Shown: positions 1-64,000 of the stretch, piece by piece
How positions within the stretch are numbered: the first letter of the stretch is position 1
How the letters are laid out: each line of letters starts with the position of its first letter
Assembly: GCF_900102175.1 (NCBI RefSeq)
Contig: NZ_FNKN01000001.1
Span: forward strand, 1,178,001 to 1,242,000
Source of the DNA: Microbacterium sp. cf332
Lineage (GTDB): Bacteria > Actinomycetota > Actinomycetes > Actinomycetales > Microbacteriaceae
Direction of reading: 5' to 3'
Length of the DNA stretch: 64,000 nt
Made by a program: the position numbers and the translations under genes
The notes under the pieces: generated by a model
Told to the model about the DNA's origin: nothing
The model's input: the letters and a program-made list of their open reading frames with translations, nothing else
The model's database searches: none

Positions 1-434
1 ACGATCACGACGGCGCCGAGGACGCGGGTGATGACCTCCTGGTACTCGAGGAAGACCCGGCCGATCGTCCCGGCGAACACACCGAGGGTGAGGAAGACCA
101 GGGTGAAGCCGGCGATGAAGAGGCCGACGCCCAGCAGCAGCCGTCCGCGGCCGGGACCTGCCGGCGCGCTCGGCGCGGCCGTGGTCGTCGCCGTCGGCGA
201 GTCGACCGAGACGCGGACCGCTCCCCCCGCATCCTCCGAGGTGCGTGCGATCGCCCGAGAGCGGTCGCGCGCGGCGGCGGGCTCGCGCGGCGTGACCGCG
301 CTGCCGAGGAAGCCGAGGTAGCCGGGGACGAGCGGGAGCACGCACGGCGAGAGGAACGAGACGAGGCCCGCGAGGACGGCGATCGGCACCGCGAGCCACA
401 GCGCGCCGCCGAAGACGATCTCGCCCGGGTTCAC
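1..434 (-). CDS. ccdA: cytochrome c biogenesis protein CcdA, N-terminal part (runs off the window)
   Basis: This is the N-terminal 144 residues of a CcdA/DsbD-type membrane thiol-disulfide transporter, which passes electrons from cytoplasmic thioredoxin to extracytoplasmic thiol proteins. The GTG start at 434 overlaps the resA stop as GTGA, so the two are translationally coupled. The first membrane segment (about residues 8-42) carries the family motif SPCVLPLVPGYLGF with the redox cysteine at residue 31. A hydrophilic, low-complexity loop of roughly 50 residues follows before the second segment (LLLGVGLFIAGFTLVF), as is common in actinobacterial CcdA proteins. The second redox cysteine would lie beyond the window edge. 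The neighbouring ResA-like lipoprotein is its expected partner in cytochrome c maturation. Confidence 0.88.
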   Translation of the reverse strand, partial: MNPGEIVFGGALWLAVPIAVLAGLVSFLSPCVLPLVPGYLGFLGSAVTPREPAAARDRSRAIARTSEDAGGAVRVSVDSPTATTTAAPSAPAGPGRGRLLLGVGLFIAGFTLVFLTLGVFAGTIGRVFLEYQEVITRVLGAVVI

Positions 435-1039
435 GACGATCCCGCGCCGGCGTTCGCGGCATCCTCGACGAGGGTGCGCAGGATGCCGGCATCGCGCAGC
501 TGTCCGACGATGCGCGCGGCGACGCGACCCTCCGTGTCGAGCACGAGCGTCGTGGGAGCCGCCTGCACGGAGGCGGATGCGGCGAGCGCGAGCTTCAGGT
601 CGCCGTCGCCCTGCATCAGCAGCGAGGGGTAGCTGATGCCGTAGGTCTGCTCGAACGAGCCCGCCTGCTCGGGGCCGTCGTAGATGTTGATGCCGAGGAA
701 GTCGGCCCCCACCGCCTGCGTGTCGGTGTAGACCTCTTCGAGGAGCGGCGCCTCGGCCCGGCACGGGCCGCACTGGGCGTACCAGAAGTTCAGGACCACC
801 GGCTGGCCGACGTAGTCGGCGCTCGAGATGGTCGAGCCGTCGACGGCGGTGCCGGTGAACTCCAGCGACGCGCCCCGCTCCGACTCGGGGATCTCGGTGA
901 CGGTGCCGTCACCGGAGATGAAACCCTTGTTGTCGCCGTCGCGGTACTGGCCCGCGAGATCGTCGTTGGGGCTCGTGCAGGCGGCGAGCCCCGCCACCAG
1001 ACCGAGGGCGAGGGCGGCGGCCATCAGGCGGCGCTTCAT
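431..1039 (-). CDS. TlpA/ResA-family thioredoxin-like lipoprotein
   Basis: A 202-residue exported thiol-disulfide oxidoreductase. The N-terminus is a lipoprotein signal (hydrophobic residues 5-20, lipobox LAAC with Cys21), so it should be anchored on the outer face of the membrane. The thioredoxin fold follows, with the redox motif WYAQCGPC (Cys90 and Cys93) and the later cis-proline region QAAPTTLV. ResA/TlpA proteins reduce apocytochrome c cysteines using electrons from CcdA, and ccdA lies directly downstream with a GTGA overlap. Upstream, the start codon shares one base with the stop of the histidine phosphatase gene, so all three form one operon. Function within the cytochrome c system is inferred from family and context. 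Confidence 0.88.
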   Translation of the reverse strand: MKRRLMAAALALGLVAGLAACTSPNDDLAGQYRDGDNKGFISGDGTVTEIPESERGASLEFTGTAVDGSTISSADYVGQPVVLNFWYAQCGPCRAEAPLLEEVYTDTQAVGADFLGINIYDGPEQAGSFEQTYGISYPSLLMQGDGDLKLALAASASVQAAPTTLVLDTEGRVAARIVGQLRDAGILRTLVEDAANAGAGSS

Positions 1040-1680
1040 CAGACGGCTCCGACATCGACGGCGCCCGCGGTGGATGCGGGCTCGGCGTATGCGACCTCGC
1101 GCCAGACGGCGTCGTCTCCCCCGTCGCCGAGCTCGAAGCTCGTGACGCTCGACAGTGCGCAGCGACGGCGGCGCGGGTCATGCCGCAGCGGCTCGCCCGC
1201 GATCGCGAGGTGCGTGATCCAGATGGGCAGCTGGTGCGAGACGATCACGGCATCGCCAGACTCCGTGGCGTGCCACAGCTCGCGCATCGCGGCATCCATG
1301 CGCGCGACGATCTCGACGTAGGGCTCACCCCAGCTCGGGGTCGCCGGCGTGCGCAGATGCCGCCAGTTCCACGGGTTGACGAGGGCCTGGCGCATCCGGC
1401 GCCCCTCGAAGACGTTATGCGGCTCGATGACCCGCTCGTCGGTGACGGGCTGCACGCCGAACAGCTCGGTGAACGGCTCGGAAGACTCGCGCGTGCGCTG
1501 CAGGGGCGACGAGACGAGCGCCGTCACGGGGCGTTCGAGCGACGCGACGTGCTCGGCGGCCGAGCGGGCCATGCGCCGGCCGTCCTCGCTCAGACCGAAG
1601 TGCGGCAGCCGTCCGTAGAGCACGCGCCGGGGATTGTGGACCTCCCCGTGGCGCACGAGATGAAGACGGGCTGCAGGCAC
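1039..1680 (-). CDS. histidine phosphatase (phosphoglycerate mutase-like) family protein
   Basis: A 213-residue member of the histidine phosphatase superfamily. The catalytic RHGE motif is at residues 10-13 (phospho-acceptor His11), the conserved downstream region reads SSPLQRTRES, and the second histidine sits in VIVSHQLP. The substrate cannot be told from sequence. In actinobacteria such genes commonly precede the resA/ccdA cytochrome c biogenesis genes, as here. The GTG start at 1680 is supported by a TAGACT -10 element (1693-1688 on this strand) ending 7 nt upstream, indicating a leaderless transcript that heads the operon. Confidence 0.85.
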   Translation of the reverse strand: MPAARLHLVRHGEVHNPRRVLYGRLPHFGLSEDGRRMARSAAEHVASLERPVTALVSSPLQRTRESSEPFTELFGVQPVTDERVIEPHNVFEGRRMRQALVNPWNWRHLRTPATPSWGEPYVEIVARMDAAMRELWHATESGDAVIVSHQLPIWITHLAIAGEPLRHDPRRRRCALSSVTSFELGDGGDDAVWREVAYAEPASTAGAVDVGAV

Positions 1681-1731
1681 GGTCTCCAGTCTACGGCGAC
1701 CACTCCTATGCGGACCCTGAGCGCGCGACGC

Positions 1732-2451
1732 TCACGGGCCCTCGACCGTGGGCTCCGGCGCACCGGCTCCCCCGGAACGCCGTTCGCGCCGTGCCGATCG
1801 CACGCGCGAGACCACGAACCAGACGATCAGCGCCACCACGACGACGATGACGATCGTCTGGAAGATCTCGGCGTACTGCTCGACGATGTGCCAGTTCTCG
1901 CCCAACAGGAAGCCCGCCATCACGAAGATGGAGTTCCAGATGAGGCTGCCCGCTGTCGTCAGCAGCCCGAACTTCCACCAGTGCATACGCGCGACCCCCG
2001 CGGGGATCGAGATGAGGCTGCGGAAGAGCGGGACCATGCGCCCGAAGAACACGGCGATCGACCCGTGCTTCTCGAACCACTGGACCGACCTCACCACGTC
2101 GTCGCCGGTGACCAGCGGCATCCGGTCGGCGATGCGGCGCAGCCGGTCGGCACCGAGCCACCGCCCGAGGAAGTAGAGGATGTACGCGCCGAACACCGAC
2201 CCGAAGGTCGTCCACAGGATCGCCTCGGCGAGCGTGAACGAGCCGCGCGACGCCGCGAGCCCGGCCATCGGCAGCACGACCTCGCTGGGGATCGGCGGGA
2301 ACAGATTGTCCATCCCCACCGCGATCGCCGCGCCCGCGGGACCGATCGTGTCCATGAGCGATACGGTCCAGTCGGCGAGGGTCGTCAGCCACGACCCGCC
2401 GTCCTCGGCGGACGCCCCGGACGCGAGGGCGGTGCGGGTCAGTTCGGTCAT
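1732..2451 (-). CDS. DedA/SNARE-associated family membrane protein
   Basis: A 239-residue polytopic membrane protein of the DedA (VTT domain) superfamily. DedA proteins are implicated in lipid translocation and proton-dependent envelope homeostasis. The family signature is visible as FGRMVPLFRSLISIPAGV in the middle third, preceded by FLGRWLGADR, and hydrophobic segments lie near both ends, with a basic C-terminal tail. The start at ATG 2451 follows a purine-rich GAAGG about 8 nt upstream; a TAGGCT -10 further upstream (near 2500) implies a short leader. The gene is divergent from aspS, with about 100 bases between them holding both promoters. Confidence 0.88.
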   Translation of the reverse strand: MTELTRTALASGASAEDGGSWLTTLADWTVSLMDTIGPAGAAIAVGMDNLFPPIPSEVVLPMAGLAASRGSFTLAEAILWTTFGSVFGAYILYFLGRWLGADRLRRIADRMPLVTGDDVVRSVQWFEKHGSIAVFFGRMVPLFRSLISIPAGVARMHWWKFGLLTTAGSLIWNSIFVMAGFLLGENWHIVEQYAEIFQTIVIVVVVALIVWFVVSRVRSARRERRSGGAGAPEPTVEGP

Positions 2452-2550
2452 CGGGTGCCTTCGCGCTCGGTGATCGGATGCCCGAGCGGGCCCCGCGCAC
2501 AGCCTAGGGCCGCAACGTCGGAGATGGCTGGACGCGTAGACTCTCCCCTC

Positions 2551-3891
2551 GTGAGTGAACGCGTTCTCGTCCAGCAGCTGCAGGCCCGCCCCGACGGCCC
2601 CGTGTCGGTGTCCGGATGGGTCGAGACCGTCCGCGATCAGAAGAAGGTGCAGTTCGTCATCCTGCGCGATGAGACCGGCGCCGTGCAGCTGGTCAACCCG
2701 GCGACGCGGCCCGCCGAGGACGGTACCGAGCAGGATGCCGCGGCCCTCGCGCTGACCGACCTCATCTCGAACCTCTCGACCGGCACCTTCCTCACCGTCA
2801 CGGGTGAGCTCAAGCACGACGAGCGCGTCAAGCTCGGTGGCGTCGAGATCAAGATCGGCGACCTCTCCGTCGCCGCGGCGGCCCTCCCCGAGACCCCCAT
2901 CGCCGCCGACTCCGGCCTCGACAAGCGCATGGACTGGCGCTTCCTCGACCTGCGTCAGCGCCGCAACAACCTGATCTTCCGCGTGCAGACGACGCTCGAG
3001 CACGCGATGCGCACCTACTGGATCGAGCGCGACTACATCGAGATCCACTCGCCCAAGCTCATGGCGTCGGCGTCGGAATCCGCCGCCGAGCTGTTCGAGG
3101 TTCCCTACTTCGAGGACAAGACCGCCTACCTCGCGCAGAGCCCCCAGTTCTTCAAGCAGATGGCGCAGTCGGCCGGGTTCGGCAAGATCTTCGAGATCGG
3201 CGATGTCTTCCGCGCCGACCCGTCGTTCACGTCGCGCCACGCGACCGAGTTCACCTCGATCGACGCCGAGATCAGCTGGATCGACTCGCACGAGGACGTC
3301 GCCGTCATGCAGGAGGAGCTGCTGCAGTTCGCCTTCCAGGCGGTCAAGGACAAGCACGGCTCCGAGATCTCGGAGCTCTTCGGTGTCGAGGTGCAGGTTC
3401 CGCAGACCCCGTTCCCGCGCATCCCGCTCGCCGAGGCCCGGGAGATCGTCGCGGCCCGCGGCTACGACATCCCGCGCACGGACGGAGACCTCGACCCCGA
3501 GGGTGAGCGCCAGATCTCGGCACACGTCCTCGAGACCTCCGGGCACCAGTTCGTCTTCATCACCGACTACCACCCCGAGATCCGCGCGTTCTATCACATG
3601 CGCGACGAGGAGACCGGGCTCACGAAGTCGTACGACCTGCTCTTCAACGGCGTCGAGATCACGACCGGCGCACAGCGCGAGCATCGCGTCGACGTGCTGA
3701 TCGAGCAGGCGAAGGAGAAGGGGCTCGAGCCCGAGCACCTCGACTTCTACCTCGACTTCTTCCGCTACGGCGCCCCGCCGCACGGCGGCTTCGGCATGGG
3801 CCTCGCCCGCGTGCTGATGCTGCTGCTCGGCGAGTCGTCGATCCGCGAGGTCACCTACCTCTTCCGCGGACCGACGCGCCTGGCTCCGTAA
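2551..3891 (+). CDS. aspS: aspartyl-tRNA synthetase, archaeal-type (probably acts on tRNA-Asp and tRNA-Asn)
   Basis: A 446-residue class II synthetase of the short archaeal/eukaryotic type, lacking the GAD insertion of the ~590-residue bacterial enzyme. The OB-fold anticodon-binding domain occupies about residues 15-105 (GWVETVRD, FVILRDETG). The catalytic domain has motif 2 around DVFRADPS and motif 3 as GFGMGLARVLMLLLG. Enzymes of this type in actinobacteria are usually annotated as non-discriminating aspartate--tRNA(Asn) ligases that work with GatCAB; whether this one discriminates cannot be decided here. The GTG start at 2551 is preceded by TAGACT (2537-2542), a -10 ending 8 nt upstream, so the mRNA is probably leaderless. 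The reading frame stays open far upstream, but that extension has no coding character. Confidence 0.93.
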   Translation: MSERVLVQQLQARPDGPVSVSGWVETVRDQKKVQFVILRDETGAVQLVNPATRPAEDGTEQDAAALALTDLISNLSTGTFLTVTGELKHDERVKLGGVEIKIGDLSVAAAALPETPIAADSGLDKRMDWRFLDLRQRRNNLIFRVQTTLEHAMRTYWIERDYIEIHSPKLMASASESAAELFEVPYFEDKTAYLAQSPQFFKQMAQSAGFGKIFEIGDVFRADPSFTSRHATEFTSIDAEISWIDSHEDVAVMQEELLQFAFQAVKDKHGSEISELFGVEVQVPQTPFPRIPLAEAREIVAARGYDIPRTDGDLDPEGERQISAHVLETSGHQFVFITDYHPEIRAFYHMRDEETGLTKSYDLLFNGVEITTGAQREHRVDVLIEQAKEKGLEPEHLDFYLDFFRYGAPPHGGFGMGLARVLMLLLGESSIREVTYLFRGPTRLAP

Positions 3892-3981
3892 CACACGACC
3901 CCGCGCACCCGGCAAGTCCTCAGCGTCAGTCGCCCGTCGCCCGTATCGTGGCTCCTTCCGTGACGGACAGGAGCGAAGCGT

Positions 3982-5163
3982 ATGTGGGACGGGTGGATGG
4001 ATTTCGCCATCGCGGTGCTGGTGGGACTCGGGGTCGCGGCGGTCGTCGCCGTCGTCGCGCATCTCTCGCTGCGGATCGCGGCGAGACGGCAGCGATGGTC
4101 CGAGGTGCTCAGTCGGCGCTCCCGCGCGCCCTTCCGTTCCCTCCTCATCGCCGTCGCGCTCTGGGCGGCCGTCCAGACGGCCTTCCCCGATGAGCTGTGG
4201 CGATCGGTCATCGGCCAGATCCTGACGATCGCCATCATCGCGGCGAGCGCGTGGCTGCTCGCCTCTCTCGTGCTCGTCGTCACCGACGTCGCGCTGGGCC
4301 GGTACCGCATCGACGTTCCCGACAACCGCGTGGCCCGCCGCATCCGCACGCAGATGCTCGTCGTGCGCCGTCTCGCGGTCGCGATCATCATCGTGATCGG
4401 CATCGGCGCGGTGCTGCTGACGTTCGACTCGGTGCGCGCCGTCGGCGCGAGCGTGCTCGCATCGGCGGGCATCGCATCGGTCGTCGCCGGTCTCGCCGCG
4501 CAGTCGGTGCTGGCGAACGTCTTCGCGGGCCTGCAGATCGTCTTCAGCGACGCGCTGCGCGTCGACGACGTCGTCGTCGCGGACGGCGAATGGGGACGCG
4601 TCGGCGAGATCACCCTCAGCTACGTCGTGCTCGATCTGTGGGACGACCGCCGCCTGGTGCTGCCGTGCACCTACTTCACGACGACCCCGTTCGAGAACTG
4701 GACGCGGCGCGGCTCGGAGCTGCTCGGCGCCGTCGAGATGGACCTCGACTGGAACGTGTCGCCCGCCGCCATGCGGACCCACCTGCACGACGTCCTCGAG
4801 CAGACCGGCCTCTGGGACCGGCGTGCCTCGGTGCTGCAGGTCACGGATGCCGTCGCCGGCTACGTGCGGGTGCGCATCCTCGTCACGGCGAAGGACGCAC
4901 CCACCCTGTTCGATCTGCGCTGCCTCGTGCGCGAGGCCATGGTCACGTGGGTGCAGCGGACGATGCCGCAGGCCGTCCCGGTGCAGCGCATCGTCATGTC
5001 CGACGCGACGGCCGCGAGCGCCGAGCGCCACATCACCCACGATCCGACCCCCACCAACGACGGACTGTTCACGGGGAGCGCCGAGGCCGAACGGCGCGCG
5101 AGCACCTTCACCAACGCCATCCCGATCGTGCGGACGGACGAGGGCGACGAGCGCCGCGACTGA
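3982..5163 (+). CDS. MscS-family mechanosensitive ion channel
   Basis: A 393-residue membrane protein. Four to five hydrophobic segments cover roughly residues 8-30, 50-65, 70-95 and 125-150. The pore helix region of MscS follows as a run rich in Ala, Gly and Val (GIASVVAGLAAQSVLANVFAG), then the MS-channel beta domain (DDVVVADGEWGRVGEI, FENWTRRG). Such channels open on membrane tension and release solutes during osmotic downshock. AGGAGC precedes the ATG with suitable spacing. The C-terminal ~60 residues are hydrophilic and poorly conserved-looking. It stands alone between aspS and a convergent operon. Confidence 0.9.
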   Translation: MWDGWMDFAIAVLVGLGVAAVVAVVAHLSLRIAARRQRWSEVLSRRSRAPFRSLLIAVALWAAVQTAFPDELWRSVIGQILTIAIIAASAWLLASLVLVVTDVALGRYRIDVPDNRVARRIRTQMLVVRRLAVAIIIVIGIGAVLLTFDSVRAVGASVLASAGIASVVAGLAAQSVLANVFAGLQIVFSDALRVDDVVVADGEWGRVGEITLSYVVLDLWDDRRLVLPCTYFTTTPFENWTRRGSELLGAVEMDLDWNVSPAAMRTHLHDVLEQTGLWDRRASVLQVTDAVAGYVRVRILVTAKDAPTLFDLRCLVREAMVTWVQRTMPQAVPVQRIVMSDATAASAERHITHDPTPTNDGLFTGSAEAERRASTFTNAIPIVRTDEGDERRD

Positions 5164-5193
5164 TCGAGCGCGCCCGTGGCGGTCGGACCCGGC

Positions 5194-5496
5194 TCAGACC
5201 TCGAAGTCGACGGCGATGCGGTCGGCCACGACGCTGCGGACGTAGGCCGCGACCTCCTGGTGGGCCGGGTGCACCTGGTACTCGTCGAGTCCGGCGAGGT
5301 CGTCGAAGTCGGCGACGACGGCCACATCGCCGTTCACCTCGGGATAGGCCGTGTTCGGCCCGATGCTCAGTGCGCGGATCGAGGGGACGACGCCCACGAG
5401 ACCCTGGATACGGCGCGAGACTTCGGCGGCGTGCTCGGCGCGGGTCTCGACATCCTGGGCGGCGAGCTTCCAGGCGACGACGTGGCGGATGGTCAT
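5194..5496 (-). CDS. Dabb (stress-responsive alpha/beta-barrel) domain protein
   Basis: A 100-residue protein filling a single dimeric alpha/beta-barrel (Dabb) domain: it opens MTIRHVVAWKL, has the central IRALSIGPNTAYPE stretch and ends with DRIAVDFEV. Dabb proteins are small homodimers of mostly unknown activity, some induced by stress. The ATG overlaps the stop of the glutaredoxin-like gene by four bases (ATGA), so it is the third gene of a rhodanese-glutaredoxin-Dabb operon. The longer open frame upstream of this ATG is not used because the overlap and the family start both support 5496. Confidence 0.85.
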   Translation of the reverse strand: MTIRHVVAWKLAAQDVETRAEHAAEVSRRIQGLVGVVPSIRALSIGPNTAYPEVNGDVAVVADFDDLAGLDEYQVHPAHQEVAAYVRSVVADRIAVDFEV

Positions 5497-5780
5497 GCGG
5501 ACTCCTCGGTCGGGGTGTTTCGGTCGGGGGCTTCGGTGAGGGCGGTGCGCAGCCGTTCCGCCGACAGGCGCCAGTGAGCGTGCAGACGGTCGTCGATGAG
5601 CACGACCGGGATCTTCTCCCACCACTGCTCGTAGAGCGTGGCGTCGTCGAGGATGGATCGCTCGACGACCTCGACGTCACCGCTTCCTTCGGGCAGGTCG
5701 GCGACGACAGCATCGACGATCTCGCGCGCGACGTCGCAGAGGTGGCAGTCGGGCTTGGAGATGAGTGTGAGCGTCGTCAT
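5493..5780 (-). CDS. glutaredoxin-like thiol protein
   Basis: A 95-residue member of the glutaredoxin-like family (DUF836/PF05768 type). It begins MTTLTLISKPDCHLCDVA, with a CxxC redox site at Cys12 and Cys15, and has the conserved EKIPVVLIDDRLHAHWRL segment that carries the cis-proline. It probably acts as a cytoplasmic thiol-disulfide reductant of unknown partner. It lies 16 nt after the rhodanese gene and overlaps the Dabb gene by 4 nt, so the three are co-transcribed. The sulfur-transferase neighbour suggests thiol or persulfide chemistry, which is inference. Confidence 0.85.
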   Translation of the reverse strand: MTTLTLISKPDCHLCDVAREIVDAVVADLPEGSGDVEVVERSILDDATLYEQWWEKIPVVLIDDRLHAHWRLSAERLRTALTEAPDRNTPTEESA

Positions 5781-5796
5781 GGTCGGACGCCGAGCC

Positions 5797-6090
5797 TCAG
5801 CGCTCGAGCTCGAAGCCGCGATCCGCCCACTCGCCGGTGCCGCCGGCGACGTTCGTGGCGTCGTACCCGCGGGCCTCCAGGGCGGCGACGACCTGCGCCG
5901 AGCGCCCCCCGGCCTGGCAGATGACATCGAATGCACCGTCGGGCAGCTCACCGATGCGGTCGCCGAGCTGCGACATCGGGATGCTGATCGCACCGGGCAC
6001 ACGGCCCGCGGCGAACTCGTGGTCCTCACGGACGTCGATGAGGGGGATGTCGCGGCCCGCGCGGAGCTCGTCGATCGTGATGGTGTTCAT
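5797..6090 (-). CDS. rhodanese-like sulfurtransferase
   Basis: A 97-residue single-domain rhodanese. It contains the N-terminal LIDVREDHEF motif, the conserved GRVPGAISIPMSQL and the active-site loop CQAGGRS, whose cysteine would carry the persulfide. Single-domain rhodaneses move sulfane sulfur between thiol acceptors in the cytoplasm. It is the first gene of the operon with the glutaredoxin-like and Dabb proteins. A GGGGGAGG Shine-Dalgarno sequence precedes ATG 6090, and a TAGGCT -10 lies just upstream, giving a short leader of about 20 nt. Confidence 0.9.
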   Translation of the reverse strand: MNTITIDELRAGRDIPLIDVREDHEFAAGRVPGAISIPMSQLGDRIGELPDGAFDVICQAGGRSAQVVAALEARGYDATNVAGGTGEWADRGFELER

Positions 6091-6158
6091 ACTCGTGCCT
6101 CCCCCACCAGCCTAGGCCGCGGCCGGACCGCCGGGGCATCCGCGTCCGGAAAGCACGA

Positions 6159-6190
6159 AGCGCCCCTCGGCCGAAGCCGAACGGGGCGCT
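6159..6190 (-). terminator. rho-independent type terminator of the bS22 gene
   Basis: The inverted repeat AGCGCCCC/GGGGCGCT with an inner TCGGC/GCCGA pairing forms a stable hairpin 18 nt after the bS22 stop codon. No long U tract follows, as is usual in high-GC actinobacteria. It separates the bS22 transcript from the rhodanese operon on the same strand. Confidence 0.75.
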
Positions 6191-6208
6191 CAGTGACGTC
6201 GCCGCGAC

Positions 6209-6307
6209 TTACTTCTTGTTGCGGCGCTGGTGGCGAGTCTTGCGAAGCAGCTTGCGGTGCTTCTTCTTCGCCATGCGCTTGCGGCGCTTCTTGATGACAG
6301 AACCCAC
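6209..6307 (-). CDS. small ribosomal subunit protein bS22 (AURKAIP1/COX24-domain)
   Basis: A 32-residue, extremely basic protein: GTG start, then GSVIKKRRKRMAKKKHRKLL and a tail ending QRRNKK. It matches the actinobacterial bS22 family (AURKAIP1/COX24 domain), a 30S-subunit protein that binds rRNA near the decoding region in mycobacteria. The gene is too short for ordinary ORF calling and is often missed. It is followed by a strong hairpin terminator and preceded by a structured leader, with GGACGCA/TGCGTCC pairing at 6333-6353. It sits downstream of a BldC-like HTH gene, an arrangement seen in other actinobacteria. Confidence 0.9.
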   Translation of the reverse strand: MGSVIKKRRKRMAKKKHRKLLRKTRHQRRNKK

Positions 6308-6390
6308 GGAAAACCTCACTATGTCAGGGTCTGGACGCATCTCTTCTGCGTCCGGGAACAGGCACCTCGCGAAAAATGCCTCGGATCAGT

Positions 6391-6582
6391 CTAGCCGACG
6401 TCGGCGATCGGCCGTTGCACGACCTCGCGCACCGCCGACTCGAGCACGCGGTAGCTGCGACCGAAGCGGACGGCGGGCAGGTCGCCCGAGTGCACGAGGC
6501 GATACACCGTCATCTTCGACACCCGCATGATCTCGGCCACCTCCGCGACAGTCAGGAAGCGCACATCGGGCAGCTCGGCCAT
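6391..6582 (-). CDS. BldC-like / excisionase-family helix-turn-helix protein
   Basis: A 63-residue MerR-superfamily DNA-binding protein consisting of one winged HTH: FLTVAEVAEIMRVSKMTVYR followed by the wing LVHSGDLPAVRFGRSYRV. It resembles actinobacterial BldC and excisionase-type proteins, which bind DNA directly without an effector domain. Of two candidate ATGs (6588 and 6582) the second is preferred because AAAGGG lies about 7 nt before it. A TAGAGT -10 lies roughly 20 nt upstream. The conserved neighbour is the bS22 gene. Its regulatory targets are unknown. Confidence 0.85.
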   Translation of the reverse strand: MAELPDVRFLTVAEVAEIMRVSKMTVYRLVHSGDLPAVRFGRSYRVLESAVREVVQRPIADVG

Positions 6583-6682
6583 CGTCATCCCTTTCCCCGG
6601 ACTGCGATCACTCTAGGGGTCGGGCGTGACGCGTGTAAACCGGTGTGACCGGTGTTGCGAACCGCCCCCGCGACCCCCACGG

Positions 6683-7090
6683 TCACCGCGCGGCGCGTTT
6701 GCCGAAGACGCTCGTGACCGCGTGCTTCGCGGATGCGGCGGCACGGCCGACCAGCTCTGCGGCGGCGACGGCCTGCTCGGGCAGGGCCGCGGCGGGCTCG
6801 TCGTCGTACGCTTCGGCCGTCAGGAACGGCACGAGCCAGTCGTCGACGGCGTCGAGAGGCTCCGGCGAGAGGCTGTAGTAGCGATGCTGACCCTCTTCGC
6901 GCACCGTGACGAGCTCCGCCTCGCGCAGCACCTTCAGGTGCTTCGAGATCGTCGGCTGGCTCACGCCGAGCTCACTCACGATCTGCGAGACGCTCGTCCC
7001 GGACGAGCGCGGGTCGGAGTCGCGATCGAGGAGAAGACGCAGGATGTCCCGACGGGTACCGTCGGCGATCACGTCGAAGATGTCCGCCAT
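6683..7090 (-). CDS. ArsR-family winged-helix regulator
   Basis: A 135-residue ArsR/SmtB-type repressor. The core reads DGTRRDILRLLL, then the recognition helix VSQPTISKHLKVLREAELV and the beta-wing REEGQHRYYSL. The usual metal-binding cysteines (ELCVCDL type) are absent, so metal sensing is unlikely by that site. The C-terminal ~45 residues are Ala-rich. ATG 7090 is preceded by TAACCT (7102-7097 on this strand) with a 6-nt gap, a leaderless start. It is divergent from the potassium uptake genes, which it might regulate, though nothing in the sequence proves this. Confidence 0.88.
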   Translation of the reverse strand: MADIFDVIADGTRRDILRLLLDRDSDPRSSGTSVSQIVSELGVSQPTISKHLKVLREAELVTVREEGQHRYYSLSPEPLDAVDDWLVPFLTAEAYDDEPAAALPEQAVAAAELVGRAAASAKHAVTSVFGKRAAR

Positions 7091-7189
7091 GCAATCAGGT
7101 TAGTCGCCGCGCGCGCCCGAGTACCATGACATCGGCGCCGACCTACTGCGGCGCCGTGAGCAAGAGCGGCATCGTGGGGAGGCACACGC

Positions 7190-8632
7190 ATGGCGGATCG
7201 GTCCGTCGGCGCGATCGCCCTCCACCACCTGGGTGGCTTCGGTCGCAGCGCGTGGGATGCCGGACGGGATCTGGCCACCGCGTCGCCGTCGCGCTTCGCG
7301 GTGCTGATCTTCTCGACCCTCATCCTCGTCTTCACGACGCTGTTCTCGCTGCCCGCCGCGGCTGCATCGGGACGGGCCACCCCCTTCGCCGATGCACTCT
7401 TCACCGCCGTGTCGACCATCTGCGTCGCCGGCCTCGCGACCGTCGACATGGCCACGCACTGGTCGCCCTTCGGGCACGTGCTCATCTACATCGGGGTCAA
7501 CGTCGGCGCCCTCGGCGTGCTCACGCTGGCGTCGATCCTCGGGCTCGTGATCTCCAAGCGTCTCGGACTGCGCGCCAAGCTCATCGCGGCCGGCGACAGC
7601 AACCCCATGCGCGCCCACGGGGGGCCCGTCAACGAGGGCCAGGCCGTCCGCCTCGGCGAGGTCGGCCTGCTGCTGCGCACCGTCGCCCTGTCGACACTCG
7701 TCATCGAAGCGGGGCTCGCGGTGCTCCTCTACCCCTCGCTGCTCATCGGCGGCGTCGACCCGCTGACGGCGCTGTGGGAGGCGCCCTACTACGCCGCGAT
7801 GGCGTTCACCAACACGGGCTTCTCACCCAACGCCGAGGGGCTGCAGCCGTTCGCCCAGGATTACGTGATGCTGACGGTCCTCATGGCCGGGGTGTTCCTC
7901 GGCTCGATCGGCTTCCCCGTGATCTTCACGCTGTGGCGCCACCACTGGCACGTGCGCGCCTGGTCGCTCCACGCCAAGCTGACCATCATCACGACGATCG
8001 TGCTGTTCTTCGCCGGCGCGGCGATCTTCCTCCTCCTCGAATACGACAACCCCGCCACCTTCGGCTCGATGGAGGCGTGGGACACGACGTTCCAGGCGTT
8101 CTTCGTCTCGGCCATGACCCGTTCCGGCGGATTCTCAATCATCGACATGGGAGAGATGCACGGGTCCTCCCTCATCGTCGGCTCCATGCTCATGTTCGTC
8201 GGGGGCGGTTCCGCTTCCACCGCCGGGGGCATCAAGGTCACAACGCTCGCGGTGCTGGCTCTCGCCGTGTGGTCCGAGGCGAAGGGCCGCCCCTCGGTGC
8301 AGGCGTTCGGCCGCCGCATCCCGAGCGACGTCCAGCGCGTCGCCCTCTCGGTCGTCGCCTGGAGCGCGACCATCGTCGCCATCGGCACCGTGACGATCGC
8401 GCAGATCACGAAGGCCCCGGTCGACGAGGTGCTCTTCGACGTCATCTCGGGCTTCGCGACCGTCGGCCTCTCGACGGGTCTGACCGCCGAGCTGCCCGAG
8501 CCCGCCGTCTACGTCATGGCGCTCGTGATGTTCATGGGGCGCGTTGGTACAGTGACTCTCGCTGCGGCCGTGGCCGCGACATCCCGTTCGCAGTTGTACG
8601 CCCTGCCCGTCGAAAGGCCGATCGTTGGTTGA
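7190..8632 (+). CDS. TrkH/KtrB-type potassium uptake membrane protein
   Basis: A 480-residue integral membrane protein of the TrkH/KtrB superfamily, with four pore-loop repeats and eight or more membrane helices. Selectivity-filter-like segments are visible as STICVAGLATV, FTNTGFSPNAEG, MTRSGGFSIID and FATVGLSTGL, each with the conserved glycine. It forms the K+-conducting pore regulated by the cytoplasmic TrkA/KtrA protein, whose gene overlaps its end by 8 nt. GGGGAGG lies before ATG 7190. The 5' leader contains the self-complementary hairpin CGGCGCCG (7133-7140 and 7149-7156). Confidence 0.92.
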   Translation: MADRSVGAIALHHLGGFGRSAWDAGRDLATASPSRFAVLIFSTLILVFTTLFSLPAAAASGRATPFADALFTAVSTICVAGLATVDMATHWSPFGHVLIYIGVNVGALGVLTLASILGLVISKRLGLRAKLIAAGDSNPMRAHGGPVNEGQAVRLGEVGLLLRTVALSTLVIEAGLAVLLYPSLLIGGVDPLTALWEAPYYAAMAFTNTGFSPNAEGLQPFAQDYVMLTVLMAGVFLGSIGFPVIFTLWRHHWHVRAWSLHAKLTIITTIVLFFAGAAIFLLLEYDNPATFGSMEAWDTTFQAFFVSAMTRSGGFSIIDMGEMHGSSLIVGSMLMFVGGGSASTAGGIKVTTLAVLALAVWSEAKGRPSVQAFGRRIPSDVQRVALSVVAWSATIVAIGTVTIAQITKAPVDEVLFDVISGFATVGLSTGLTAELPEPAVYVMALVMFMGRVGTVTLAAAVAATSRSQLYALPVERPIVG

Positions 8633-9296
8633 GCAGATCCGCGGAGACGCGCCCGTCCTCGTCATCGGGCTGGGCCGCTTCGGCGCGGCCTGCGCCGGCG
8701 AGCTCGACCGCCTCGACCGCGAGGTGCTCGCGATCGACGACAGCCTCGAGCTGGTTCAGAAATGGTCGGAACGCGTCACCCACGCGGTGCAGGCCGACGC
8801 CCGCAATCTCGACGCGCTGAAGCAGATCGGCGCGCAGGACTTCCAGGTCGCCGTCGTCGCGGTCGGCTCCTCGATCGAGGCCTCGGTGCTCATCACCGCG
8901 AACCTCGTCGACCTGAAGGTGCCGCAGATCTGGGCGAAGGCGGTCTCGCAGTCGCACGGCAAGATCCTCGCCCGCGTCGGCGCGAACCACGTCGTCTACC
9001 CCGAGCGCGAAGCCGGCGAACGTGTCGCGCACCTCGTCAGCGGGCGCATGCTCGACTTCATCCGCTTCGACGACGACTTCGTGCTCGCGAAGATGTACCC
9101 GCCGAAGTTCATCCGCGGCGTCGGGCTCAACGAATCCGGTGTCCGTACGAAGTACCACGTCACTGTCGTGGGCGTGAAGAGCCCCGGCAAGCCGTTCCGC
9201 TACGCCGAGGCCAACACCGTCGTGACCAACCACGACCTCATCATCGTCTCGGGCACGAACTCCGACATCGAGCGCTTCGCCTCCCTCGACCGCTGA
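8625..9296 (+). CDS. TrkA/KtrA-type NAD-binding regulatory subunit of potassium uptake
   Basis: A 223-residue RCK protein. The N-terminal Rossmann RCK_N domain opens VIGLGRFGAACAGEL (GxGxxG) with the acidic residues of AIDDS at the end of strand 2. The RCK_C domain follows from about residue 140 (FIRGVGLNESG to LIIVSGTNSDIE). Such proteins gate the TrkH/KtrB pore in response to ATP/ADP, NAD(H) or c-di-AMP. The start is taken as TTG 8625, overlapping the TrkH stop by 8 nt, with GAAAGG about 8 nt upstream. The two genes form one operon. Confidence 0.92.
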   Translation: MVEQIRGDAPVLVIGLGRFGAACAGELDRLDREVLAIDDSLELVQKWSERVTHAVQADARNLDALKQIGAQDFQVAVVAVGSSIEASVLITANLVDLKVPQIWAKAVSQSHGKILARVGANHVVYPEREAGERVAHLVSGRMLDFIRFDDDFVLAKMYPPKFIRGVGLNESGVRTKYHVTVVGVKSPGKPFRYAEANTVVTNHDLIIVSGTNSDIERFASLDR

Positions 9297-9322
9297 GGCG
9301 TGACCGTCGCGGGCGGCGCCGG

Positions 9323-10165
9323 TCAGGCGCCGGCGGCGAGCTCGCGGGCACGGGCGAGGGCGGCGTCGGTCGCGCGGGCGAAGACGTCGTCGAGGCGCGC
9401 CTCCTGCAGCACGGCGACCGCCCGTTCGGTCGTGCCCTTCGGGCTCGTGACGCGGCGGCGGAGCTCCGCCGGGTCTTCGCCCGAGGCGTCGAGCAGGGCG
9501 GCCGCCCCGATGAAGGTCTGCTCGGCCATCAGGCGCGCCTCGGCGTCGCTGAAACCCTTGCCGATCGCCGCGCGGGTGAGCTCCTCGATGAGAAGGAAGA
9601 CGTAGGCGGGGCCCGACCCCGAGATCGTCGAGAGGGCGTCGATCTGGTCCTCGGCGACTTCGACGACCGCGCCGCACGTCTCGAACAGCGCGCGTACGGT
9701 CGCGAGGTCGTCGGCGGACGCCGCGGGCCCCGCCGCCAGCCCCGTCACGGCCTTGCCGACGACGGCCGGGGTGTTCGGCATCGACCGGACGACCGCGACG
9801 TCGTCGCCGAGGATGCCCGCGAACGTCGCGATGGTGACGCCCGCCGCGAGGCTGACGACCACCGCCCCCGGGCGGAGCACGGGCGCGATCTCGCGGAGCA
9901 GGTCGGTCACCATCCCGGGCTTCACTCCGATGAGGACGACGTCGGCCACGGCGGCGGCATCCGTATTGCCCGAAGGCGTGTCGGCGAGCGTGAGGCTCGT
10001 GACCCCCGGCAGTTCGGCGAGAGAGGCGGCCTTCTCGGCGGTGCGGTTCGTGACGGTGACTCCACCCGCCGCGGCGCCCGACGCGACGAGGCCCGAGAGG
10101 ATCGCACCGCCCATCGAGCCGGCTCCGAGGATGGCGATCGGGGGAAGCGTGACGGCGTCGGACAT
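9323..10165 (-). CDS. proC: pyrroline-5-carboxylate reductase
   Basis: A 280-residue ProC enzyme, catalysing the last step of proline synthesis: NAD(P)H-dependent reduction of 1-pyrroline-5-carboxylate. The N-terminal Rossmann motif reads IAILGAGSMGGAILSGL. The central VVRSMPNTPAVVG and the C-terminal signature SGSGPAYVFLLIEELTRAA with TSPKGTTERAV are diagnostic. The length is normal for the family. It is a single gene, convergent with the Trk operon, and its upstream region is shared with the divergent hydrolase-like gene. Confidence 0.95.
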   Translation of the reverse strand: MSDAVTLPPIAILGAGSMGGAILSGLVASGAAAGGVTVTNRTAEKAASLAELPGVTSLTLADTPSGNTDAAAVADVVLIGVKPGMVTDLLREIAPVLRPGAVVVSLAAGVTIATFAGILGDDVAVVRSMPNTPAVVGKAVTGLAAGPAASADDLATVRALFETCGAVVEVAEDQIDALSTISGSGPAYVFLLIEELTRAAIGKGFSDAEARLMAEQTFIGAAALLDASGEDPAELRRRVTSPKGTTERAVAVLQEARLDDVFARATDAALARARELAAGA

Positions 10166-10279
10166 GCCGCCATCTTAAGTCCGGCCGTTTCCCAGCGGAG
10201 GGAACAGCCGCGAGGTAGAGTCGAAGCGTCCGCGGGCGCGGAGGCGCTCGCCGCGCAGAGCAGAGCGAAGGATCCCGCC

Positions 10280-11398
10280 ATGCCCCTCTTCGACGGCATC
10301 ACGCCACGCATCATCGAGACGTCGCGCCTGGCGGTGAACATTCTCGAACGCCCCGTCGACGACCCCGCGACACCGGCCGAGCGGACCATCGTGCTGCTGC
10401 ACGCAGCCCCTGGATCGAGCCTGTTCTGGCAGGAGATCATCGAGGATCTGCCGGGCGACGTGCGCCCGATCGCGATCGACCTGCGCGGCTTCGGCGCAAC
10501 CGAGCACCTGCCCGTCGATGCGACGCGCGGGGTGCGCGACTTCGCCGACGACGTCCGGGCGACGCTCGCCGAGCTCGACCTCGACGTCGTCCACATCGTG
10601 GGATGGGGGCTCGGTGCTGCCGTCGCGATGCAGTACGCCCTCGACCACGGCGCCCTCTCGCTGAGCCTGCTCTCGCCCATCTCGCCCTATGGCTTCGGCG
10701 GCACGCGCCTCGACGGCTCGCGGCTGACCGCCGACGATGCCGGATGCGGCGGCGGCGCCGTCAGCCGCGCCGTGATCGAGAGCATCACCGCCCGTGACGC
10801 CGGCGACGGCGAGGGGACGGCACGATCGGTCTTCCGCCAGACCTTCGTCTCGCCCGACTACGAGTCCGAGAACGAGGACACCTGGGTCGAGGCCATGCTC
10901 ACGACGTCGACGGCCGAGGGCAACTACCCCGGAGACAGCGTGGCGAGCGAGAACTGGCCCGGCTTCGCGGCCGGGCGCCTGGGCGTGCAGAACGCGCTGG
11001 CACCGTCGAACTTCGACGTCTCGTCGATCGTCGGACTGGCGGCGGGATACGACGCGCCGCCCATCCTGTGGGTGCGGGGCGAGGCGGACGTGATCGTGGC
11101 CGACGGTTCGTTCGCCGATGCCGCTCATCTCGGTGAGATCGGTGCGCTCCCGGGGTGGCCGGGCGTCGAGGCCGCCCCCGCGCAGCAGATGGTCGCGCAG
11201 ACCCGCGCGGTGCTGGATCGGTACCGCGAAGCTGGGGGGCAGGTGACGGAGGTCGTCATCGAGGGCGTCGGCCACGCGGTGCATCTCGAACGGCCGGGCA
11301 AGGTGCGCACCGCCATCCTGTCGACGATCGGCTACCTCGGCACGCCGCTCTCGCCCGCTCCCCCGACCGAGGCGATCATCCTCAGCTCCTGGGACTGA
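10280..11398 (+). CDS. alpha/beta-hydrolase-fold protein with a degenerate nucleophile elbow
   Basis: A 372-residue alpha/beta-hydrolase-fold protein. The oxyanion-hole region LLHAAPGSSLFW, the strand IAIDLRGFGATEH and a late GVGHAVHLERPG (candidate catalytic His) are clear. The nucleophile elbow, however, reads VGWGLGAAVA: the serine of the usual GxSxG is a glycine, so normal esterase chemistry looks impossible. A long cap insertion occupies the middle third. The reading frame is intact and continuous, so it does not look like a pseudogene. The start at ATG 10280 follows GAAGGATC. A TAGAGT near 10214 may be its -10. Substrate and function are unknown. Confidence 0.72.
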   Translation: MPLFDGITPRIIETSRLAVNILERPVDDPATPAERTIVLLHAAPGSSLFWQEIIEDLPGDVRPIAIDLRGFGATEHLPVDATRGVRDFADDVRATLAELDLDVVHIVGWGLGAAVAMQYALDHGALSLSLLSPISPYGFGGTRLDGSRLTADDAGCGGGAVSRAVIESITARDAGDGEGTARSVFRQTFVSPDYESENEDTWVEAMLTTSTAEGNYPGDSVASENWPGFAAGRLGVQNALAPSNFDVSSIVGLAAGYDAPPILWVRGEADVIVADGSFADAAHLGEIGALPGWPGVEAAPAQQMVAQTRAVLDRYREAGGQVTEVVIEGVGHAVHLERPGKVRTAILSTIGYLGTPLSPAPPTEAIILSSWD

Positions 11399-11413
11399 CT
11401 CGTCGCGGAGAGG

Positions 11414-11881
11414 TCAGCGCTGCGCGGCGAAGAACGCCCGGAGGAGAGCGATCGACTGCTCGGACCGGACGCCCGCGACCACTTCGGCGCGCACCGGCAA
11501 CCGTCGGTCGCGCACGAGGTCGTACTGCGACCCGACCGCACCCGCCTTCTCGTCCCAGGCCCCGAACACGACGCGTGAGACGTGCGCCTGCAGGATCGCA
11601 CCCGCGCACATGATGCACGGCTCGAGGGTAACCGTCAGAGTGCACCCGGTGAGGTTCCACGACCCCGTCGCGGCCGCGGCGGCGCGCAGCGCCACGACCT
11701 CGGCATGCGCCGTCGGGTCGCCGGTCGCCTCGCGCAGATTCCGCCCCTCGCCGAGGACAGTGCCCGCGCCATCCGTCACGAGGGCTCCGACGGGGATCTC
11801 ACCGGCGGCGGCGGCCGCCGCCGCGAGCTCGAGCGCTCGCGTCATGCTGCGGATGTCGCCAGCGGATGCCGTGAGGGTCAC
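11414..11881 (-). CDS. tadA: tRNA-specific adenosine deaminase
   Basis: A 155-residue cytidine/deoxycytidylate-deaminase-superfamily enzyme matching TadA, which converts A34 to inosine in tRNA-Arg(ACG). The zinc site is complete: HAE at residues 59-61 (His59 ligand, Glu61 proton shuttle) and PCIMC at 88-92 (Cys89 and Cys92). The start is GTG 11881, preceded by TACGCT on this strand with a 6-nt gap, a leaderless promoter arranged back-to-back with that of upp. It ends 15 nt from the convergent hydrolase-like gene. Confidence 0.92.
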   Translation of the reverse strand: MTLTASAGDIRSMTRALELAAAAAAAGEIPVGALVTDGAGTVLGEGRNLREATGDPTAHAEVVALRAAAAATGSWNLTGCTLTVTLEPCIMCAGAILQAHVSRVVFGAWDEKAGAVGSQYDLVRDRRLPVRAEVVAGVRSEQSIALLRAFFAAQR

Positions 11882-11931
11882 GACACCAGCGTAGGCCGAG
11901 GCGGTACGGGCCGTCCGCGTAGGATCATCAC

Positions 11932-12567
11932 ATGCGTGTTCACGTCGCCGACCACCCCCTGATCACCCACAAGCTCTCGGTGCTGCGCGACAAGAACACC
12001 TCGTCGCCGGTGTTCCGCCAGCTGACCGAGGAGCTCGTGACATTGCTCGCCTACGAGGCGACCCGGAACGTGCGCACCGTCGAGGTCGAGATCGAGACCC
12101 CGGTCACGCGGACGACCGGTCTCGCCATCGCGCGGCCGCGTCCCCTCGTCGTGCCCATCCTGCGCGCCGGACTCGGCATGCTCGAGGGCATGACGAAGCT
12201 CCTCCCGACCGCCGAGGTGGGCTTCCTCGGCATGGCCCGCAACGAGGTCACCTTCGAGCCGACCACGTACGCCGAGCGCCTTCCCGACGACCTCAGCGAT
12301 CGTCAGTGCTTCGTGCTCGATCCCATGCTCGCGACGGGCGGCTCGCTCGGGGCCGCGATCGACTTCCTCTTCGCCCGCGGGGCGCAGGACGTCACGGCCA
12401 TCTGCATCCTCGGTGCACCCGAGGGCCTCGCGGCGATCGAGAAGCAGGTGGGCGACCGTGACGTCACGCTCGTCCTCGGGTCGCTCGACGAGCGTCTCGA
12501 CGAGCGCGGCTACATCGTGCCGGGTCTCGGCGACGCCGGCGACCGCCTCTACGGCACCGTCGACTGA
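11932..12567 (+). CDS. upp: uracil phosphoribosyltransferase
   Basis: A 211-residue UPRTase, which salvages uracil to UMP using PRPP. It opens [20 protein letters not shown], and has the type-specific [12 protein letters not shown] and the PRPP-binding loop [14 protein letters not shown], then the uracil-binding [12 protein letters not shown] near the C-terminus. The length is typical (about 210 residues). ATG 11932 is preceded by TAGGAT (11920-11925) with a 6-nt gap, so the mRNA should start at or next to the AUG. Divergent from tadA, with only 50 bases between the start codons. Confidence 0.96.
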
Positions 12568-12582
12568 CGCCTCCGGCGAAGC

Positions 12583-15500
12583 TCAGACGGCCCGCACGAG
12601 ACGGGCGAACGCGCTCATCCGCGCGACGCCCTCGGGCGTGCGGGGAAGGTCGTCGAGGATGCCGGTTCCGTAGACGATGTACGCCGTGTGCTGCGCGCGC
12701 GAGACGGCGACGTTGAGACGGTTCTGCAGGAGCAGGAACTCGAGCCCCCGTGGGGCGTCGCGACCCGAGGATGCCGCGAGCGACACGATCGCCACCGCCG
12801 CCTCCTGGCCCTGGAAGCGGTCGACCGTGCCGACCGGCACGTCGCCGAAGCCGGCCCCGGCGAGGGCCTCTTCGACGAGGACCTGCTGCGCGTTGTAAGG
12901 CGTCACCACGATGATGTCGCGCTGCCCCAGCGGACGCGCCGCGGCCGCCGGGTCGGGCAGCCACGCGCGACCGAGGAGGTCGGAGACGAGGCGCACGACG
13001 ACCTCGCCCTCTTCGGGCGAGGCGGTGGCGTTCCGCCGATGGGCGACCGGCACCGGCACGACGCCCGCAGTGACGCCGTCGAGCTCGCGTTCCGCGGTCG
13101 AGGGGTGGGCGGCGAGCCTGCCGTCGTACGCCAGCACCGAGACCGGCTCTGCGACCTCCGGCCTCATTCGCCGGGTCTCGGCGAGGAAGTAGCCGCGGTC
13201 GTCCGAGATGACGTGCGCGCCGGCCATGATCCAGCCCAGCGCCGAGGTGTCGACGGGCTCGGGGTGCGTGCCCTGGCTGACCTGGGGCAGCTGTTGCGGG
13301 TCGCCCAGCAGCAGCAGCCGGGACGCCGCGACCGAGACCGCGATCGTCGAGGCGAGCGAGAACTGGCCGGCCTCGTCGATGACGAGAAGGTCGAGACTGC
13401 CGCGCGGGATGCGCCCGGCGTGGGTGAGATCCCATGCGGTCCCTCCGATGACGTACCCGTCGGGGTGCGCAGCCGTGAACTCGGCCACGCCGTTCTTCGG
13501 GATGACCGTGAAGGGCTCCTCCCCCGTCGGGTCGCCTTTCACGGCCTTCGCGATCCGATCGCGCGGCACTCCGGCCGCGGCGATGCGGTCGAGCATGTTC
13601 TCGACGACGGCGTGCGATTGGGCGACCACGCCGACGCGGTACCCGCGCTCACGGACGAGCCGAGCGACGACATGCGACCCGACATAGGTCTTGCCGGTTC
13701 CCGGGGGGCCCTGTACGGCGAGGTAGCTGCGGTCGAGGTCGGCGATCGCGCGGGCGATGTCGGCGACCGCATCCTCGCCGTCGCCGGCGAGCGTGCCCGA
13801 CACCGTGCGCGGCGGTCGGCGCAGCAGCAGGTCGGTGGCGGGGTCGGCGGGCAACGCGGGCGCCGCCGCGATGACGCCGTCGGCCCAGGCCTCGATGGCC
13901 GCCTGTTGACTGCCGGCCTGCGGCGGCGCTGACGGCGTCAGGGCGATGGGGAGTTCCGACCACATGAACGCGCCGGACGCCAGCTCTTCGACGACCGCTC
14001 CGTCGTCGAGCACCTCGACCACCCGTACCCGACGGTCGGCGTGGATGAATCGCGGACGAGGCTCGACGGGGAACGGCGCTGGCGCCTCATAGATCGCGAA
14101 CGGGGAGGAATCGACGCTCAGCCGCGTGCCCGGGGCGACGTCGCCGCGGAGCTCGATCAGCCGGCGGTCGGTGCGCGCCCCCTCGGGTCGGTGCCAGTCC
14201 TCGATGATCCGGCTGCGGTCGTGGGAGACCGCGACGACGTCACGGGTGTCCTCCCAGATCGAGAGCGGCTCTCGCAGGCGCAGGAAGTGCGCGGCCCAGA
14301 ACGACTTCGCCTCGCGGGGGTAGTAGTCGATGGCCGCGGCTCCGAGGCGCAGGGCGGTCGCGGCGGGATCGTCGGCACCGGCGGACGCGTCGTCGGCCAG
14401 CGCGTTGGCGAGGCGCGTCAACGTGACCGCTCGGACGGACGGCTCGTACGCCCGCTCCTCCGGCTCGACGTCGGCCGACGGCCGCAGCTGAGCCTCGCGC
14501 GCCCGGTCGACGAGCCAGTCGCGCAGGCGCCGCGTCGAGACGCAGTCGTAGCGGTTGTAGTCCGCGAGGTCGGCCAGGATCGCGGCGGCGGCGTCCGCGT
14601 CACCGCCGTCGGCGAGCGCTCGAGCCTCGACGTAGCGGACGATCGAGTCGTCGCCCTTCTGGACATCGCTCGTGCGGACGTCGGCGCCCATGTACAGCGG
14701 TTCGAGCTTCTTGATCGAGTACGACCGCGATCCCACGCGCAGGGCCCGGCGGACGACCGGATAGAGGTCGACGAAGACGCCGTCGCGGAGCAGACGATCG
14801 ACCTCGGCCTCACCGACCCCGTATCGCGCTGCCATCGCGAGCAGATGCGTGGGCTCGTAGGGGGCGTAGTGGTAGATGTGCATCCCCGGGTGCGCCGCGC
14901 GCTGGGCGGCGACGACCCGCAGGAACGTCTCGAACGCCCGTTTCTCCTCATCGAACGAGTGCGCCCAGATCGCGGAGTACTGCTCGCTCAGATCGACCCA
15001 CCCGAAGAGGTAGTCGATGCCCCACTGCCCCGAGGCACCCTCGGTGTAGAGCGGGTCGCCTTCGAAGTCGAAGAACAGGTCGCCGAGATCGGGCCGCGGC
15101 AGTGCGGCGAGGGCCTTCGGGAAGACCACCTCGAAGGTGGGCACGGGGGCGGCGCCGGATGCTGAGCCGTCCGGACCGGCGACCCCCACGCCGCCGGCAG
15201 GGCTTTCGAGCTGGAGGCGGGCCTGCGTGCGGAGGCCCGCGAAGGTGTCCCACGACATGCGCGACGGGGCCTCGCGAGCTGCAGTCAGCTCATCGATGGT
15301 CGTCACGCCGGCCGCGCGCAGCCGTTCGCGCTGGATGGGTCGCATGCCCGCGACGAGAAGGAGGTCGCGCGCCGCGACGACCTCGAGGTCGCACGTGGCG
15401 CATCGCCCGCACGCGACGACCCGCAGCTCGCCGCGGTCGTCTCCCCAGGCGATGGCCGCGCCCGCCGCTGCGGCCGGTACGTCGCGATCGGCGATGAGGG

Positions 15501-16095
15501 AGCGCAGGCGCTCGCGGCGGAGCACGAAGACGGGGGCGATGTCGGCGCGGGCGTGCCGCGACACCGTGCCGTCGCCGAGGAGCAGCTCGACGTGATCCGC
15601 CACGTGCGCTCCAGCGCGATCGAGCTGCACCGCGTAGGCCTCGAGCTGCATCAGGGCCGTCACTCGAGCGCGTCGCGCGAGCTTGGTGTCCTGCACGATC
15701 CACCGACCGTCGTCGTCGCGCAGCAGGAAGTCGGCGAACCCGACGAAGTCGGTGTCGACGAACGCGGCCTGATAGATCACCTGCGCGTCGGACGCGAGAG
15801 CCTCGCGCGTGAGGGCCACGGCCCGGGCCAGCCCCGCGGCGTCCGACGATCGGGTCTCGGGGATCTCGACGACACGGTCGCCGAACCCTGCTCGATACGT
15901 CTCGAGCTGGCGCTGCTCGTGACGGTCGCCGAGACGGCCCGCCCGCTCGAGCGTGGGATCGTCGGGCTCATCGACCGCGTCGACACGGCCGAGCTTGGCG
16001 TCGATCGCGCGCAGCCAGGCGAACTCGCACTCGGCCGCCGCCTTCAGGTCGCTCGCGCTCCAGACGATCCGGCCTTCGTCCTCGATGTATCGCAT
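12583..16095 (-). CDS. TM0106-type RecB-like nuclease fused to DEDD exonuclease-like domain and SF1 helicase
   Basis: A 1170-residue multidomain protein. Residues about 1-240 form a RecB/Cas4-like nuclease region, with Cys23 near the start and the cluster Cys229, Cys232 and Cys235, a layout like the Fe-S ligands of Cas4/AddB. Residues ~335-520 form an RNase H-like (DEDD) domain: DFEGDP with Asp343/Glu345, YHYAPYEPTHL, and DYNRYDCVSTRRL. The C-terminal half is an SF1B Upf1/Dna2-like helicase: Walker A GPPGTGKT (Lys802), Walker B DEAGQ, VDRFQGQE and NVAVSRAQH. Proteins of this TM0106 type are widespread in actinobacteria and probably act in DNA or RNA end processing. ATG 16095 is chosen because it begins the conserved region and has AAGGGGA upstream. 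Confidence 0.82.
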   Translation of the reverse strand: MRYIEDEGRIVWSASDLKAAAECEFAWLRAIDAKLGRVDAVDEPDDPTLERAGRLGDRHEQRQLETYRAGFGDRVVEIPETRSSDAAGLARAVALTREALASDAQVIYQAAFVDTDFVGFADFLLRDDDGRWIVQDTKLARRARVTALMQLEAYAVQLDRAGAHVADHVELLLGDGTVSRHARADIAPVFVLRRERLRSLIADRDVPAAAAGAAIAWGDDRGELRVVACGRCATCDLEVVAARDLLLVAGMRPIQRERLRAAGVTTIDELTAAREAPSRMSWDTFAGLRTQARLQLESPAGGVGVAGPDGSASGAAPVPTFEVVFPKALAALPRPDLGDLFFDFEGDPLYTEGASGQWGIDYLFGWVDLSEQYSAIWAHSFDEEKRAFETFLRVVAAQRAAHPGMHIYHYAPYEPTHLLAMAARYGVGEAEVDRLLRDGVFVDLYPVVRRALRVGSRSYSIKKLEPLYMGADVRTSDVQKGDDSIVRYVEARALADGGDADAAAAILADLADYNRYDCVSTRRLRDWLVDRAREAQLRPSADVEPEERAYEPSVRAVTLTRLANALADDASAGADDPAATALRLGAAAIDYYPREAKSFWAAHFLRLREPLSIWEDTRDVVAVSHDRSRIIEDWHRPEGARTDRRLIELRGDVAPGTRLSVDSSPFAIYEAPAPFPVEPRPRFIHADRRVRVVEVLDDGAVVEELASGAFMWSELPIALTPSAPPQAGSQQAAIEAWADGVIAAAPALPADPATDLLLRRPPRTVSGTLAGDGEDAVADIARAIADLDRSYLAVQGPPGTGKTYVGSHVVARLVRERGYRVGVVAQSHAVVENMLDRIAAAGVPRDRIAKAVKGDPTGEEPFTVIPKNGVAEFTAAHPDGYVIGGTAWDLTHAGRIPRGSLDLLVIDEAGQFSLASTIAVSVAASRLLLLGDPQQLPQVSQGTHPEPVDTSALGWIMAGAHVISDDRGYFLAETRRMRPEVAEPVSVLAYDGRLAAHPSTAERELDGVTAGVVPVPVAHRRNATASPEEGEVVVRLVSDLLGRAWLPDPAAAARPLGQRDIIVVTPYNAQQVLVEEALAGAGFGDVPVGTVDRFQGQEAAVAIVSLAASSGRDAPRGLEFLLLQNRLNVAVSRAQHTAYIVYGTGILDDLPRTPEGVARMSAFARLVRAV

Positions 16096-16165
16096 GATCC
16101 CCTTCCGCTCAATGACCCTAACGGCGGGGTGCGACACCGCCGACGCCGATGCCAGACTGGGGAGG

Positions 16166-18235
16166 GTGAACGAGCCGCTCCCCTTCGCCAGCGCGTACGC
16201 CCACGGCTTCGCGCGGATCGCCGCCTGCACCGTGCCGGTCGCGATCGCCGACCCCGCGGCCAACGCCGACGCCGTGCTCGCCGAAGCGCGCACGTGCGAT
16301 GCCGACGCGGTGGCGGTCGCGGTCTTCCCCGAGCTCTGCCTCACCGGCTACGCGATCGACGACCTCGTGCTGCAGGATGTCGTCCTCGATGCCGTCGACA
16401 CCGCGATCGAGCGCATCGTCGCCGCATCCGTCGATTTGATGCCCGTGCTCGTCGTCGGCGCCCCGCTGCGGCATCGCAGCCGCCTGTACAACTGCGCCGT
16501 CGTGATCCACCGCGGCGAGATCCTGGGGGTGGCGCCGAAGGCCTACCTGCCGACGTACCGCGAGTTCTACGAGCGCCGCTGGTATGCGCCGGGCGAGGCG
16601 TGGGACGGCGAGAGCATCCGCATCGGCGAGCATGAGACGGTGTTCGGGACGAACCTGCTGTTCGACGTCCGCGACGTGCCCGGGCTCGTCCTGCACGCCG
16701 AGGTGTGCGAGGACATGTGGGTTCCGGTGCCTCCGTCGTCGCGGGCGGCCCTGGCCGGCGCGACGGTGCTTGTGAACCTCTCGGGCTCGCCCATCACCAT
16801 CGGACGTGCCGACGATCGGCGCGCCCTCGTGCAGTCGCAGTCGCTGCGCTGCCTCGCCGCCTACGCGTATGCGGCGGCTGGTCTGGGCGAGTCGACCAAC
16901 GACGTGTCGTGGGACGGTCAGACCATGATCTACGAGGGGGGCTCGCTGCTCGCCGAGACCGAGCGGTTCCCCGACGGACCGCGGCGCAGCGTCGCCGACG
17001 TAGACCTCGATCGTCTCCGCCAGGACCGGTACCGGCAGGGCACCTTCGACGACAACCGGCGCGACGTCGGGACCGACTTCCTGACCGTCGAGACGTTCCT
17101 GCGTCCCCCGGCCGAGGACATCGGACTGCGACGCACCCTCGATCGGTTCCCGTTCGTCCCCGACGACCCGGCCCGCCTCGATCAGGACTGCTACGAGGCA
17201 TTCAACATCCAGGTGTCCGGTCTCGAGCAGCGGATGCGCGCGATCGGCGGCCCTCGCCCGGTCATCGGCGTATCGGGCGGGCTGGACTCCACCCATGCGC
17301 TGCTCGTGGTGGCGCGGGCGATGGATCGGATGGGGCGCCCGCGCAGCGACATCCTCGCGTACACGATGCCCGGGTTCGCGACGAGCGACCACACCAAATC
17401 GAACGCGGTCGCCCTCGCCGAGGCGATCGGCGCGACGATCGAGACCATCGACATCCGTCCCGCCGCGAACGAGCTGCTCCGCGGCATCGGCCACCCGTAC
17501 GCGTCGGGCGAGCCGGTCTACGACGTGACGTTCGAGAACGTGCAGGCGGGAGTGCGTACCGACTTCCTCTTCCGGCTCGCGAACCGGCTGAACGGCATCG
17601 TCATCGGCACCTCCGACCTGTCCGAGCTCGCGCTCGGCTGGGCCACGTACGGGGTCGGCGACCACATGAGCCACTATGCGGTGAACGTCGGCGTACCGAA
17701 GACGCTCATGCAGCACCTCATCCGGTGGGTCATCGCGCACCGCGAGGGGACGGGCACCGATCTCACCGACGAGGCGGTGCGCGTGCTGCAGTCGGTGCTC
17801 GACACCGAGATCAGCCCCGAGCTCGTCCCCGCGGGCGAGGACGGCAAGGTGCAGTCGACCGAATCGACGATCGGGCCCTACGCGCTGCACGACTTCGCGC
17901 TGCATCACGTGCTGCGGTACGGGTTCCGCCCCTCGAAGATCGCCTTCCTCGCGCAGCACGCATGGTCGGACGCCGACGCCGGCGACTGGCCCGCCGGGTT
18001 CCCCCGCGACAGCCGCTATGCGTACGACCTCGCCGAGATCGCGCACTGGCTGCAGGTGTTCATCAAGCGGTTCTTCGGGTTCGCGCAGTTCAAGCGCAGC
18101 GCGATCCCGAACGGTCCCAAGGTCGCCGCGGCCGGATCGCTGTCGCCGCGCGGTGACTGGCGCGCGCCGTCCGACGGCAACCCCGCGGCTTGGCTGGCCG
18201 AGCTGCGCCGGGCACTCCCCGACCTCGTCGACTGA
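16166..18235 (+). CDS. nadE: glutamine-dependent NAD+ synthetase
   Basis: A 689-residue enzyme that amidates nicotinic acid adenine dinucleotide to NAD+, taking ammonia from glutamine. The N-terminal nitrilase-type glutaminase domain (about 1-300) has the Glu-Lys-Cys triad at Glu56 (FPELCLTGY), Lys125 (PKAYLP) and Cys181 (HAEVCEDMW). The C-terminal synthetase domain has the PP-loop SGGLDST (residues 370-376) and later DLSELALGW. Size and order match the long actinobacterial NadE. The GTG start at 16166 directly follows GGGGAGG. The frame continues upstream without conserved sequence. Divergent from the nuclease-helicase. Confidence 0.95.
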   Translation: MNEPLPFASAYAHGFARIAACTVPVAIADPAANADAVLAEARTCDADAVAVAVFPELCLTGYAIDDLVLQDVVLDAVDTAIERIVAASVDLMPVLVVGAPLRHRSRLYNCAVVIHRGEILGVAPKAYLPTYREFYERRWYAPGEAWDGESIRIGEHETVFGTNLLFDVRDVPGLVLHAEVCEDMWVPVPPSSRAALAGATVLVNLSGSPITIGRADDRRALVQSQSLRCLAAYAYAAAGLGESTNDVSWDGQTMIYEGGSLLAETERFPDGPRRSVADVDLDRLRQDRYRQGTFDDNRRDVGTDFLTVETFLRPPAEDIGLRRTLDRFPFVPDDPARLDQDCYEAFNIQVSGLEQRMRAIGGPRPVIGVSGGLDSTHALLVVARAMDRMGRPRSDILAYTMPGFATSDHTKSNAVALAEAIGATIETIDIRPAANELLRGIGHPYASGEPVYDVTFENVQAGVRTDFLFRLANRLNGIVIGTSDLSELALGWATYGVGDHMSHYAVNVGVPKTLMQHLIRWVIAHREGTGTDLTDEAVRVLQSVLDTEISPELVPAGEDGKVQSTESTIGPYALHDFALHHVLRYGFRPSKIAFLAQHAWSDADAGDWPAGFPRDSRYAYDLAEIAHWLQVFIKRFFGFAQFKRSAIPNGPKVAAAGSLSPRGDWRAPSDGNPAAWLAELRRALPDLVD

Positions 18236-18241
18236 CGTCGT

Positions 18242-18823
18242 TCAGACGGTGGGCAATGTGCCGTAGGCGAGCGTGATCAGCCAGCCGTCGCGCGAGACGT
18301 CGACGAGGCTGTACTTCATGTTGCGGTCGGGGATCCATCCCCGGTGACGGCCCGGGTCGAGACGGACCTGTTCCGGAGCGACCCGCACTCCGCGCCCGTC
18401 GGCCTCGAGGACGGCCTGCACGTGCACCCAGTGGTCGATGAGATCGAGCGTGTCGCCCGACGAGAACAGGCGCGAGTGCTTCCGCATCCGAGCGAGGTCG
18501 GCGGGCTCGGGATGCGCATCGCGGATGTCGATGCCGATCGGCAAGCCGGGATCGCTCACGGCGACGACGGTCGCGGCGCGGAAGCTCGCCGTGGTGATCG
18601 CCAGCGGCACCTCCACCCCGTCGCGCGAGGCGACGAGGCGCGTGTGATAGCCGAAGCCGCGGGGCGCCTCGCGCTCGATGCGGATGTCCTTCTCGTCGCA
18701 GCGCAGCACCTGAGCGACGACCTCGCGCGCGATCGTCCGGCGGCGCTGGTGCACCGTGATGGCGGGGTCCCAGCCGAGACGGGCGGTGATGCCCGCCGGT
18801 GTGTCGAGAAGTACCGTCTGCAT
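18242..18823 (-). CDS. 4'-phosphopantetheinyl-transferase-like protein with degenerate active site
   Basis: A 193-residue protein resembling the second half of Sfp-type phosphopantetheinyl transferases: IGIDIRDAHPE matches the (V/I)G(I/V)DxE motif in position, and HWVHVQAVLEADGRG aligns with the WxxKEAxxKxxG motif. Several catalytic residues are replaced (E to R in motif one; K and E of the KEA motif to V and Q). A residual fold is therefore likely, but normal transfer of phosphopantetheine is doubtful. TAGACT lies about 35 nt upstream and a GGGAG sequence before ATG 18823. It is convergent with nadE, which ends 6 nt away. Confidence 0.5.
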   Translation of the reverse strand: MQTVLLDTPAGITARLGWDPAITVHQRRRTIAREVVAQVLRCDEKDIRIEREAPRGFGYHTRLVASRDGVEVPLAITTASFRAATVVAVSDPGLPIGIDIRDAHPEPADLARMRKHSRLFSSGDTLDLIDHWVHVQAVLEADGRGVRVAPEQVRLDPGRHRGWIPDRNMKYSLVDVSRDGWLITLAYGTLPTV

Positions 18824-18966
18824 GCCGCCGCTCCCGCCTGTCGATGGTCTGACCTCGGCCCGAGTCTAGCGAGCGGCGCACGCCGCACCAGAGGGGACCG
18901 CCGGGCTTAACCCGCCCGGCGACCGGGATCACGGCGCCGCGCGCACGCCTCGCCTAGGCTGGCGGG

Positions 18967-19098
18967 ATGAGCCTCGACAACGGCGACGACAAGCGTCCGT
19001 CCTCGGCCCGCATCGCGATCTGGGTGGTGGTCGGCGGCATCGGCGCGTACCTGCTGATCTCCGGGGTCTTGGGCATCCTGGCCGGCGGCGGTGCCTGA
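18967..19098 (+). CDS. small single-pass membrane protein, unknown function
   Basis: A 43-residue protein: a polar N-terminus MSLDNGDDKRPSSAR followed by one hydrophobic segment (about residues 16-40) rich in Val, Ile, Gly and Leu. The reading frame is supported by a TAGGCT -10 (18955-18960) ending exactly 6 nt before the ATG, a leaderless start like many in this window. The stop lies one base before ATG 19100 of the nucleosidase gene, so the pair is probably co-transcribed. No family is recognised. A GCCGGGC/GCCCGGC hairpin lies just upstream (about 18900-18923). Confidence 0.62.
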   Translation: MSLDNGDDKRPSSARIAIWVVVGGIGAYLLISGVLGILAGGGA

Positions 19099-19099
19099 C

Positions 19100-19660
19100 A
19101 TGCGCCGTCTCCTCGTCGTCGCGCACCGCGACGAGCTCACCGGGTTCCCCGACCACATCCCGGGGTTCGATATCCTGCTGACCGGTCCGGGAAAGCTGCC
19201 CGCCGCGCACGAGCTGACCCGCGCGCTCGACCGCTCTCCCTACGACGAGGTCGTCGTCGTCGGCACCGCGGGCGCCGTGGCAGGCGCCGTCGGTCCGGGC
19301 ATCTACGAGATCGCGGATGCAGTGCAGCACGACGTCTTCGACCTCGCCGGTGTGCGCGGTCGCCACCTCTCCATGCCCGAGCGTGTCGAGACCGGCCGGG
19401 AGGGCGTCCGCATCGCAACGGGCGACGTGTTCGTCGACGACGCCGACGCCGTCGCCGTCATCCGCTCGCTCGGCGCTCAGCTGGTCGACATGGAGACGTA
19501 CGTGTACATCTGGGTCGCCGAACGGTTCGGCGTTCCGATCCGCGTGCTCAAGGCGGTGTCGGACGACGCGCAGGACGGCGCGACGACCGGTTGGGACGAC
19601 GCCGTCGCGGCGTGCAGCGCCGCGCTGTACGCGCGGATCCGCGCGGACTACGGCGTCTGA
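19100..19660 (+). CDS. MTA/SAH-type nucleosidase family protein
   Basis: A 186-residue protein of the purine/uridine phosphorylase fold. It contains VVVVGTAGAVAG and the hallmark VDMETYVY, where the Met-Glu pair contacts the ribose in 5'-methylthioadenosine/S-adenosylhomocysteine nucleosidases, then KAVSDDAQDG with the catalytic-region aspartate. It is shorter than canonical MtnN (~230 residues), so the exact nucleoside substrate is uncertain. GTG 19091, overlapping the previous stop, is an alternative start. ATG 19100 is preferred because it begins the conserved MRRLLVVAHRDEL. Its 3' end overlaps the convergent small membrane protein gene by 13 nt. Confidence 0.75.
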   Translation: MRRLLVVAHRDELTGFPDHIPGFDILLTGPGKLPAAHELTRALDRSPYDEVVVVGTAGAVAGAVGPGIYEIADAVQHDVFDLAGVRGRHLSMPERVETGREGVRIATGDVFVDDADAVAVIRSLGAQLVDMETYVYIWVAERFGVPIRVLKAVSDDAQDGATTGWDDAVAACSAALYARIRADYGV

Positions 19661-19830
19661 TCGTCGCTGCGGACGAACAGCCGGCGCAGCAGCAGGAACA
19701 CGACGACCGCGACGACCGCGACGAGCCCGAGCTTGACGGCGAAGACGGCGAGCCGCAGCACGACGTCGACGACCACCCATGCGATGAATATCGCGGCGAT
19801 CACCCCGACGACGGTCCAGAAAGTCCTCAC
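19648..19830 (-). CDS. small two-helix membrane protein, unknown function
   Basis: A 60-residue hydrophobic protein with two predicted membrane segments (about residues 5-28 and 30-50) and the charged tail RRLFVRSDDQTP. The GTG start at 19830 has a TAGGGT -10 (19842-19837) ending 6 nt upstream, which supports expression of this short frame. The start lies 9 nt from the sbcC stop on the same strand, so it has its own promoter inside the terminator-proximal end of sbcC. No recognisable family. Confidence 0.65.
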   Translation of the reverse strand: MRTFWTVVGVIAAIFIAWVVVDVVLRLAVFAVKLGLVAVVAVVVFLLLRRLFVRSDDQTP

Positions 19831-19839
19831 GCCTCCACC

Positions 19840-22800
19840 CTAATCGCGCCGGCTGTGGGCGTCCTGGCGGATCACGCTCGGCCCTTCGCGCGTGGCCTCG
19901 ACGACGATCTGCGCCGCGAGCTGCTCCTTCATCCCCTCGACGTGGCTGATGACGCCCACGATGCGTCCGCCGACGCGCAGTTCGTCGAGCGTGCGCATCG
20001 CGAGCTCGAGGGTCTCGGGGTCGAGCGACCCGAAGCCCTCGTCGACGAAGAGGGTGTCGAGACGGATGCCGCCGGCGCGGCCCGTGACGACCTCGGCGAG
20101 TCCGAGCGCGAGCGCGAGCGAGGCGAGGAACGTCTCGCCGCCGGAGAGCGACTGCGGCGAGCGCAGGCGGCCCGTGTGCGCGTCGAGGACCTCGAGACCG
20201 AGACCTGAGGCGGCCCCCCGTGCCTGCAGCGCGTCGCTGTGGTGCAGCGTGTAACGACCGGACGACATGTCGCGCAGACGCAGGTTCGCCGCCGCGACGA
20301 TCTCCTCGAGCTCGGCCGCCAGCACGAACGTCTCGAGATCCATCTTCCGCGTGTTGGGGGCGCGGCCGGCGACGGTGTCGGCGAGGCGCGTGACGATCGT
20401 CGCGCGGTCGGCGAGACCGGAGACCGCGGAGAACGCGTCGTCGATGCGGACGGTCAGCTCGTACAGCCGCTCGGCCGCGTTCACGGCGTCGCGGTGCGAG
20501 GCGATCGCCGAGGTGCGCGCGGCGTCGCCGGCGGCGACGGCGGCGGCCGAGGCGTCGAGGTCGGGAGCCTCGTCGGAGAGTCCCGCCGCGACGAGCTCGA
20601 GTTCGAGCAGCCGGGACCGTGTGGCCGACACTTCTGCCGCGTGCGCAGCGACACGACGGGCCGAAGCGGTCCGCTCCGCCTCAGGCAGCAGCGCGTCGTG
20701 CACCGCGGCGACGTCGGGGAACGCGGACGCGACGACGCGGGCATCACGGTCGGCGAGGGCGTCGAGGACGACAGCCTCGGCCTCGCGGAGCACCGCACGG
20801 GCGTCGAGCAGGGCGCGGGCACGATCGCGCCGTTCCGTCAGAGCGGCGATGCGATCGGCGACGGCGTCGAACGTCGCGCGGGCAGCCGCGACCTCGCGCT
20901 CGAGACGCGCGTGCTCCGTCGCGGCGACGGCCGACCGCTCCCGCGCGGTCGCGAGTGCAGCGTCGAGCCGGGCGCGCTCTCGGGCGGCATCCGCATCGAG
21001 GCTCTCGAGGGCATCACGCTGCCCGGTCAGCTCGACGACGAGCTCGATCGCGCGCTCTGCCGACGTCGACTCCTCGCGAGCGGTGCCCAGCAGCGCGGCG
21101 AGCTCGTCGCTGTCGCGTCCGCCGGCTCGGGCGGCCGTCGCCGCATGCTCGACGCGGAGCCCGGCGGCACGCTCACCCGCCTCCCGGGCGGCGAGGGCGG
21201 TGGCGTCGCGGGCGGACTCCGCGGCGACCAGGTGGTCGTCGCTCACACCGTCGTCGGCCGCGGGCGCCGGGTGCGGGTGCTCGAGCGAGCCGCAGACGGG
21301 GCATGGATCACCGTCGACGAGGTCGGCCGCGAGCTCTCCGGCGCGCCCCGCGACCCGGCGCCGGAGAAGGTCGGTCACCGCGACGGCGGCGGTGTCGGCG
21401 GCAGCACTCGCCCGAAGGTACTCGTCATCGGCCGCGGCCAGCGCGCGAGCCGTACGCTCGGCCTCGACCGCCGCGCTCGCCTGAGCGGCGAGCTCGCTCA
21501 CGCGCTCTCGCAGGCCGTCGGCGCGCGCCGCCTCGGCCGCCGCCGCCGCGAGGGCCGTATCCAGCCGCTCGCGCTCGACCGGCAGGAGCGCGTGCTGCTC
21601 GGCGAGAGCGCGCGCCTCATCGGTCAGCCGCGCAATGTCGGCGGCGATCGCATCGCGCTCCGCGGCCGTGCGCGACAGTTGACGCTCGCGCTCGAGGGCA
21701 TCCGAGAGGCGGGCGAGATCACCGGTCATCACCTCGACGACGCCCGCGATGTCGTCACCGTCGGAGCCGCCCACCGCCTGCCAGCGCGCCTCGGCGACGT
21801 CGGCGGCGCGGCGCGCTGTGCGTACCGCCTCGTCGGCGCGGTCGGCGCGCTCGAGCGTGGCACGCAGCGTCTCGGCGGCGCGGGCTCGATCGAGCCGCTG
21901 TTCCTCCTCGCGCGCCCCCGCGGCGGCGTCGTCGAGCTCGGCCAGTCGTCGCCGCGCGGTTACGAGCTCGTCGAGGACGCGCGCGCGTTCGACGAGCTCG
22001 GCGTGGGCGGCGATGAGTGCGGTATGACGCTCCTCAGCCTGCTGCCGCAGTTCGTGGGCCTGTTCGACGCGGTACTCGGCGCGGCGCAGCGCACGGTCGA
22101 CCATCTCACGGCGTCCGCCGAGATCGGCTGCCGGCGGGGCCGCGTCGGTAGCCGTCTGCGTCTCGGGCTGACTGCGCATCGCCGCCGCCTCGGCGAGGTC
22201 GAGCAGCGTACGCACCTGCTCGGCGCCGGCATCGAGCTCGCGCTGCACCGATCGGCGGCGCTCCTCGAGGTCGTCCTTGTACTGCTCGAACCGCTTCGTG
22301 TCGAACAGCGTCCGCAGCAGCTGCTGTCGTTCGTCGTTGCGGGCGAGCAAAAAGCGCGAGAACTTGTTCTGGGCCAGCAGTATCACCTGCTGGAACTGCT
22401 GCGCGTTCAACCCGAGCACCTCGTCGAGGAGCAGAGCGGCCTCGCGGGGCTTCGCCGCGCGCCCGACCCAGTCGCCGTCGACGAACTGCTCGACCTCGGC
22501 TCGCGCGACCTCCGTCGTGAGCTTGTCGCCGCGCTTGGCCGGGCGCTCGTACTCCGGCGCGCGGGTGACGCGCCAGCGCTCGCCCCCGACGGTGAACTCG
22601 AGTCTGACCTGGGTGGGATCGCCGAGGAAGCTGTGGTCGCTGCGCAGCCGGCGCTCTCCGTTGTCGTACCGCGGAACCGAGCCGTAGAGCGCGAAGCTGA
22701 CGCCGTCGAGGATGCTCGACTTGCCGGCGCCCGTGCGTCCCGAGATGAGGAACACCCCGTCGCGGTCGAAGGCGTCGAAATCGACGGTCTGGGTCTCGCG

Positions 22801-22842
22801 GAACGGCCCGAAGCCCGTCAGCTCGAGGCGATGCAGCTTCAC
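19840..22842 (-). CDS. sbcC: exonuclease SbcC (Rad50-like ATPase)
   Basis: A 1000-residue SMC-like ATPase that works with SbcD to cleave hairpins and process DNA ends. The N-terminal half-site opens KLHRLELTGFGPFRE and has Walker A SGRTGAGKSSILDG. Long coiled-coil arms rich in Ala, Arg and Glu flank the zinc hook CPVC (Cys514, Cys517) in the exact middle of the protein. The C-terminal half-site has the signature SLSGGETFLASLALALGLAE and Walker B DTLFVDEGFGSLD. The GTG at 22842 overlaps the sbcD stop as GTGA, so the genes are coupled. Confidence 0.95.
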   Translation of the reverse strand: MKLHRLELTGFGPFRETQTVDFDAFDRDGVFLISGRTGAGKSSILDGVSFALYGSVPRYDNGERRLRSDHSFLGDPTQVRLEFTVGGERWRVTRAPEYERPAKRGDKLTTEVARAEVEQFVDGDWVGRAAKPREAALLLDEVLGLNAQQFQQVILLAQNKFSRFLLARNDERQQLLRTLFDTKRFEQYKDDLEERRRSVQRELDAGAEQVRTLLDLAEAAAMRSQPETQTATDAAPPAADLGGRREMVDRALRRAEYRVEQAHELRQQAEERHTALIAAHAELVERARVLDELVTARRRLAELDDAAAGAREEEQRLDRARAAETLRATLERADRADEAVRTARRAADVAEARWQAVGGSDGDDIAGVVEVMTGDLARLSDALERERQLSRTAAERDAIAADIARLTDEARALAEQHALLPVERERLDTALAAAAAEAARADGLRERVSELAAQASAAVEAERTARALAAADDEYLRASAAADTAAVAVTDLLRRRVAGRAGELAADLVDGDPCPVCGSLEHPHPAPAADDGVSDDHLVAAESARDATALAAREAGERAAGLRVEHAATAARAGGRDSDELAALLGTAREESTSAERAIELVVELTGQRDALESLDADAARERARLDAALATARERSAVAATEHARLEREVAAARATFDAVADRIAALTERRDRARALLDARAVLREAEAVVLDALADRDARVVASAFPDVAAVHDALLPEAERTASARRVAAHAAEVSATRSRLLELELVAAGLSDEAPDLDASAAAVAAGDAARTSAIASHRDAVNAAERLYELTVRIDDAFSAVSGLADRATIVTRLADTVAGRAPNTRKMDLETFVLAAELEEIVAAANLRLRDMSSGRYTLHHSDALQARGAASGLGLEVLDAHTGRLRSPQSLSGGETFLASLALALGLAEVVTGRAGGIRLDTLFVDEGFGSLDPETLELAMRTLDELRVGGRIVGVISHVEGMKEQLAAQIVVEATREGPSVIRQDAHSRRD

Positions 22843-23987
22843 GCGAGAGCCTCGACGCGCACCCGCTCGTCGAGGACGTCGGCGAGCAGGTCGCGCTCGC
22901 GCTCGTCGGCGCCCGCGCCGTCGCGGACGTGGACGAGGAAGGCCTCGACCAGCTCGGCGTCGCTGCGCGCCGCCCGCACCCGCTCCACGTAGGTCCGGCC
23001 GTCGCGCTCCCCCGTGATGGCAGGCGCGTGGACGACTTTGGCGCAGAAGGCGAAGCGCTCCTGCAACCGACGCATCGGGTCGCGTTCGGGCAGCGGGTCG
23101 GTGTATTCGACGCAGACCCAGGACTGCTCGTGCTCGACGAGTGCCGCGTCGGCGAGGACCTCGGCGAGGGGCCCGCGCAGCGTCACCACACGGCGGGGCA
23201 CGGGCAGGTCGAGCCATGTGGTGTCGACGGATCCGTCGGGGGCGAGCTGTACGAGCCAGGAGCCCCGCGGCTTGTCGCCCTCGCCGAAGCTGTAGTGCAG
23301 CGGCGCCCCCGCGTAACGCACGGACGGGGCGAGCTGCTGGCGCCCATGGATGTGGCCGAGCGCCATGTAGTCGACCCCGGCGAACGTCGACAGGGGCACG
23401 ACATCGAGGCCGCCCTGCTGGATGTCGCGCTCGAGATGCGGCGTCGGCTCGACGCCCGCCGCGAAGCAGTGGGCTACGGCGACAGCGCGTCCACCCCGCT
23501 CCGCGAGGTCGGCGCGCACGAGGTCCATCGCCCGCCCGAGCACTGCCGCCTGCGAGCGCGCCTCGGGCCACAGGTGGCGCAGCAGCGCCGGCTCGAGGTA
23601 GGGGATGCCGTAGAAGTGGACGGGTCCGTCGGCGTCGGAGATCGTCACCGGCGTGCCCACCGCGGCGGGGTCGGTCAGCACGTGGATGCCGTCGCGCAGC
23701 AGGCCGGCCTGGAAGCCGAGGCGCGCCGCCGAGTCGTGGTTGCCGCTCGTGACGATCACCCGCGCTCCGGCGTCGGCGATACCGAGGAGGACGTCGGAGA
23801 GGAGCGCGTAGCAGCCGGCGGCGGGAGCCGCGGAGTCGAACACGTCGCCCGCGACCACGACGACGTCGACCTCGTGCTCGCGCACCTGATCGACGAGCGT
23901 GCCGAGCACACCTCGCAGCGCGTCGAGCGTGGAGTGACCGTGGAAGGTCCGCCCGATGTGCCAGTCGGAGGTGTGGAGGATCCGCAT
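22839..23987 (-). CDS. sbcD: exonuclease SbcD (Mre11-like nuclease)
   Basis: A 382-residue calcineurin-like phosphoesterase, the nuclease subunit of SbcCD. The metal-binding motifs are complete: TSDWHIG (Asp8, His10), VVAGDVFDSA, TSGNHDSA, VAHCFAAG and GHIHGRQ. ATG 23987 is preferred over an ATG ten codons upstream, because MRILHTSDWHIG is the normal N-terminus and a TACCCT -10 (24000-23995) ends 7 nt before it, so the transcript is leaderless. It is followed directly by sbcC with a 4-nt overlap. Confidence 0.95.
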   Translation of the reverse strand: MRILHTSDWHIGRTFHGHSTLDALRGVLGTLVDQVREHEVDVVVVAGDVFDSAAPAAGCYALLSDVLLGIADAGARVIVTSGNHDSAARLGFQAGLLRDGIHVLTDPAAVGTPVTISDADGPVHFYGIPYLEPALLRHLWPEARSQAAVLGRAMDLVRADLAERGGRAVAVAHCFAAGVEPTPHLERDIQQGGLDVVPLSTFAGVDYMALGHIHGRQQLAPSVRYAGAPLHYSFGEGDKPRGSWLVQLAPDGSVDTTWLDLPVPRRVVTLRGPLAEVLADAALVEHEQSWVCVEYTDPLPERDPMRRLQERFAFCAKVVHAPAITGERDGRTYVERVRAARSDAELVEAFLVHVRDGAGADERERDLLADVLDERVRVEALA

Positions 23988-24050
23988 GCCGACCAGGGTA
24001 GGAGGCGGCTCGGACATCGCCCGTGCGCCCCGCGGGGAAGCGACGAGACT

Positions 24051-25514
24051 CTAAGCGCGACGCGCGCGCCGGCGCCGTGACGACAGGTCGGTGACGCCGA
24101 GCACGAGGGCCACGGCGAGGAAGAGCCCCACCGAGATCATCCCGAGAGCGTAGGCGTCGTGGTACACGTCGATCGCCGGCGTTGCGCCGTCGTCCTCCCG
24201 GTACACCGTCGAGTAGAACAACGACAGGGCGACCGCCGTGCCGATCGCGGTGCCGATGCGCTGCACGAGCTGCCCGACCGATCCGGCCAGACCTCCCTGC
24301 TTCACCGGGATGTCGGCCAGGGTCAGGGTCTGGTTCGGCGAGATCACCAGGCCGCCGCCGAAGCCGCCCACGGTGAGCACCGCGGCCATGGCGAACTCCA
24401 CGATCCCCGGCGGCACGAAGTAGGCCACGAGAGCGAGGGCGATGACCGCCGAGAGCATGATCACCAGGCCCCACACCACGAGCGGGCGGCCCACCCGGGT
24501 CACGATCCGGCCGCCCACGTAGGAGGCTCCCGCACTCGCGATGGCGAACCCGATCGACACCATCCCGGCGAACACGGGCGCGAGCCCGACCCCGAGCTGC
24601 AGGAACAGCGTCGTGAGCAGGAACATGGCCGGCAGCGCCATGAAGTAGACCGCCTGGATGAGGGTGCCGTTGCGATACGACGAGATCGCGAACAGGTCCA
24701 GAGGCACGAGGGGATGCTTGCCGGATGCCGCGTAACGACGCTCCCACCAGACGAACGCGGCCGTGAAGACGGCGAACACCACGAGCAGCCACCAGCGCTG
24801 CGGATCGTCGTCGGGCGAGCCGGTCGTGAGCAGGAAGGGCGCCATGAGGGCGACCACGACGAGCCCGAAGAGCAACAGCCCCACCGGGTCGAGCTGCAGT
24901 CTGGCCGGTCTCGACTCGCGCGTCTTCGGCAGGAGCCAGAGGACACCGGCGAGCACCACGATCGTCAACGGCACGTTCATCCAGAAGATGTACCGCCACC
25001 CGTCGTCGGCCCCGCCCAGGGCGATCATCAGACCGCCGAGGGTCGGCCCGAAGGCGGTCGAGATGCCGATCGTCGCGCCGAACAGCCCGAACGCCTTGCC
25101 GCGCTCCGCCCCCTGGAACATCTCCTGGGCGAGGCCGATCACCTGCGGCATCTGGATGCCGGCCGCGACGCCCTGCACGAGCCGCGCGGCGAGGAGGGTG
25201 CCGGTGTCGGGAGCGAGCGCGCACACGATGCTCGTCACGGTGAACAGCGACAGCCCGATGACGAAGAGCGCGCGTCGCGATCGCTGGTCGCCGATGCGGC
25301 CCGCCGGCACGAGCGTGAGACCGAACGTCAGCACGTAGCCCGAGACGATCAGCTGCAGCTCGGTCGAGCCGGCCCCGAAGGCCTGCTCGATCGACGGCAG
25401 GGCGACGTTGACCTTGGTCAGGTCGAGGATGGTCAGCGCGGCCACGGCGACGCAGACCCAGAAGGCCCGCCACCGTTGGTGCACCGACAGCGGGATGGTT
25501 GCCGTGTCGCTCAT
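24051..25514 (-). CDS. MFS transporter of the DHA2 (EmrB/QacA) drug-efflux type
   Basis: A 487-residue major facilitator protein with about 14 membrane segments. Motif A is visible as GRIGDQRSRRALFVIG after helix 2, motif C as a Gly/Pro-rich GISTAFGPTLGGLM, and PVKQGGLAGSVGQLVQRIG resembles the DHA2 family C-terminal half. Such proteins export drugs or metabolites using the proton gradient; the substrate cannot be predicted. The start at ATG 25514 has TACTCT (25528-25523) 8 nt upstream. The last residues are strongly basic (SRRRRARRA). Confidence 0.88.
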   Translation of the reverse strand: MSDTATIPLSVHQRWRAFWVCVAVAALTILDLTKVNVALPSIEQAFGAGSTELQLIVSGYVLTFGLTLVPAGRIGDQRSRRALFVIGLSLFTVTSIVCALAPDTGTLLAARLVQGVAAGIQMPQVIGLAQEMFQGAERGKAFGLFGATIGISTAFGPTLGGLMIALGGADDGWRYIFWMNVPLTIVVLAGVLWLLPKTRESRPARLQLDPVGLLLFGLVVVALMAPFLLTTGSPDDDPQRWWLLVVFAVFTAAFVWWERRYAASGKHPLVPLDLFAISSYRNGTLIQAVYFMALPAMFLLTTLFLQLGVGLAPVFAGMVSIGFAIASAGASYVGGRIVTRVGRPLVVWGLVIMLSAVIALALVAYFVPPGIVEFAMAAVLTVGGFGGGLVISPNQTLTLADIPVKQGGLAGSVGQLVQRIGTAIGTAVALSLFYSTVYREDDGATPAIDVYHDAYALGMISVGLFLAVALVLGVTDLSSRRRRARRA

Positions 25515-25647
25515 CGAGGTTCAGAGTATGCCTGCCGAGAGAGCACGGACTCGCTCTTGCGTTCGGCCCCTGCCCGCCGTACGTGTCGTCGGAGCCGGAC
25601 GTGCGGATGCCCCGGGGAGTCGGGCCCCGGGGCATACGCACGACTCG

Positions 25648-26007
25648 TCAGCCCGCGGCGATGTCGTCCACGATCTCCGCGATGTCGCCGTCGTCGAGCG
25701 TCAGTCCGACCTGCGAGAGGCGCTGACGCACGCCGTGCTCGACGGTCGCACGGTTCTCGCCCGACAGATCGGCGCGCAGCTGCGCGACGAGTCCGTCGAG
25801 GCGCTCACGATCCGTCGTGTCGTGCATCGCGAGCGCGGGGCCGTCTTGCACGCCGGGAGGCGAGACCGGGGTGTCCGCGTGGGGCGGCGTCACGTCGCCC
25901 TCGGTCCCGGGGGATGCCGCCCGCGTTCCGCCGCGACCCGTCTCGGGGGCATCTTGCGTCGCGGGATCCGAGACGCTCGAGTCGATCTCGTCTGCGTCGC
26001 CGCTCAT
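25648..26007 (-). CDS. acidic hypothetical protein
   Basis: A 119-residue protein with no recognised domain. The first ~60 residues are low complexity (Asp, Pro, Gly, Thr). The C-terminal ~55 residues look folded and helical, with heptad-like leucines (RERLDGLVAQLRADLS, RLSQVGLTLDDGDIAEIV). Its ATG overlaps the stop of the upstream acidic gene as ATGA, so the two are coupled. Cytoplasmic, function unknown. A promoter search showed nothing beyond that of the upstream gene. Confidence 0.65.
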   Translation of the reverse strand: MSGDADEIDSSVSDPATQDAPETGRGGTRAASPGTEGDVTPPHADTPVSPPGVQDGPALAMHDTTDRERLDGLVAQLRADLSGENRATVEHGVRQRLSQVGLTLDDGDIAEIVDDIAAG

Positions 26008-26237
26008 CGCGACTCCTCCTCGTCGGCCTGCTCGTCCGTGACGAGATCGGGGTCGAGCCCCTGCTGGATCTCGGCGCTCTCGACGAAGCCGTCGGGAGCA
26101 TCGCCATCGGGCGCCGGCGCGGCGTCCGTGGGAGTGTCGGCATCGCGTACGGCGGCGTCCTCGGCCTCGCTCGCGGCGAGCGAGGTGGCGCCGGCGCCAT
26201 CGGGGTCGACGACCCCCTCGGGAAGATCGCGGTTCAT
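26004..26237 (-). CDS. acidic low-complexity hypothetical protein
   Basis: A 77-residue, strongly acidic protein (opens MNRDLPEGVVDPDG, ends DEQADEEESR) dominated by Asp, Glu, Ala and Pro and probably disordered. The start is supported by AAGGAG located 7 nt before ATG 26237. It is translationally coupled to the next gene by an ATGA overlap. It resembles the short, charged orphan proteins often conserved only within Microbacteriaceae. No function can be assigned. Confidence 0.62.
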   Translation of the reverse strand: MNRDLPEGVVDPDGAGATSLAASEAEDAAVRDADTPTDAAPAPDGDAPDGFVESAEIQQGLDPDLVTDEQADEEESR

Positions 26238-26338
26238 GACTGTCTCCTTCGATCGGTCGACCCAGTCTGGCCTCGCGGCCGTCCCACCATCACCGTCTTG
26301 ACAGCCGCGCCCGGCCCGGCTTATCCGCGGCGCCGGGG

Positions 26339-26632
26339 TCACCCGCGTGACTGCAGAATGCCCGCACGCTCGGGGTGGGCCTCGAACCAGTCGGCGACGT
26401 ACCAGCAGACGGGGCTGATCGACCGGTCACCGAGCGCCTCGATCTCGGTCACGGCGCGCTCGACGACCACCGCGGCGTAGCCGTGCCCGCGGAAGGTGGG
26501 GATCGTGTACGCACGGGTCAGCGCGACCGTCCGGCCGTCGTCGCGATAGTCGAGCACGCTGACGAGGTCGTCGCCGCGATGCAGCACGTAGCGGGAGGCG
26601 TCCTTCTCGTCGGTGAATGTCAGTTCGCTCAT
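26339..26632 (-). CDS. small GNAT-family N-acetyltransferase (PF14542 type)
   Basis: A 97-residue minimal GNAT protein. The acetyl-CoA binding segment is RAYTIPTFRGHGYAAVVVERAV (R/Q-x-x-G-x-G/A), and the C-terminal PVCWYVADWFEAHPE is typical of the short YjdJ-like family. These proteins probably acetylate a small amine or protein terminus; no substrate is known. ATG 26632 has TAGCGT (26644-26639) with a 6-nt gap, a leaderless start. Confidence 0.86.
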   Translation of the reverse strand: MSELTFTDEKDASRYVLHRGDDLVSVLDYRDDGRTVALTRAYTIPTFRGHGYAAVVVERAVTEIEALGDRSISPVCWYVADWFEAHPERAGILQSRG

Positions 26633-26641
26633 GCGCTCACG

Positions 26642-27196
26642 CTACGCCCGGCGCGGCGGCAGTGAGGCCACCCATCGATCGATCTCGGAGCGATCCCGCA
26701 GACGGACGATCCGCTCGCCCGCCGCGATGCGCTCGAGCATGCCCTCGCGCACGACGTGATGGTTCGTCCAGGCCCAGCGCACGATGTTCTTCTCGGGATG
26801 CCACCGGAGGAGATTGGCGGCGCGCTCGCGGTTGCCGTGCCAGAGCTCCTCGCGCCGCACGACCCGTCGGAGGGTGCGCCCGACGACCTGCCGCATGACA
26901 CGGCGCCGCGGCAGGTCCAGCCACACGACGGTGTCCGCACCGCCGGGCGTGCCCGGATCGAGAATGTCGCCGAGACGCGACGTCCAGTTCCCGTCGGCCA
27001 CCCAGCCCTGCGGGTGGTCGCGCACGAACGCGCGCACCCGGTCGCGCGCCTGGTCGAGGTCGCGCATGCGCCAGCCCTCGTCCCAGAAGACCGCGTCGAG
27101 CTCGAGCCGCGGCAGTCCCGTGTGCGCGGAGACCCGGTCGGCGAGCACGCTCTTCCCCGAGCCGGAGGTGCCGACGATGCGGATGCGCGATGCCAC
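26642..27196 (-). CDS. P-loop adenylate-kinase-like / FlaR-type NTPase
   Basis: A 184-residue P-loop protein of the adenylate-kinase-like 'DNA topology modulation protein FlaR' group. Walker A is GTSGSGKS at residues 9-16, then ARELDAVFWDEGW-like region (here PRLELDAVFWDEGW) and VWLDLPRRRVMRQV matching the second core strand. It likely binds ATP and phosphorylates a small substrate, but the substrate is unknown. The start is taken as GTG 27196 with TACGGT 8 nt upstream. The start lies 73 bases from the divergent promoter of the Cys/Met-rich micro-ORF. Confidence 0.78.
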   Translation of the reverse strand: MASRIRIVGTSGSGKSVLADRVSAHTGLPRLELDAVFWDEGWRMRDLDQARDRVRAFVRDHPQGWVADGNWTSRLGDILDPGTPGGADTVVWLDLPRRRVMRQVVGRTLRRVVRREELWHGNRERAANLLRWHPEKNIVRWAWTNHHVVREGMLERIAAGERIVRLRDRSEIDRWVASLPPRRA

Positions 27197-27268
27197 GATC
27201 GAGCACCGTACTGACGATTGAGCAATCTGTCACATTTCGTCATCGGACGACGCGGATCACCGACCTGT

Positions 27269-27298
27269 TTGACACATCGGGACACGGATCGTCATAAT
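27269..27298 (+). promoter_or_regulatory. consensus-like promoter of the leaderless micro-ORF
   Basis: A perfect TTGACA -35 (27269-27274) is separated by 18 nt from a CATAAT -10 (27293-27298). The -10 ends 7 nt before ATG 27306, so transcription should start at or beside the A of the AUG. This is the best -35/-10 match noticed in the window. Confidence 0.75.
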
Positions 27299-27305
27299 CG
27301 ACCCC

Positions 27306-27410
27306 ATGACTGACTTCGCACGCACTCTGTCCGCCCGGGAGGCGAACGGACCTGCTGACATCATGATGATGTCGGCGCGTGCTGTCATGTGTTGCCGAAT
27401 GTGCCGCTGA
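27306..27410 (+). CDS. leaderless micro-ORF with Met/Cys-rich end (putative leader peptide)
   Basis: A 34-codon ORF that starts at the predicted transcription start. The peptide opens MTDFARTLSAREANG and ends with a run holding triple Met and then MCCRMCR before the stop; 8 of the last 15 residues carry sulfur (five Met, three Cys). Such a biased end is characteristic of regulatory leader peptides, where ribosome speed on scarce-amino-acid codons controls the downstream RNA. A 13-bp hairpin begins 17 nt after the stop and the winged-helix regulator gene follows. Cys-codon leaderless uORFs controlling downstream genes are known in mycobacteria. A metal-binding micropeptide is the alternative. 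That it is translated is inference. Confidence 0.6.
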   Translation: MTDFARTLSAREANGPADIMMMSARAVMCCRMCR

Positions 27411-27426
27411 CAGGTGAACCCCGCCT

Positions 27427-27460
27427 GATCTGCCGCCGCTTCTGAACGCGGCCGCGGATC
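27427..27460 (+). promoter_or_regulatory. leader hairpin between micro-ORF and winged-helix gene
   Basis: GATCTGCCGCCGC (27427-27439) pairs with GCGGCCGCGGATC (27448-27460) around an 8-nt loop: 12 of 13 pairs, with one wobble and one C-C mismatch. It starts 17 nt after the micro-ORF stop. No U-tract follows, so it may be an attenuator using Rho, a translational switch or a structural insulator. Confidence 0.55.
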
Positions 27461-27597
27461 TCCGAGTTCCGATCGCCGGCCCACAACGCCGACATCCGGG
27501 TGCTCGCTCACCGGCCCCCGCTGGGCCTCACGCAACACACACCCGAACCCGCCTCCGGCCGAGCGCCCCGGGTTCACGTTCCGAGGACGAACCTCCC

Positions 27598-28290
27598 ATG
27601 TCGAACACCGCTCTTCTCACCCCCGTCGCCCCCGCCCGCCACCTCCGCGCCGTCGAGAACCCTCCGGCCGCCCCCGCGCCCGCGACCTCCACCGCCCCCC
27701 GCGGCTTCGCCCTGTACGTCGGCATCGACGAGGCGAAGGCCGCGGCCGACGGCGTCTCGCTCTCGACTCTGGTCGAGGCACTGCGCCGTACGCTCGGCGA
27801 GCTCGCCCCGCACGCCGAGACGTACGCGACCGTCGCCCTCGCGCCCGTCGGCGCCGGAGGCCGTGACGTCGACGTCGTCCGACTCGCGCTGCACGAGCCC
27901 AGCGCCGTCGCGCGGACCAAGCAGGACGCCCCGGCCGAGGACCACGTGCCCGGAGGCGTGACCGTCGACATCTCGCGCAAGCGCGTCTTCATCGATGGCG
28001 AGTCGGCCGCCTTCACCTTCAAGGAGTTCGAGCTGCTGCAGTACCTCGTACTCCGGGAGGGGCGCACGATCGAGCGCTCCGAGCTCGTCGACTCGCTCTG
28101 GAGCAGCGGTTCCGACGACGAGGCTCCCGGCGAGCGCACCATCGACGTCCACGTCCGCAGGCTGCGCGCGAAGCTCGGCCGGTACGAGGACATCGTCCGC
28201 ACCGTGCGGGGCGTGGGCTACCGTTTCGACCGGCACGCCGACGTCGTCATCCGCTACGGTCACGGCACGCCGTCGCCCGACCGCTTCTGA
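27598..28290 (+). CDS. orphan winged-helix (OmpR/PhoB-type) transcriptional regulator
   Basis: A 230-residue protein. The C-terminal part (about residues 120-215) is an OmpR/PhoB DNA-binding domain: VTVDISRKRVFIDGESAAFTF, FKEFELLQYLVLREGRTIER, then the recognition region ERTIDVHVRRLRAKLG and the wing VRTVRGVGYRF. There is no receiver domain with phospho-acceptor Asp. Instead the N-terminus has a Pro/Ala-rich stretch and a small unrecognised alpha/beta region (ALYVGIDEAKAAADG). It is therefore an orphan regulator without obvious kinase. The gene lies ~190 nt downstream of the Met/Cys-rich micro-ORF on the same transcript, which may control it. GAGGACGAAC precedes ATG 27598. Confidence 0.82.
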   Translation: MSNTALLTPVAPARHLRAVENPPAAPAPATSTAPRGFALYVGIDEAKAAADGVSLSTLVEALRRTLGELAPHAETYATVALAPVGAGGRDVDVVRLALHEPSAVARTKQDAPAEDHVPGGVTVDISRKRVFIDGESAAFTFKEFELLQYLVLREGRTIERSELVDSLWSSGSDDEAPGERTIDVHVRRLRAKLGRYEDIVRTVRGVGYRFDRHADVVIRYGHGTPSPDRF

Positions 28291-28357
28291 CCCCGTCCGC
28301 TGGGGCGTTCGGCGCCGCCCCGACGTCGTGTCGGTGGTTCCGACGTAGGGTGTCGGC

Positions 28358-29338
28358 ATGAGCGCGGTGACGACGGGACGCACGCCGGGTCGCCGCCGCG
28401 CGACACGCGATCTCCCCACGCCGACGACGACGCGTCCGATCGAAACGGAGTACCGTCCGAGCGCTCCGATCGACGCGGCACGGGCCGTGCTCCACCAGCA
28501 GCACGGCGCCCACGATCCGACGATGACGGTCGCGGGAGAGGTGATCTGGCGGGTCAGCCGCACCCCGCACGGCATCGCCACACTCGCACTGCGCATCGGC
28601 CGATCGGTCGTGCGGGCCGCGGCGTGGGGCCCCGGCGCCGAGTGGGCCCTCGATCAGCTGCCCCGTCTGTGCGGCGGCCAGGACGACCCCGAGGGCTTCG
28701 ACGCCTCACGGCATCCGCTGATCGCCGACATCCACCACCGTCATCCCGACATCAGACTGGGCGCGACCGATCTCGTGTTCGATGACCTGGCGAGCGCGAT
28801 CTTCGAGCAGAAGGTCACGGGCCTGCAGGCGTTCGGCGCCTGGCGCGCGATCGTCACCTGGTACGGCGAGCGGGCACCCGGCCCCACGCCCCGCCCCCTG
28901 TTCGCGACGCCCGCCGAGTGGCACCTCATCCCCAGCTGGGCGTGGCATCGGGCCGGCCTCGAGCCGCCGCAGTCACGCACGGTCGTGGCCGCCGCACGTC
29001 GGCGGCCGTCCATCGAACGCGCGGTCGACGCCGCGTCGCACGGAGAGGAGCACGAGCGCATCCTCACGTCGCTGCCGGGAATCGGACCCTGGACCTCGGC
29101 CGAGACCCGCATCCGCGCCTTCGGTGATCCGGACGCCGTCAGTGTCGGCGACTACCACCTGTGCCACACCGTCGGCTACGCCCTCACCGGGCATCGGGTC
29201 GACGACGACGCGATGCTCGAACTGCTGGAGCCGTGGCGCGGACACCGGCAGCGGGTCATCCGGCTCATCTACGCGGGGGGCGTGTTCGAGCCGCGCCGGG
29301 GGCCGCGGCTGCATCCCGAAGACCATCGCGACCGCTGA
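28358..29338 (+). CDS. AlkA-like DNA-3-methyladenine glycosylase (HhH-GPD family)
   Basis: A 326-residue base-excision repair glycosylase. The C-terminal HhH-GPD module has the hairpin LTSLPGIGPWTSAET and the catalytic aspartate Asp265 in SVGDYHL. FDDLASAIFEQKVTGLQAFGAW corresponds to the AlkA helix that starts the glycosylase core. The N-terminal part replaces the AlkA N-terminal domain with a divergent one. It would remove alkylated purines, leaving abasic sites. ATG 28358 is leaderless, with TAGGGT (28346-28351) ending 6 nt upstream. Confidence 0.85.
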   Translation: MSAVTTGRTPGRRRATRDLPTPTTTRPIETEYRPSAPIDAARAVLHQQHGAHDPTMTVAGEVIWRVSRTPHGIATLALRIGRSVVRAAAWGPGAEWALDQLPRLCGGQDDPEGFDASRHPLIADIHHRHPDIRLGATDLVFDDLASAIFEQKVTGLQAFGAWRAIVTWYGERAPGPTPRPLFATPAEWHLIPSWAWHRAGLEPPQSRTVVAAARRRPSIERAVDAASHGEEHERILTSLPGIGPWTSAETRIRAFGDPDAVSVGDYHLCHTVGYALTGHRVDDDAMLELLEPWRGHRQRVIRLIYAGGVFEPRRGPRLHPEDHRDR

Positions 29339-29383
29339 CGCAAGCCCGGACGCACGTCACCCGCGGCGCCGTAGGCTCGACGC

Positions 29384-29602
29384 ATGGCGGATCGAGGATG
29401 GCGGAGAGGTCACACGTATTGGGCGCTGGGCGCGGCCCTCGTCTTCCTGCTGGGGATCGTGTTCGGCCTGGTCATGAACAACGTCTGGTTGGGCGTCGTC
29501 CTGGCCGCGGCGATCTCGGTCGGCTGGCTCATCGCGTACGAGTCGCGTCGGGGCCGCAACGAGGGCGTGTACGACCGCGACGACGACGGGGCGCAGCTCT
29601 GA
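29384..29602 (+). CDS. small membrane protein, unknown function
   Basis: A 72-residue protein with two hydrophobic segments (about residues 12-30 and 33-51), a basic N-terminus MADRGWRRGHTYW and an acidic tail YDRDDDGAQL. It is supported by a TAGGCT -10 (29372-29377) with a 6-nt gap to ATG 29384. It lies between the glycosylase and the cellulase genes on the same strand, with its own promoter. No family recognised. Confidence 0.68.
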   Translation: MADRGWRRGHTYWALGAALVFLLGIVFGLVMNNVWLGVVLAAAISVGWLIAYESRRGRNEGVYDRDDDGAQL

Positions 29603-29682
29603 ACGATCTCTCCGAGCGCCCTCGGCGCCCCGGAGCCTCGCGGCACCGCTAGCATGAGCCGACGACTGACCGAGGGGTGTCG

Positions 29683-31356
29683 ATGGGCGGATTGTGGCGG
29701 CGCGGACGGACGCGCTGGATGGCGGTCGCGGCCGCCCTCGGACTCGTGCTCGCCGGTGGGCTGACGTCATCGGCGGCATCGGCCGCCGCATCCCCCACGG
29801 TCGTCGGCTGGCTCTCGACGAAGGGGTCGTCGATCGTCACTGCGGCGGGCAAGCCGTATACGATCAAGGCGGTCTCGTGGTTCGGGATGGAGACGTCGAA
29901 CTGCGCGCCCCACGGGCTGTGGACCATCTCGCTCGACACCGGCCTCGATGACATCGCGGCGATGGGCTTCAACACCATCCGTCTGCCCTTCTCGAACGAG
30001 TGCCTCGCGGCGCGCACGACGAACTCGATCGATGCCAACGCCAACCCCGGCCTCGTCTCGCTCACGCCGCTGCAGCTCATGGACACCGTGATCGCGCGGG
30101 CGAAGGCTCGGGGCCTCTCCGTGATCCTCGACCGGCATCGGCCCGGGTCCGATGCGCAGAGCGAGCTCTGGTACACCGCCCGGTACAGCGAGCAGCGGTG
30201 GATCGACGATTGGAAGATGCTCGCCACCCGCTACAAGAACGAGTCCGCGGTCATCGGCGTCGACCTCCACAACGAGCCCCACGGGCCCGCCTGCTGGAAC
30301 TGCGGCGACCAGTCGCGTGATTGGCGCGCTGCGGCGACCCGGGCGGGCAACGCGGTCCTGTCGGTGAACCCGCGCCTGCTCGTCGTCGTCGAGGGTGTCG
30401 AGCGCCAGGGAGACGGCACCGCGACGTGGTGGGGCGGCGGGCTGCGCGACGTCCGCAGCGCGCCGGTGCGACTCTCGGTCGCGAATCGAGTCGTCTACTC
30501 GCCGCACGAGTATCCGGCGTCGATCTTCGCCCAGACCTGGTTCGGCGCGCGCGATTACCCCGCGAATCTGCCCGGCATCTGGGATGCCAACTGGGGCTAC
30601 ATCGCGAAGGAGGGCATCGCACCGGTGCTCGTCGGGGAGTTCGGCACCAAGCTCGAGACCGACAGCGACCGGAAGTGGCTCACAACCCTCGTCTCCTATC
30701 TCGGCACGAGCGGAATGAGCTTCGCCTACTGGTCCTACAACCCCAATAGCGGCGACACCGGCGGACTGCTCGCCGACGACTGGCGCACACGTCAGCAGGC
30801 GAAGCTGGATGCACTGCGCCCCATCCTGACCCCGGTCGCGAAGCCGAGCCCGAAGCCCACAGCGACGCCGAAGCCCACAGCGACGCCGAAACCGACCGCG
30901 ACGCCGAAACCGACCGCGACGCCGAAGCCCACGCCCAAGCCGACCACGACGCCGAAACCGACCGCGACTCCCAAGCCGACCGCGACACCCAAACCGACCG
31001 CCACGCCGAAGCCCACGGCCACGCCCAAGCCGACAGCGACCCCTCATCCCACGCCGGCGCGGGCGCCGTCGGCGGCCTGGATCCTGCAGAGCTCGTGGGG
31101 CGAGGGGTACGTCGCCGAGTTCGAGGTGACGGCGGCCTCGAGTACACGTGGGTGGACGGTGTCGTGGGAGTCCCCCGGCGCGACCGCGGTGCCCAACGCC
31201 TGGGGCATGACGTGCGCCCTCGCGGGCTCCACCGTCACGTGCAGCGGTCTCGACTGGGCGGCGGCGCTCTCCCCCGGCCAGACCGTGCGCGTCGGATTGC
31301 AGGTCAGCGCGCCTCGAGCCCCGGCGAAGCCGAAGCTCTCCGTCACGGCATCCTGA
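29683..31356 (+). CDS. secreted GH5 endoglucanase-type glycoside hydrolase with CBM2
   Basis: A 557-residue secreted enzyme. The signal peptide spans about residues 1-35 (basic RRGRTRW, hydrophobic AVAAALGLVLAGG). The GH5 catalytic domain follows: GFNTIRLPFSNECL, acid/base Glu198 in LHNEPHG, VYSPHEYP and nucleophile Glu319 in VGEFGTK. An extended Pro-Thr-Lys linker made of repeated KPTATP units joins it to a C-terminal CBM2-like cellulose-binding domain with conserved tryptophans (GWTVSW, NAWGMTC, GLDWAAAL). It would cleave beta-1,4-glucans outside the cell. ATG 29683 is preferred to GTG 29677 because GAGG is spaced correctly for it; TAGCAT near 29649 is the likely -10. Confidence 0.9.
   Translation: MGGLWRRGRTRWMAVAAALGLVLAGGLTSSAASAAASPTVVGWLSTKGSSIVTAAGKPYTIKAVSWFGMETSNCAPHGLWTISLDTGLDDIAAMGFNTIRLPFSNECLAARTTNSIDANANPGLVSLTPLQLMDTVIARAKARGLSVILDRHRPGSDAQSELWYTARYSEQRWIDDWKMLATRYKNESAVIGVDLHNEPHGPACWNCGDQSRDWRAAATRAGNAVLSVNPRLLVVVEGVERQGDGTATWWGGGLRDVRSAPVRLSVANRVVYSPHEYPASIFAQTWFGARDYPANLPGIWDANWGYIAKEGIAPVLVGEFGTKLETDSDRKWLTTLVSYLGTSGMSFAYWSYNPNSGDTGGLLADDWRTRQQAKLDALRPILTPVAKPSPKPTATPKPTATPKPTATPKPTATPKPTPKPTTTPKPTATPKPTATPKPTATPKPTATPKPTATPHPTPARAPSAAWILQSSWGEGYVAEFEVTAASSTRGWTVSWESPGATAVPNAWGMTCALAGSTVTCSGLDWAAALSPGQTVRVGLQVSAPRAPAKPKLSVTAS
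30837..31050 (+). repeat. in-frame 18-bp repeat encoding KPTATP linker units
   Basis: About eleven tandem, imperfect 18-bp units inside the GH5 gene encode the KPTATP-like interdomain linker. Units alternate between AAGCCC/AAACCG and ACG/ACC codons, so they are near-repeats at DNA level and could change length by slippage. The opposite strand reads as a spurious Val/Gly repeat frame. Confidence 0.85.
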
Positions 31357-31471
31357 CCCCGCCGCCGAGTCCGACCGCGTGCCGCCCACCTGGCAGTTCG
31401 CGCCCTCTCCGGCGCGAGGTCACGACAACTTCTGCCGTGTCGACGACCGACGGCCGACGCATGCGGGCCAG

Positions 31472-32230
31472 TCAGCGGAAGTAGACCGCGAGGGGGTAGT
31501 CGCCGTCGTCGCGCACCGCGATAGGTGTCTCGAAGACGCTCTCGAGAACCTCCGGGCGCATGATCTCCCGCGGCGTGCCCGCGCACGCGAGAGTGCCACC
31601 GGTGAGTGCGACGATGCGATCGGCGTACGCCGCCGCGAAGTTGATGTCGTGGATGACGACGACCACGGTCTTGCCGAGCTCGTCCGCGGCGCGCCGCAGC
31701 TGGCGCATCATCCCGACCGCGTGCCGCATGTCGAGGTTGTTCAGCGGTTCGTCGAGCAGGATGCAGTCGGTGTCCTGCGCGAGCACCATCGCGACGTAGG
31801 CGCGCTGGCGCTGACCGCCCGAGAGCTGGTCGAGGTATCGGTGCGACAGGTCTTCGAGATCGAGGAACCGCAACGCCTCGTCGACGTGGCGGCGGTCGTC
31901 GTCGGTGAGCCGCCCGCCCGAATGCGGGAACCGGCCGAAGCCGACGAGGTCGCGCACCGTGAGACGGGTGACGAAGTGGTTCTCCTGGCGCAGGATCGAC
32001 ACGACGCGGGCGAGATCGCGGCTCGGCGTCCGCGCGACGTCGAGTCCTCCCACGGTCACCGTGCCCGTCGTCGGCTCGGTCAACCGCCCCACGATCGTCA
32101 GGAGCGTCGACTTGCCGGCCCCGTTCGGTCCGACGAGGGCCGTCACTCCGCCCGCGGGGATGTGCAGGTCGATCGGTCCGAGCACGCGCAGTCCGCCGTA
32201 CGACTTGGTGACATCGGTCAGGGTGATCAC
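31472..32230 (-). CDS. siderophore ABC transporter, ATP-binding protein (FecE/FepC type)
   Basis: A 252-residue ABC ATPase. Walker A is GPNGAGKSTLL, the signature is [18 protein letters not shown] and Walker B is CILLDEPLNNLD, with HDINFAAAYADRI the switch region. The spacing and the IAGGTL-like end match iron-siderophore ATPases. GTG 32230 overlaps the stop of the upstream permease as GTGA. It is the last gene of the uptake operon (binding protein, two permeases, ATPase) and ends near the convergent cellulase gene. Confidence 0.92.
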   Translation of the reverse strand: MITLTDVTKSYGGLRVLGPIDLHIPAGGVTALVGPNGAGKSTLLTIVGRLTEPTTGTVTVGGLDVARTPSRDLARVVSILRQENHFVTRLTVRDLVGFGRFPHSGGRLTDDDRRHVDEALRFLDLEDLSHRYLDQLSGGQRQRAYVAMVLAQDTDCILLDEPLNNLDMRHAVGMMRQLRRAADELGKTVVVVIHDINFAAAYADRIVALTGGTLACAGTPREIMRPEVLESVFETPIAVRDDGDYPLAVYFR

Positions 32231-33249
32231 AGGGCGCCCTTTCGCAGCAGGTAGACGATGAAGAAGAGCCCGCCGACGAACTCGATGATCACGGTGAGCA
32301 TGCCGGCGGCGTAGAACACGTGCCGCAGCACGAAGTAGCCGCCGAGGAGCGTGGCCATCCCCAGCAGCGCGGCGAACGGCAGGATCACGGCGTGGCGCGA
32401 CGAGCCCGCCAGCTGGTAGCTGAGGGTCGCGACGATGAAGCCGAAGAAGGTCATCGGCCCCACGAGCGTCGTCGACACCGAGATGAGCACCGCGACGAGG
32501 ATGAGGAGCACGGTGACCTCGCGCTTGTAGGAGATCCCGAGATTCGTCGAGACGTCGCGACCGAGGCTCAGCACGTCGAGGCGCCGGCGACGACGCCACA
32601 CGACGGCAGAAACGATCGCGACGATGCCGGCCGCCCACGGCAGATACTCCGGGTTCGAGTTCGACAGGTTGCCGAACAGCCGCGCCGACAGCAGGTCGAA
32701 GTCGCTCGGCGTGAGCAGCCGCTGCATGACGGTCGAGAGCGAGCTGAAGCCGACGCCCAGCACGATGCCGATCAGCAGCATGATGTGGAGGTTGCCGCGC
32801 TTGCCCGCGAACAGCCAGCCGTAGAGCAGGGTCGCGAAGCCCACCATCAGCAGGCTCTGCAGCGCGACCTTGGCCAGACCGTCGGTCGCGGCGAGCGCGG
32901 CGCCGCCGAAGAAGAACACCAGAGCGGTCTGCATGACGACGTACAGCGCGTCGAAGCCCATGATCGAGGGCGTCAGGATGCGGTTGCCCGTCGCGGTCTG
33001 GAAGAGGACCGTGGCCACCGCCTGGCAGCACGCGACCACCGCGACGGTCGCGACGGTCGTCACGCGCAGGTCGACCGCGAGCCAGTATCCGCGTTGTCCC
33101 GGGTCGAGGGGGATGTTCCAGGTCAGGAGCAGCGTCGCGGCGACGACGACGACCACGGCCAGCACCGCGAAGCGGAGCCACACCCGCGCGGCTCGCGGGC
33201 GATCGGTCGCGGTCGCGGCCGCTCCGAGAGTGCGCACCGCCTCAGCCAT
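32227..33249 (-). CDS. siderophore ABC transporter, FecCD-family permease (second)
   Basis: A 340-residue polytopic permease of the BtuC/FecCD family, with about nine to ten hydrophobic helices. Family segments include NRILTPSIMGFDALYV, VGPMTFFGFIVATLSY and VIEFVGGLFFIVYLL. It forms the transmembrane pore, as a heterodimer with the preceding permease, for ferric-siderophore import. Its start overlaps the upstream permease stop by 8 nt and its end overlaps the ATPase start. Confidence 0.91.
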   Translation of the reverse strand: MAEAVRTLGAAATATDRPRAARVWLRFAVLAVVVVVAATLLLTWNIPLDPGQRGYWLAVDLRVTTVATVAVVACCQAVATVLFQTATGNRILTPSIMGFDALYVVMQTALVFFFGGAALAATDGLAKVALQSLLMVGFATLLYGWLFAGKRGNLHIMLLIGIVLGVGFSSLSTVMQRLLTPSDFDLLSARLFGNLSNSNPEYLPWAAGIVAIVSAVVWRRRRRLDVLSLGRDVSTNLGISYKREVTVLLILVAVLISVSTTLVGPMTFFGFIVATLSYQLAGSSRHAVILPFAALLGMATLLGGYFVLRHVFYAAGMLTVIIEFVGGLFFIVYLLRKGAL

Positions 33250-34219
33250 GAGCGCGCTGCCGCAGGAGAAGGGTGACGAAGACGGCGGCGCCGAGCACCC
33301 CGAGGATCATCGAGACGGGCACCTCGAACGGCATCCGGACGACGCGGCCCACGATGTCGCAGACCACGATGATCGCCACACCCCCCAGGCACACCCAGGG
33401 CAGGTTCGCGCGCAGGTTGTCGCCCCGCCACATCGAGACGAGGTTCGGCACGATGAGACCGAGGAAGGGCAGGAACCCGACCACGACCGTCGTCACGCCC
33501 GTGGCCACCGCGACGAGCGCCGTGCCCAGCAGCAGCACGCGGTCGTAGTTCACGCCGAGCGTGGTGGCGACGTCCTTGCCCAGGCTGGCCGCCGTGAGCC
33601 GGTCGGCGAAGAGAGCCACGAGCACGACGACGATGCCCACGATCCACAGCACCTCGTAGCGTCCGCGGACGACGGCGGTGAAGCTGCCCATGAACCACGT
33701 GCCCAGCATCTGCAGCGAGTTCGTGCTGACGGCGAGGTATGTCGTGAACGACGAGACGACGGCGCCCAGCATGATGCCGATCAGCGGCACGATGAGCGAG
33801 GTCCGCAGCTGGATGCGACGGAGGATCGCCAAGAAGACCATCGTGCCGACGAATGCCGCGACGCTGGCGAACAGCATCCGCACGACCAGGGGCGACTCGG
33901 GCACGAGGAGCACGGTGGCGAGCAGACCGAGAGCGGCCCACTCGGTGGTTCCTGTCGTGGTGGGCTCGACGAACCTGTTCTGAGTCAGCAGCTGCATGAC
34001 GAGGCCGGAGACGGCCATGGCGCACCCGGCGAGGACGAGCGCGAGGGTGCGCGGCACGCGGGTGATCCAGAGCATCTCGGCACCCAGACCGTCGGCGGCG
34101 AGATCGTAGACGCCGACGAAGAGGGAGCAGACGACGAGACCGACCACGACGAGGATGGCGGCGGGCAGGGCCAGGCGGTGCCGGGCACGGGCGGGGGCGG
34201 TGGCGGGGAGCGCGGTCAT
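33242..34219 (-). CDS. siderophore ABC transporter, FecCD-family permease (first)
   Basis: A 325-residue FecCD/BtuC permease with typical motifs: CAMAVSGLVMQLLTQNRFVEPTTTG in the N-terminal half, DVATTLGVNY in the coupling region and VGFLPFLGLIVPNLVS near the C-terminus. It would dimerise with the following permease. The start at ATG 34219 lies only 12 nt downstream of a strong hairpin that follows the binding-protein gene, so permease expression is probably lower than that of the binding protein. Confidence 0.91.
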   Translation of the reverse strand: MTALPATAPARARHRLALPAAILVVVGLVVCSLFVGVYDLAADGLGAEMLWITRVPRTLALVLAGCAMAVSGLVMQLLTQNRFVEPTTTGTTEWAALGLLATVLLVPESPLVVRMLFASVAAFVGTMVFLAILRRIQLRTSLIVPLIGIMLGAVVSSFTTYLAVSTNSLQMLGTWFMGSFTAVVRGRYEVLWIVGIVVVLVALFADRLTAASLGKDVATTLGVNYDRVLLLGTALVAVATGVTTVVVGFLPFLGLIVPNLVSMWRGDNLRANLPWVCLGGVAIIVVCDIVGRVVRMPFEVPVSMILGVLGAAVFVTLLLRQRAHG

Positions 34220-34230
34220 GATGCGAGGCG

Positions 34231-34257
34231 GTGCCCCGGCCTCGCGGACCGGGGCAC
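34231..34257 (-). terminator. intra-operon hairpin after the binding-protein gene
   Basis: GTGCCCCGG (34231-34239) pairs perfectly with CCGGGGCAC (34249-34257) around a 9-nt loop, between the binding-protein stop (34269) and the permease start (34219). Without a U-tract it probably acts as a partial terminator or 3'-end stabiliser, raising binding-protein mRNA over permease mRNA. Confidence 0.6.
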
Positions 34258-34268
34258 CTCCCGAGCGG

Positions 34269-35249
34269 TCAGTTCGCCGAGGCGAACGCCGCCGCGATGT
34301 CGCTGTAGAGCTTCGTGTAGGCCTGGATGCCCTCGTCGAGGTAGAAGCTCGGGGAGAGGTAGACGATCTGGCCCTTCTGGACGGCGGGGACGTTCTGCAG
34401 GGCCTCGGAACCTTCGATCAGCTCGGCCGCCGAGACGTAACCGTCCTCGCCGAACATCGCGTCGCGGTCGAGCACGATGAGCCACTCGGGGTTGGCGGCG
34501 GCGATCGCCTCGACGCTGATGTCGTCGCCGTGCGACGCGTCCTCAGCGCCCTGATCGATACCGGGGACCAGGTCGAGCGTCGGGAAGACGGCACCCACGC
34601 CGCGTCCTTCGCCGGGGGCCGCGAACGAGATCTTGCCGCCGGAGGTCAGGAGGCCGACCACCGTGTCGGTGCCGTTGTAGGCCGACTTCGCATCGGCGAC
34701 GGCGGTGTCGAGGGCGTCCGCGAGCTTCTTCGCGTCGTCCTCCCGGTCGAACACCTGGCCGAGGATCTCGACCTGGCGCTTGAGCTCGCCGATCTGCTCC
34801 TCGCCGTCGCGGGCGCTCGTCTCGATGGTGGCGGGCTGAATCGAGGCCAGGTCGTCGTAGATGTCGCGGAAACGGTATCCGCCGACGATCAGGTCGGGCT
34901 GGGCGGCGATGACCGCCTCGAGGTCGGGCTCGCGGTGGAGGCCGACATCGAGCACATCGTCGCCCCCGGACAGGTTGGGCCAGAGGTCGTACATGAGCGG
35001 CTTCGGGGCTGCGACGAGATCGATGTCCCAGTCGCTCAGGGTCTGGAACGTGGTGTTGTCGAGGGCGACGACCCGCTCGGGGGCGACCGGCACCTCGATC
35101 TCGCCGTGGTTGTCGGTGATGGTCACCGTGGTCGCGGCGGCGGCGGTCTCTTCGCTCGACGGGCTCGCGGACGAGGCGCAGCCGGCGAGGCCGAGAGCGG
35201 CCACGAGGGCCAACGAGAGGAGCGCGGGGCGGCGGTGTGCATGGGTCAC
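34269..35249 (-). CDS. iron-siderophore ABC transporter substrate-binding lipoprotein
   Basis: A 326-residue extracytoplasmic binding protein (FepB/FhuD type). The N-terminal lipoprotein signal ends in the lipobox LAGC, with the lipidated Cys at residue 24. Then a Ser-rich spacer, the start of the first lobe VAPERVVALDNTTFQTL and the second-lobe motif EWLIVLDRDAMFG. It captures a ferric siderophore and hands it to the FecCD permeases. A DtxR-type box lies 80-100 bases upstream in the shared intergenic region. No siderophore biosynthesis gene is visible, so the ligand may be a xenosiderophore. Confidence 0.9.
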   Translation of the reverse strand: MTHAHRRPALLSLALVAALGLAGCASSASPSSEETAAAATTVTITDNHGEIEVPVAPERVVALDNTTFQTLSDWDIDLVAAPKPLMYDLWPNLSGGDDVLDVGLHREPDLEAVIAAQPDLIVGGYRFRDIYDDLASIQPATIETSARDGEEQIGELKRQVEILGQVFDREDDAKKLADALDTAVADAKSAYNGTDTVVGLLTSGGKISFAAPGEGRGVGAVFPTLDLVPGIDQGAEDASHGDDISVEAIAAANPEWLIVLDRDAMFGEDGYVSAAELIEGSEALQNVPAVQKGQIVYLSPSFYLDEGIQAYTKLYSDIAAAFASAN

Positions 35250-35330
35250 GTGACGTATCTCCTGGTGCGGTGTCGAACGGATGCCACCTGGGGCGGCGGA
35301 TGCCGCGGGCCATGGCTCGCGGCGGCTGTG

Positions 35331-35347
35331 TAGGTTAGCCTAACCTT
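35331..35347. promoter_or_regulatory. DtxR/IdeR iron box in the divergent promoter
   Basis: TAGGTTAGCCTAACCTT is a near-perfect palindrome matching the DtxR/IdeR consensus (TTAGGTTAGCCTAACCTAA). On the plus strand it contains TAGCCT (35336-35341), which is the -10 of the leaderless siderophore-interacting protein gene starting at 35349. On the minus strand it contains TAGGCT, a candidate -10 for the binding-protein operon. Iron-loaded DtxR bound here would block both promoters. Confidence 0.85.
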
Positions 35348-35348
35348 C

Positions 35349-36134
35349 ATGTCCGCTCCGACCGCAACCCCATCGTTCCGGATCGATCGCCGCGCGCTCG
35401 ATCTGCACTTCCGGTCCGTCCGCCTGGTGGCGCGGCAGTGGCTGACGCCCGGCTACGTCCGCGTGCGCCTCGAGGGGGTCGACCTGCGCGGATTCGACTC
35501 CCCCGGGTGCGACGACCACATCCGCGTGTTCTTCCCGGAGGTGCCGCCGGACAGCATCGACGAGATGCGCGCCGCACCCAGCCGGGAGTACACCCCGTTG
35601 GCCTGGGATCCCGACGACTGCTGGCTCGACCTGGAGTTCGCCCTGCACGGCGGCGGAGTCGCGGCCGCGTGGGCGGCGAACGCCGAACTCGGGTCGACGG
35701 TCGGGATCGGCGGACCGCGGGGGTCCGCCGTGCTGACGGGACGCCCCGACGGCTGGCTGCTCGCGGGCGACGAGACGGCTGTGCCCGCCATCCGGCGCTT
35801 CGTGCACCTCATGGATGCCGACGCGGTCGGCCGGGTGCTCGTCGAGGTCGACGACCGCGATCACGAGCTGCCCATCGCCCCTCCCCCGGGTGTCGTCGTC
35901 GAGCAGGTCCACCGCGGCGCGGCGAGCGCGGGGACGCCGCTGGCGGCCCGGCTCGAGACCTTGGTGGCGGCCGACAGGCCGGCGGGCGCCGTGTTCGCCT
36001 TCGTCGCCGCCGAGCAGTCGATCGTACGTCCGGCGCGGCGGCTGCTCCTCGACCGCTGGGGGCTCGAACCCGATCAGATGACGGTCAAGGGGTATTGGAA
36101 GCGCGGCGAGCCCGAGTACCACGCGCCGCACTGA
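35349..36134 (+). CDS. siderophore-interacting protein (SIP/ViuB-type ferric reductase)
   Basis: A 261-residue FAD-dependent siderophore-interacting protein that would reduce ferric siderophores in the cytoplasm to release iron. The FAD-binding motif SREYTPLAW (RxYT) is near residue 80, followed by a phosphate-binding GIGGPRGSAV, the NAD(P)H-domain DGWLLAGDETAVPAI and the C-terminal VKGYWKRGEPEY typical of the family. The ATG at 35349 lies 7 nt after the -10 inside the iron box, so the mRNA is leaderless and iron-repressed. Divergent from the siderophore uptake operon. Confidence 0.93.
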   Translation: MSAPTATPSFRIDRRALDLHFRSVRLVARQWLTPGYVRVRLEGVDLRGFDSPGCDDHIRVFFPEVPPDSIDEMRAAPSREYTPLAWDPDDCWLDLEFALHGGGVAAAWAANAELGSTVGIGGPRGSAVLTGRPDGWLLAGDETAVPAIRRFVHLMDADAVGRVLVEVDDRDHELPIAPPPGVVVEQVHRGAASAGTPLAARLETLVAADRPAGAVFAFVAAEQSIVRPARRLLLDRWGLEPDQMTVKGYWKRGEPEYHAPH

Positions 36135-36253
36135 CCGGGCGTCCGTGTGCCCGCGCTCACTGGGCAGCTCCAGCCCCTTCCGCGGCTCGGACGGGGCCGC
36201 GACCGCCAGCTGAGAGCCTGCACGGCGCGGCACCCGTGAGCTAGCATCGCGGC

Positions 36254-36793
36254 ATGGAGGCCCTCTCGACAGCACCGCTGCCGCACGCCTCGCCGAGTGC
36301 GGCGCTGCGGCGGTTCGTCGCGCATGCCTTCCGGCTGCGCGGTCGCGCGAGCCGCAGCGAGTACTGGTGGTGGATGGCCGTCGGCTTCGCGGCGGCCGCC
36401 CTGCTGCTGTTGGTCGTTCCTCGGATGCTGTCGGGGCGCTGGCCGCGGCTCGACCTGTGGCTGCACCCGTTCGGCTGGTGGGGATGGCGCGGCGTCGAGC
36501 TCCTCGGTCCGATCCAACCGACCGATCCGCTGTCGACTCTGGTGGCGGCGTACCTGTGGTTGTCGGCGGTATGGGTGATGGTGACCTTCATCCCCGGTTT
36601 CACCGTCGCGGTACGGCGGCTCCACGACTCGAACCTGTCGGGCTGGTGGGTGCTGCTGAACCTTCTGCCGATCGGCGGTCTGATCCTGCTCCTCATGGCG
36701 CTGCGCCGTTCGCGGTCCGAGGGCGCACGGTTCGACGGCGACGCAGCGCTGCTCGAACGTGCGGCTGGCTGGACCTCTCGCGAGGCGGTCTGA
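36254..36793 (+). CDS. DUF805 membrane protein
   Basis: A 179-residue membrane protein of the DUF805 (YhaH-like) family. The diagnostic FRLRGRASRSEYWWWM is near residue 25, and TVAVRRLHDSNLSGWW precedes the last hydrophobic segments. About three to four membrane helices. The role of the family is unknown. ATG 36254 has TAGCAT (36242-36247) with a 6-nt gap, leaderless. The stop overlaps the next start by one base (TGATG). Confidence 0.85.
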   Translation: MEALSTAPLPHASPSAALRRFVAHAFRLRGRASRSEYWWWMAVGFAAAALLLLVVPRMLSGRWPRLDLWLHPFGWWGWRGVELLGPIQPTDPLSTLVAAYLWLSAVWVMVTFIPGFTVAVRRLHDSNLSGWWVLLNLLPIGGLILLLMALRRSRSEGARFDGDAALLERAAGWTSREAV

Positions 36794-37077
36794 TGCCCAC
36801 GCTGTCGGTGATCCCGTTGCTGCTGTCCGTCGTGGGCGCCCTGTCGCTCGGCGACTCGGGTTCGCTCGCGGCAGCGGCGACGGCGGTCGCGCTGGTGACG
36901 CTTGCCATCGCCGTCGTGTCGGTCGCCCGCGATGGGGGCGCGACCGCGTCGGCAGGCTCGCGCCGGCCGCATCCGCAACGATCGATCTCCCCCTCTACTC
37001 TCCTCGCGCAGAGCGATCCCGATGCTCCCGGTCGGCGCCGCCCGCGCGCGCCGGGGCTCGCGGCATCGGCCGCGTAG
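36793..37077 (+). CDS. small membrane protein next to YidC paralogue (DUF6412-like)
   Basis: A 94-residue protein with two hydrophobic segments (about residues 4-22 and 28-46) and a basic, Pro/Ser-rich C-terminal tail of ~45 residues. Its ATG shares one base with the DUF805 stop, so it is translated from the same mRNA. Small proteins of this shape are found beside an accessory YidC gene in Microbacteriaceae; assignment to DUF6412 is from memory of that context and is tentative. Confidence 0.6.
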   Translation: MPTLSVIPLLLSVVGALSLGDSGSLAAAATAVALVTLAIAVVSVARDGGATASAGSRRPHPQRSISPSTLLAQSDPDAPGRRRPRAPGLAASAA

Positions 37078-37165
37078 CCACGCCCGCGACTGCCCGCGCT
37101 CCGCGGGCCGTTCGGCGTCCCTTCGCGGCTGACCTCCGTGTCCAGCCTCGACGATCGGACCCTTC

Positions 37166-37891
37166 GTGGACCCCTTCTCCCTCCCACCCCTCGCCGCCGC
37201 ACTCGATGCCGTGGCCTCGATCCTCGCCGCGCTGACCGCGGCGCTCGCACCCGCTCTTGGCGACCTCGCCGCCGCGGCATCCGTCATCCTCATCACCGTC
37301 CTCGTGCGCGCCGCTCTCATCCCCGCGGGTGTCGCCCAGGCGCGCGCGGACCGCGCTCGGGCGCGGCTGGCACCTCGGCTGCGCGAGCTGCAGCGGCAGC
37401 ACCGCGCCGACCGCGAGAGGCTGCAGCGTGAGACGCTGAAGCTCTATCGCGACGAGAACGTCTCGCCGACCGCGGGGTGCCTGCCGATACTCGTCCAGGT
37501 GCCGATCGTCGGCCTGCTGTACGGGGCGTTCATCCACCCGTCCATCGCGGGACACGCGAACGCCCTGCTCGCGCAGACCCTCGCCGGCGTGCCGCTCGGA
37601 TCGAGTCTCGCCGGCACGCTCGCCGCGGGCTCGCTCACCCTCGAGACCGCGCTCGTGTTCGGCGCGGTGATCGCCGTGATCGCCGTCGTCGGTGAGCTGA
37701 CCCGGCGCCTCTTCCGCGTCCGCGACGCTCCCGCCGCTGTCGCGGGGCTGCTCGGCGCGGCGCAGTTCGCGACGGCCGTGGTCGCCGCGTTCGTGCCGCT
37801 GGCCGCAGGGCTGTATCTCGTGGTAACCGTCGCCTGGTCCCTCGCGCAACGCCTCGTCCTGCGCCATCTCATCCCGGCCGCGCCCGCCTGA
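37166..37891 (+). CDS. YidC/Oxa1-family membrane protein insertase (short paralogue)
   Basis: A 241-residue YidC/Oxa1-type protein. After an N-terminal segment, the cytoplasmic basic coiled-coil hairpin ARADRARARLAPRLRELQRQ and LKLYRDENVSPTAGCLPIL with VQVPIVGLLYGAF are family hallmarks, followed by more membrane helices and a short basic tail. It is shorter than the main actinobacterial YidC (over 300 residues) and lies away from rpmH/rnpA, so it is probably a second, specialised insertase. GTG 37166 is the start. It ends at a strong bidirectional terminator. Confidence 0.85.
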   Translation: MDPFSLPPLAAALDAVASILAALTAALAPALGDLAAAASVILITVLVRAALIPAGVAQARADRARARLAPRLRELQRQHRADRERLQRETLKLYRDENVSPTAGCLPILVQVPIVGLLYGAFIHPSIAGHANALLAQTLAGVPLGSSLAGTLAAGSLTLETALVFGAVIAVIAVVGELTRRLFRVRDAPAAVAGLLGAAQFATAVVAAFVPLAAGLYLVVTVAWSLAQRLVLRHLIPAAPA

Positions 37892-37907
37892 ACGCCTTCG
37901 ACGGACG

Positions 37908-37944
37908 GGAATGGCCCCTTCCCGCGCAGAGAAGGGGCCATTCC
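37908..37944. terminator. bidirectional terminator between yidC paralogue and S9 peptidase
   Basis: GGAATGGCCCCTTC (37908-37921) and GAAGGGGCCATTCC (37931-37944) form a perfect 14-bp stem with a 9-nt loop between two convergent genes (stops at 37891 and 37966). Being symmetric, it can end transcription from both sides. Confidence 0.85.
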
Positions 37945-37965
37945 TGACCAGCGAGCAGGGCTTCG

Positions 37966-40044
37966 TCAGCCGCGCGGCGGCAGCTTCTCATCGAGGAAGG
38001 CGAAGACCGTCTCGTACCAGACGCGCGCGTTCTGCGGCGAGAGGATCCAGTGGTTCTCGTCGGGGTAGTACAGGAACCGGTGCGGGCTCGTACCGTCCTC
38101 GGCGGCGTGGTGCTCGTTGAGGTCGGCCCACAGCCGCAGCCCCTCTCCGATCGGTACGCGGTAGTCCCGGTCTCCGTGGATCACGAGCATCGGGGTGCGG
38201 ATGTCGCGGACGAAGCGGTGCGGCGAATTGGCGACCGCGCCCTCGGGGCTGAAGATGCTCTGCCAGTACGGCGCGAAGTCGGTCGTGCCGCTGAACTGAT
38301 CGAACGCCCACAGACTCGCGTGTGTGACGATGGCGTCGAAGCGATCGGTGTGGCCCGCGACCCAGTTCGCCATGTATCCGCCGAACGAGCCGCCCATCGC
38401 CGCGGTCCGAGACTCGTCGATGTCGTCTCGCGCCACGACGGCGTCCGTGATCGACATGAGGTCGGTGTACGGCGCCGCACCCCAGGCATCCCAGCCGCGC
38501 GCGATGAAGTCGAGTCCGTAGCCGGTCGACAGCGCCGGGTCGGGCAGCAGCACCGCGTAGCCGCGTGCCGCGGCCAGCAGCGGGCTCCACCGCCAGCTCC
38601 AGGCGTTCCAGCTGTTGAGCGGGCCACCGTGGATCCACAGCAGCAGCGGTGCCGGCGCTGCGGCATCGGCTGCCGCGGGCAGCACGAGCCAGCCGCGCAC
38701 CCGGGCGCCGTCCTCGGCCCGGGTCTCGACCTCGACCATCGACGCGGTCGTCGACGGCGCGGGGGCGGGGTTGGCGAGGGGCGTCACCGCGCCGTCGGCG
38801 GCGACCCGCACCGGGTGCGGCGGCGTCAGCCAGTTCGAGCGGAGCGCGATGACGTCGCCCGTGCCGGCGACCGTCTCGACGTGGGTGTAGGCGAAGTCGT
38901 CGTGCGTCGTCTGCACTGCCGCGCCGCCGTCGAGCGGCAGGCGGAAGAGGGGGCCTCGGCCGTCGTGGTCGGCGGTGGCGATGAGCGCGGTGTCGTCGTC
39001 GGCGAACCGGATGCTGCTGGGCCAGCGGTCCCAGCCGGCCGCGAGCCTGCGTGCGGACTCGCCGTCGCCGTCGAGGTCGCCGGCCCAGATCTCCTGATCG
39101 GTGGGGCCTGCGGGCGTCGGCTTCTCAGATCGGACGTAGGCGAGGCGGGCGCCGTCATGACTGAGCACCGGCATCCCGAAGTCGACGTCGACCTCGTCGC
39201 GGATGACGCGCTGCTCGCCCGTCGACGTGGCAACGGTCACGAGACGGTACCGGGCGTCGCGACCCTGAGGTTCGGGCATCGAGGCGACGAGCCTCTCACC
39301 GTCGGGAGTCAGTGCCATCCCGGCCGTGCCGGCGGTGCGACCGCGCACGAGGATGCGGGGGCGAGGCAGCCCCGCGGGGTACGGTTCGTCTGCGGCATCC
39401 GCCTCTCCCGCCGCGCCGGCGACCTCGTCGACGGCGGCATCGACGGTCGCCACGACGGTGGGCGCGTCAGCCAGCTCGGCGAGGTCGAGCGTCAGGAGCA
39501 CGGGCTCGTGCGGCCCGAGGTCGTGGTCCCAGTAGCGCACGGGGTAGGTGTCGTGGATGATCGCCGAGACCTTGAGCTTCTTGCGCTCCGCGCGAAGCTT
39601 CGCATCGGCCTCGATCGTGGCGGCCTCGGGCAGCATCGTCGAGGCGACGACGATCCGGTCGGACGCCGTCGCGGCGACGACCGCCGAGACGCCGCCCGCG
39701 AGCCGCGTGACCGGCCGCGCCTCACCACCGGCCGCCGGGAGCAGCCACAGCTGCGCCGGCGCTCCGTCGGAGGCGTCGTTGTCCGGGCGGGCCGAAACGA
39801 ACAGCAGGTCGCCGGCCGCGGTGAAGACCGCACCCGACTCGCCCGTCGTCGAGCGGGTGAGACGGCGTGGGGCACCGCTGCCGTCGGCGGGGACGGTCCA
39901 CAGCGAGCGCTCGTACCCGGTGCGATCCTTGGTCAAGGTCGCAACCGTCAGCACGACACGTGTGCCGTCGGGTGAAGTCGCCGCGGCATCGATGCGCGGG
40001 AGGGCGTAGTAGTCGTCGAGTGAGTCGAACGGAGTCGTCGGCAT
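37966..40044 (-). CDS. S9-family serine peptidase (prolyl oligopeptidase type)
   Basis: A 692-residue cytoplasmic peptidase. The N-terminal two thirds are a beta-propeller of WD40/TolB-like repeats (GTRVVLTVATLTKD, VFTAAGDLLFVSARPD). The C-terminal alpha/beta-hydrolase domain has the complete triad: Ser553 in GGSFGGYMANW, Asp627 in GDRDYRVP and His665 in DENHW. Related acylaminoacyl-peptidases cleave short peptides. ATG 40044 has TAGCGT (40056-40051) with a 6-nt gap, so it is leaderless and independent of the upstream aldo/keto reductase. Confidence 0.92.
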   Translation of the reverse strand: MPTTPFDSLDDYYALPRIDAAATSPDGTRVVLTVATLTKDRTGYERSLWTVPADGSGAPRRLTRSTTGESGAVFTAAGDLLFVSARPDNDASDGAPAQLWLLPAAGGEARPVTRLAGGVSAVVAATASDRIVVASTMLPEAATIEADAKLRAERKKLKVSAIIHDTYPVRYWDHDLGPHEPVLLTLDLAELADAPTVVATVDAAVDEVAGAAGEADAADEPYPAGLPRPRILVRGRTAGTAGMALTPDGERLVASMPEPQGRDARYRLVTVATSTGEQRVIRDEVDVDFGMPVLSHDGARLAYVRSEKPTPAGPTDQEIWAGDLDGDGESARRLAAGWDRWPSSIRFADDDTALIATADHDGRGPLFRLPLDGGAAVQTTHDDFAYTHVETVAGTGDVIALRSNWLTPPHPVRVAADGAVTPLANPAPAPSTTASMVEVETRAEDGARVRGWLVLPAAADAAAPAPLLLWIHGGPLNSWNAWSWRWSPLLAAARGYAVLLPDPALSTGYGLDFIARGWDAWGAAPYTDLMSITDAVVARDDIDESRTAAMGGSFGGYMANWVAGHTDRFDAIVTHASLWAFDQFSGTTDFAPYWQSIFSPEGAVANSPHRFVRDIRTPMLVIHGDRDYRVPIGEGLRLWADLNEHHAAEDGTSPHRFLYYPDENHWILSPQNARVWYETVFAFLDEKLPPRG

Positions 40045-40070
40045 GACTCCACGCTATCCGGCGCGCGTCG

Positions 40071-40901
40071 TCACATCTCCTCGTGCGTATCGGGATCGCC
40101 GTCCCAGAGCCGTCCGCGCTCGAGGGCGCTGATGGCTGCGAGTTCCTCGCCGGTCAGCACGAAGCCGAAGACGTCCGCGTTCTCACGCTGACGTGCCGCA
40201 TCTGCCGACTTGGGGATGGGCGTCGAGGAGAGCTGGGTGTGCCAGCGGAGCACGACCTGAGTGCCCGAGACGCCGTGCGCCGCCGCGATGTCGGCGATGA
40301 CCTGTTCGCTCAGCAGCTCGCTGCGGCGTGCGAGCGGGCTCCAGCTCTCGGTGCGGATGCCGTTCGCGGCGTGGAACGCACGCAGCCCCGCCTGCGGGAA
40401 GTAGGGGTGCATCTCGACCTGGTTCACCGCGGGTGCGACGCCGGTCTCGTCGATCAGACGGGCGAGCATCGGCTCGGTGAAGTTCGAGACGCCGACCGAA
40501 CCGACCTGCCCCTCGTCGCGGAGCGCGAGCATGGCGCGGTAGGTCTCGAGCCACTTGCCCTGACTCGGATTGGGCCAGTGGATGAGGTAGAGGTCGATCC
40601 GCTCGACGCCCAGGCGCCCGAGCGATGCCTCCGCGCTGCGGATGGTCTCGTCGAAGCCGTGGTCGCGACCGGGCACCTTCGTCGTGATGACGAGCTGGTC
40701 GCGGATGCCGCTCCGACGCACCGCCTCACCGACCTCCGACTCGTTCTCGTAGTTCACGGCCGTGTCGAGCAGGCGGTAGCCCGAGTCGATCGCCGACGAG
40801 ACGGCGTCGATGCCCGCGTCGCCGCGGAGGTTGTAGGTGCCGAGGCCGAGCTCGGGGAAGTCGGCGCCGTCGTTGAGCGAGACCGTGGGAATCGTGACCA
40901 T
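40071..40901 (-). CDS. aldo/keto reductase
   Basis: A 276-residue NADPH-dependent aldo/keto reductase (2,5-diketo-D-gluconate reductase-like). The catalytic tetrad is recognisable: Asp in YRLLDTAVNYENE with its Tyr, Lys in VITTKVPGRD and His in YLIHWPN. The C-terminal cofactor loop reads TPIPKSADAARQRENADVF. Start ATG 40901 is chosen over GTG 40910 because TAGCGT (40914-40909) ends 7 nt before it and would overlap the longer start. Substrate unknown. Confidence 0.92.
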   Translation of the reverse strand: MVTIPTVSLNDGADFPELGLGTYNLRGDAGIDAVSSAIDSGYRLLDTAVNYENESEVGEAVRRSGIRDQLVITTKVPGRDHGFDETIRSAEASLGRLGVERIDLYLIHWPNPSQGKWLETYRAMLALRDEGQVGSVGVSNFTEPMLARLIDETGVAPAVNQVEMHPYFPQAGLRAFHAANGIRTESWSPLARRSELLSEQVIADIAAAHGVSGTQVVLRWHTQLSSTPIPKSADAARQRENADVFGFVLTGEELAAISALERGRLWDGDPDTHEEM

Positions 40902-40996
40902 GCGCGACACGCTACGCCGTGACCCCGTCTCACGTCGCGGGGCTTGCGTCGGCCGGTCCGAACCCGTCCGGCCGACCCCGGTCTCGCCTGCCCGCC

Positions 40997-41800
40997 TCAG
41001 CGGGCCAGGAATTCCTCGATGACGGTGAGCACGCCCGCCTCGGTGTGAGAGGGCGCGCTGTACCGGGCGACGGCGGCGATGTCGGGATGCGCCTCCGCCA
41101 TCGCGTACGAGAAACGCGCCTGCTGCAGCAGCTCGAGGTCGTTCAGGTAGTCGCCGAACGCCATCGTCTGGTCGGGACCGATGCCGAGCTCATGCTGCAA
41201 CCGCGACAGAGCCCGTCCCTTGTTCACGCCGGGATTCATGATGTCGACCCAGTGCTGTCCCGAAACGACGACCTGGTGGGTCTCCCGCAGATCGAGCAGG
41301 GCGGGGGCGACCGACTGCTCGGCGGACGCGAAGTCGAACACCGCCAGCTTGAGGATCTCGTCGTCGACCCGCGTGAGATCGTCGACGACCGCTAGCTCGG
41401 CGTAGTACTTGTCGGCTTCGGCGAAGAAGGCCTGGTCGGCGCGCTCGATGTACGCCGACCTCTTGCCACAGACGACGAGACCGACATCGAGGTCGTCGAA
41501 GTCTCGGACGCGCCGCACGACGGATGCCGCGAAGTCGGGAGCGAGGGCATCCGAGCTCACCTCGACACCGCCCCGCACGACGTACGCGCCGTTCTCGGCG
41601 ATGTAGTCGAGCTCGACCGGGGCTGACGCGAACTGACGCCGCAGCGTGGCCAGTTGCCGACCGCTGGCCGGAGCGAAGGCGATGCCCCGGTCGTGCAGCC
41701 GGGGCAGCAGCCGCCAGAGGCCGTCGAGGATGAGCCCGTCCGCGTCGAGGAGCGTGCCGTCCATGTCGACGGCGATGAGGCGGATGTCGGGAGCGGTCAC
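40997..41800 (-). CDS. Cof-type HAD-superfamily phosphatase
   Basis: A 267-residue HAD hydrolase of the Cof (IIB cap) type. Motif I is AVDMDGTLLD (nucleophile Asp12, acid/base Asp14), motif II is in FAPASGRQL, the lysine is in NKGRALSRL and motif IV is AFGDYLNDLELL. These enzymes dephosphorylate sugar phosphates or nucleotides. GTG 41800 is the start; the preceding open frame contains a HK-antisense stretch and is not used. It is divergent from the sensor kinase gene, 120 bases away. That gap holds the palindrome GGGTTAACCC (41850-41859). Confidence 0.88.
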   Translation of the reverse strand: MTAPDIRLIAVDMDGTLLDADGLILDGLWRLLPRLHDRGIAFAPASGRQLATLRRQFASAPVELDYIAENGAYVVRGGVEVSSDALAPDFAASVVRRVRDFDDLDVGLVVCGKRSAYIERADQAFFAEADKYYAELAVVDDLTRVDDEILKLAVFDFASAEQSVAPALLDLRETHQVVVSGQHWVDIMNPGVNKGRALSRLQHELGIGPDQTMAFGDYLNDLELLQQARFSYAMAEAHPDIAAVARYSAPSHTEAGVLTVIEEFLAR

Positions 41801-41920
41801 CCACCCATCCTCGCCGACCCGGGCGGCCGACGCCGACGGCGCCGGCCGGGGGTTAACCCGAACGGGAGTCTCCGGGCCGCTCACCTGCGCGAGCGGGGAG
41901 CGCGGTCCTAGCGTGGAGGC

Positions 41921-43189
41921 ATGACCACCGCCGTAGCCCGCACCGCTCCCCCCTCCCGCGCCGCGCGCTGGCTCCGACCGCTCGGCGCGATCGCTCAGCT
42001 CGCCGCCCTCGGCTTCGCCGGTACGGGCGTGTTCACGGTCATCCTCACCCTCATGGCCGTCGGGATCGGCCTGACGCCCGCGCTGGGGCTGGGCCTCCCG
42101 CTGCTCGTGGGGTTCGTGTACGCGCTCTGGCTCACCGGCTGGCTCGAGCACGCCCGCGTCGACGGCCTGTACGGCTGGGGGCTTCCCCCTCTCGCGGCGC
42201 GCAACAGCGGCCGACCGGGCTTCGGCGGCTGGCTGCGCTCCGTCTGGCTGCAGTTCACCGACGGCCGCATGTGGCGCGGTGTCGCGCACGCCGCGATCTC
42301 GACCGTCCTCGGACTCGTGGTCCTGACTCTCGTCGGCGTCGTGGCGTCCGGCGCGGCGCTCATCTTCGCGCCGCTGTACGCCGAGCGCCCACTCGCGGTG
42401 GCGTCGACCTGGATCAGCGTGCCCGTCGACGCCGCACCGATCGCCGGAGTGCTGGTCGTCCTCGTCGCCGCCGCGCTGATCGTCGGCATCGCCCTGCTCC
42501 ACGGCATCGTCGCGCACGCCGTCCTCGTCCCCTCGCGGGAGGCGCAACTGCTCGAGGCGGCGCGGACCGCGGGCATGCAGCGCGAAGGCGCGGTCCGCGC
42601 CGGAGAGCTCGAACGCACCCGCATCGAACGCGATCTACACGACGGCGTTCAGCCCCGGCTCGTATCGGTCGGTATGACGCTGGGACTGGCGCAGCAGAAG
42701 ATCGACGACGACCCGGACGCCGCCAAGCAGCTGCTCGCCGAGGCGCACACCTCGACCAAGGCGGCCATCACCGAGCTGCGTCAGCTCGCACGCGGCATCC
42801 ATGCCTCCGTGCTCGACGACCGCGGGCTCGACGCCGCGCTCTCCGCTCTGGCCGCTCGGTCGCACGTGCCGGTGACCCTCGACGTCCGCGTCGACGAACG
42901 GTGCAGCAGGACGGCCGAGGCGGCGGTCTACTTCGCGATCGCAGAGTCTCTCACCAACGCGGCCAAGCACTCCCGCGCCGGCGAATGCCGGGTCGTCGTC
43001 CGACACCGCGACGATCATGCCCTCTGGGCACGCGTCGAGGACAACGGCGTCGGCGGGGCGCGCGTCATCGCGGGCGGCGGTCTCGACGGCATCATCAACC
43101 GAATCACGGCCGCCGGAGGCACGACGCGACTCGACAGCCCGGCCGGCGGCCCCACGGCCCTGGAGGTGAACGTCCCGTGCGCATCCTGA
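41921..43189 (+). CDS. NarL-type two-component sensor histidine kinase
   Basis: A 422-residue membrane kinase. Four or so hydrophobic segments fill the first ~200 residues, with a short loop region between (GGWLRSVWLQFTDGRMWRG, typical of a putative sensor DUF). HisKA_3 follows with the phospho-acceptor His240 in ERDLHDGVQPRLV. The HATPase region has FAIAESLTNAAKHS (N box) and VEDNGVGGA. The sensed signal is not known; no extracytoplasmic sensor domain of size is present. ATG 41921 is leaderless, TAGCGT (41909-41914), gap 6. It overlaps the response regulator by 13 nt. Confidence 0.92.
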   Translation: MTTAVARTAPPSRAARWLRPLGAIAQLAALGFAGTGVFTVILTLMAVGIGLTPALGLGLPLLVGFVYALWLTGWLEHARVDGLYGWGLPPLAARNSGRPGFGGWLRSVWLQFTDGRMWRGVAHAAISTVLGLVVLTLVGVVASGAALIFAPLYAERPLAVASTWISVPVDAAPIAGVLVVLVAAALIVGIALLHGIVAHAVLVPSREAQLLEAARTAGMQREGAVRAGELERTRIERDLHDGVQPRLVSVGMTLGLAQQKIDDDPDAAKQLLAEAHTSTKAAITELRQLARGIHASVLDDRGLDAALSALAARSHVPVTLDVRVDERCSRTAEAAVYFAIAESLTNAAKHSRAGECRVVVRHRDDHALWARVEDNGVGGARVIAGGGLDGIINRITAAGGTTRLDSPAGGPTALEVNVPCAS

Positions 43190-43854
43190 TCTGCGAGGAC
43201 TCCACGCTGTTGCGCGAGGGGCTCGTGCGTCTCCTGGCCGACGCCGGTCACGAGATCGTCGCGGCCCTCGTCGATGCAGACGGCATCGGCGAACGGGTCG
43301 CGGATGCCCGGCCCGACATCTGCATTCTCGACGTGCGACTGCCTCCAAGCTTCACCGACGAGGGCATCCGCGCCGCACTCGCGTTGCGCGCCCAGAACCC
43401 GGAGCTGCCGATCCTCGTCCTGAGCCAGTACGTCGAGGAGCGCTACGCGAGCGAGCTGATCACCTCGCAGGGCGCTGCGCTCGGATATCTCCTGAAGGAT
43501 CGCGTCGCCGACGTCGGCGAATTCCTCGCGACCGTCGCCCGCATCGGAGACGGCGCGACCGTGCTCGATCCCGAGGTGGTCGCCCAGCTGCTCACGCGCC
43601 GCTCGCGCGACGAACGGATGTCGCGGCTGAGCGAGCGCGAGCGCACGGTGCTCGCCCTCATCGCCGAGGGCCGGAGCAATCAGGCGATCGCGGCAGCGAT
43701 GTTCCTGAGCGAGGCGAGCGTCGAGAAGTACATCACCTCGCTCTTCCAGAAACTCGACCTCGAGCAGGACGAGCACGGCAACCGCCGTGTGCTCGCGGCG
43801 CTCGTCCATCTCGAACACGGCGGCTCGCAGCCGCAGAACGGAGCAGTCCGATGA
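43177..43854 (+). CDS. NarL/FixJ-family response regulator
   Basis: A 225-residue regulator. The receiver has the acidic pair at residues 7-8 (ICEDS), phospho-acceptor Asp52 in CILDVRLPP and Lys in YLLKDRV. The LuxR-type HTH occupies about residues 150-215 (LSERERTVLALIAEGRSNQAIA, SEASVEKYI). GTG 43177 overlaps the kinase gene, and the ATGA overlap at its end couples it to the DUF4097-like gene, so the three form one operon and probably one signalling pathway. Confidence 0.93.
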   Translation: MRILICEDSTLLREGLVRLLADAGHEIVAALVDADGIGERVADARPDICILDVRLPPSFTDEGIRAALALRAQNPELPILVLSQYVEERYASELITSQGAALGYLLKDRVADVGEFLATVARIGDGATVLDPEVVAQLLTRRSRDERMSRLSERERTVLALIAEGRSNQAIAAAMFLSEASVEKYITSLFQKLDLEQDEHGNRRVLAALVHLEHGGSQPQNGAVR

Positions 43855-44732
43855 GCACCACCCTGACGCCGCCCCCCGCCACCCCGCCGGGTCCGCCCGC
43901 GGAGCCCGCGGGTGCGCGCGACCCCGGTTCGGCCCGACCCGCCGCTCCGTCGTCGGCCGCGCGCGCCGTGGCCGGTCTGACCGTGGCCGCCGGCGCGGCG
44001 GTCATCCTCTTCACCGCGGGAACCGGCGTGGTCTCGACGGTCGCCAGCGGCGGAGCGGCGACGTCGACCCTCACGGCACCGGTCGACGGGGTGGGAGCGA
44101 TCGAGCTCGACGCCGCGGCGTCCGACGTCGAGGTGTCGTTCGGCGACGTCGACGAGGCGACGCTCACCGTGACCGGCACGGGCGGCGCCGACGCCTGGGA
44201 GCTGAACCGGACGGATGACCGCCTCGTGGTCGACTCCGACCGCGACTGGTGGAGCGGCTGGCGGCTGTGGGGCGGCTCCTCGCGGGCGACGCTCGTCCTG
44301 CCCGTCGACCTCGCCGGGGTCGATGCCGACCTTCGGGTCGGTGCCGGTTCGCTGCGCGCCGACGGCGAGTTCGGTGCGCTCGGGGTGAGGGCCGAGGCCG
44401 GCTCGGTCGATGCCGCCGGCACCGCTGAGAGCTTGACGGCGCGGGTGTCCGCCGGCCGGGTCGCGGTCGACCTCGACGGCGTCCGCACCGCGACGGTCGA
44501 TGTGAGCGCGGGCCGCCTGTCGGGCACCCTGGCCGGATCGCCGCCCGCCTCGCTCACGGTCTCCGCCGAGGCCGGCGGCGTCGACCTCACCCTCCCCCGC
44601 GGCGGGTACGCCGTCAGCTCGACCGAGGAGGCCGGGTCGTTCATCAGCGAGCTGACGGACGACCCCTCGTCGCGGAACACCGTCCACGTGCGCGTCTCGG
44701 CCGGTTCGGTGACCCTGCGGGAGTCGCGCTGA
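43851..44732 (+). CDS. DUF4097-like membrane-anchored beta-repeat protein
   Basis: A 293-residue protein. A Pro/Ala-rich cytoplasmic head (~45 residues) is followed by one membrane segment (GLTVAAGAAVILFTAG). The rest is a beta-helix-like region with short repeats (VDGVGAIELDAAASDVEV, VGAGSLRADGEFG, AEAGSVDAAG, VSAGRVAVDL), typical of DUF4097/adhesin-like proteins. It probably sits outside the membrane as a sensor or accessory of the kinase, since it is coupled to the response regulator by a 4-nt overlap. Function is inferred from context only. Confidence 0.78.
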   Translation: MSTTLTPPPATPPGPPAEPAGARDPGSARPAAPSSAARAVAGLTVAAGAAVILFTAGTGVVSTVASGGAATSTLTAPVDGVGAIELDAAASDVEVSFGDVDEATLTVTGTGGADAWELNRTDDRLVVDSDRDWWSGWRLWGGSSRATLVLPVDLAGVDADLRVGAGSLRADGEFGALGVRAEAGSVDAAGTAESLTARVSAGRVAVDLDGVRTATVDVSAGRLSGTLAGSPPASLTVSAEAGGVDLTLPRGGYAVSSTEEAGSFISELTDDPSSRNTVHVRVSAGSVTLRESR

Positions 44733-44806
44733 CCGCGCGCTCCGGCTCATCCGGCGAGCCTTCTCTGGAAGATCCCTATGCAGCGGTGATGAAGACGGCG
44801 GTCCGA

Positions 44807-44834
44807 TTGCATCTCGTTACCTGGCCGTTATAAC
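44807..44834 (+). promoter_or_regulatory. promoter of the 6C-like small RNA
   Basis: TTGCAT (44807-44812), 16-nt spacer, TATAAC (44829-44834). No ORF follows; transcription would start near 44841 and run into the strong hairpin at 44892-44925. Confidence 0.6.
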
Positions 44835-44840
44835 TTCGTT

Positions 44841-44930
44841 TCACGCAGTTCCCCCCAACTGCGCGGTGTGATCTCTGGTGCAAGGGATGACAGGGCCGGT
44901 CGACCATTCTGAGTCGACCGGCCCTTCTCA
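44841..44930 (+). ncRNA. 6C-type small RNA (actinobacterial C-rich-loop sRNA)
   Basis: A ~90-nt predicted transcript between its own promoter and a terminator. The first stem-loop is GCAGTT-CCCCCC-AACTGC (44845-44862), extended by TCAC/GTGA, presenting six unpaired cytosines. The 6C RNA family of actinobacteria (B11 in mycobacteria) is defined by hairpins with runs of six C in the loop that pair with G-rich ribosome-binding sites. The 3' end is the AGGGCCGGTCGAC/GTCGACCGGCCCT terminator. I see one clear C6 loop; family membership is from recognition, not a covariance search. Confidence 0.68.
44892..44925 (+). terminator. terminator hairpin of the 6C-like RNA
   Basis: AGGGCCGGTCGAC (44892-44904) and GTCGACCGGCCCT (44913-44925) form a perfect 13-bp stem with an 8-nt loop, followed by TCTCA. 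It ends the small RNA and insulates the following MFS gene. Confidence 0.85.
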
Positions 44931-44981
44931 CGCCCGGGGTCCGTGTCCCGCGCGAGCGCGAGCCGGTCGTAGGCTGGGCCG

Positions 44982-46196
44982 GTGCGTGCGTTCACCGGTC
45001 ACCTCCCCGGTTCGCCCGCCTATCGCCGCCTCATCGCGGGACTCTTCTTCGCCGGCGTGGCCACGTTCGCGCAGCTGTACTCGCCCCAGGCGGTGCTGCC
45101 CTTCATCGGCGAGGAGTTCGACGTCGAGCCCGCGACGGCGGCGCTCGCGGTGTCGGTGTCGACGCTGGGTCTCGCCGTCAGCGTCATCCCGTGGTCGGTC
45201 GTCGCCGATCGGATCGGGCGGGTGCCCGCCATGGCCATCGGCGTCATCGCCGCCACCGTGCTCGGTCTGCTCGCGCCGCTCGCCCCCACGCTGTCCCTGC
45301 TCCTGACCGCGCGCCTGCTCGAGGGCGCCGCCCTCGGCGCGGTGCCCGCGATCGCGCTCGCCTACCTCTCGGAGGAGGTCGACGCCGCGCACACGGCGAC
45401 CGCGGCCGGCAGCTACATCGCGGGCACGACCATCGGCGGTCTGCTCGGGAGGCTCGTGGCGGGGCCGTTCGGCGACCTCGGACTCTGGCGCGGCGGGGTG
45501 TTCGCCGTCGCCGCCGTGTGCGCCGCCTCGGCCGCGCTCTTCCTCTGGCTGACCCCGCCGTCGCGCGGTTTCATCCCCTCACGGGCCAGCACGTCCGCGG
45601 GCCCGTCCCTCGTCGCCCGGATCGCGACCAACCTGCGTGACCGGCGTCAGCTGTCGCTCTACGCGCAGGGGTTCCTGCTCATGGGCGGGTTCGTCGCGGT
45701 CTACAACTACCTCGGCTTCCACCTCGTCGCGCCGCCCTACGCCCTCCCCCTCTGGGTCGTGAGCTTCCTGTTCCTGGCCTATCTCGCCGGCACGGTCACG
45801 TCGCCGTGGGCGGGAGCGCTGGCCGGGCGCTTCGGGCGGCTCCGCGTGCTCATCGCCTCCCTCGCCGTCATGGCGGCGGGTGTCGTCGTGACGGCGATCC
45901 CCGATGTCATCGCCGTCCTCGTCGGACTGCTCGTGCTGACCGCCGGATTCTTCGCCGCCCACGCAATCGCGTCGGGGTGGGCGCCCGCCGCGGCGACGGC
46001 CCAGACGCGCGCGCAGGCCGCGTCGTTGTACTACCTCGGCTACTACGGCGGCTCGAGCCTGTTCGGTTGGCTGCTCGGCTACGCGTTCCACGACCTCGGC
46101 TGGGTGGGGGTGGCCGGATGCGTCTTCGTGATGGTCGTCGCGGCGACGGTGATCGCCGTACTGGGCCTCAGGTCGCCGTCGCCTCGTCGCGCGTGA
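44982..46196 (+). CDS. MFS transporter (YnfM-like arabinose/drug efflux type)
   Basis: A 404-residue 12-helix major facilitator. After MRAFTGHLPGSPAYRRL, motif A reads VVADRIGRVPAMAIG, and VSTLGLAVSVIPWS with the GSYIAGTTIGGLLGRLVAG region match the YnfM/AraJ-like group. Substrate unknown. The GTG start at 44982 has TAGGCT (44970-44975) exactly 6 nt upstream, hence leaderless. The last 29 nt overlap the convergent MFS gene, with both ends coding. Confidence 0.88.
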   Translation: MRAFTGHLPGSPAYRRLIAGLFFAGVATFAQLYSPQAVLPFIGEEFDVEPATAALAVSVSTLGLAVSVIPWSVVADRIGRVPAMAIGVIAATVLGLLAPLAPTLSLLLTARLLEGAALGAVPAIALAYLSEEVDAAHTATAAGSYIAGTTIGGLLGRLVAGPFGDLGLWRGGVFAVAAVCAASAALFLWLTPPSRGFIPSRASTSAGPSLVARIATNLRDRRQLSLYAQGFLLMGGFVAVYNYLGFHLVAPPYALPLWVVSFLFLAYLAGTVTSPWAGALAGRFGRLRVLIASLAVMAAGVVVTAIPDVIAVLVGLLVLTAGFFAAHAIASGWAPAAATAQTRAQAASLYYLGYYGGSSLFGWLLGYAFHDLGWVGVAGCVFVMVVAATVIAVLGLRSPSPRRA

Positions 46197-47547
46197 TGGC
46201 GGGTGTCGGCGCGGCCGGCGTTTCCGCGTAAGCCCGGCTCAGGCGGCGGTACGGCGCCGAGGCGAACGCGAGCAGCACCGCCACGAGCATGAGCGCGCTC
46301 GCGGCCACGAACGCGAGCGCGATGCCGCGCGCCTCACCGCCACCGAGCAACCAGCCGAACGCGCGGTCGCCCGCATCCGTCCGCATGAACGGGATGAGCC
46401 CGAACTGCGCGAGCGGCCCGATCAGGTAAGCCGAGATGGGCGAAGCGGCCGATTCGACGGATGCCGCGAACCCGAAGACCCGACCCTGCGTCTCGAACGG
46501 CACGACGCGCTGGATGATGGTCTGCTCTGCGGCCTCGGCCACGGGCATGAGCATCATGAAGAGGAAGATCCCGAGCGCGTACAGCCACCACCATTCGCGG
46601 ATCGCGAACGTCATCCCGAGGACCGCGACCCCGACGTTCACGAGCAGCAGGGTGCGGACCGGGTTGCGGCCGAGACCGCGGGCGGCGACGAGCGCTCCAC
46701 CGACGATGAACCCGGTGCCGGTCACGGCCAGGACGACGCCCCACACCTCGACGGTGAACAGGGTGAGGCCGTAGGGGTCCATGAGAGCCATGAACACGCC
46801 CCCGACGAGATTGTTCAGCGTCGTGAAGAGAATGAGCGCGAGCAGGCCGGGCACCGCGCGGATCGCCGGGATGACCCCCCGGAACGTGAAGGCGGGCGTG
46901 GCGGAGCCGCCCGCTGCGACGACACCGCGCTCGGGGATGGACACGGTCATGAGGTGCGCGAGCGCGAGAGCGGTCGCGGCGATCGCGATGACGACCGTCC
47001 ATCCCATGCCCAGGAGCCCGACGGAGAGTCCCGAGAACACGCTCGTGACGATGAAGGCGACACCCTGGACGGTTCCGACCAGACCGTTGGCGCGGTCGCG
47101 GCGATCGGCCGGCACGAGCAGGGTGACGGTGGTCGAGAGGGCAATGTTGCGAAGGTTCTCGACCACGCCGCCGATGAGGATCAGGGCGGCGAAGACCCAG
47201 AACCACGGGCGCCCCCAGTCGACGAGGACCGACTCGGGGAACATCAGGTACACGCCTCCTGCGCCGAGGTAGGCCGCGAGCGTGATGGTGCTCGAGAGCA
47301 CCATCACCGCCTTCTTCTTCATGTGGTCGACGAGCGCGCCGAAGAGCACGCCGAACACCGCGACGAGCAGCATGTACGACCCGCCGATGATCGATGTGGC
47401 GAGCACGTTCTCCGTCGCCAGGTAGGCCCAGAAGGTGAGGGCGAACCAGAGGAAGCTCGAGGTGACGTTCGCGAGCAGCGTGTTGCCGAGCACCAGATGG
47501 AACGCGCGCATGCGCGACGTCTCCAGCGGGCTGAGCGGGGTGGTCAT
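46168..47547 (-). CDS. MFS transporter
   Basis: A 459-residue major facilitator with 12 membrane segments, resembling the MDR/enterobactin-exporter-like group: the first helix region is SSFLWFALTFWAYLA, motif A is GALVDHMKKKAVMVLS and GVVENLRNIALSTTVTLLV precedes helix 5. Substrate unknown. ATG 47547 is chosen because TACTCT (47560-47555) ends 7 nt upstream; an upstream in-frame ATG at 47577 would begin before the -10. It is convergent with the previous MFS gene. Confidence 0.86.
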   Translation of the reverse strand: MTTPLSPLETSRMRAFHLVLGNTLLANVTSSFLWFALTFWAYLATENVLATSIIGGSYMLLVAVFGVLFGALVDHMKKKAVMVLSSTITLAAYLGAGGVYLMFPESVLVDWGRPWFWVFAALILIGGVVENLRNIALSTTVTLLVPADRRDRANGLVGTVQGVAFIVTSVFSGLSVGLLGMGWTVVIAIAATALALAHLMTVSIPERGVVAAGGSATPAFTFRGVIPAIRAVPGLLALILFTTLNNLVGGVFMALMDPYGLTLFTVEVWGVVLAVTGTGFIVGGALVAARGLGRNPVRTLLLVNVGVAVLGMTFAIREWWWLYALGIFLFMMLMPVAEAAEQTIIQRVVPFETQGRVFGFAASVESAASPISAYLIGPLAQFGLIPFMRTDAGDRAFGWLLGGGEARGIALAFVAASALMLVAVLLAFASAPYRRLSRAYAETPAAPTPAITRDEATAT

Positions 47548-47605
47548 GCGACGAAGAGTAGACCTCCCCGCCGACACCCAGAAGAGCGAGTGCGGGATGC
47601 GACGC

Positions 47606-48436
47606 TCAGGCGCGGAGCGAGGGGTCGGCGAGCGACCACTTCTGAGCGGTCTGCATCATCCAGAAGACGACGAAGAGCGTCAGTGCGACCACCTCGCCGA
47701 CGAGGACGACGGGGAGATCGGCGAGGAGTCCGAGCACGAAGGTCGCCGCGAGATCCGCCGCCAGCGCCACGGCGACGACGAGATACCCCGCGCGCATCCG
47801 ACGCCCCGGCGGATGCTCGCCGGGGGGACACACCGCCTCGGCCAGTGCGACGAGGGCGATGCTGCCGAAGAAGCCCACCGCGGCGGCCACGTGCCCGGCG
47901 GCCACGAGCAGTTCCGGCACGAGCGACCACACGGCGGCGACGAGCACCAGCACGGCCGCGGCGACGGCGAGGGTCGGGCCCGAGTCGCGGAGGGAGATGT
48001 CGCCCCGTCGCGCGAGGATGAGCCCGACGGAGACCACGATCGCCCCGACCGAGAGGTAGGTCGCGATCGCGTTGTCGAGGTCGTCGATGAATGCGGCGGG
48101 CACGCACGGCGCCGCGCAGTCGACGACGACCCCGGGGACCTCACCGGCCGACACGGGGGTCGGGACGATCGCGACGAGCGGGGCGAGGAGCGCAGCGACG
48201 TCGAGCAGAACGCGTTGCGGTCCACGTCCCGAGAGCGCGAGCAGGCACGCCGAGGCCGCGACGAGGGCGGCCGAGAAGACCGTGCGCGCCGACGTGTAGA
48301 AGTAGTGGCTCACGCTCGGCAGCACGCCGACGTCGGGCATCGCGAAGAGGACCGAGAGCAGCAGGGCGACGGGCGCTCCGGCGAGCGCAAGGCGCAGGTA
48401 GCGGTAGGTGCGCTGCGAAGTCGAGACGTCCGGCAC
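47606..48436 (-). CDS. polytopic membrane protein, unknown function (DUF998-like layout)
   Basis: A 276-residue protein with seven to eight hydrophobic segments and loops containing VSHYFYTSARTVFSA and GVVVDCAAPCVPAAFIDD. The layout (PxxSxYFYT near the first loop) recalls DUF998-like proteins, but the family is not certain. GTG 48436 is chosen over GTG 48439 because TAGCCT (48448-48443) ends 6 nt before the former. It faces the azt zinc locus end-to-start on the same strand. Confidence 0.7.
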   Translation of the reverse strand: MPDVSTSQRTYRYLRLALAGAPVALLLSVLFAMPDVGVLPSVSHYFYTSARTVFSAALVAASACLLALSGRGPQRVLLDVAALLAPLVAIVPTPVSAGEVPGVVVDCAAPCVPAAFIDDLDNAIATYLSVGAIVVSVGLILARRGDISLRDSGPTLAVAAAVLVLVAAVWSLVPELLVAAGHVAAAVGFFGSIALVALAEAVCPPGEHPPGRRMRAGYLVVAVALAADLAATFVLGLLADLPVVLVGEVVALTLFVVFWMMQTAQKWSLADPSLRA

Positions 48437-48469
48437 CACGACAGGCTAGCCGCGCGGGGCGCGGCGGGG

Positions 48470-48528
48470 CCGCGTCCGCTCCCCGCCCGGCCCGCCACGG
48501 AGGCGGGTGCGCGAGGAACGGACGCGGC
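48470..48528 (-). terminator. hairpin terminator after aztD
   Basis: GCCGCGTCCG (48470-48479) pairs with CGGACGCGGC (48519-48528), enclosing a second CCCGCC/GGCGGG hairpin. It lies 13 nt after the aztD stop and ends the zinc operon. It also overlaps the region upstream of the membrane-protein promoter. Confidence 0.75.
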
Positions 48529-48540
48529 CGACGGGGACCG

Positions 48541-49725
48541 TCAGGCGATCGCGGCGATCTCGTTCGGGACCTGCGGCAGCTTCACCGTCTGTGCAACCTC
48601 TCCCGTCGTCAGGTCGACGGCGACGAGCTCGCTGTCGGCCGGGTCGGTGACGTACGCGATGTCGCCCGCGACCTTGACGGCGGGGTGGGGAGCCTGCCAC
48701 TCGGCCGGGCCCTCCCACGCGTCGATGACCGGGAGCGACTTCGTGATGCCGCCGGTGGCCGGGTCGATCCAGTGCAGCGACCCGTCCGTTCCGATGAGCA
48801 CGGCCTCCGCGGCGGGGCCGCGCGCGATACCGCGGAACGTGTACTCCACGCCGGCCGGCAGCGCGACCTTGGTCAGCGACTTCGCCTCCGTGTCGACGAG
48901 GGCGATGTTGCGCAGCAGGTAGCCCTCCGCGTCAGGGTCGTCCTTGTAGTCCATGACCACGAGCGGGCTGTCCTCGGCGACGTACGCGTTGCCGATGCGG
49001 CCGTAGGCGTCGGGCGAGGTGACCTTCGTGATCTCGCCGCCGTCGTAGACGAGCGCGCCGTTCTCGCAGCCGAACACGACCCGCTCACCCTCCGCGGTGC
49101 CTTCACCGTGGACGCCGGGGCAGTCCGCATTCGCGGCGATCTCGGCACGGTCGGCGTCCAGGACGCGGATGCCGGTGCGTCCCGCCTCGCCACCGACGGT
49201 CGTCAGCAGCGTGCCGTCCTCCAGCTCGACCGAGACGCCGTGGTGGGCCTCGACACCGGGGATGACCTCCGATTCCGGGAGGGCGGCGTCCAGCTCGGCG
49301 AGGTCGGAGGTCGCGAAGATCGTCGTGTCGCTCGTCGCGTCGTCGTAGAGGACGGTCCGGCCACCGTGGACGACGACGTGCCCGGCCGTCGCGGCGGGGA
49401 CCACGAAGTCGGTCAGCTCGGGCTGCTGCACGTCGAGCAGCTGGAAGCCCTCCGACGTCGTGACCATGACATGTCGGCCGTCGCCGGCGGAATTGAGCCG
49501 GATGAAGTCCTCGGAGGCGAAGTCGCCGATCACCTCGAGCTCGTCGCCGCCGAGCACGAGCACGCCGCCCTCGTAGCCGAGCGCGACGCGAGGGCCATCG
49601 GGGACGGACGCCTCGGCCGACGTGTCGCCCGACGGGCTCGACGCCGGGGAGGGGGACGACGAGCATCCCGCCAGCACCAGGGCTGCGGCTCCGGCGAGGG
49701 CGCCGAACTGCAGGGTTCTCTTCAT
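48541..49725 (-). CDS. aztD: zinc metallochaperone AztD (beta-propeller lipoprotein)
   Basis: A 394-residue lipoprotein (lipobox LAGC, Cys21) whose body is a series of beta-propeller repeats (VALGYEGGVLVLGGDE, IRLNSAGDGRHVMV, DGSLHWIDPATGG). The family-type metal and disulfide elements are visible: EAHHGVSVEL, and CPGVHGEG with a second Cys in VVFGCENGAL. AztD proteins hold zinc outside the membrane and pass it to AztC. The start at ATG 49725 is preferred for the signal peptide and AAAGGA upstream, though an ATG at 49758 overlaps the aztC stop. Last gene of the azt operon. Confidence 0.8.
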   Translation of the reverse strand: MKRTLQFGALAGAAALVLAGCSSSPSPASSPSGDTSAEASVPDGPRVALGYEGGVLVLGGDELEVIGDFASEDFIRLNSAGDGRHVMVTTSEGFQLLDVQQPELTDFVVPAATAGHVVVHGGRTVLYDDATSDTTIFATSDLAELDAALPESEVIPGVEAHHGVSVELEDGTLLTTVGGEAGRTGIRVLDADRAEIAANADCPGVHGEGTAEGERVVFGCENGALVYDGGEITKVTSPDAYGRIGNAYVAEDSPLVVMDYKDDPDAEGYLLRNIALVDTEAKSLTKVALPAGVEYTFRGIARGPAAEAVLIGTDGSLHWIDPATGGITKSLPVIDAWEGPAEWQAPHPAVKVAGDIAYVTDPADSELVAVDLTTGEVAQTVKLPQVPNEIAAIA

Positions 49726-49754
49726 GGGGTGGGTTTCCTTTCCAGGGAAATGCC

Positions 49755-50663
49755 TCATCGGGTGAGGCCGTCGGTGATGCGCTGGAGGTTCTGGCGCATC
49801 ATGTCGAGGTAGGTGTCGCCGGGCTGCCCGTCCGGCGCGAGCGACTCCGTCAGCAGCGGCACGACCGACACGTCGCGCCCCGCCTCGTCGGCGAGCACGC
49901 GCATCAGTCGGTCGGGTTGCGACGAGTCGGCGAAGATCGTCCGCACCCCGGCCTCGTCGATCGCCGCGACGAGCTCCTGCAGATCGGACGCGCTCGGAGC
50001 GGCGAGGGTCGTGCCGCCCGGCACGGCGGCGCCGAGGATGCGGACGTCGTAGCGTCGGGCCAGGTAGCCGAAGACGTGGTGGTTCGTGACCAGCGCACGA
50101 TGCTCTGCGGGGATCGAGCCCAGCCCGGCGGCCAGGTCGGCGTCGACCGTCTCCAGTTCGGCGAGGTAAGCATCGGCGGCATCCGTGACCCGCTGCGCGC
50201 CGTCGCCCGACAGCTCGGCGAGCATCGGCGCGAGCGCGTCGACCACGCGCGCGGTCTGCGTCGGGTCGGTCCAGAAGTGCGGGTCGACGGCGTCGGAGTC
50301 GAGGTACTCGAGGGTCTCGACGTGGTCGCCCGCGACGAACTGCGCGACCCCGTCGCCGGCGGAGGCGTCGACGTGATGCTGCACCCCTTCCTCGAGACCG
50401 AGCCCGTTCGAGACCACGAGGTCGGCGGCGCGCAGAGCAGCCGCGTCCTGAGCGGACAGCTCGAACGAGTGCGGGTCGGCGTCGCGCGGCATGAAGGTCA
50501 CGACGTCGAGGTGGTCACCCGCGATGGTCTCGACGATGTCGCCGAGGATGTTGGTCGTGACGACGACGGAGGGCCTGTCGCTCGCCGCCGGTCCGCAGCC
50601 GGCGAGCGCGAGCACGCTCGAGACGGCGGCGACGACGCCGAGCGACCGGGCGGCGCGCCTCAT
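49755..50663 (-). CDS. aztC: zinc ABC transporter substrate-binding protein AztC
   Basis: A 302-residue cluster A-I metal-binding lipoprotein (lipobox LAGC, Cys23). Candidate zinc ligands are His65 (DPHSFELS), His129 (DPHFWTDP), His195/196 (TNHHVFGY) and the Asp in FADSSQPD. The long His-rich loop of ZnuA is absent, as in AztC, which instead receives zinc from the chaperone AztD. Its start overlaps the upstream lipoprotein gene by ATGA, and its stop overlaps an alternative aztD start, so the operon is tightly packed. It delivers zinc to AztB. Confidence 0.88.
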   Translation of the reverse strand: MRRAARSLGVVAAVSSVLALAGCGPAASDRPSVVVTTNILGDIVETIAGDHLDVVTFMPRDADPHSFELSAQDAAALRAADLVVSNGLGLEEGVQHHVDASAGDGVAQFVAGDHVETLEYLDSDAVDPHFWTDPTQTARVVDALAPMLAELSGDGAQRVTDAADAYLAELETVDADLAAGLGSIPAEHRALVTNHHVFGYLARRYDVRILGAAVPGGTTLAAPSASDLQELVAAIDEAGVRTIFADSSQPDRLMRVLADEAGRDVSVVPLLTESLAPDGQPGDTYLDMMRQNLQRITDGLTR

Positions 50664-51895
50664 CGTCCCGTCTCCGTGAAGAGCATCGGAGCGTGGTCGA
50701 CGGCGAAGGTCCGGGCGACGCGCCCACCGTCGGCGGGGTCGAGCTCGAAGAGCGTCCTCTCCGCCGGGCCGTTGAGGTAGGTGCGACGCTGATCCGCGAC
50801 GAGGTCGACGCCGCGGGCGAGGACGGCATCGGCGAGCGAGGCGGCGACCAGCGGGGCGCTGCGGGCAAGGATCCCGCCCGTCGCGCCCGAGATGACGAGG
50901 ACCGAGCCGTCGGCCGCGAGCGCGACGACGGTCTCATCGGCGTCGTCGACGGCGGTCACCCGCACGAGCGGCTCGCCCGCGTCGTGCGCCGTCCACGTCC
51001 GTGCGCGCGTGTCGAGCAGCCAGAACGCCGACGAGCCGGTGAGCCCGGCCACCGTGGGGCGTCCCTCGCGGTTGGCGAACGACAGCGCGCGGCCGGGAGC
51101 ATCGGCGGGGTAGGGGATGCGCTCGAACGAGGTTCCCGAGGAATCCGTGACGGCGAGCAGGGCGCCATCGGCGCAACCGACGACCACGCCGACGTTCGTC
51201 GCGATGGCGCCAGCGGGCTCGGCGCACGTCGTCGTTGCGCGCTCCGCACCAGAGGCGTCGACCTGCCGGACCTCCCCCGCACCGGCGTCGGCGATCAGCG
51301 CGCCCGACGGGAGAGGGACGACGAGCGACCCGGGAGCGTCGAGCTCGAGACGGAAGCTCTCGACGATGTCGCCCTCCTTGAGGGCGTCGAGGTCGAGCAG
51401 CACGGCCTCTCCACCTCGGTCGCCGCCGTCGAAGTGCACGCCGACTCCCACGTCGCTCGCGACGGTACGGGGCGTGCCCGGACCCGTGAGCTCGCCGAGG
51501 ATGCGGGCCGGGGCCTCGTAGTAGTGGAAGTGATCGATGTGGTTCCAGGTCCAGACGCCGCTATCGATGATCGAGACCGCGCCGTCGCGTCCGGCGAAGA
51601 GGAAGCGCCCCTCGGTGTCGAGGGTGTCGGCCGGGGCGATGTCGCCGAGCGACTCGGACTGCTCGTCGATCAGGTCGAGGTGATGCACGGCGCCGTCGGG
51701 CGCGACGCTCGTGAGGTGCAGGGCGGGCTCGGCGAGCTCGCGCGCACCGGCGATCGCGCCGTGCCCGTCGCCGAGCGCGCTCGTGTCGCCGCCCGGAGAG
51801 GGCGCGGACGTCGCGGACGGGGTGGCCTGGCAGCCCGCGAGCAGAGCGACGCCTGCCGTCAGGGAGATGAGCGAGAGAGGGACGCGGTTCCTCAT
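50660..51895 (-). CDS. AztD-like beta-propeller lipoprotein (paralogue)
   Basis: A 411-residue lipoprotein (lipobox LAGC, Cys22) with the same propeller repeats as AztD and an equivalent cysteine pair (TTCAEPAG, VVGCADGALL), but without the HHG and CPGVHG histidines. In their place is a His/Tyr cluster WNHIDHFHYYEAP about one third along. It is coupled to both aztB (ATGA at 51892-51895) and aztC, so it belongs to zinc uptake. Either a second zinc chaperone with a different site or a structural partner is plausible. Confidence 0.75.
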   Translation of the reverse strand: MRNRVPLSLISLTAGVALLAGCQATPSATSAPSPGGDTSALGDGHGAIAGARELAEPALHLTSVAPDGAVHHLDLIDEQSESLGDIAPADTLDTEGRFLFAGRDGAVSIIDSGVWTWNHIDHFHYYEAPARILGELTGPGTPRTVASDVGVGVHFDGGDRGGEAVLLDLDALKEGDIVESFRLELDAPGSLVVPLPSGALIADAGAGEVRQVDASGAERATTTCAEPAGAIATNVGVVVGCADGALLAVTDSSGTSFERIPYPADAPGRALSFANREGRPTVAGLTGSSAFWLLDTRARTWTAHDAGEPLVRVTAVDDADETVVALAADGSVLVISGATGGILARSAPLVAASLADAVLARGVDLVADQRRTYLNGPAERTLFELDPADGGRVARTFAVDHAPMLFTETGR

Positions 51896-52773
51896 GCGGT
51901 CCTTTCCGGTGTGTTCGGGATGACGGATCCTGGTGCGCGGCCGCCCCCGTGACGGGCGACGGCGCGCACGAGCGCGCGGACGCCGGTCGAGACGGCGCCG
52001 GAGCAGATGGCGGTGAAGGCGACCGTCGCGCCCGCGGCCGTGGCCGCATGCCACGACACGAGCAGTCCCACACCGACCGACAGGACGCCGATCGCGGCGG
52101 CGAGCACCATGGTGGGGACGATGCGCCGAGTCCACTGGCCGGCGGCGACCGCGGGGCCGAGCAGCATCCCGACCACGAGGAGCGAGCCCACCGCCTGGTA
52201 GGCGGAGACGACGGCGAGGGTCACGAGGCCGACGAGCACGATGTGGGCGGTACGCGGCCGCAGCCCGAGCAGGTGCGCCTGGCGGGGATCGACCGTGACG
52301 GCGACGAAGGAACGGTGTCCGAGGGCCGCGACCACGACCGTGGCGGCGAGGGCGACGGTGAGCGCGACGAGCTCGGCCGAGCCGATGGCCAGGATGTCGC
52401 CGAAGAGGATCGCCGACGCGTCGGTGGCGAAGCTCCGCGACGCGGAGATCACGATGACCCCCAACGACAGGCTGGCGACGAACAGCAGTCCGATGCTCGT
52501 GTCGGCCGACAGGCGTCCGCGACGCTGCAGCGCTCCCACGCCGAGCGACATGACCGCGGCGCTGAGAGCGGCGCCCGCCATCGGCGGGAACCCGGTGAGC
52601 GTCGCGACGGCGACCCCCGGCAGCATCCCGTGGGCCATCGCCTCGCCGAGGAAGGCCATACCGCGCAGCACCACCCAGGTGCCGACGATGCCGCACACGA
52701 TCGCGACGAGCGCCCCGCCGATGAGAGCGCGCTGCACGAAGGCGACGGCGAACGGGTCGAGCAGGAAGGACAT
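51892..52773 (-). CDS. aztB: zinc ABC transporter permease AztB
   Basis: A 293-residue ABC-3 family permease (ZnuB/AztB type) with eight to nine membrane helices. Conserved stretches are VVLRGMAFLGEAMAHGMLPGVA, LFGDILAIGS (the coupling motif) and VGSLLVVGMLLGPAVAAGQ. It forms the pore for zinc import with AztA as ATPase. First gene of the minus-strand azt operon; the Zur-like operator lies 23 nt before its start. Its stop overlaps the next gene by ATGA. Confidence 0.9.
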   Translation of the reverse strand: MSFLLDPFAVAFVQRALIGGALVAIVCGIVGTWVVLRGMAFLGEAMAHGMLPGVAVATLTGFPPMAGAALSAAVMSLGVGALQRRGRLSADTSIGLLFVASLSLGVIVISASRSFATDASAILFGDILAIGSAELVALTVALAATVVVAALGHRSFVAVTVDPRQAHLLGLRPRTAHIVLVGLVTLAVVSAYQAVGSLLVVGMLLGPAVAAGQWTRRIVPTMVLAAAIGVLSVGVGLLVSWHAATAAGATVAFTAICSGAVSTGVRALVRAVARHGGGRAPGSVIPNTPERTA

Positions 52774-52795
52774 GGTCGTCGACCTTACATGAAAG

Positions 52796-52823
52796 TGAGA
52801 ACGGTTTTCATTAGCGATAATGA
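52796..52823. promoter_or_regulatory. Zur-type zinc operator between aztB and aztA
   Basis: TGAGAACGGTTTTCA (52796-52810) fits the 7-1-7 actinobacterial Zur box (TGAAAATGATTTTCA) with few changes. An adjoining inverted repeat TCATTA-N4-TAATGA (52808-52823) overlaps the GATAAT -10 of aztA. Zinc-loaded Zur here would repress both arms of the zinc uptake locus. The identification is by consensus and context. Confidence 0.72.
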
Positions 52824-52827
52824 GTGG

Positions 52828-53580
52828 ATGTCACACACGAGCACCGACGCCTCCCCCCACGACCTCGTCGTCGAGCTGCGCGCGGTGACCGTCGACTTCG
52901 ACGGTCACGCGGCGCTTCGCGGTATCGACCTCACGGTGACCCGTGGCGAGATCCGCGCCGTTGTCGGGGCCAACGGTTCGGGCAAGTCGACGCTGCTCGC
53001 GGTCACAGCGGGGCTCCTCGCCCCGTCGTCGGGAAGCGTCCGCCGCCCAGACTCCACACGCATCGCACTCGTGTCGCAGACCTCGAACGACGGCGCCCGC
53101 CTGCCGCTGACCGTCGCCGACCTCGTCGCGATGGGACGGTGGCGCGAGCGTGGGCCGTTCCTGCCCCTGCGGCGCAGTGATCGCGACCGGATCGCCGCCG
53201 CGATCGAGACCGTCGGCCTCACGCCTCTGGCCCGCCGGTCGCTCGGTCTCCTGTCCGGCGGGCAGCGGCAGCGCGCGCACATCGCGCAGGCGCTGGCGCA
53301 GGACGCCGACCTGCTGCTGCTCGACGAACCGATGAGCGGACTCGACACGGCATCCCGAGACGCCGTGGCATCCGCCCTGCGGGCGGTCGCGCGGGAGGGT
53401 GTCGCGGTCGTGGCGGTGACGCACGACCTCGGCGAGCTCGGCGCCGTCGACGCGGTCTGCCGGCTCGTGGACGGGCGCCTCTCGGAGGGGGCGGGGTCCT
53501 CGTCCGAACCCGCGACCACAGCGGACTCGGCTTCTCCCGCCGTGCCGCGTGGACGGGGTCCGACACCGCGACTACCGTGA
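52828..53580 (+). CDS. aztA: zinc ABC transporter ATP-binding protein AztA
   Basis: A 250-residue ABC ATPase: Walker [10 protein letters not shown] (residues 47-55), signature [18 protein letters not shown], Walker [13 protein letters not shown] and switch His in [10 protein letters not shown] disordered Ser/Pro-rich tail ends the protein. ATG 52828 is leaderless (GATAAT at 52816-52821, gap 6). It is transcribed away from aztB, aztD-like, aztC and aztD, the rest of the transporter. The pgi promoter lies in its last codons. Confidence 0.88.
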
Positions 53581-53584
53581 GAGC

Positions 53585-55270
53585 GTGACCGCTGCTCCCA
53601 TCGATGCCACCACCACCGCCGCCTGGAACGACCTCGAGTCGCTGAAGGACGGCTTCACCCCCGACCTCCGCGGCTGGTTCGACGAGGACCCCGGGCGCGT
53701 CGAGCGCCTGAGCCTGCCGCTGGCCGACCTGCACGTCGACCTGTCGAAGAACCTCGTCACGGACGAGATCGTCGCCGCCCTCGTGCGACTCGCCGAGCAG
53801 ACCGGAGTCGCCGAGCGTTACGCCGCGATGGTCTCGGGCGAGCACATCAACACGAGCGAGGACCGAGCTGTGCTCCACACCGCGCTCCGCCGCCCCGCGG
53901 GAGCGTCACCCGAGCTCGTCGTCGACGGTCAGGACATCGACACCGACGTCCAGGCCGTCCTCGAGAAGATGTCGGCATTCGCCGACCGCGTCCGCTCCGG
54001 CGAGTGGACGGGCATCACCGGCAAGAAGGTCACCCACGTCGTCAACATCGGCATCGGCGGCTCCGACCTGGGCCCGGTCATGATCTCCGAGGCGCTGCGC
54101 CCCTACGCGACCGCAGGCATCCAGGCGCGCTTCGTGTCGAACATCGACCCGTTCGACATCGCGGACAAGACCGCCGACCTCGACCCCGAGACGACGCTGT
54201 TCATCGTCGCGTCCAAGACGTTCACGACCCTCGAGACCCTGACGAACGCGCGGCTCGCGCGCGACTGGCTGTGGGCGGGCCTGCAGACGGTCGACGCCAT
54301 CGACGACAGCGAGGGCAAGAAGACGGATGCCGTCGCGCACCACTTCGTCGCCGTCTCGACCGCACTCGACAAGGTCGAGGCCTTCGGCATCGACCCCGCC
54401 AACGCCTTCGGCTTCTGGGACTGGGTCGGCGGCCGCTACTCCGTCGACTCGGCGATCGGCCTGTCACTCGTCATCGAGCTCGGACCCGATGCGTTCCGCG
54501 ACCTGCTCGCCGGCTTCCACGCGGTCGACGAGCACGTCGCATCCACCCCGCTCGCGCAGAACGTCCCCGTGCTCATGGGGCTTCTCAACGTCTGGTACGC
54601 GAACTTCCTCGGCGCGCAGACCCACGCCGTGCTGCCCTACGCGCAGCAGCTGCACCGCTTCGCCGCGTACCTGCAGCAGCTCACGATGGAGTCCAACGGC
54701 AAGTCGGTGCGGTGGGACGGCACCCCCGTCACCTCCGACACCGGCGAGGTCTTCTGGGGCGAGCCCGGCACGAACGGACAGCACGCGTTCTACCAGCTGA
54801 TCCACCAGGGGACGCGGCTCATCCCGGCCGACTTCATCGCCTTCGTCAACCCCGCGCACCCGCTCACCGACGGCGGGCGCGACGTGCACGGGCTGTTCCT
54901 CGCGAACTTCCTGGCCCAGACGAAGGCGCTGGCCTTCGGCAAGACGGCCGACGAGGTCGAGGCCGAGGGCACGACCGGCGCGCTCGTCGCCGCACGCACG
55001 TTCGCGGGCAACCGGCCGACGACCTCGATCTTCGCTCCGGCGCTGACCCCGAAGGTGCTCGGCGAGCTCATCGCGCTCTACGAGCACATCACCTTCACGC
55101 AGGGCACGATCTGGGGCATCAACTCCTTCGACCAGTGGGGTGTCGAGCTCGGCAAGCAGCTGGCCCTGCAGATCGCGCCCGCGATCGAGGGCGATGCCGA
55201 CGCGCTCGCCGCGCAGGACCCCTCCACGCAGGCCCTCCTCGCCTACTACCAGGCGCACCGCCGGGCCTGA
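53585..55270 (+). CDS. pgi: glucose-6-phosphate isomerase
   Basis: A 561-residue phosphoglucose isomerase, interconverting glucose-6-phosphate and fructose-6-phosphate in glycolysis. Conserved sites: [11 protein letters not shown], the PGI signature-1 region [13 protein letters not shown], catalytic Glu in TMESNGKSV, His in [15 protein letters not shown] and Lys in [13 protein letters not shown] 53585 has TACCGT (53573-53578) with a 6-nt gap, located over the aztA stop codon, so pgi is leaderless and independently transcribed. It ends before a large hairpin. Confidence 0.96.
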
Positions 55271-55293
55271 CCCCTTCCCCCTCCTTCCCCCCA

Positions 55294-55353
55294 TCGACTC
55301 GCCGAGAAGTGCGGATGCCGGCATCCCGGGATCCGCACTCTCTGGCGAGTCGA
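55294..55353. terminator. bidirectional terminator hairpin with TCGACTCGCC arms (copy 1)
   Basis: TCGACTCGCC (55294-55303) pairs with GGCGAGTCGA (55344-55353), with an inner GTGCGGAT/ATCCGCAC stem and C-rich/G-rich flanks extending the pairing. It lies between the convergent pgi and XRE-cupin genes. The same arm sequence recurs in the hairpin at 57575-57644. Confidence 0.8.
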
Positions 55354-55380
55354 CGGGGAGGGGAGAGGAGGGGAGGTGGG

Positions 55381-55935
55381 TCAGTCGGGGGCGGTCAGCG
55401 TGTGCATGCGCTCCCCCGCAGCGTTGAAGATGCTGATCACCTCGGCAGGACGAGCACCCACAGCGCTGATCGAGTGCGGGATGCGGGTGTCGAACTCGGC
55501 CGCCTCGCCGCGGCCGAGCACGAGCTCGCGGTCGTCGAGCACGAGCCTGACCCGTCCGCTCAGCACGTAGAACCACTCGAACCCGTCGTGGATCCGCGGC
55601 GCGGGCGCGGCATCCGACGGCGGATACGTCACCTTGTAGGTCTGCACGGGTGAACTCTCGCGCGTCAGCGGCGCGATGACATGACCGTGCCGCGTCGTCG
55701 CCGGGCGCCGCACGCGCGGGTCGGGCTGCTCGGCGGGAACGAGGTCGTCGATGCGGATGCCGAGGTGCCGCGTCAGCGGTACGAGCAGCTCGAGACTCGC
55801 CTGGCGTTTGCCCGATTCGAGCCGCGAGAGCGTGCTGGTCGACATCCCCGCGCGACCGGCGAGCTCGTCGAGAGTGAGGCCGCGGTCCTGTCGCGCCGCC
55901 CGCAACCGCGGGCCTATCTGTTCGAGTCCGGTCAT
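55381..55935 (-). CDS. XRE-family regulator with C-terminal cupin
   Basis: A 184-residue transcription regulator. The N-terminal HTH (IGPRLRAARQDRGLTLDELAGRAGMSTSTLSRLESGKR) recognises operator DNA. The C-terminal cupin (about residues 105-180: DGFEWFYVLSGRVRLVLDDRE and EFDTRIPHSISA) would bind a small effector, as in other XRE-cupin proteins. It is divergent from the FAD oxidoreductase/methyltransferase gene, and the 66-bp gap contains a 14-bp palindrome, so it probably regulates that gene and itself. ATG 55935 follows GAGG. Confidence 0.9.
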   Translation of the reverse strand: MTGLEQIGPRLRAARQDRGLTLDELAGRAGMSTSTLSRLESGKRQASLELLVPLTRHLGIRIDDLVPAEQPDPRVRRPATTRHGHVIAPLTRESSPVQTYKVTYPPSDAAPAPRIHDGFEWFYVLSGRVRLVLDDRELVLGRGEAAEFDTRIPHSISAVGARPAEVISIFNAAGERMHTLTAPD

Positions 55936-55942
55936 GTCCTCA

Positions 55943-55971
55943 GTTTGCCATTTCCGCAAACGCGTTTGCCA
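55943..55971. promoter_or_regulatory. candidate operator for the XRE-cupin regulator
   Basis: Two direct copies of GTTTGCCA (55943-55950, 55964-55971) are exactly 21 nt apart; the second forms the perfect palindrome GCAAACGCGTTTGC (55956-55969). The site lies between divergent starts, upstream of the TACACT -10 (55975-55980) of the oxidoreductase gene. Confidence 0.65.
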
Positions 55972-56001
55972 GTTTACACTGAAGCGACGGATGCTGTGGG
56001 C

Positions 56002-57570
56002 ATGGACAACCTGGATCATGACGTCGTCATCGTCGGAGCGGGCCCCGCGGGCCTCAGCGCCGCGCAGATGCTCGGTCGCGCCGGCCGCCGCACCCTCGTG
56101 CTCGACTCCGACAGTCCCCGCAACCGCTTCGCGGAGCACATGCATGCCGTCGTCGGCTTCGACGGCGTCTCGCCCGCCGAGCTCCGACGCCGCGGACGGG
56201 CGGAGGCCGAGGCCTACGGCGTGCGTTTCCGCACCGCGCTGGTCGAGCGGGTGGACGAGACCGACGGCGGACTCGAGATCGCCCTCGCCGACGGCGCCGA
56301 GCCGGTCACGACGCGGGCACTCATCGTGGCGACGGGCGTGTCCGACCGACTGCCCGATGTCGCCGGCCTGGCCGAGCGCTGGGGCCGCACGGTGCTCCAC
56401 TGCCCGTACTGCCACGGGTGGGAGGTGCGCGGCCGTCGGATCGGCGTGCTGGCGACCTCGCCGATGAGCCTGCACCAGATCGAGCTCCTCCGGCAGTGGA
56501 CCCCCGACGTCGTCGCCTTCACGGGAGCACTCGGCGAGATCGGCGACGACATCCGTGAACGGCTGGCCGCCCGCGGCATCCGGCTGATCCCCTCCCCGGT
56601 GGTCGCTCTCGAGGCACCCGAGGGCCGGGACCGCGACGGAGCCGAGATCGGCGCGGTCGTCACCGCGGACGGGCGACGGACCCCCGTCGACGCCATCTTC
56701 ACCGGCGGTCGCCTCGACCCGCACGACGGGTTCCTCGCCGACCTCGACCTCACTCGGACCGACGGCCCCGCCGGATCATTCATCGCTGTCGACTTCGCCG
56801 GGGCGACGAGCCACCCGCTCGTATGGGCCGCGGGCAACGTCGTGGCCCCGATGGCGAACGTGCCGGTGTCGATGGGCGCGGGATCGATGGCGGGTGCCGC
56901 CGTCAACGGGGCGCTCGTGGCCCTCGATACGGCGGCGGCGGTCGCTCGCCGGCGGGGCCACGCGGCCGACTGGGAGGCGCGGTACGCCGAGACCGACCGC
57001 GTCTGGTCGGGGCGGGTCAACGAGACGACGTCGACGCTGGTCGCCGAGCTCGAAGCCGCCGGCACGCTCGCCCCCGGCACTGCACTCGACCTGGGCTGCG
57101 GCGAGGGCGGCGACGCCCTCTGGCTCGCGGCGCGCGGATGGTCGGTCACGGGCGTCGACCTGTCCCCCACCGCCGTGTCGCGCGCCCAGGCCGCGGCTCG
57201 CGCCGCACAGCTCGATGCGACATTCGTCGTCGCCGAGATCGACTCGGTCGGTCTCGGCGCTTTCGACCTGGTGACGACGAGCTTCCTGCATTCCTGGGAC
57301 CCGGAGTTCTCGCGCATCCCCCTCCTGCGCGCCGCGCTCCGGCACGTCGCTCCCGGGGGCCGACTGCTCGTCGTGTCGCACGTCGGCGCGCCGCCGGCCG
57401 ATCAGGCCCACGACCATCCGCCGCTCGCGACCCCCGCAGAGGAGCGCGCCGCGCTCGAGCTCGACCCGGCGAAGTGGACGGTCGAGCGCGAGGAGGTCCG
57501 CGACCGGCACGTCCCGTCGCCCGGCCACCACGTCGCCGACGGCATCCTGCTGCTCCGTCGCCGCCCCTGA
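56002..57570 (+). CDS. thioredoxin-reductase-like FAD oxidoreductase fused to SAM methyltransferase
   Basis: A 522-residue two-domain protein. Residues ~1-310 form a thioredoxin-reductase-like fold: FAD motif VIVGAGPAGLSAAQML, redox motif CPYCHGWE (Cys134, Cys137), and second nucleotide region DAIFTGGRL with the C-terminal AAGNVVAPMANVP. Residues ~330-522 form a class I SAM methyltransferase: DLGCGEGGDALWLA (motif I), GVDLSPTAV and SFLHSWDPE. Bifunctional proteins of this kind are known, with unknown substrate. ATG 56002 is preferred; GTG 55996 is possible. It is divergent from its likely regulator and ends at a strong hairpin. Confidence 0.88.
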   Translation: MDNLDHDVVIVGAGPAGLSAAQMLGRAGRRTLVLDSDSPRNRFAEHMHAVVGFDGVSPAELRRRGRAEAEAYGVRFRTALVERVDETDGGLEIALADGAEPVTTRALIVATGVSDRLPDVAGLAERWGRTVLHCPYCHGWEVRGRRIGVLATSPMSLHQIELLRQWTPDVVAFTGALGEIGDDIRERLAARGIRLIPSPVVALEAPEGRDRDGAEIGAVVTADGRRTPVDAIFTGGRLDPHDGFLADLDLTRTDGPAGSFIAVDFAGATSHPLVWAAGNVVAPMANVPVSMGAGSMAGAAVNGALVALDTAAAVARRRGHAADWEARYAETDRVWSGRVNETTSTLVAELEAAGTLAPGTALDLGCGEGGDALWLAARGWSVTGVDLSPTAVSRAQAAARAAQLDATFVVAEIDSVGLGAFDLVTTSFLHSWDPEFSRIPLLRAALRHVAPGGRLLVVSHVGAPPADQAHDHPPLATPAEERAALELDPAKWTVEREEVRDRHVPSPGHHVADGILLLRRRP

Positions 57571-57574
57571 AACA

Positions 57575-57644
57575 GAGCGTCGACTCGCCAGAATCTGCGG
57601 ATGCCGGGAGACCGGCATCCGCGATTCTTGGCGAGTCGACGCTC
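57575..57644. terminator. bidirectional terminator hairpin with TCGACTCGCC arms (copy 2)
   Basis: GAGCGTCGACTCGCCA (57575-57590) pairs perfectly with TGGCGAGTCGACGCTC (57629-57644). GAATC/GATTC and GCGGATGCCGG (57597-57607)/CCGGCATCCGC (57612-57622) continue the stem to a GAGA loop: over 30 bp. It starts 5 nt after the oxidoreductase stop and ends 10 nt before the PTS gene stop. Confidence 0.88.
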
Positions 57645-57653
57645 GGAGGGGGG

Positions 57654-59744
57654 TTACTTCTCCAGGATCAGGAGCGGCGAGCCGGCGGTCGTCGCGCCGA
57701 GACCCACGGGATCGACGGTGGCGAACGCGTCACCATTGAGGACGATGACCGGCGTGATGAGCGGGTAGCCTGCCTTCTCGATCACCGCGCGGTCGAAGGT
57801 GACCAGCGGGGTGCCCTGCTCGACGCGGTCGCCGGCCTTGACGTGCACCTCGAAGCCCTCGCCCTTCAGGTTCACGGTGTCGATGCCGACGTGGATCAAC
57901 AGCTCCACGCCGTTGTCGAGCTCGAGCCCGAACGCGTGCCCCGTCGGCTGAGCGGCGGCCACAGTTCCCGCGCCCGGCGAGACCACCGTGTTGCCGGTGG
58001 GCTCGATCGCGACGCCCGGCCCCATGACCCCGCCGCCGAAGACCGGGTCGGGCACCTCCGACAGCGCCACGGCCGTGCCGTCGAGCGGAGACGCGATCTC
58101 GAACGCGGCCGACACCTCGTCGGTGGCGCCCGGCTTGTCGAGGGTCGCGGTGGCCGTGCCCCGCCGCGTCTCGGCCGGAGCCGCGGTCGACGATCCCGAT
58201 GCCGCGGTCGCGGTCGCAGCTGCGACGACCGGCGCTGCGGCCTGAGCCGTCGCCTCGGCCTTGTCGCGCTGGGCCTCGAACTCGGCACGCTGCTCGGGCG
58301 TCCGGTAGTCGCTGATGATGACGAGCGCCATCGCGACGACGAACGACGCGAGCACGGCGATGCCGTACAGGACGACGGAGTCGAAGGCGGGAATCGTCAG
58401 CAGCGAGGTGAAGACGAAGGCCTGGGTCCGGACGCCGCCGCCGATGCCGATGATCAGGCCGCCGACGAGGCAGCCGACCAGCATCCGCGGGTAGATGCGC
58501 TTGAAGCGCAGGTGGATGCCGTACAGCGACGGCTCCGAGATGCCGCCGAGGAGTCCGGCCGCGAGCGCTCCGGTCGCCGTCTGGCGCATCTGCTTGTCAC
58601 GCGCGCGCCACGAGATCCAGAGCACACCGGCGGTGGCTCCGAAGCACGCGAAGTTCCATGCCCCCATCGGGCCCTGGATGAAGTCGTAGCCGAGGGTCTG
58701 GATGTTCAGCAGCATGATCGCGTTGATCGGCCAGTGCAGACCGAGCGGCACCATGAAGGGGTAGGCCAGCGGGATGACGATCGCGAAGATGAACGGCGAG
58801 AAGTCGTTGATCGAGCTCAGGAGATTCGCGAGACCTGCACCGGCGTAGACGCCGATGGGGCCGATGAGGAACGCCGTGAGCGGGATCATGATCAGCATCG
58901 CCAGGAACGGGACGAAGATCAGCTGGATGTTCTCGGGGATGACCTTGCGCAGCCCCTTCCACAGCAGGCCGAGCGCGCCCGCCATCAGCAGCGGCGGGAA
59001 CACCTGCGAGCTGTAGTCGAAGATCGTCAGCGGCATACCGAACACCGAGATCGTCGTGATGTCCGAGCCGAGGAACGTGATCTGCTGCGCGCCCTCCTGG
59101 TCGGCCAGCCCCGTGAAGCCCGGGAGCATGACGACGGCCATGATCGCGAAGCCGACCCACGGGTCGGCACCGACCTTCTTGGCCGCGTTGTAGGCGACCA
59201 TCAGCGGCAGGAAGATGAAGACGCACTGCCACATCAGGTTGACGAACTGCCACGAGGGCTCGAGCGTCACGCCCGGCGCGTTCCACGCCGGGATGACCCC
59301 GAGCGTCGCCATCAACGCCATGAAGGTGATGAACAGCGATGCGCCGAGGAGGGCGCCGAGGATGGGGCGGAACGAGTCCGAGAGGAACTCGAACAGGGAG
59401 TCGAGCCAGGCGACCTTGCCGCGCGGACCCTTGGCGCGCTCGCGCGCCTTCACGGAGTCCATGTCGTCCTCGTCCACGGCACCGCCGCCGGTCCCCGACA
59501 TGGCGGGCAGAGCGTTGATGTCGTTGTAGACGTTCTGGACGGCACCGCCGATCACGACCTGGAAGCGGTCCCCTGCCTGCGGCACGGCGCCCATGACGCC
59601 GGGGATCGCCTCGACCGTCGACGGGTCGACGTTCGAGGCGTCGCGCAGTTGGAACCGCAGGCGCGTCGCACAGTGGGTCAGACTCTCGATGTTTCCGGGA
59701 CCGCCGACGGCGTCGACGATCGATTCTGCGGGGCTTGTCGCCAT
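57654..59744 (-). CDS. PTS EIIBCA, glucose/beta-glucoside type
   Basis: A 696-residue phosphotransferase-system permease with fused domains in BCA order. EIIB (about 1-80) has the phospho-cysteine Cys25 in HCATRLRF. EIIC (about 105-465) has ten or so membrane helices and motifs such as GGISEPSLYGIHLRF. An Ala/Thr-rich linker precedes EIIA (about 535-690), whose phospho-His lies in LLIHVGIDTVNL with FEVHVKAGDRVEQG. It imports and phosphorylates a glucoside or glucose. GGAG precedes ATG 59744; the AACTCT/AGAGTT repeat upstream (59790-59807) surrounds a TAGAGT -10. Confidence 0.93.
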   Translation of the reverse strand: MATSPAESIVDAVGGPGNIESLTHCATRLRFQLRDASNVDPSTVEAIPGVMGAVPQAGDRFQVVIGGAVQNVYNDINALPAMSGTGGGAVDEDDMDSVKARERAKGPRGKVAWLDSLFEFLSDSFRPILGALLGASLFITFMALMATLGVIPAWNAPGVTLEPSWQFVNLMWQCVFIFLPLMVAYNAAKKVGADPWVGFAIMAVVMLPGFTGLADQEGAQQITFLGSDITTISVFGMPLTIFDYSSQVFPPLLMAGALGLLWKGLRKVIPENIQLIFVPFLAMLIMIPLTAFLIGPIGVYAGAGLANLLSSINDFSPFIFAIVIPLAYPFMVPLGLHWPINAIMLLNIQTLGYDFIQGPMGAWNFACFGATAGVLWISWRARDKQMRQTATGALAAGLLGGISEPSLYGIHLRFKRIYPRMLVGCLVGGLIIGIGGGVRTQAFVFTSLLTIPAFDSVVLYGIAVLASFVVAMALVIISDYRTPEQRAEFEAQRDKAEATAQAAAPVVAAATATAASGSSTAAPAETRRGTATATLDKPGATDEVSAAFEIASPLDGTAVALSEVPDPVFGGGVMGPGVAIEPTGNTVVSPGAGTVAAAQPTGHAFGLELDNGVELLIHVGIDTVNLKGEGFEVHVKAGDRVEQGTPLVTFDRAVIEKAGYPLITPVIVLNGDAFATVDPVGLGATTAGSPLLILEK

Positions 59745-59832
59745 GGCTCTTCTCCTGTTCCCCGGCTGATGGCCGAAGTTCTCGCCCGGAACTCTACCCT
59801 GAGAGTTGACCGGGAACGAGGGGCTTGGCCCG

Positions 59833-61329
59833 TTATGGCCTGACCACAGTGCCTTCCGCTCCCCCGGAGGAACGCCTCCTCGCGCGACGGACGCGCCACG
59901 ACTGCACGACCGCATCGCCGATGACGAACGCCGCGAGTGGCAGCCCGACGAGCGGAAGGAAGAAGCCGACGCCGATGGCGACGACGACCACGAGCGCGAT
60001 GCCCCACACGGGCGCCTGCGGCAGCGCATCCCGGGGTGCCGCTCCGACGCGTCGGGCGGGATCGCGCGTCGGACGACGCCGCCACCACATGAGGTAGCCG
60101 AGGACGACCATCGCGGCGATGCCGAGCGCCACGGCGAACAGCACGAGCTGATTGACGATGCCGAACATCGAGCCCATGTGGATGTCGACCGCCCACCGTG
60201 CGAGCTTCGCCATGACGGGATAGTCGGCGAAATCCACCCGGTCGACGACCGCGAGGCTGTCACCGTCGATCGCGACGGCGTCGACCTCCGTCGGGAAGCT
60301 CCGCTGGATCTCCTGCACGACCCAGGCCTGGCCGGCCGCCGCCGGGGGCCGGATCTCGACGAGCCCGACGTCGACGTTCTCGGTGCGGGCCACGGCGAGG
60401 ACATCGTCGAAGGTGTCGGGCGAGACGGCGGCCGTCGGCGCTGCGACGACGCCGTGGTCGGCGTGCGGGTCGGCGGCGTCCGAACTCTCGCCGAGGGTGG
60501 TCTCGAGGGCGGGGTTCTGCCACGACAGCGCGGCGCGCAACGACGAGACGTTCGCACCCCCGTACGTCGACCACGTGATGCCGGATGCCGAGAGAAAGAG
60601 CGCCCCCACGACGAGCCAGATCCCGAGCGAGGCGTGCCATCCGAAGAGGCGTCGATAGCCCGTCGCGCCGCGTTGGGGTCGCAACAGGTCCTTCTTGCGT
60701 CGCGCCCTGCGCAGGCGCACGACCCACAGGCCCAGTCCCGCCACGACGACGATGCCGAGCCACGAGGCGGCGAGCTCGCTGTAGAGGCGGCCCGGCTCGC
60801 CGAGGTGCAGGTTGCGATGCAGGTCGCTCACCCAGGCGCGGAGGGGCAATGCGCCGCTCGTGCCGTAGACCGTGAGGTCACCCCGGATCTCGCCCGTCCC
60901 GGGGTCGATGAAGACTGCGCGGGTCTGGCTGGGGCCGAGCCCGTCCTGGGCAAACATGACGCGGGTGGTGTCCCCCGGACCGGGTGCCGGACGCACCGCG
61001 GCGAGCGAGGCCGCGTCGCCGATGTACCCCTGGGCGACGCGGACCTGGTCGCCCAGCGGGAGCGTATGCGCGCTCTCGGGCACGCTGAGTTCCTGCGCGT
61101 AGACGACCCGCTCGAGCTGGGGAGTCACGACGTAGAGGGCACCGCTGATCGCGGCGATGAGGATGAACGGGCCGACGAGGATGCCGGCGAAGAAATGGAT
61201 GCGCAGCAGCAGCGGAACCGCCCAGGCGCGTGCGGTCCGCGCCGGGACATGCTCACGCGGCGCTGACCCGCCGGAATCGGGGGCCGTCGGTGCGCCGTCG
61301 TCGGACGGTCGCGATCGGGTGATGGACAT
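59833..61329 (-). CDS. PepSY-associated transmembrane (PiuB-like) protein
   Basis: A 498-residue membrane protein of the PepSY_TM family (iron-regulated PiuB-like). Four membrane helices flank extracytoplasmic PepSY modules: LRIHFFAGILVGPFILIAAISG (helix 1), SDLHRNLHLGEPGRL (conserved His pair), GWHASLGIW and DIHMGSMFGIVNQL. The histidines near helix boundaries recall haem- or metal-handling proteins. Role unknown; it may be in an operon with the preceding membrane protein and luxS. The C-terminus is basic. The region 61330-61407 upstream holds no visible feature. Confidence 0.82.
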   Translation of the reverse strand: MSITRSRPSDDGAPTAPDSGGSAPREHVPARTARAWAVPLLLRIHFFAGILVGPFILIAAISGALYVVTPQLERVVYAQELSVPESAHTLPLGDQVRVAQGYIGDAASLAAVRPAPGPGDTTRVMFAQDGLGPSQTRAVFIDPGTGEIRGDLTVYGTSGALPLRAWVSDLHRNLHLGEPGRLYSELAASWLGIVVVAGLGLWVVRLRRARRKKDLLRPQRGATGYRRLFGWHASLGIWLVVGALFLSASGITWSTYGGANVSSLRAALSWQNPALETTLGESSDAADPHADHGVVAAPTAAVSPDTFDDVLAVARTENVDVGLVEIRPPAAAGQAWVVQEIQRSFPTEVDAVAIDGDSLAVVDRVDFADYPVMAKLARWAVDIHMGSMFGIVNQLVLFAVALGIAAMVVLGYLMWWRRRPTRDPARRVGAAPRDALPQAPVWGIALVVVVAIGVGFFLPLVGLPLAAFVIGDAVVQSWRVRRARRRSSGGAEGTVVRP

Positions 61330-61407
61330 GGGTCTCCTCGGTCGTCGGGGTCCGCGCGCGCATCGGCGAAGCGCGCGCGCGGGAACGCCCCGACGGGCGT
61401 CGGGACG

Positions 61408-62052
61408 TCAGAACGCGAGGAGGACCGGGGGACCGCGGCGGGCGGGCGCGGCGACGAGGGGACGGGGGTGCCGCACACGCACCTCGCCGGCGCCGGAGCG
61501 CGCGCGGGTCGGCGTACGGACGGGCGGCACGACGTCGCGGGCGACGGCACGGATGCGAACCGCGATGCGCTGCGCGAGCGCACCGAGCCCGGCCACCAGA
61601 TGCTCGCCGCGGTGCAGCACGAGCGTCGTGAGGACGGCCGCGACGACGTGGGCCGCGAGCATGGCGGCATCCGGCACGACCGCCGAGAAGCCCGCCGGTG
61701 ACGCGACGGATGCCGACAGCGACATATGTGCCGCGAACAGGTTGTGCGCGGCGTGGCCACCCCCAGTAACGGTTGCGGACCCCGCTGAACCTGCGGACGG
61801 CACGACCCCGAGCGCGAACATGGCGTGGAAAACGACCTGAGCGGTCGCGACGGCGGTTCCGAGCCGCGCGAGCGAGAGCCGGCGCCCGACGATGAGCAGC
61901 GCGATCAGCAGCGACAGCGCCCACGGCAGGAGCACGCCCAGCACCGATGGCGGAGCGCCGCCGGCCGCGACGTGCGAGAGGAGGGCGACGAACGTCGCCA
62001 GGCTCGCGGCCGCGCCGGCGCGCAGGGAGCGCTGCTGACGGGGCGAGGGCAT
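61408..62052 (-). CDS. membrane protein of unknown function between luxS and PepSY genes
   Basis: A 214-residue protein. Five hydrophobic segments span about residues 12-145, with histidines in HAAHNLFAAHMS and VLHRGEHLVAG, then a basic, Arg/Pro-rich C-terminal tail (~55 residues) ending PARRGPPVLLAF. The start at ATG 62052 lies 20 nt after the luxS stop; no strong ribosome-binding site is seen. The family is not recognised. The His-rich loops and PepSY neighbour hint at metal handling, but this is speculation. Confidence 0.65.
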   Translation of the reverse strand: MPSPRQQRSLRAGAAASLATFVALLSHVAAGGAPPSVLGVLLPWALSLLIALLIVGRRLSLARLGTAVATAQVVFHAMFALGVVPSAGSAGSATVTGGGHAAHNLFAAHMSLSASVASPAGFSAVVPDAAMLAAHVVAAVLTTLVLHRGEHLVAGLGALAQRIAVRIRAVARDVVPPVRTPTRARSGAGEVRVRHPRPLVAAPARRGPPVLLAF

Positions 62053-62072
62053 CGGAGAGTCGCGGTCGGACG

Positions 62073-62546
62073 TCAGACGCCGACGCGCGCGAAGGCGTCG
62101 AGGCTGATGCCCTGGTCGAGGACGGTCTTCGACCACTCCCGGGCCGAGTGCAGCGAGTGGTCGCGGTAGTTGCCGCATTCCAGCGCCGAAACGCCGGGGA
62201 TGTCGGCCTCGACGGCTTCGTCCGCGATGAAGCGCAGGCTGCCGGTCAGCGCGGCGACCACGTCGGCGACCTCGGGCTCGCCCCACATGAGCAGGTGGAA
62301 GCCGGTGCGGCATCCGAACGGCGAGATGTCGATGACGCCGTCGATGCGATCGCGGAGCAGGCCGGCCAGCATGTGCTCGATCGTGTGGATCCCCGCGGTC
62401 GGGATCTCGCCGGCATTAGGCTGCACGAAGCGGACATCGAAGTTCGTGATGGTGCCGCCACCGGGTCCGTGCTCGACGCCGATCCGGCGGACGTACGGCG
62501 CGAGGACGGCGGTGTGGTCCAGCGTGAAGCTCTCGATCTCGGCCAT
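62073..62546 (-). CDS. luxS: S-ribosylhomocysteine lyase
   Basis: A 157-residue LuxS, cleaving S-ribosylhomocysteine to homocysteine and the autoinducer-2 precursor DPD. The metal site is complete: HTIEH (His54, Glu57, His58) and Cys124 in ECGNY; the catalytic Cys79 is in GCRTGFH. The length is normal. GAGGAGGATC precedes ATG 62546, and a TAATCT -10 near 62605 implies a leader of about 50 nt. It recycles the activated-methyl cycle and may signal via AI-2. Confidence 0.95.
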
Positions 62547-62774
62547 GGGATCCTCCTCGGTGCGGACAGGCGGAACGGGCTGTGTGCACCCGTCGGGCCC
62601 AGATTAGCCCGCCCTCGCCGGCTCACGGCGCCGAGCGGCTCCCAGGTTACGTTCAGGTGCTGTCCGGGACTCGTCCAGGCTCGCAGCGCAGACTCGGGGA
62701 GTTTTGTGCGTCTGCCCGAGACGCCCGCCGCCTTCTCGCGGTGTCCGCAACATCGAAGGACCGCCCCTGTTCGT

Positions 62775-63794
62775 ATGACTTCTTCGTCGAGCCAGCCCAC
62801 CCGTCGCGACCTGCGGCGCTCCACCCCCGCATCCCGTCGCGCATTCCGTCCGGTCGCCCTCACCCTCGGACTGGCCCTCGGCCTGACCGCGGTGGTGGGC
62901 ACGACGGCCTCGGCGGCGGTTCCGACGGCCGCCGGATCATCGGCTCCGGTGATGCAGCGCGCAGCACTCGTGACGGCATCGGTGACGTCCACGGCCGAGC
63001 CGCTGAGCGAGATCGAGCAGGCCACGAGCGACGCGGTCCTCGCAGCCGAAGCGTCCGTCATCGAGGCGGCGACCCTGACCGGAGACGTCTCCGCCGCGGC
63101 GCTCCCCATCGACGGCGCGACGGCGATCGACACCGCTCCGCTGCGTGAGCGCATCGCGGGTCTGCAGGACACCGACGTCATCCCGACGCTGCTGCTCCCC
63201 GACCTGACCGACAAGCTCGCCGACGCGACGGACGAGGTTCAGGCAGCGACCGCCGACCTGCGCGGGCGTCTCGAGGCGGCACAGGCGAAGAAGGCTGCCG
63301 AGGAGGAAGCCGCCCGCAAGGCGGCGGAGGAGGCCGCAGCCGCCGAGGCCGCCGCTCAGGCGGAAGCCGAGGCCCAGGCTGCCGCGGAGGAGGCCGCGGC
63401 GTCGCAGCGTTCGAGCGGATCCCGCTCGTCGTCGACGTCGTCGACGCCCGCTCCGACGGCATCCGCGGTCGCCTCCACGGGCGACAACTCCCCCGGCGCC
63501 GCGCAGCAGGCCGCGAGCAACATGCTCGGCGACTTCGGCTGGGGTCAGGATCAGTTCGGATGCCTCGTCTCGCTCTGGAACAAGGAGTCGGGCTGGAACT
63601 ACCAGGCCTACAACAGCGGCAGCGGCGCCTACGGAATCCCGCAGGCGCTCCCCGGCAGCAAGATGTCGTCGGCCGGCGGTGACTGGCAGACGAACGCCGT
63701 CACGCAGGTGCGCTGGGGCCTCGGATACATCTCCGGCCGCTACGGCTCGCCGTGCGGCGCGTGGGACCACTCCCAGTCGGTCGGCTGGTACTGA
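62775..63794 (+). CDS. secreted transglycosylase-like protein (aggregation-promoting-factor-type C-terminus)
   Basis: A 339-residue secreted protein. A long signal region (basic ~residues 1-25, hydrophobic ~26-48 ending TTASAAV) is followed by a coiled-coil-like Ala/Glu/Lys segment (~165-215: KKAAEEEAARKAAEEAAAAE), a Ser/Thr linker and a C-terminal lysozyme-fold domain (~245-339): CLVSLWNKESGWNYQAYN with the catalytic Glu, SGAYGIPQALPG, and GLGYISGRYGSPC. It would bind or cut peptidoglycan. ATG 62775 is the start. The 5' leader of ~120 nt contains two crossing short helices. Confidence 0.85.
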   Translation: MTSSSSQPTRRDLRRSTPASRRAFRPVALTLGLALGLTAVVGTTASAAVPTAAGSSAPVMQRAALVTASVTSTAEPLSEIEQATSDAVLAAEASVIEAATLTGDVSAAALPIDGATAIDTAPLRERIAGLQDTDVIPTLLLPDLTDKLADATDEVQAATADLRGRLEAAQAKKAAEEEAARKAAEEAAAAEAAAQAEAEAQAAAEEAAASQRSSGSRSSSTSSTPAPTASAVASTGDNSPGAAQQAASNMLGDFGWGQDQFGCLVSLWNKESGWNYQAYNSGSGAYGIPQALPGSKMSSAGGDWQTNAVTQVRWGLGYISGRYGSPCGAWDHSQSVGWY

Positions 63795-63818
63795 CGCCAG
63801 GCATCGCCATCGCCCGCT

Positions 63819-63874
63819 GAAAGCGCGCGTTCGCCCGATCCGCTCCAGCGGAACGCGGGCGGACGCGCGCTTTC
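63819..63874. terminator. hairpin terminator after the transglycosylase-like gene
   Basis: GAAAGCGCGCGT plus CGCCCG on the left (63819-63837) pairs with CGGGCG plus ACGCGCGCTTTC on the right (63856-63874), with an inner CCGCT/AGCGG hairpin. It lies between convergent genes and can serve both. Confidence 0.8.
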
Positions 63875-63896
63875 GCCGTCAGCGCGACCCGCGACG

Positions 63897-64000
63897 TCAG
63901 GCTTCGTCCGACTGCGTCGCGGCGTGGTCGGCGTCGATGCTCGACACCTGGTCGTCGTCGACGTCTTCGTCGAGCACGTCCTGACCGTCGACCTCGAGCG
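63897..64000 (-). CDS. C-terminus of an unidentified acidic protein (partial)
   Basis: The last 34 codons of a minus-strand gene whose start lies beyond the window. The visible tail is acidic (VLDEDVDDDQVSSIDADH, then ATQSDEA and stop) and likely disordered. It is convergent with the transglycosylase-like gene. The family cannot be identified from this fragment. Confidence 0.6.
   Translation of the reverse strand, partial: LEVDGQDVLDEDVDDDQVSSIDADHAATQSDEA

Follow-up and report, generated by a model that had tools for sequence, protein, structure and literature searches.

The window analysed here, a stretch of 64,000 nucleotides from the genome of Microbacterium sp. cf332, carries on its + strand a gene (27598..28290) for an orphan OmpR/PhoB-type winged helix-turn-helix (wHTH) regulator of 230 residues without a receiver domain, as indicated by Pfam, structure prediction and orthologs. 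The sole Pfam match of the protein is Trans_reg_C and no receiver domain match was obtained (E 0.001 in both cases), AlphaFold places a confident wHTH at residues about 120-220 next to a weak N-terminal part (pTM 0.47), and the family libraries searched give no specific function. Upstream of this gene, a sigma-70-type promoter (27269..27298, + strand) combines TTGACA at 27269-27274, a spacer of 18 nt and CATAAT at 27293-27298, matching the consensus at 11 of 12 positions; two promoter-like sites were found in 4 kb, against 0.1 expected from shuffles. Only 7 nt past the -10 element, the ATG at 27306 opens a short upstream open reading frame (uORF, 27306..27410, + strand) encoding the 34-residue peptide MTDFARTLSAREANGPADIMMMSARAVMCCRMCR, and the uORF is predicted to be leaderless from the promoter spacing and has a Met/Cys-rich 3' end. 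Met or Cys occupies 8 of its last 15 codons, and with a background of 2.2% Met+Cys codons in the 33 long high-GC3 ORFs of the window, the probability of at least 8 of 15 in a single such peptide tail is 3e-10, uncorrected for the number of small ORFs. The candidate sensor codons, Met28-Cys29-Cys30-Arg31(CGA)-Met32-Cys33 (27387..27404, + strand), include two that are rare in the same 33 ORFs, where 7.6% of the Arg codons are CGA and 10.7% of the Cys codons are TGT. The sequence-only reading of this DNA had described the promoter, the 34-codon ORF with its Met/Cys tail, a hairpin behind it and a regulator lacking the receiver domain, and sequence, folding and Pfam place all of them just where it had put them. 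Searches with Rfam covariance models gave no match at E<=1 between 25500 and 29500, and in 14 relatives yielded four matches, all far below the gathering score and to unrelated families.

The position of the promoter leads us to infer that transcription starts at or beside the uORF AUG. In this regard, 96 of the 97 genus leaders have an ATAAT motif that ends or lies within reach of a leaderless start, 5-8 nt ahead of the uORF, so that leaderless translation in Microbacterium is probable from the sequence; among the leaders from other genera of the family the same motif occurs in 3/69, and a looser TANNNT in 8/69. Upstream of the promoter, at 27228..27243 on the + strand, we find a possible autoregulatory site, the TGTCAYATTNCGTCAY box. 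Its local version, TGTCACATTTCGTCAT at 27228-27243, has a single occurrence in its own genome, and with at most one mismatch the box is present once per genome in 5/5 genus genomes, each time at the uORF promoter, with no match to the reversed box used as a control in five genus genomes. Such a distribution suggests autoregulation by the regulator, and since the search in five genomes returned the regulator's own promoter only, it delineates no regulon. GTCAYA repeats similar to the box occur ahead of the regulators of another family (f7, see below). In many promoters of a further family, f6 (L194-L223), two GTTAC repeats about 20 nt apart lie upstream of the uORF, an arrangement that we take as reminiscent of paired OmpR-type binding sites.

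The regulator is widely distributed. Matches were found in 198/198 same-genus genomes at E<=0.001, a cut-off lenient enough to let in further proteins of the OmpR type, with best matches below 1e-90 in 187 and weaker in 11. At E<=1e-25 a search of the order recovered it in 36 of 149 genomes, of which 26 belong to other families; a class-wide search at E<=1e-23 found it in 18 of 246, including three from other orders. Searched with family-specific queries, three other families (f6, f7 and f12, perhaps Micrococcaceae, Brevibacteriaceae and Dermabacteraceae) gave 90/90 and 57/60 genomes at 1e-40 and 47/47 at 1e-30, respectively, and the regulator is present in most sampled genomes of four families. 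For several f7 regulators (L242-L248) the match is split in two inside a single long open frame, suggestive of an insert between the N-terminal part and the wHTH.

Within Microbacterium, the uORF precedes the orthologous receiver-less wHTH regulator in all 110 loci sampled (30 loci returned by the searches plus 80 regions fetched), and Cys-Arg(CGA)-Met-Cys is kept in every one of them. Conservation of the Met/Cys codons in relatives was among the predictions of the sequence-only reading, and the 110 genus loci bear it out. A strict pattern captured the uORF in 103 of the 110; among the seven beyond it, L152 reads QCCRMCH with MND at its start, and the remaining six have their first Cys replaced by S, R, P, R or Y, or deleted (L139, LCRMC). 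Cys-Cys-Arg-Met was built into that pattern, also for the leaders from other genera, and the free results are therefore the third base of CGA and the remaining codons; less biased evidence of conservation comes from profile searches, from loci outside the strict pattern and from a scan for divergent uORFs. Of 80 loci taken from named genomes, which are mostly Microbacterium and overlap the 110, 79 carry the uORF, and the sole miss (L397) lies at a contig end with only 137 nt before the match. The regulator start was located for 97 of the 103 genus leaders, which form the set used below, and six were dropped. Related sequences are not independent in any of these counts, and the shuffle statistics given below ignore kinship.

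The 103 genus uORFs encode 31-34 residues, and their first Cys codon is TGT in 92. A median dN/dS of 0.43 (1464 pairs of 33-residue uORFs from genus and family) comes together with frozen synonymous sites, as Ser9 is TCC, Ala10 GCC and Ala13 GCG in 103/103. A hairpin is predicted inside the uORF at codons 7-15 (UCUGU.CGCC/GGCG.ACGGA; 27326..27350, + strand), both by RNAalifold on the 97 genus leaders and in the minimum-energy fold of the window. The frozen codons 9, 10 and 13 fall within this hairpin, and the RNA as well as the peptide appears to be constrained. The Arg before the end of the uORF (27396-27398 in the window) is CGA in 110/110 genus loci and in 69/69 leaders from other genera, and CGA-ATG is also seen in f6 and in some f7 uORFs.

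Beyond the genus, a profile of the uORF peptide matched 204 of 299 family genomes in 67 of 85 genera (E<=0.01), and in a sample of the order 34 of 297 genomes at E<=0.05; 12 of the latter belong to other families, where the best match reached no more than 0.006. The 69 non-genus leaders used here (70 tried) were chosen as profile matches. The regulator is nevertheless encoded in 19 of 20 listed family genomes that lack a profile match, 75 more such genomes lying outside the list, and a scan that asked for Met/Cys motifs, with no shuffled control, found divergent Met/Cys uORFs, such as VTTQAFSPAPTIMVARVDMCACRMCCCC, in 11 of the 15 loci read from such genomes. In the three other families the regulator is usually preceded by a largely different uORF, whose 3' part is again Met/Cys-rich. 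Scans that required Met/Cys found uORFs of this composition ahead of the regulator in 28 of 30 f6 loci, which start with VN and end in a CCRM-type motif (variants CCYRM and CCRRM) plus one or two residues, and in 25 of 30 distinct f7 loci, with ends such as MCMPCVRGR, MLCVRD or GCCCCL. The scan of f12, for which a Cys was required, gave SMMMCMCMMHRQPSL and similar ends in 7 of 34 rows, and a Met-rich tract before the same conserved tail occurs in 31 of 34 rows, or 28 of 31 distinct genomes; a few rows were counted twice (L107/L229 and L108/L234 in f7; L111/L276, L112/L269 and L113/L260 in f12). At L328, the one locus read among the class-wide regulator matches, there was only a chance-like Cys ORF.

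That the peptide changes between families and its Met/Cys content stays is what a sensor of amino acids predicts, and what a binder of soft metals predicts as well. Under the latter explanation, drawn by analogy, the Met/Cys end would bind Cu(I) or another soft metal during its synthesis and alter the progress of the ribosome. Met and Cys, together with the His found in f12 and at some f1 and f6 ends, are ligands of such metals, the copper-responsive CruR of Bordetella offers a precedent in the available part of its description (PMC9426467), and the whole peptide is conserved within the family, which a pure codon sensor would not need. On the other hand, the spacing of the ligands is by eye not fixed between families, the 34-residue peptide has neither a CXXC nor a RAPP motif, and the complementarity between sensor codons and leader RNA described below is something that a peptide sensor could do without, which makes us regard a metal sensor as improbable. 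The strong conservation of the peptide in the family would equally fit an arrest peptide, with its CGA Arg just before the end, that responded to a small molecule by holding the ribosome at the stop or close to it, in the manner of TnaC with tryptophan. A rare codon at a fixed Arg throughout the genus and other genera agrees with this proposal, but the peptide is largely unconserved between families and its first Cys is replaced or deleted in 6 of 110 genus loci. The presence of CGA in all 179 genus and family leaders, together with an unclean N-terminal control (see below), led us to raise this explanation by one hundredth and to lower our main reading by as much; it stays unlikely, on a par with the metal sensor.

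In the window, the region between the uORF and the regulator is predicted to fold into further elements. The hairpin directly 3' of the uORF (27427..27460, + strand) comprises 12 pairs and one mismatch, with all 12 pairs present in the minimum-energy fold, and shows moderate covariation in an alignment of 29 sequences, the window plus 28 of 35 others, seven having been dropped by hand; those 35 came from 63 segments, taken from the 97 leaders, which had been filtered by length and cleared of duplicates and of five named sequences. Scored against the structure proposed here, 69.5% of cells are paired versus 62.2% in shuffled data, with 38 double changes versus 21.5; the pairs with a double change number 10 versus 8.3 (56 of 500 shuffles as high), and further pair types are fewer than in shuffled data, 15 versus 19.6 (499 of 500 shuffles as high). 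The longest outer stem per sequence averages 5.67, compared with 4.73 expected from mononucleotide shuffles. RNAalifold on the same alignment proposed other pairs with no compensatory changes and did not recover the hairpin. A TTCTGAA heptamer lies in the hairpin loop (27430-27455) and is found within 110 nt of the stop in 51/97 genus leaders. Closer to the regulator, a GAACCCG/CGGGTTC hairpin (27545..27575, + strand) precedes a Shine-Dalgarno-like GAGGA (27583..27587, + strand); GAACCCG..CGGGTT occurs in 38/97 genus leaders, GAACC..GGGTT in 64/97, and AAGGAC or GAGGAC in 82/97. This second hairpin is part of the consensus obtained with MAFFT and RNAalifold for the whole leader, which consists of the hairpin within the uORF and weak pairing near the ribosome-binding site, the remainder being unalignable.

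The sequence-only reading had supposed that slow translation of the Met/Cys end would change the post-uORF hairpin or the access of Rho. The hairpin itself held up, with moderate covariation, whereas the Met/Cys codons are predicted to pair elsewhere. A related explanation keeps the Met/Cys sensor and lets this hairpin and the state of translation decide on Rho-dependent or other termination of transcription. Its covariation, the length of the leader and the proposal of Rho for actinobacterial cys leaders, in the accessible part of that work (PMC1262725), speak for such a scheme. The + strand between 25500 and 29500 has no terminator-like site, and so nothing of the classical intrinsic kind, and in many relatives the complementarity points instead to the ribosome-binding site, from which we judge transcription attenuation to be a rather poor candidate, if anything slightly poorer than the two peptide-based explanations. 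A likelier switch than hairpin or Rho, as judged from the leaders compared, would be the pairing of the sensor codons with the ribosome-binding region of the regulator or with a segment upstream of it.

In this line, TGTGTTGC (27388-27395), within the Met-Cys-Cys codons, is complementary to GCAACACA (27532..27539, + strand), 59-66 nt upstream of the regulator start codon, and the centroid fold of the window predicts this helix with a probability of 0.58-0.77 per pair; the minimum-energy fold pairs the same Cys codons with 27482-27495 instead. Tests of 8-mers, ribosome-binding sites and f12 Met codons were made against dinucleotide-preserving shuffles, and those of the uORF-end stems in f6, f7 and f12 against mononucleotide ones. 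A full complement of TGTGYTGY between uORF and regulator was found in 53/97 genus leaders versus 10.4 expected, the strongest peak along the uORF, followed by the Met tract with 27 versus 6.0 in the same leaders. In the 50 leaders with a score of at least 15, the partner is GCARCRCA or close to it and lies 46-72 nt before the start. Among the 69 leaders scoring at least 12, a TGC at the first Cys faces G in 3/3, a TGC at the second Cys faces G in 32/32, and A faces only T; as evidence of covariation this agreement is weak, because the partner was taken as the best-scoring window and the absence of clashes thus arises partly by construction.

Other contacts reach the start of the regulator. The Met tract is complementary to the ribosome-binding site in 41/97 genus leaders (12.8 expected) and in 37/69 leaders from other genera (11.4 expected), through a CATCATC beside the start codon or the Shine-Dalgarno sequence. 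Of the 59 genus leaders whose uORF contains ATGATGATG, 33 have CATCAT at the start codon, compared with 5 of the 38 without it (uncorrected for relatedness), and 17 of 30 f12 rows, where 0.5 are expected, have a start-codon CATCATG that is complementary to the Met codons. In the other genera TGTCGAA meets TTCGACA near the start in 10/69 leaders versus 0.5 expected, and the Cys-Arg-Met-Cys end matches the ribosome-binding site in 18/69 versus 8.9; the same end in the genus is not above chance (5/97, 7.1 expected). The ribosome-binding site of the window itself has neither the CATCATC nor the ATTCGACA partner. A longer block of N-terminal codons, intended as a control, also matched the ribosome-binding site in 49/97 genus leaders, with 27.5 expected, and in 15/69 elsewhere, with 11.2 expected. 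In f6 and f7 no uORF position reaches 20% of leaders against the ribosome-binding site. The f7 uORF ends form stems with the RNA immediately 3' of the stop; z exceeds 2 in 21 of 24 rows, and compensatory exchanges such as A-U/G-C and U-A/C-G are seen. A comparable stem in f12 hardly varies, and here z exceeds 2 in 24 of 31 rows; f6 uORF ends did not exceed shuffles against downstream RNA (median z 0.55; z>2 in 4/27).

Static folding of the 97 genus leaders gave a divided answer as to what a stalled ribosome would do. A footprint on the Cys codons changed the mean accessibility of the Shine-Dalgarno sequence by 0.004 (up in 21/97, down in 16/97), and the start codon became less accessible in 44/97 and more accessible in 9/97. 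With the footprint on the Met tract, mean access to the start codon rose from 0.33 to 0.50. Folding thus backs the simplest model of unmasking at the Met tract, but does not do so at the Cys codons.

Our main reading is that the uORF acts as a leader-peptide attenuator that senses the supply of Met and Cys and mainly controls translation of the orphan regulator, an interpretation of the compared sequences to which we give a probability only slightly above one half (about 0.56). The transcript would begin at or next to the uORF AUG, and a ribosome translating the uORF would meet the Met and Cys codons shortly before the stop. Where Met-tRNA and Cys-tRNA abound, it would move past these codons and leave them free to pair with downstream leader RNA; their partner would be the start-codon region of the regulator in many relatives, but in the window, as in roughly half of the genus, a segment about 60 nt before the start. 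Such pairing would hold translation of the regulator down, and a shortage of Met or Cys would stall the ribosome on the codons, block the pairing and allow the regulator to be made. From the same comparisons we infer leaderless translation, stalling, the direction of control and the physiological signal. The idea of a sulfur-amino-acid attenuator, already put forward from the letters alone, keeps its sensor: the Met/Cys codons are conserved, Met/Cys uORFs recur in other families and leader complementarity exceeds that of shuffles. Its proposed output is not supported in the form given: the hairpin is not the predicted pairing site of the Met/Cys codons, and the + strand between 25500 and 29500 has no terminator-like site.

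A wider reading, which we offer as a speculation that may well prove wrong, sees here a gauge of Met and Cys that is widespread in Actinomycetales, in which one regulator keeps a codon sensor and each lineage remakes the peptide and the contact between codons and RNA. These contacts would be Met tract with start codon, Cys-Arg-Met with the spacer between Shine-Dalgarno and start, Met-Cys-Cys with an upstream segment, and uORF end with stop-proximal RNA. If true, the charging of Met and Cys tRNAs would govern a transcription factor with a possible role in setting sulfur physiology. Attenuators of this class usually sense one amino acid and govern their own biosynthetic operon; with a sensor of both Met and Cys placed over a transcription factor, such local control would extend to a switch for a whole regulon, and pairing partners that differ by lineage would offer a natural series for the co-evolution of codon sensors and ribosome-binding site pairing. 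With regard to metabolism, we found no link of the regulator to sulfur. A PAPS reductase (PF01507) was detected in one of four genomes searched, that of a congener (G045) with two, and not in the strain's own genome, G059 or G276, when 14/14 control genomes matched. Strains without this enzyme may depend on reduced sulfur, and its presence in only one of four genomes means that outside sulfur supply may matter. A simple scan around the two G045 CysH genes (L329, L330) found no Cys-rich short ORF.

Cys-codon leaders were predicted in actinobacteria in 2005, ahead of cys or cbs genes of Mycobacterium, Propionibacterium and Bifidobacterium, and for methionine operons the accessible part of that paper describes no conserved upstream RNA structures (PMC1262725). 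As far as that part goes, those leaders and the present one have in common runs of Cys codons near the stop and no obvious terminator. CruR, the copper-responsive uORF of Bordetella, encodes according to the available part of its description a DUF2946 protein with CXXC and RAPP motifs (PMC9426467). The likeness lies in that a nascent, Cys-containing uORF product may alter the progress of the ribosome; the genus uORFs, however, are of 31-34 residues, and the copy in the window has no CXXC, RAPP or Pfam match (E 0.001).

The closest relatives appear to be mycobacterial. In the Cys uORF attenuators of mycobacteria, the sensor codons pair with the ribosome-binding site of the next gene, and Cys limitation raises expression. 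Their leaderless polycysteine uORFs reportedly attenuate, with control proposed to act through ribosome occupancy, in work by Canestrari (2020, Mol Microbiol 114:93-108). That paper is cited by title and reference in a later article, the accessible part of which treats translation attenuation in general terms (PMC13236596), and leaderless polycysteine uORFs in mycobacteria are also mentioned, in the part available, by Shell in 2015 (PMC4633059). Our search of the open-access literature, with most subscription journals outside its scope, found no earlier description of this uORF among the titles and abstract openings listed. Comparable to the mycobacterial cases are the short ORF, here putatively leaderless by its promoter spacing, the Cys codons near the stop, the proposed control by ribosome occupancy and, in several relatives, the complementarity between sensor codons and ribosome-binding site. 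In contrast, Met stands out here as much as Cys does, the uORF precedes an orphan OmpR/PhoB-type wHTH regulator and not a cys operon or other gene of cysteine metabolism, and the partner in the window lies at its upstream segment rather than at the ribosome-binding site. We consider the Met/Cys uORF to be of the same kind as the mycobacterial Cys-codon uORFs, from which it differs in its share of Met, its target and its taxon.
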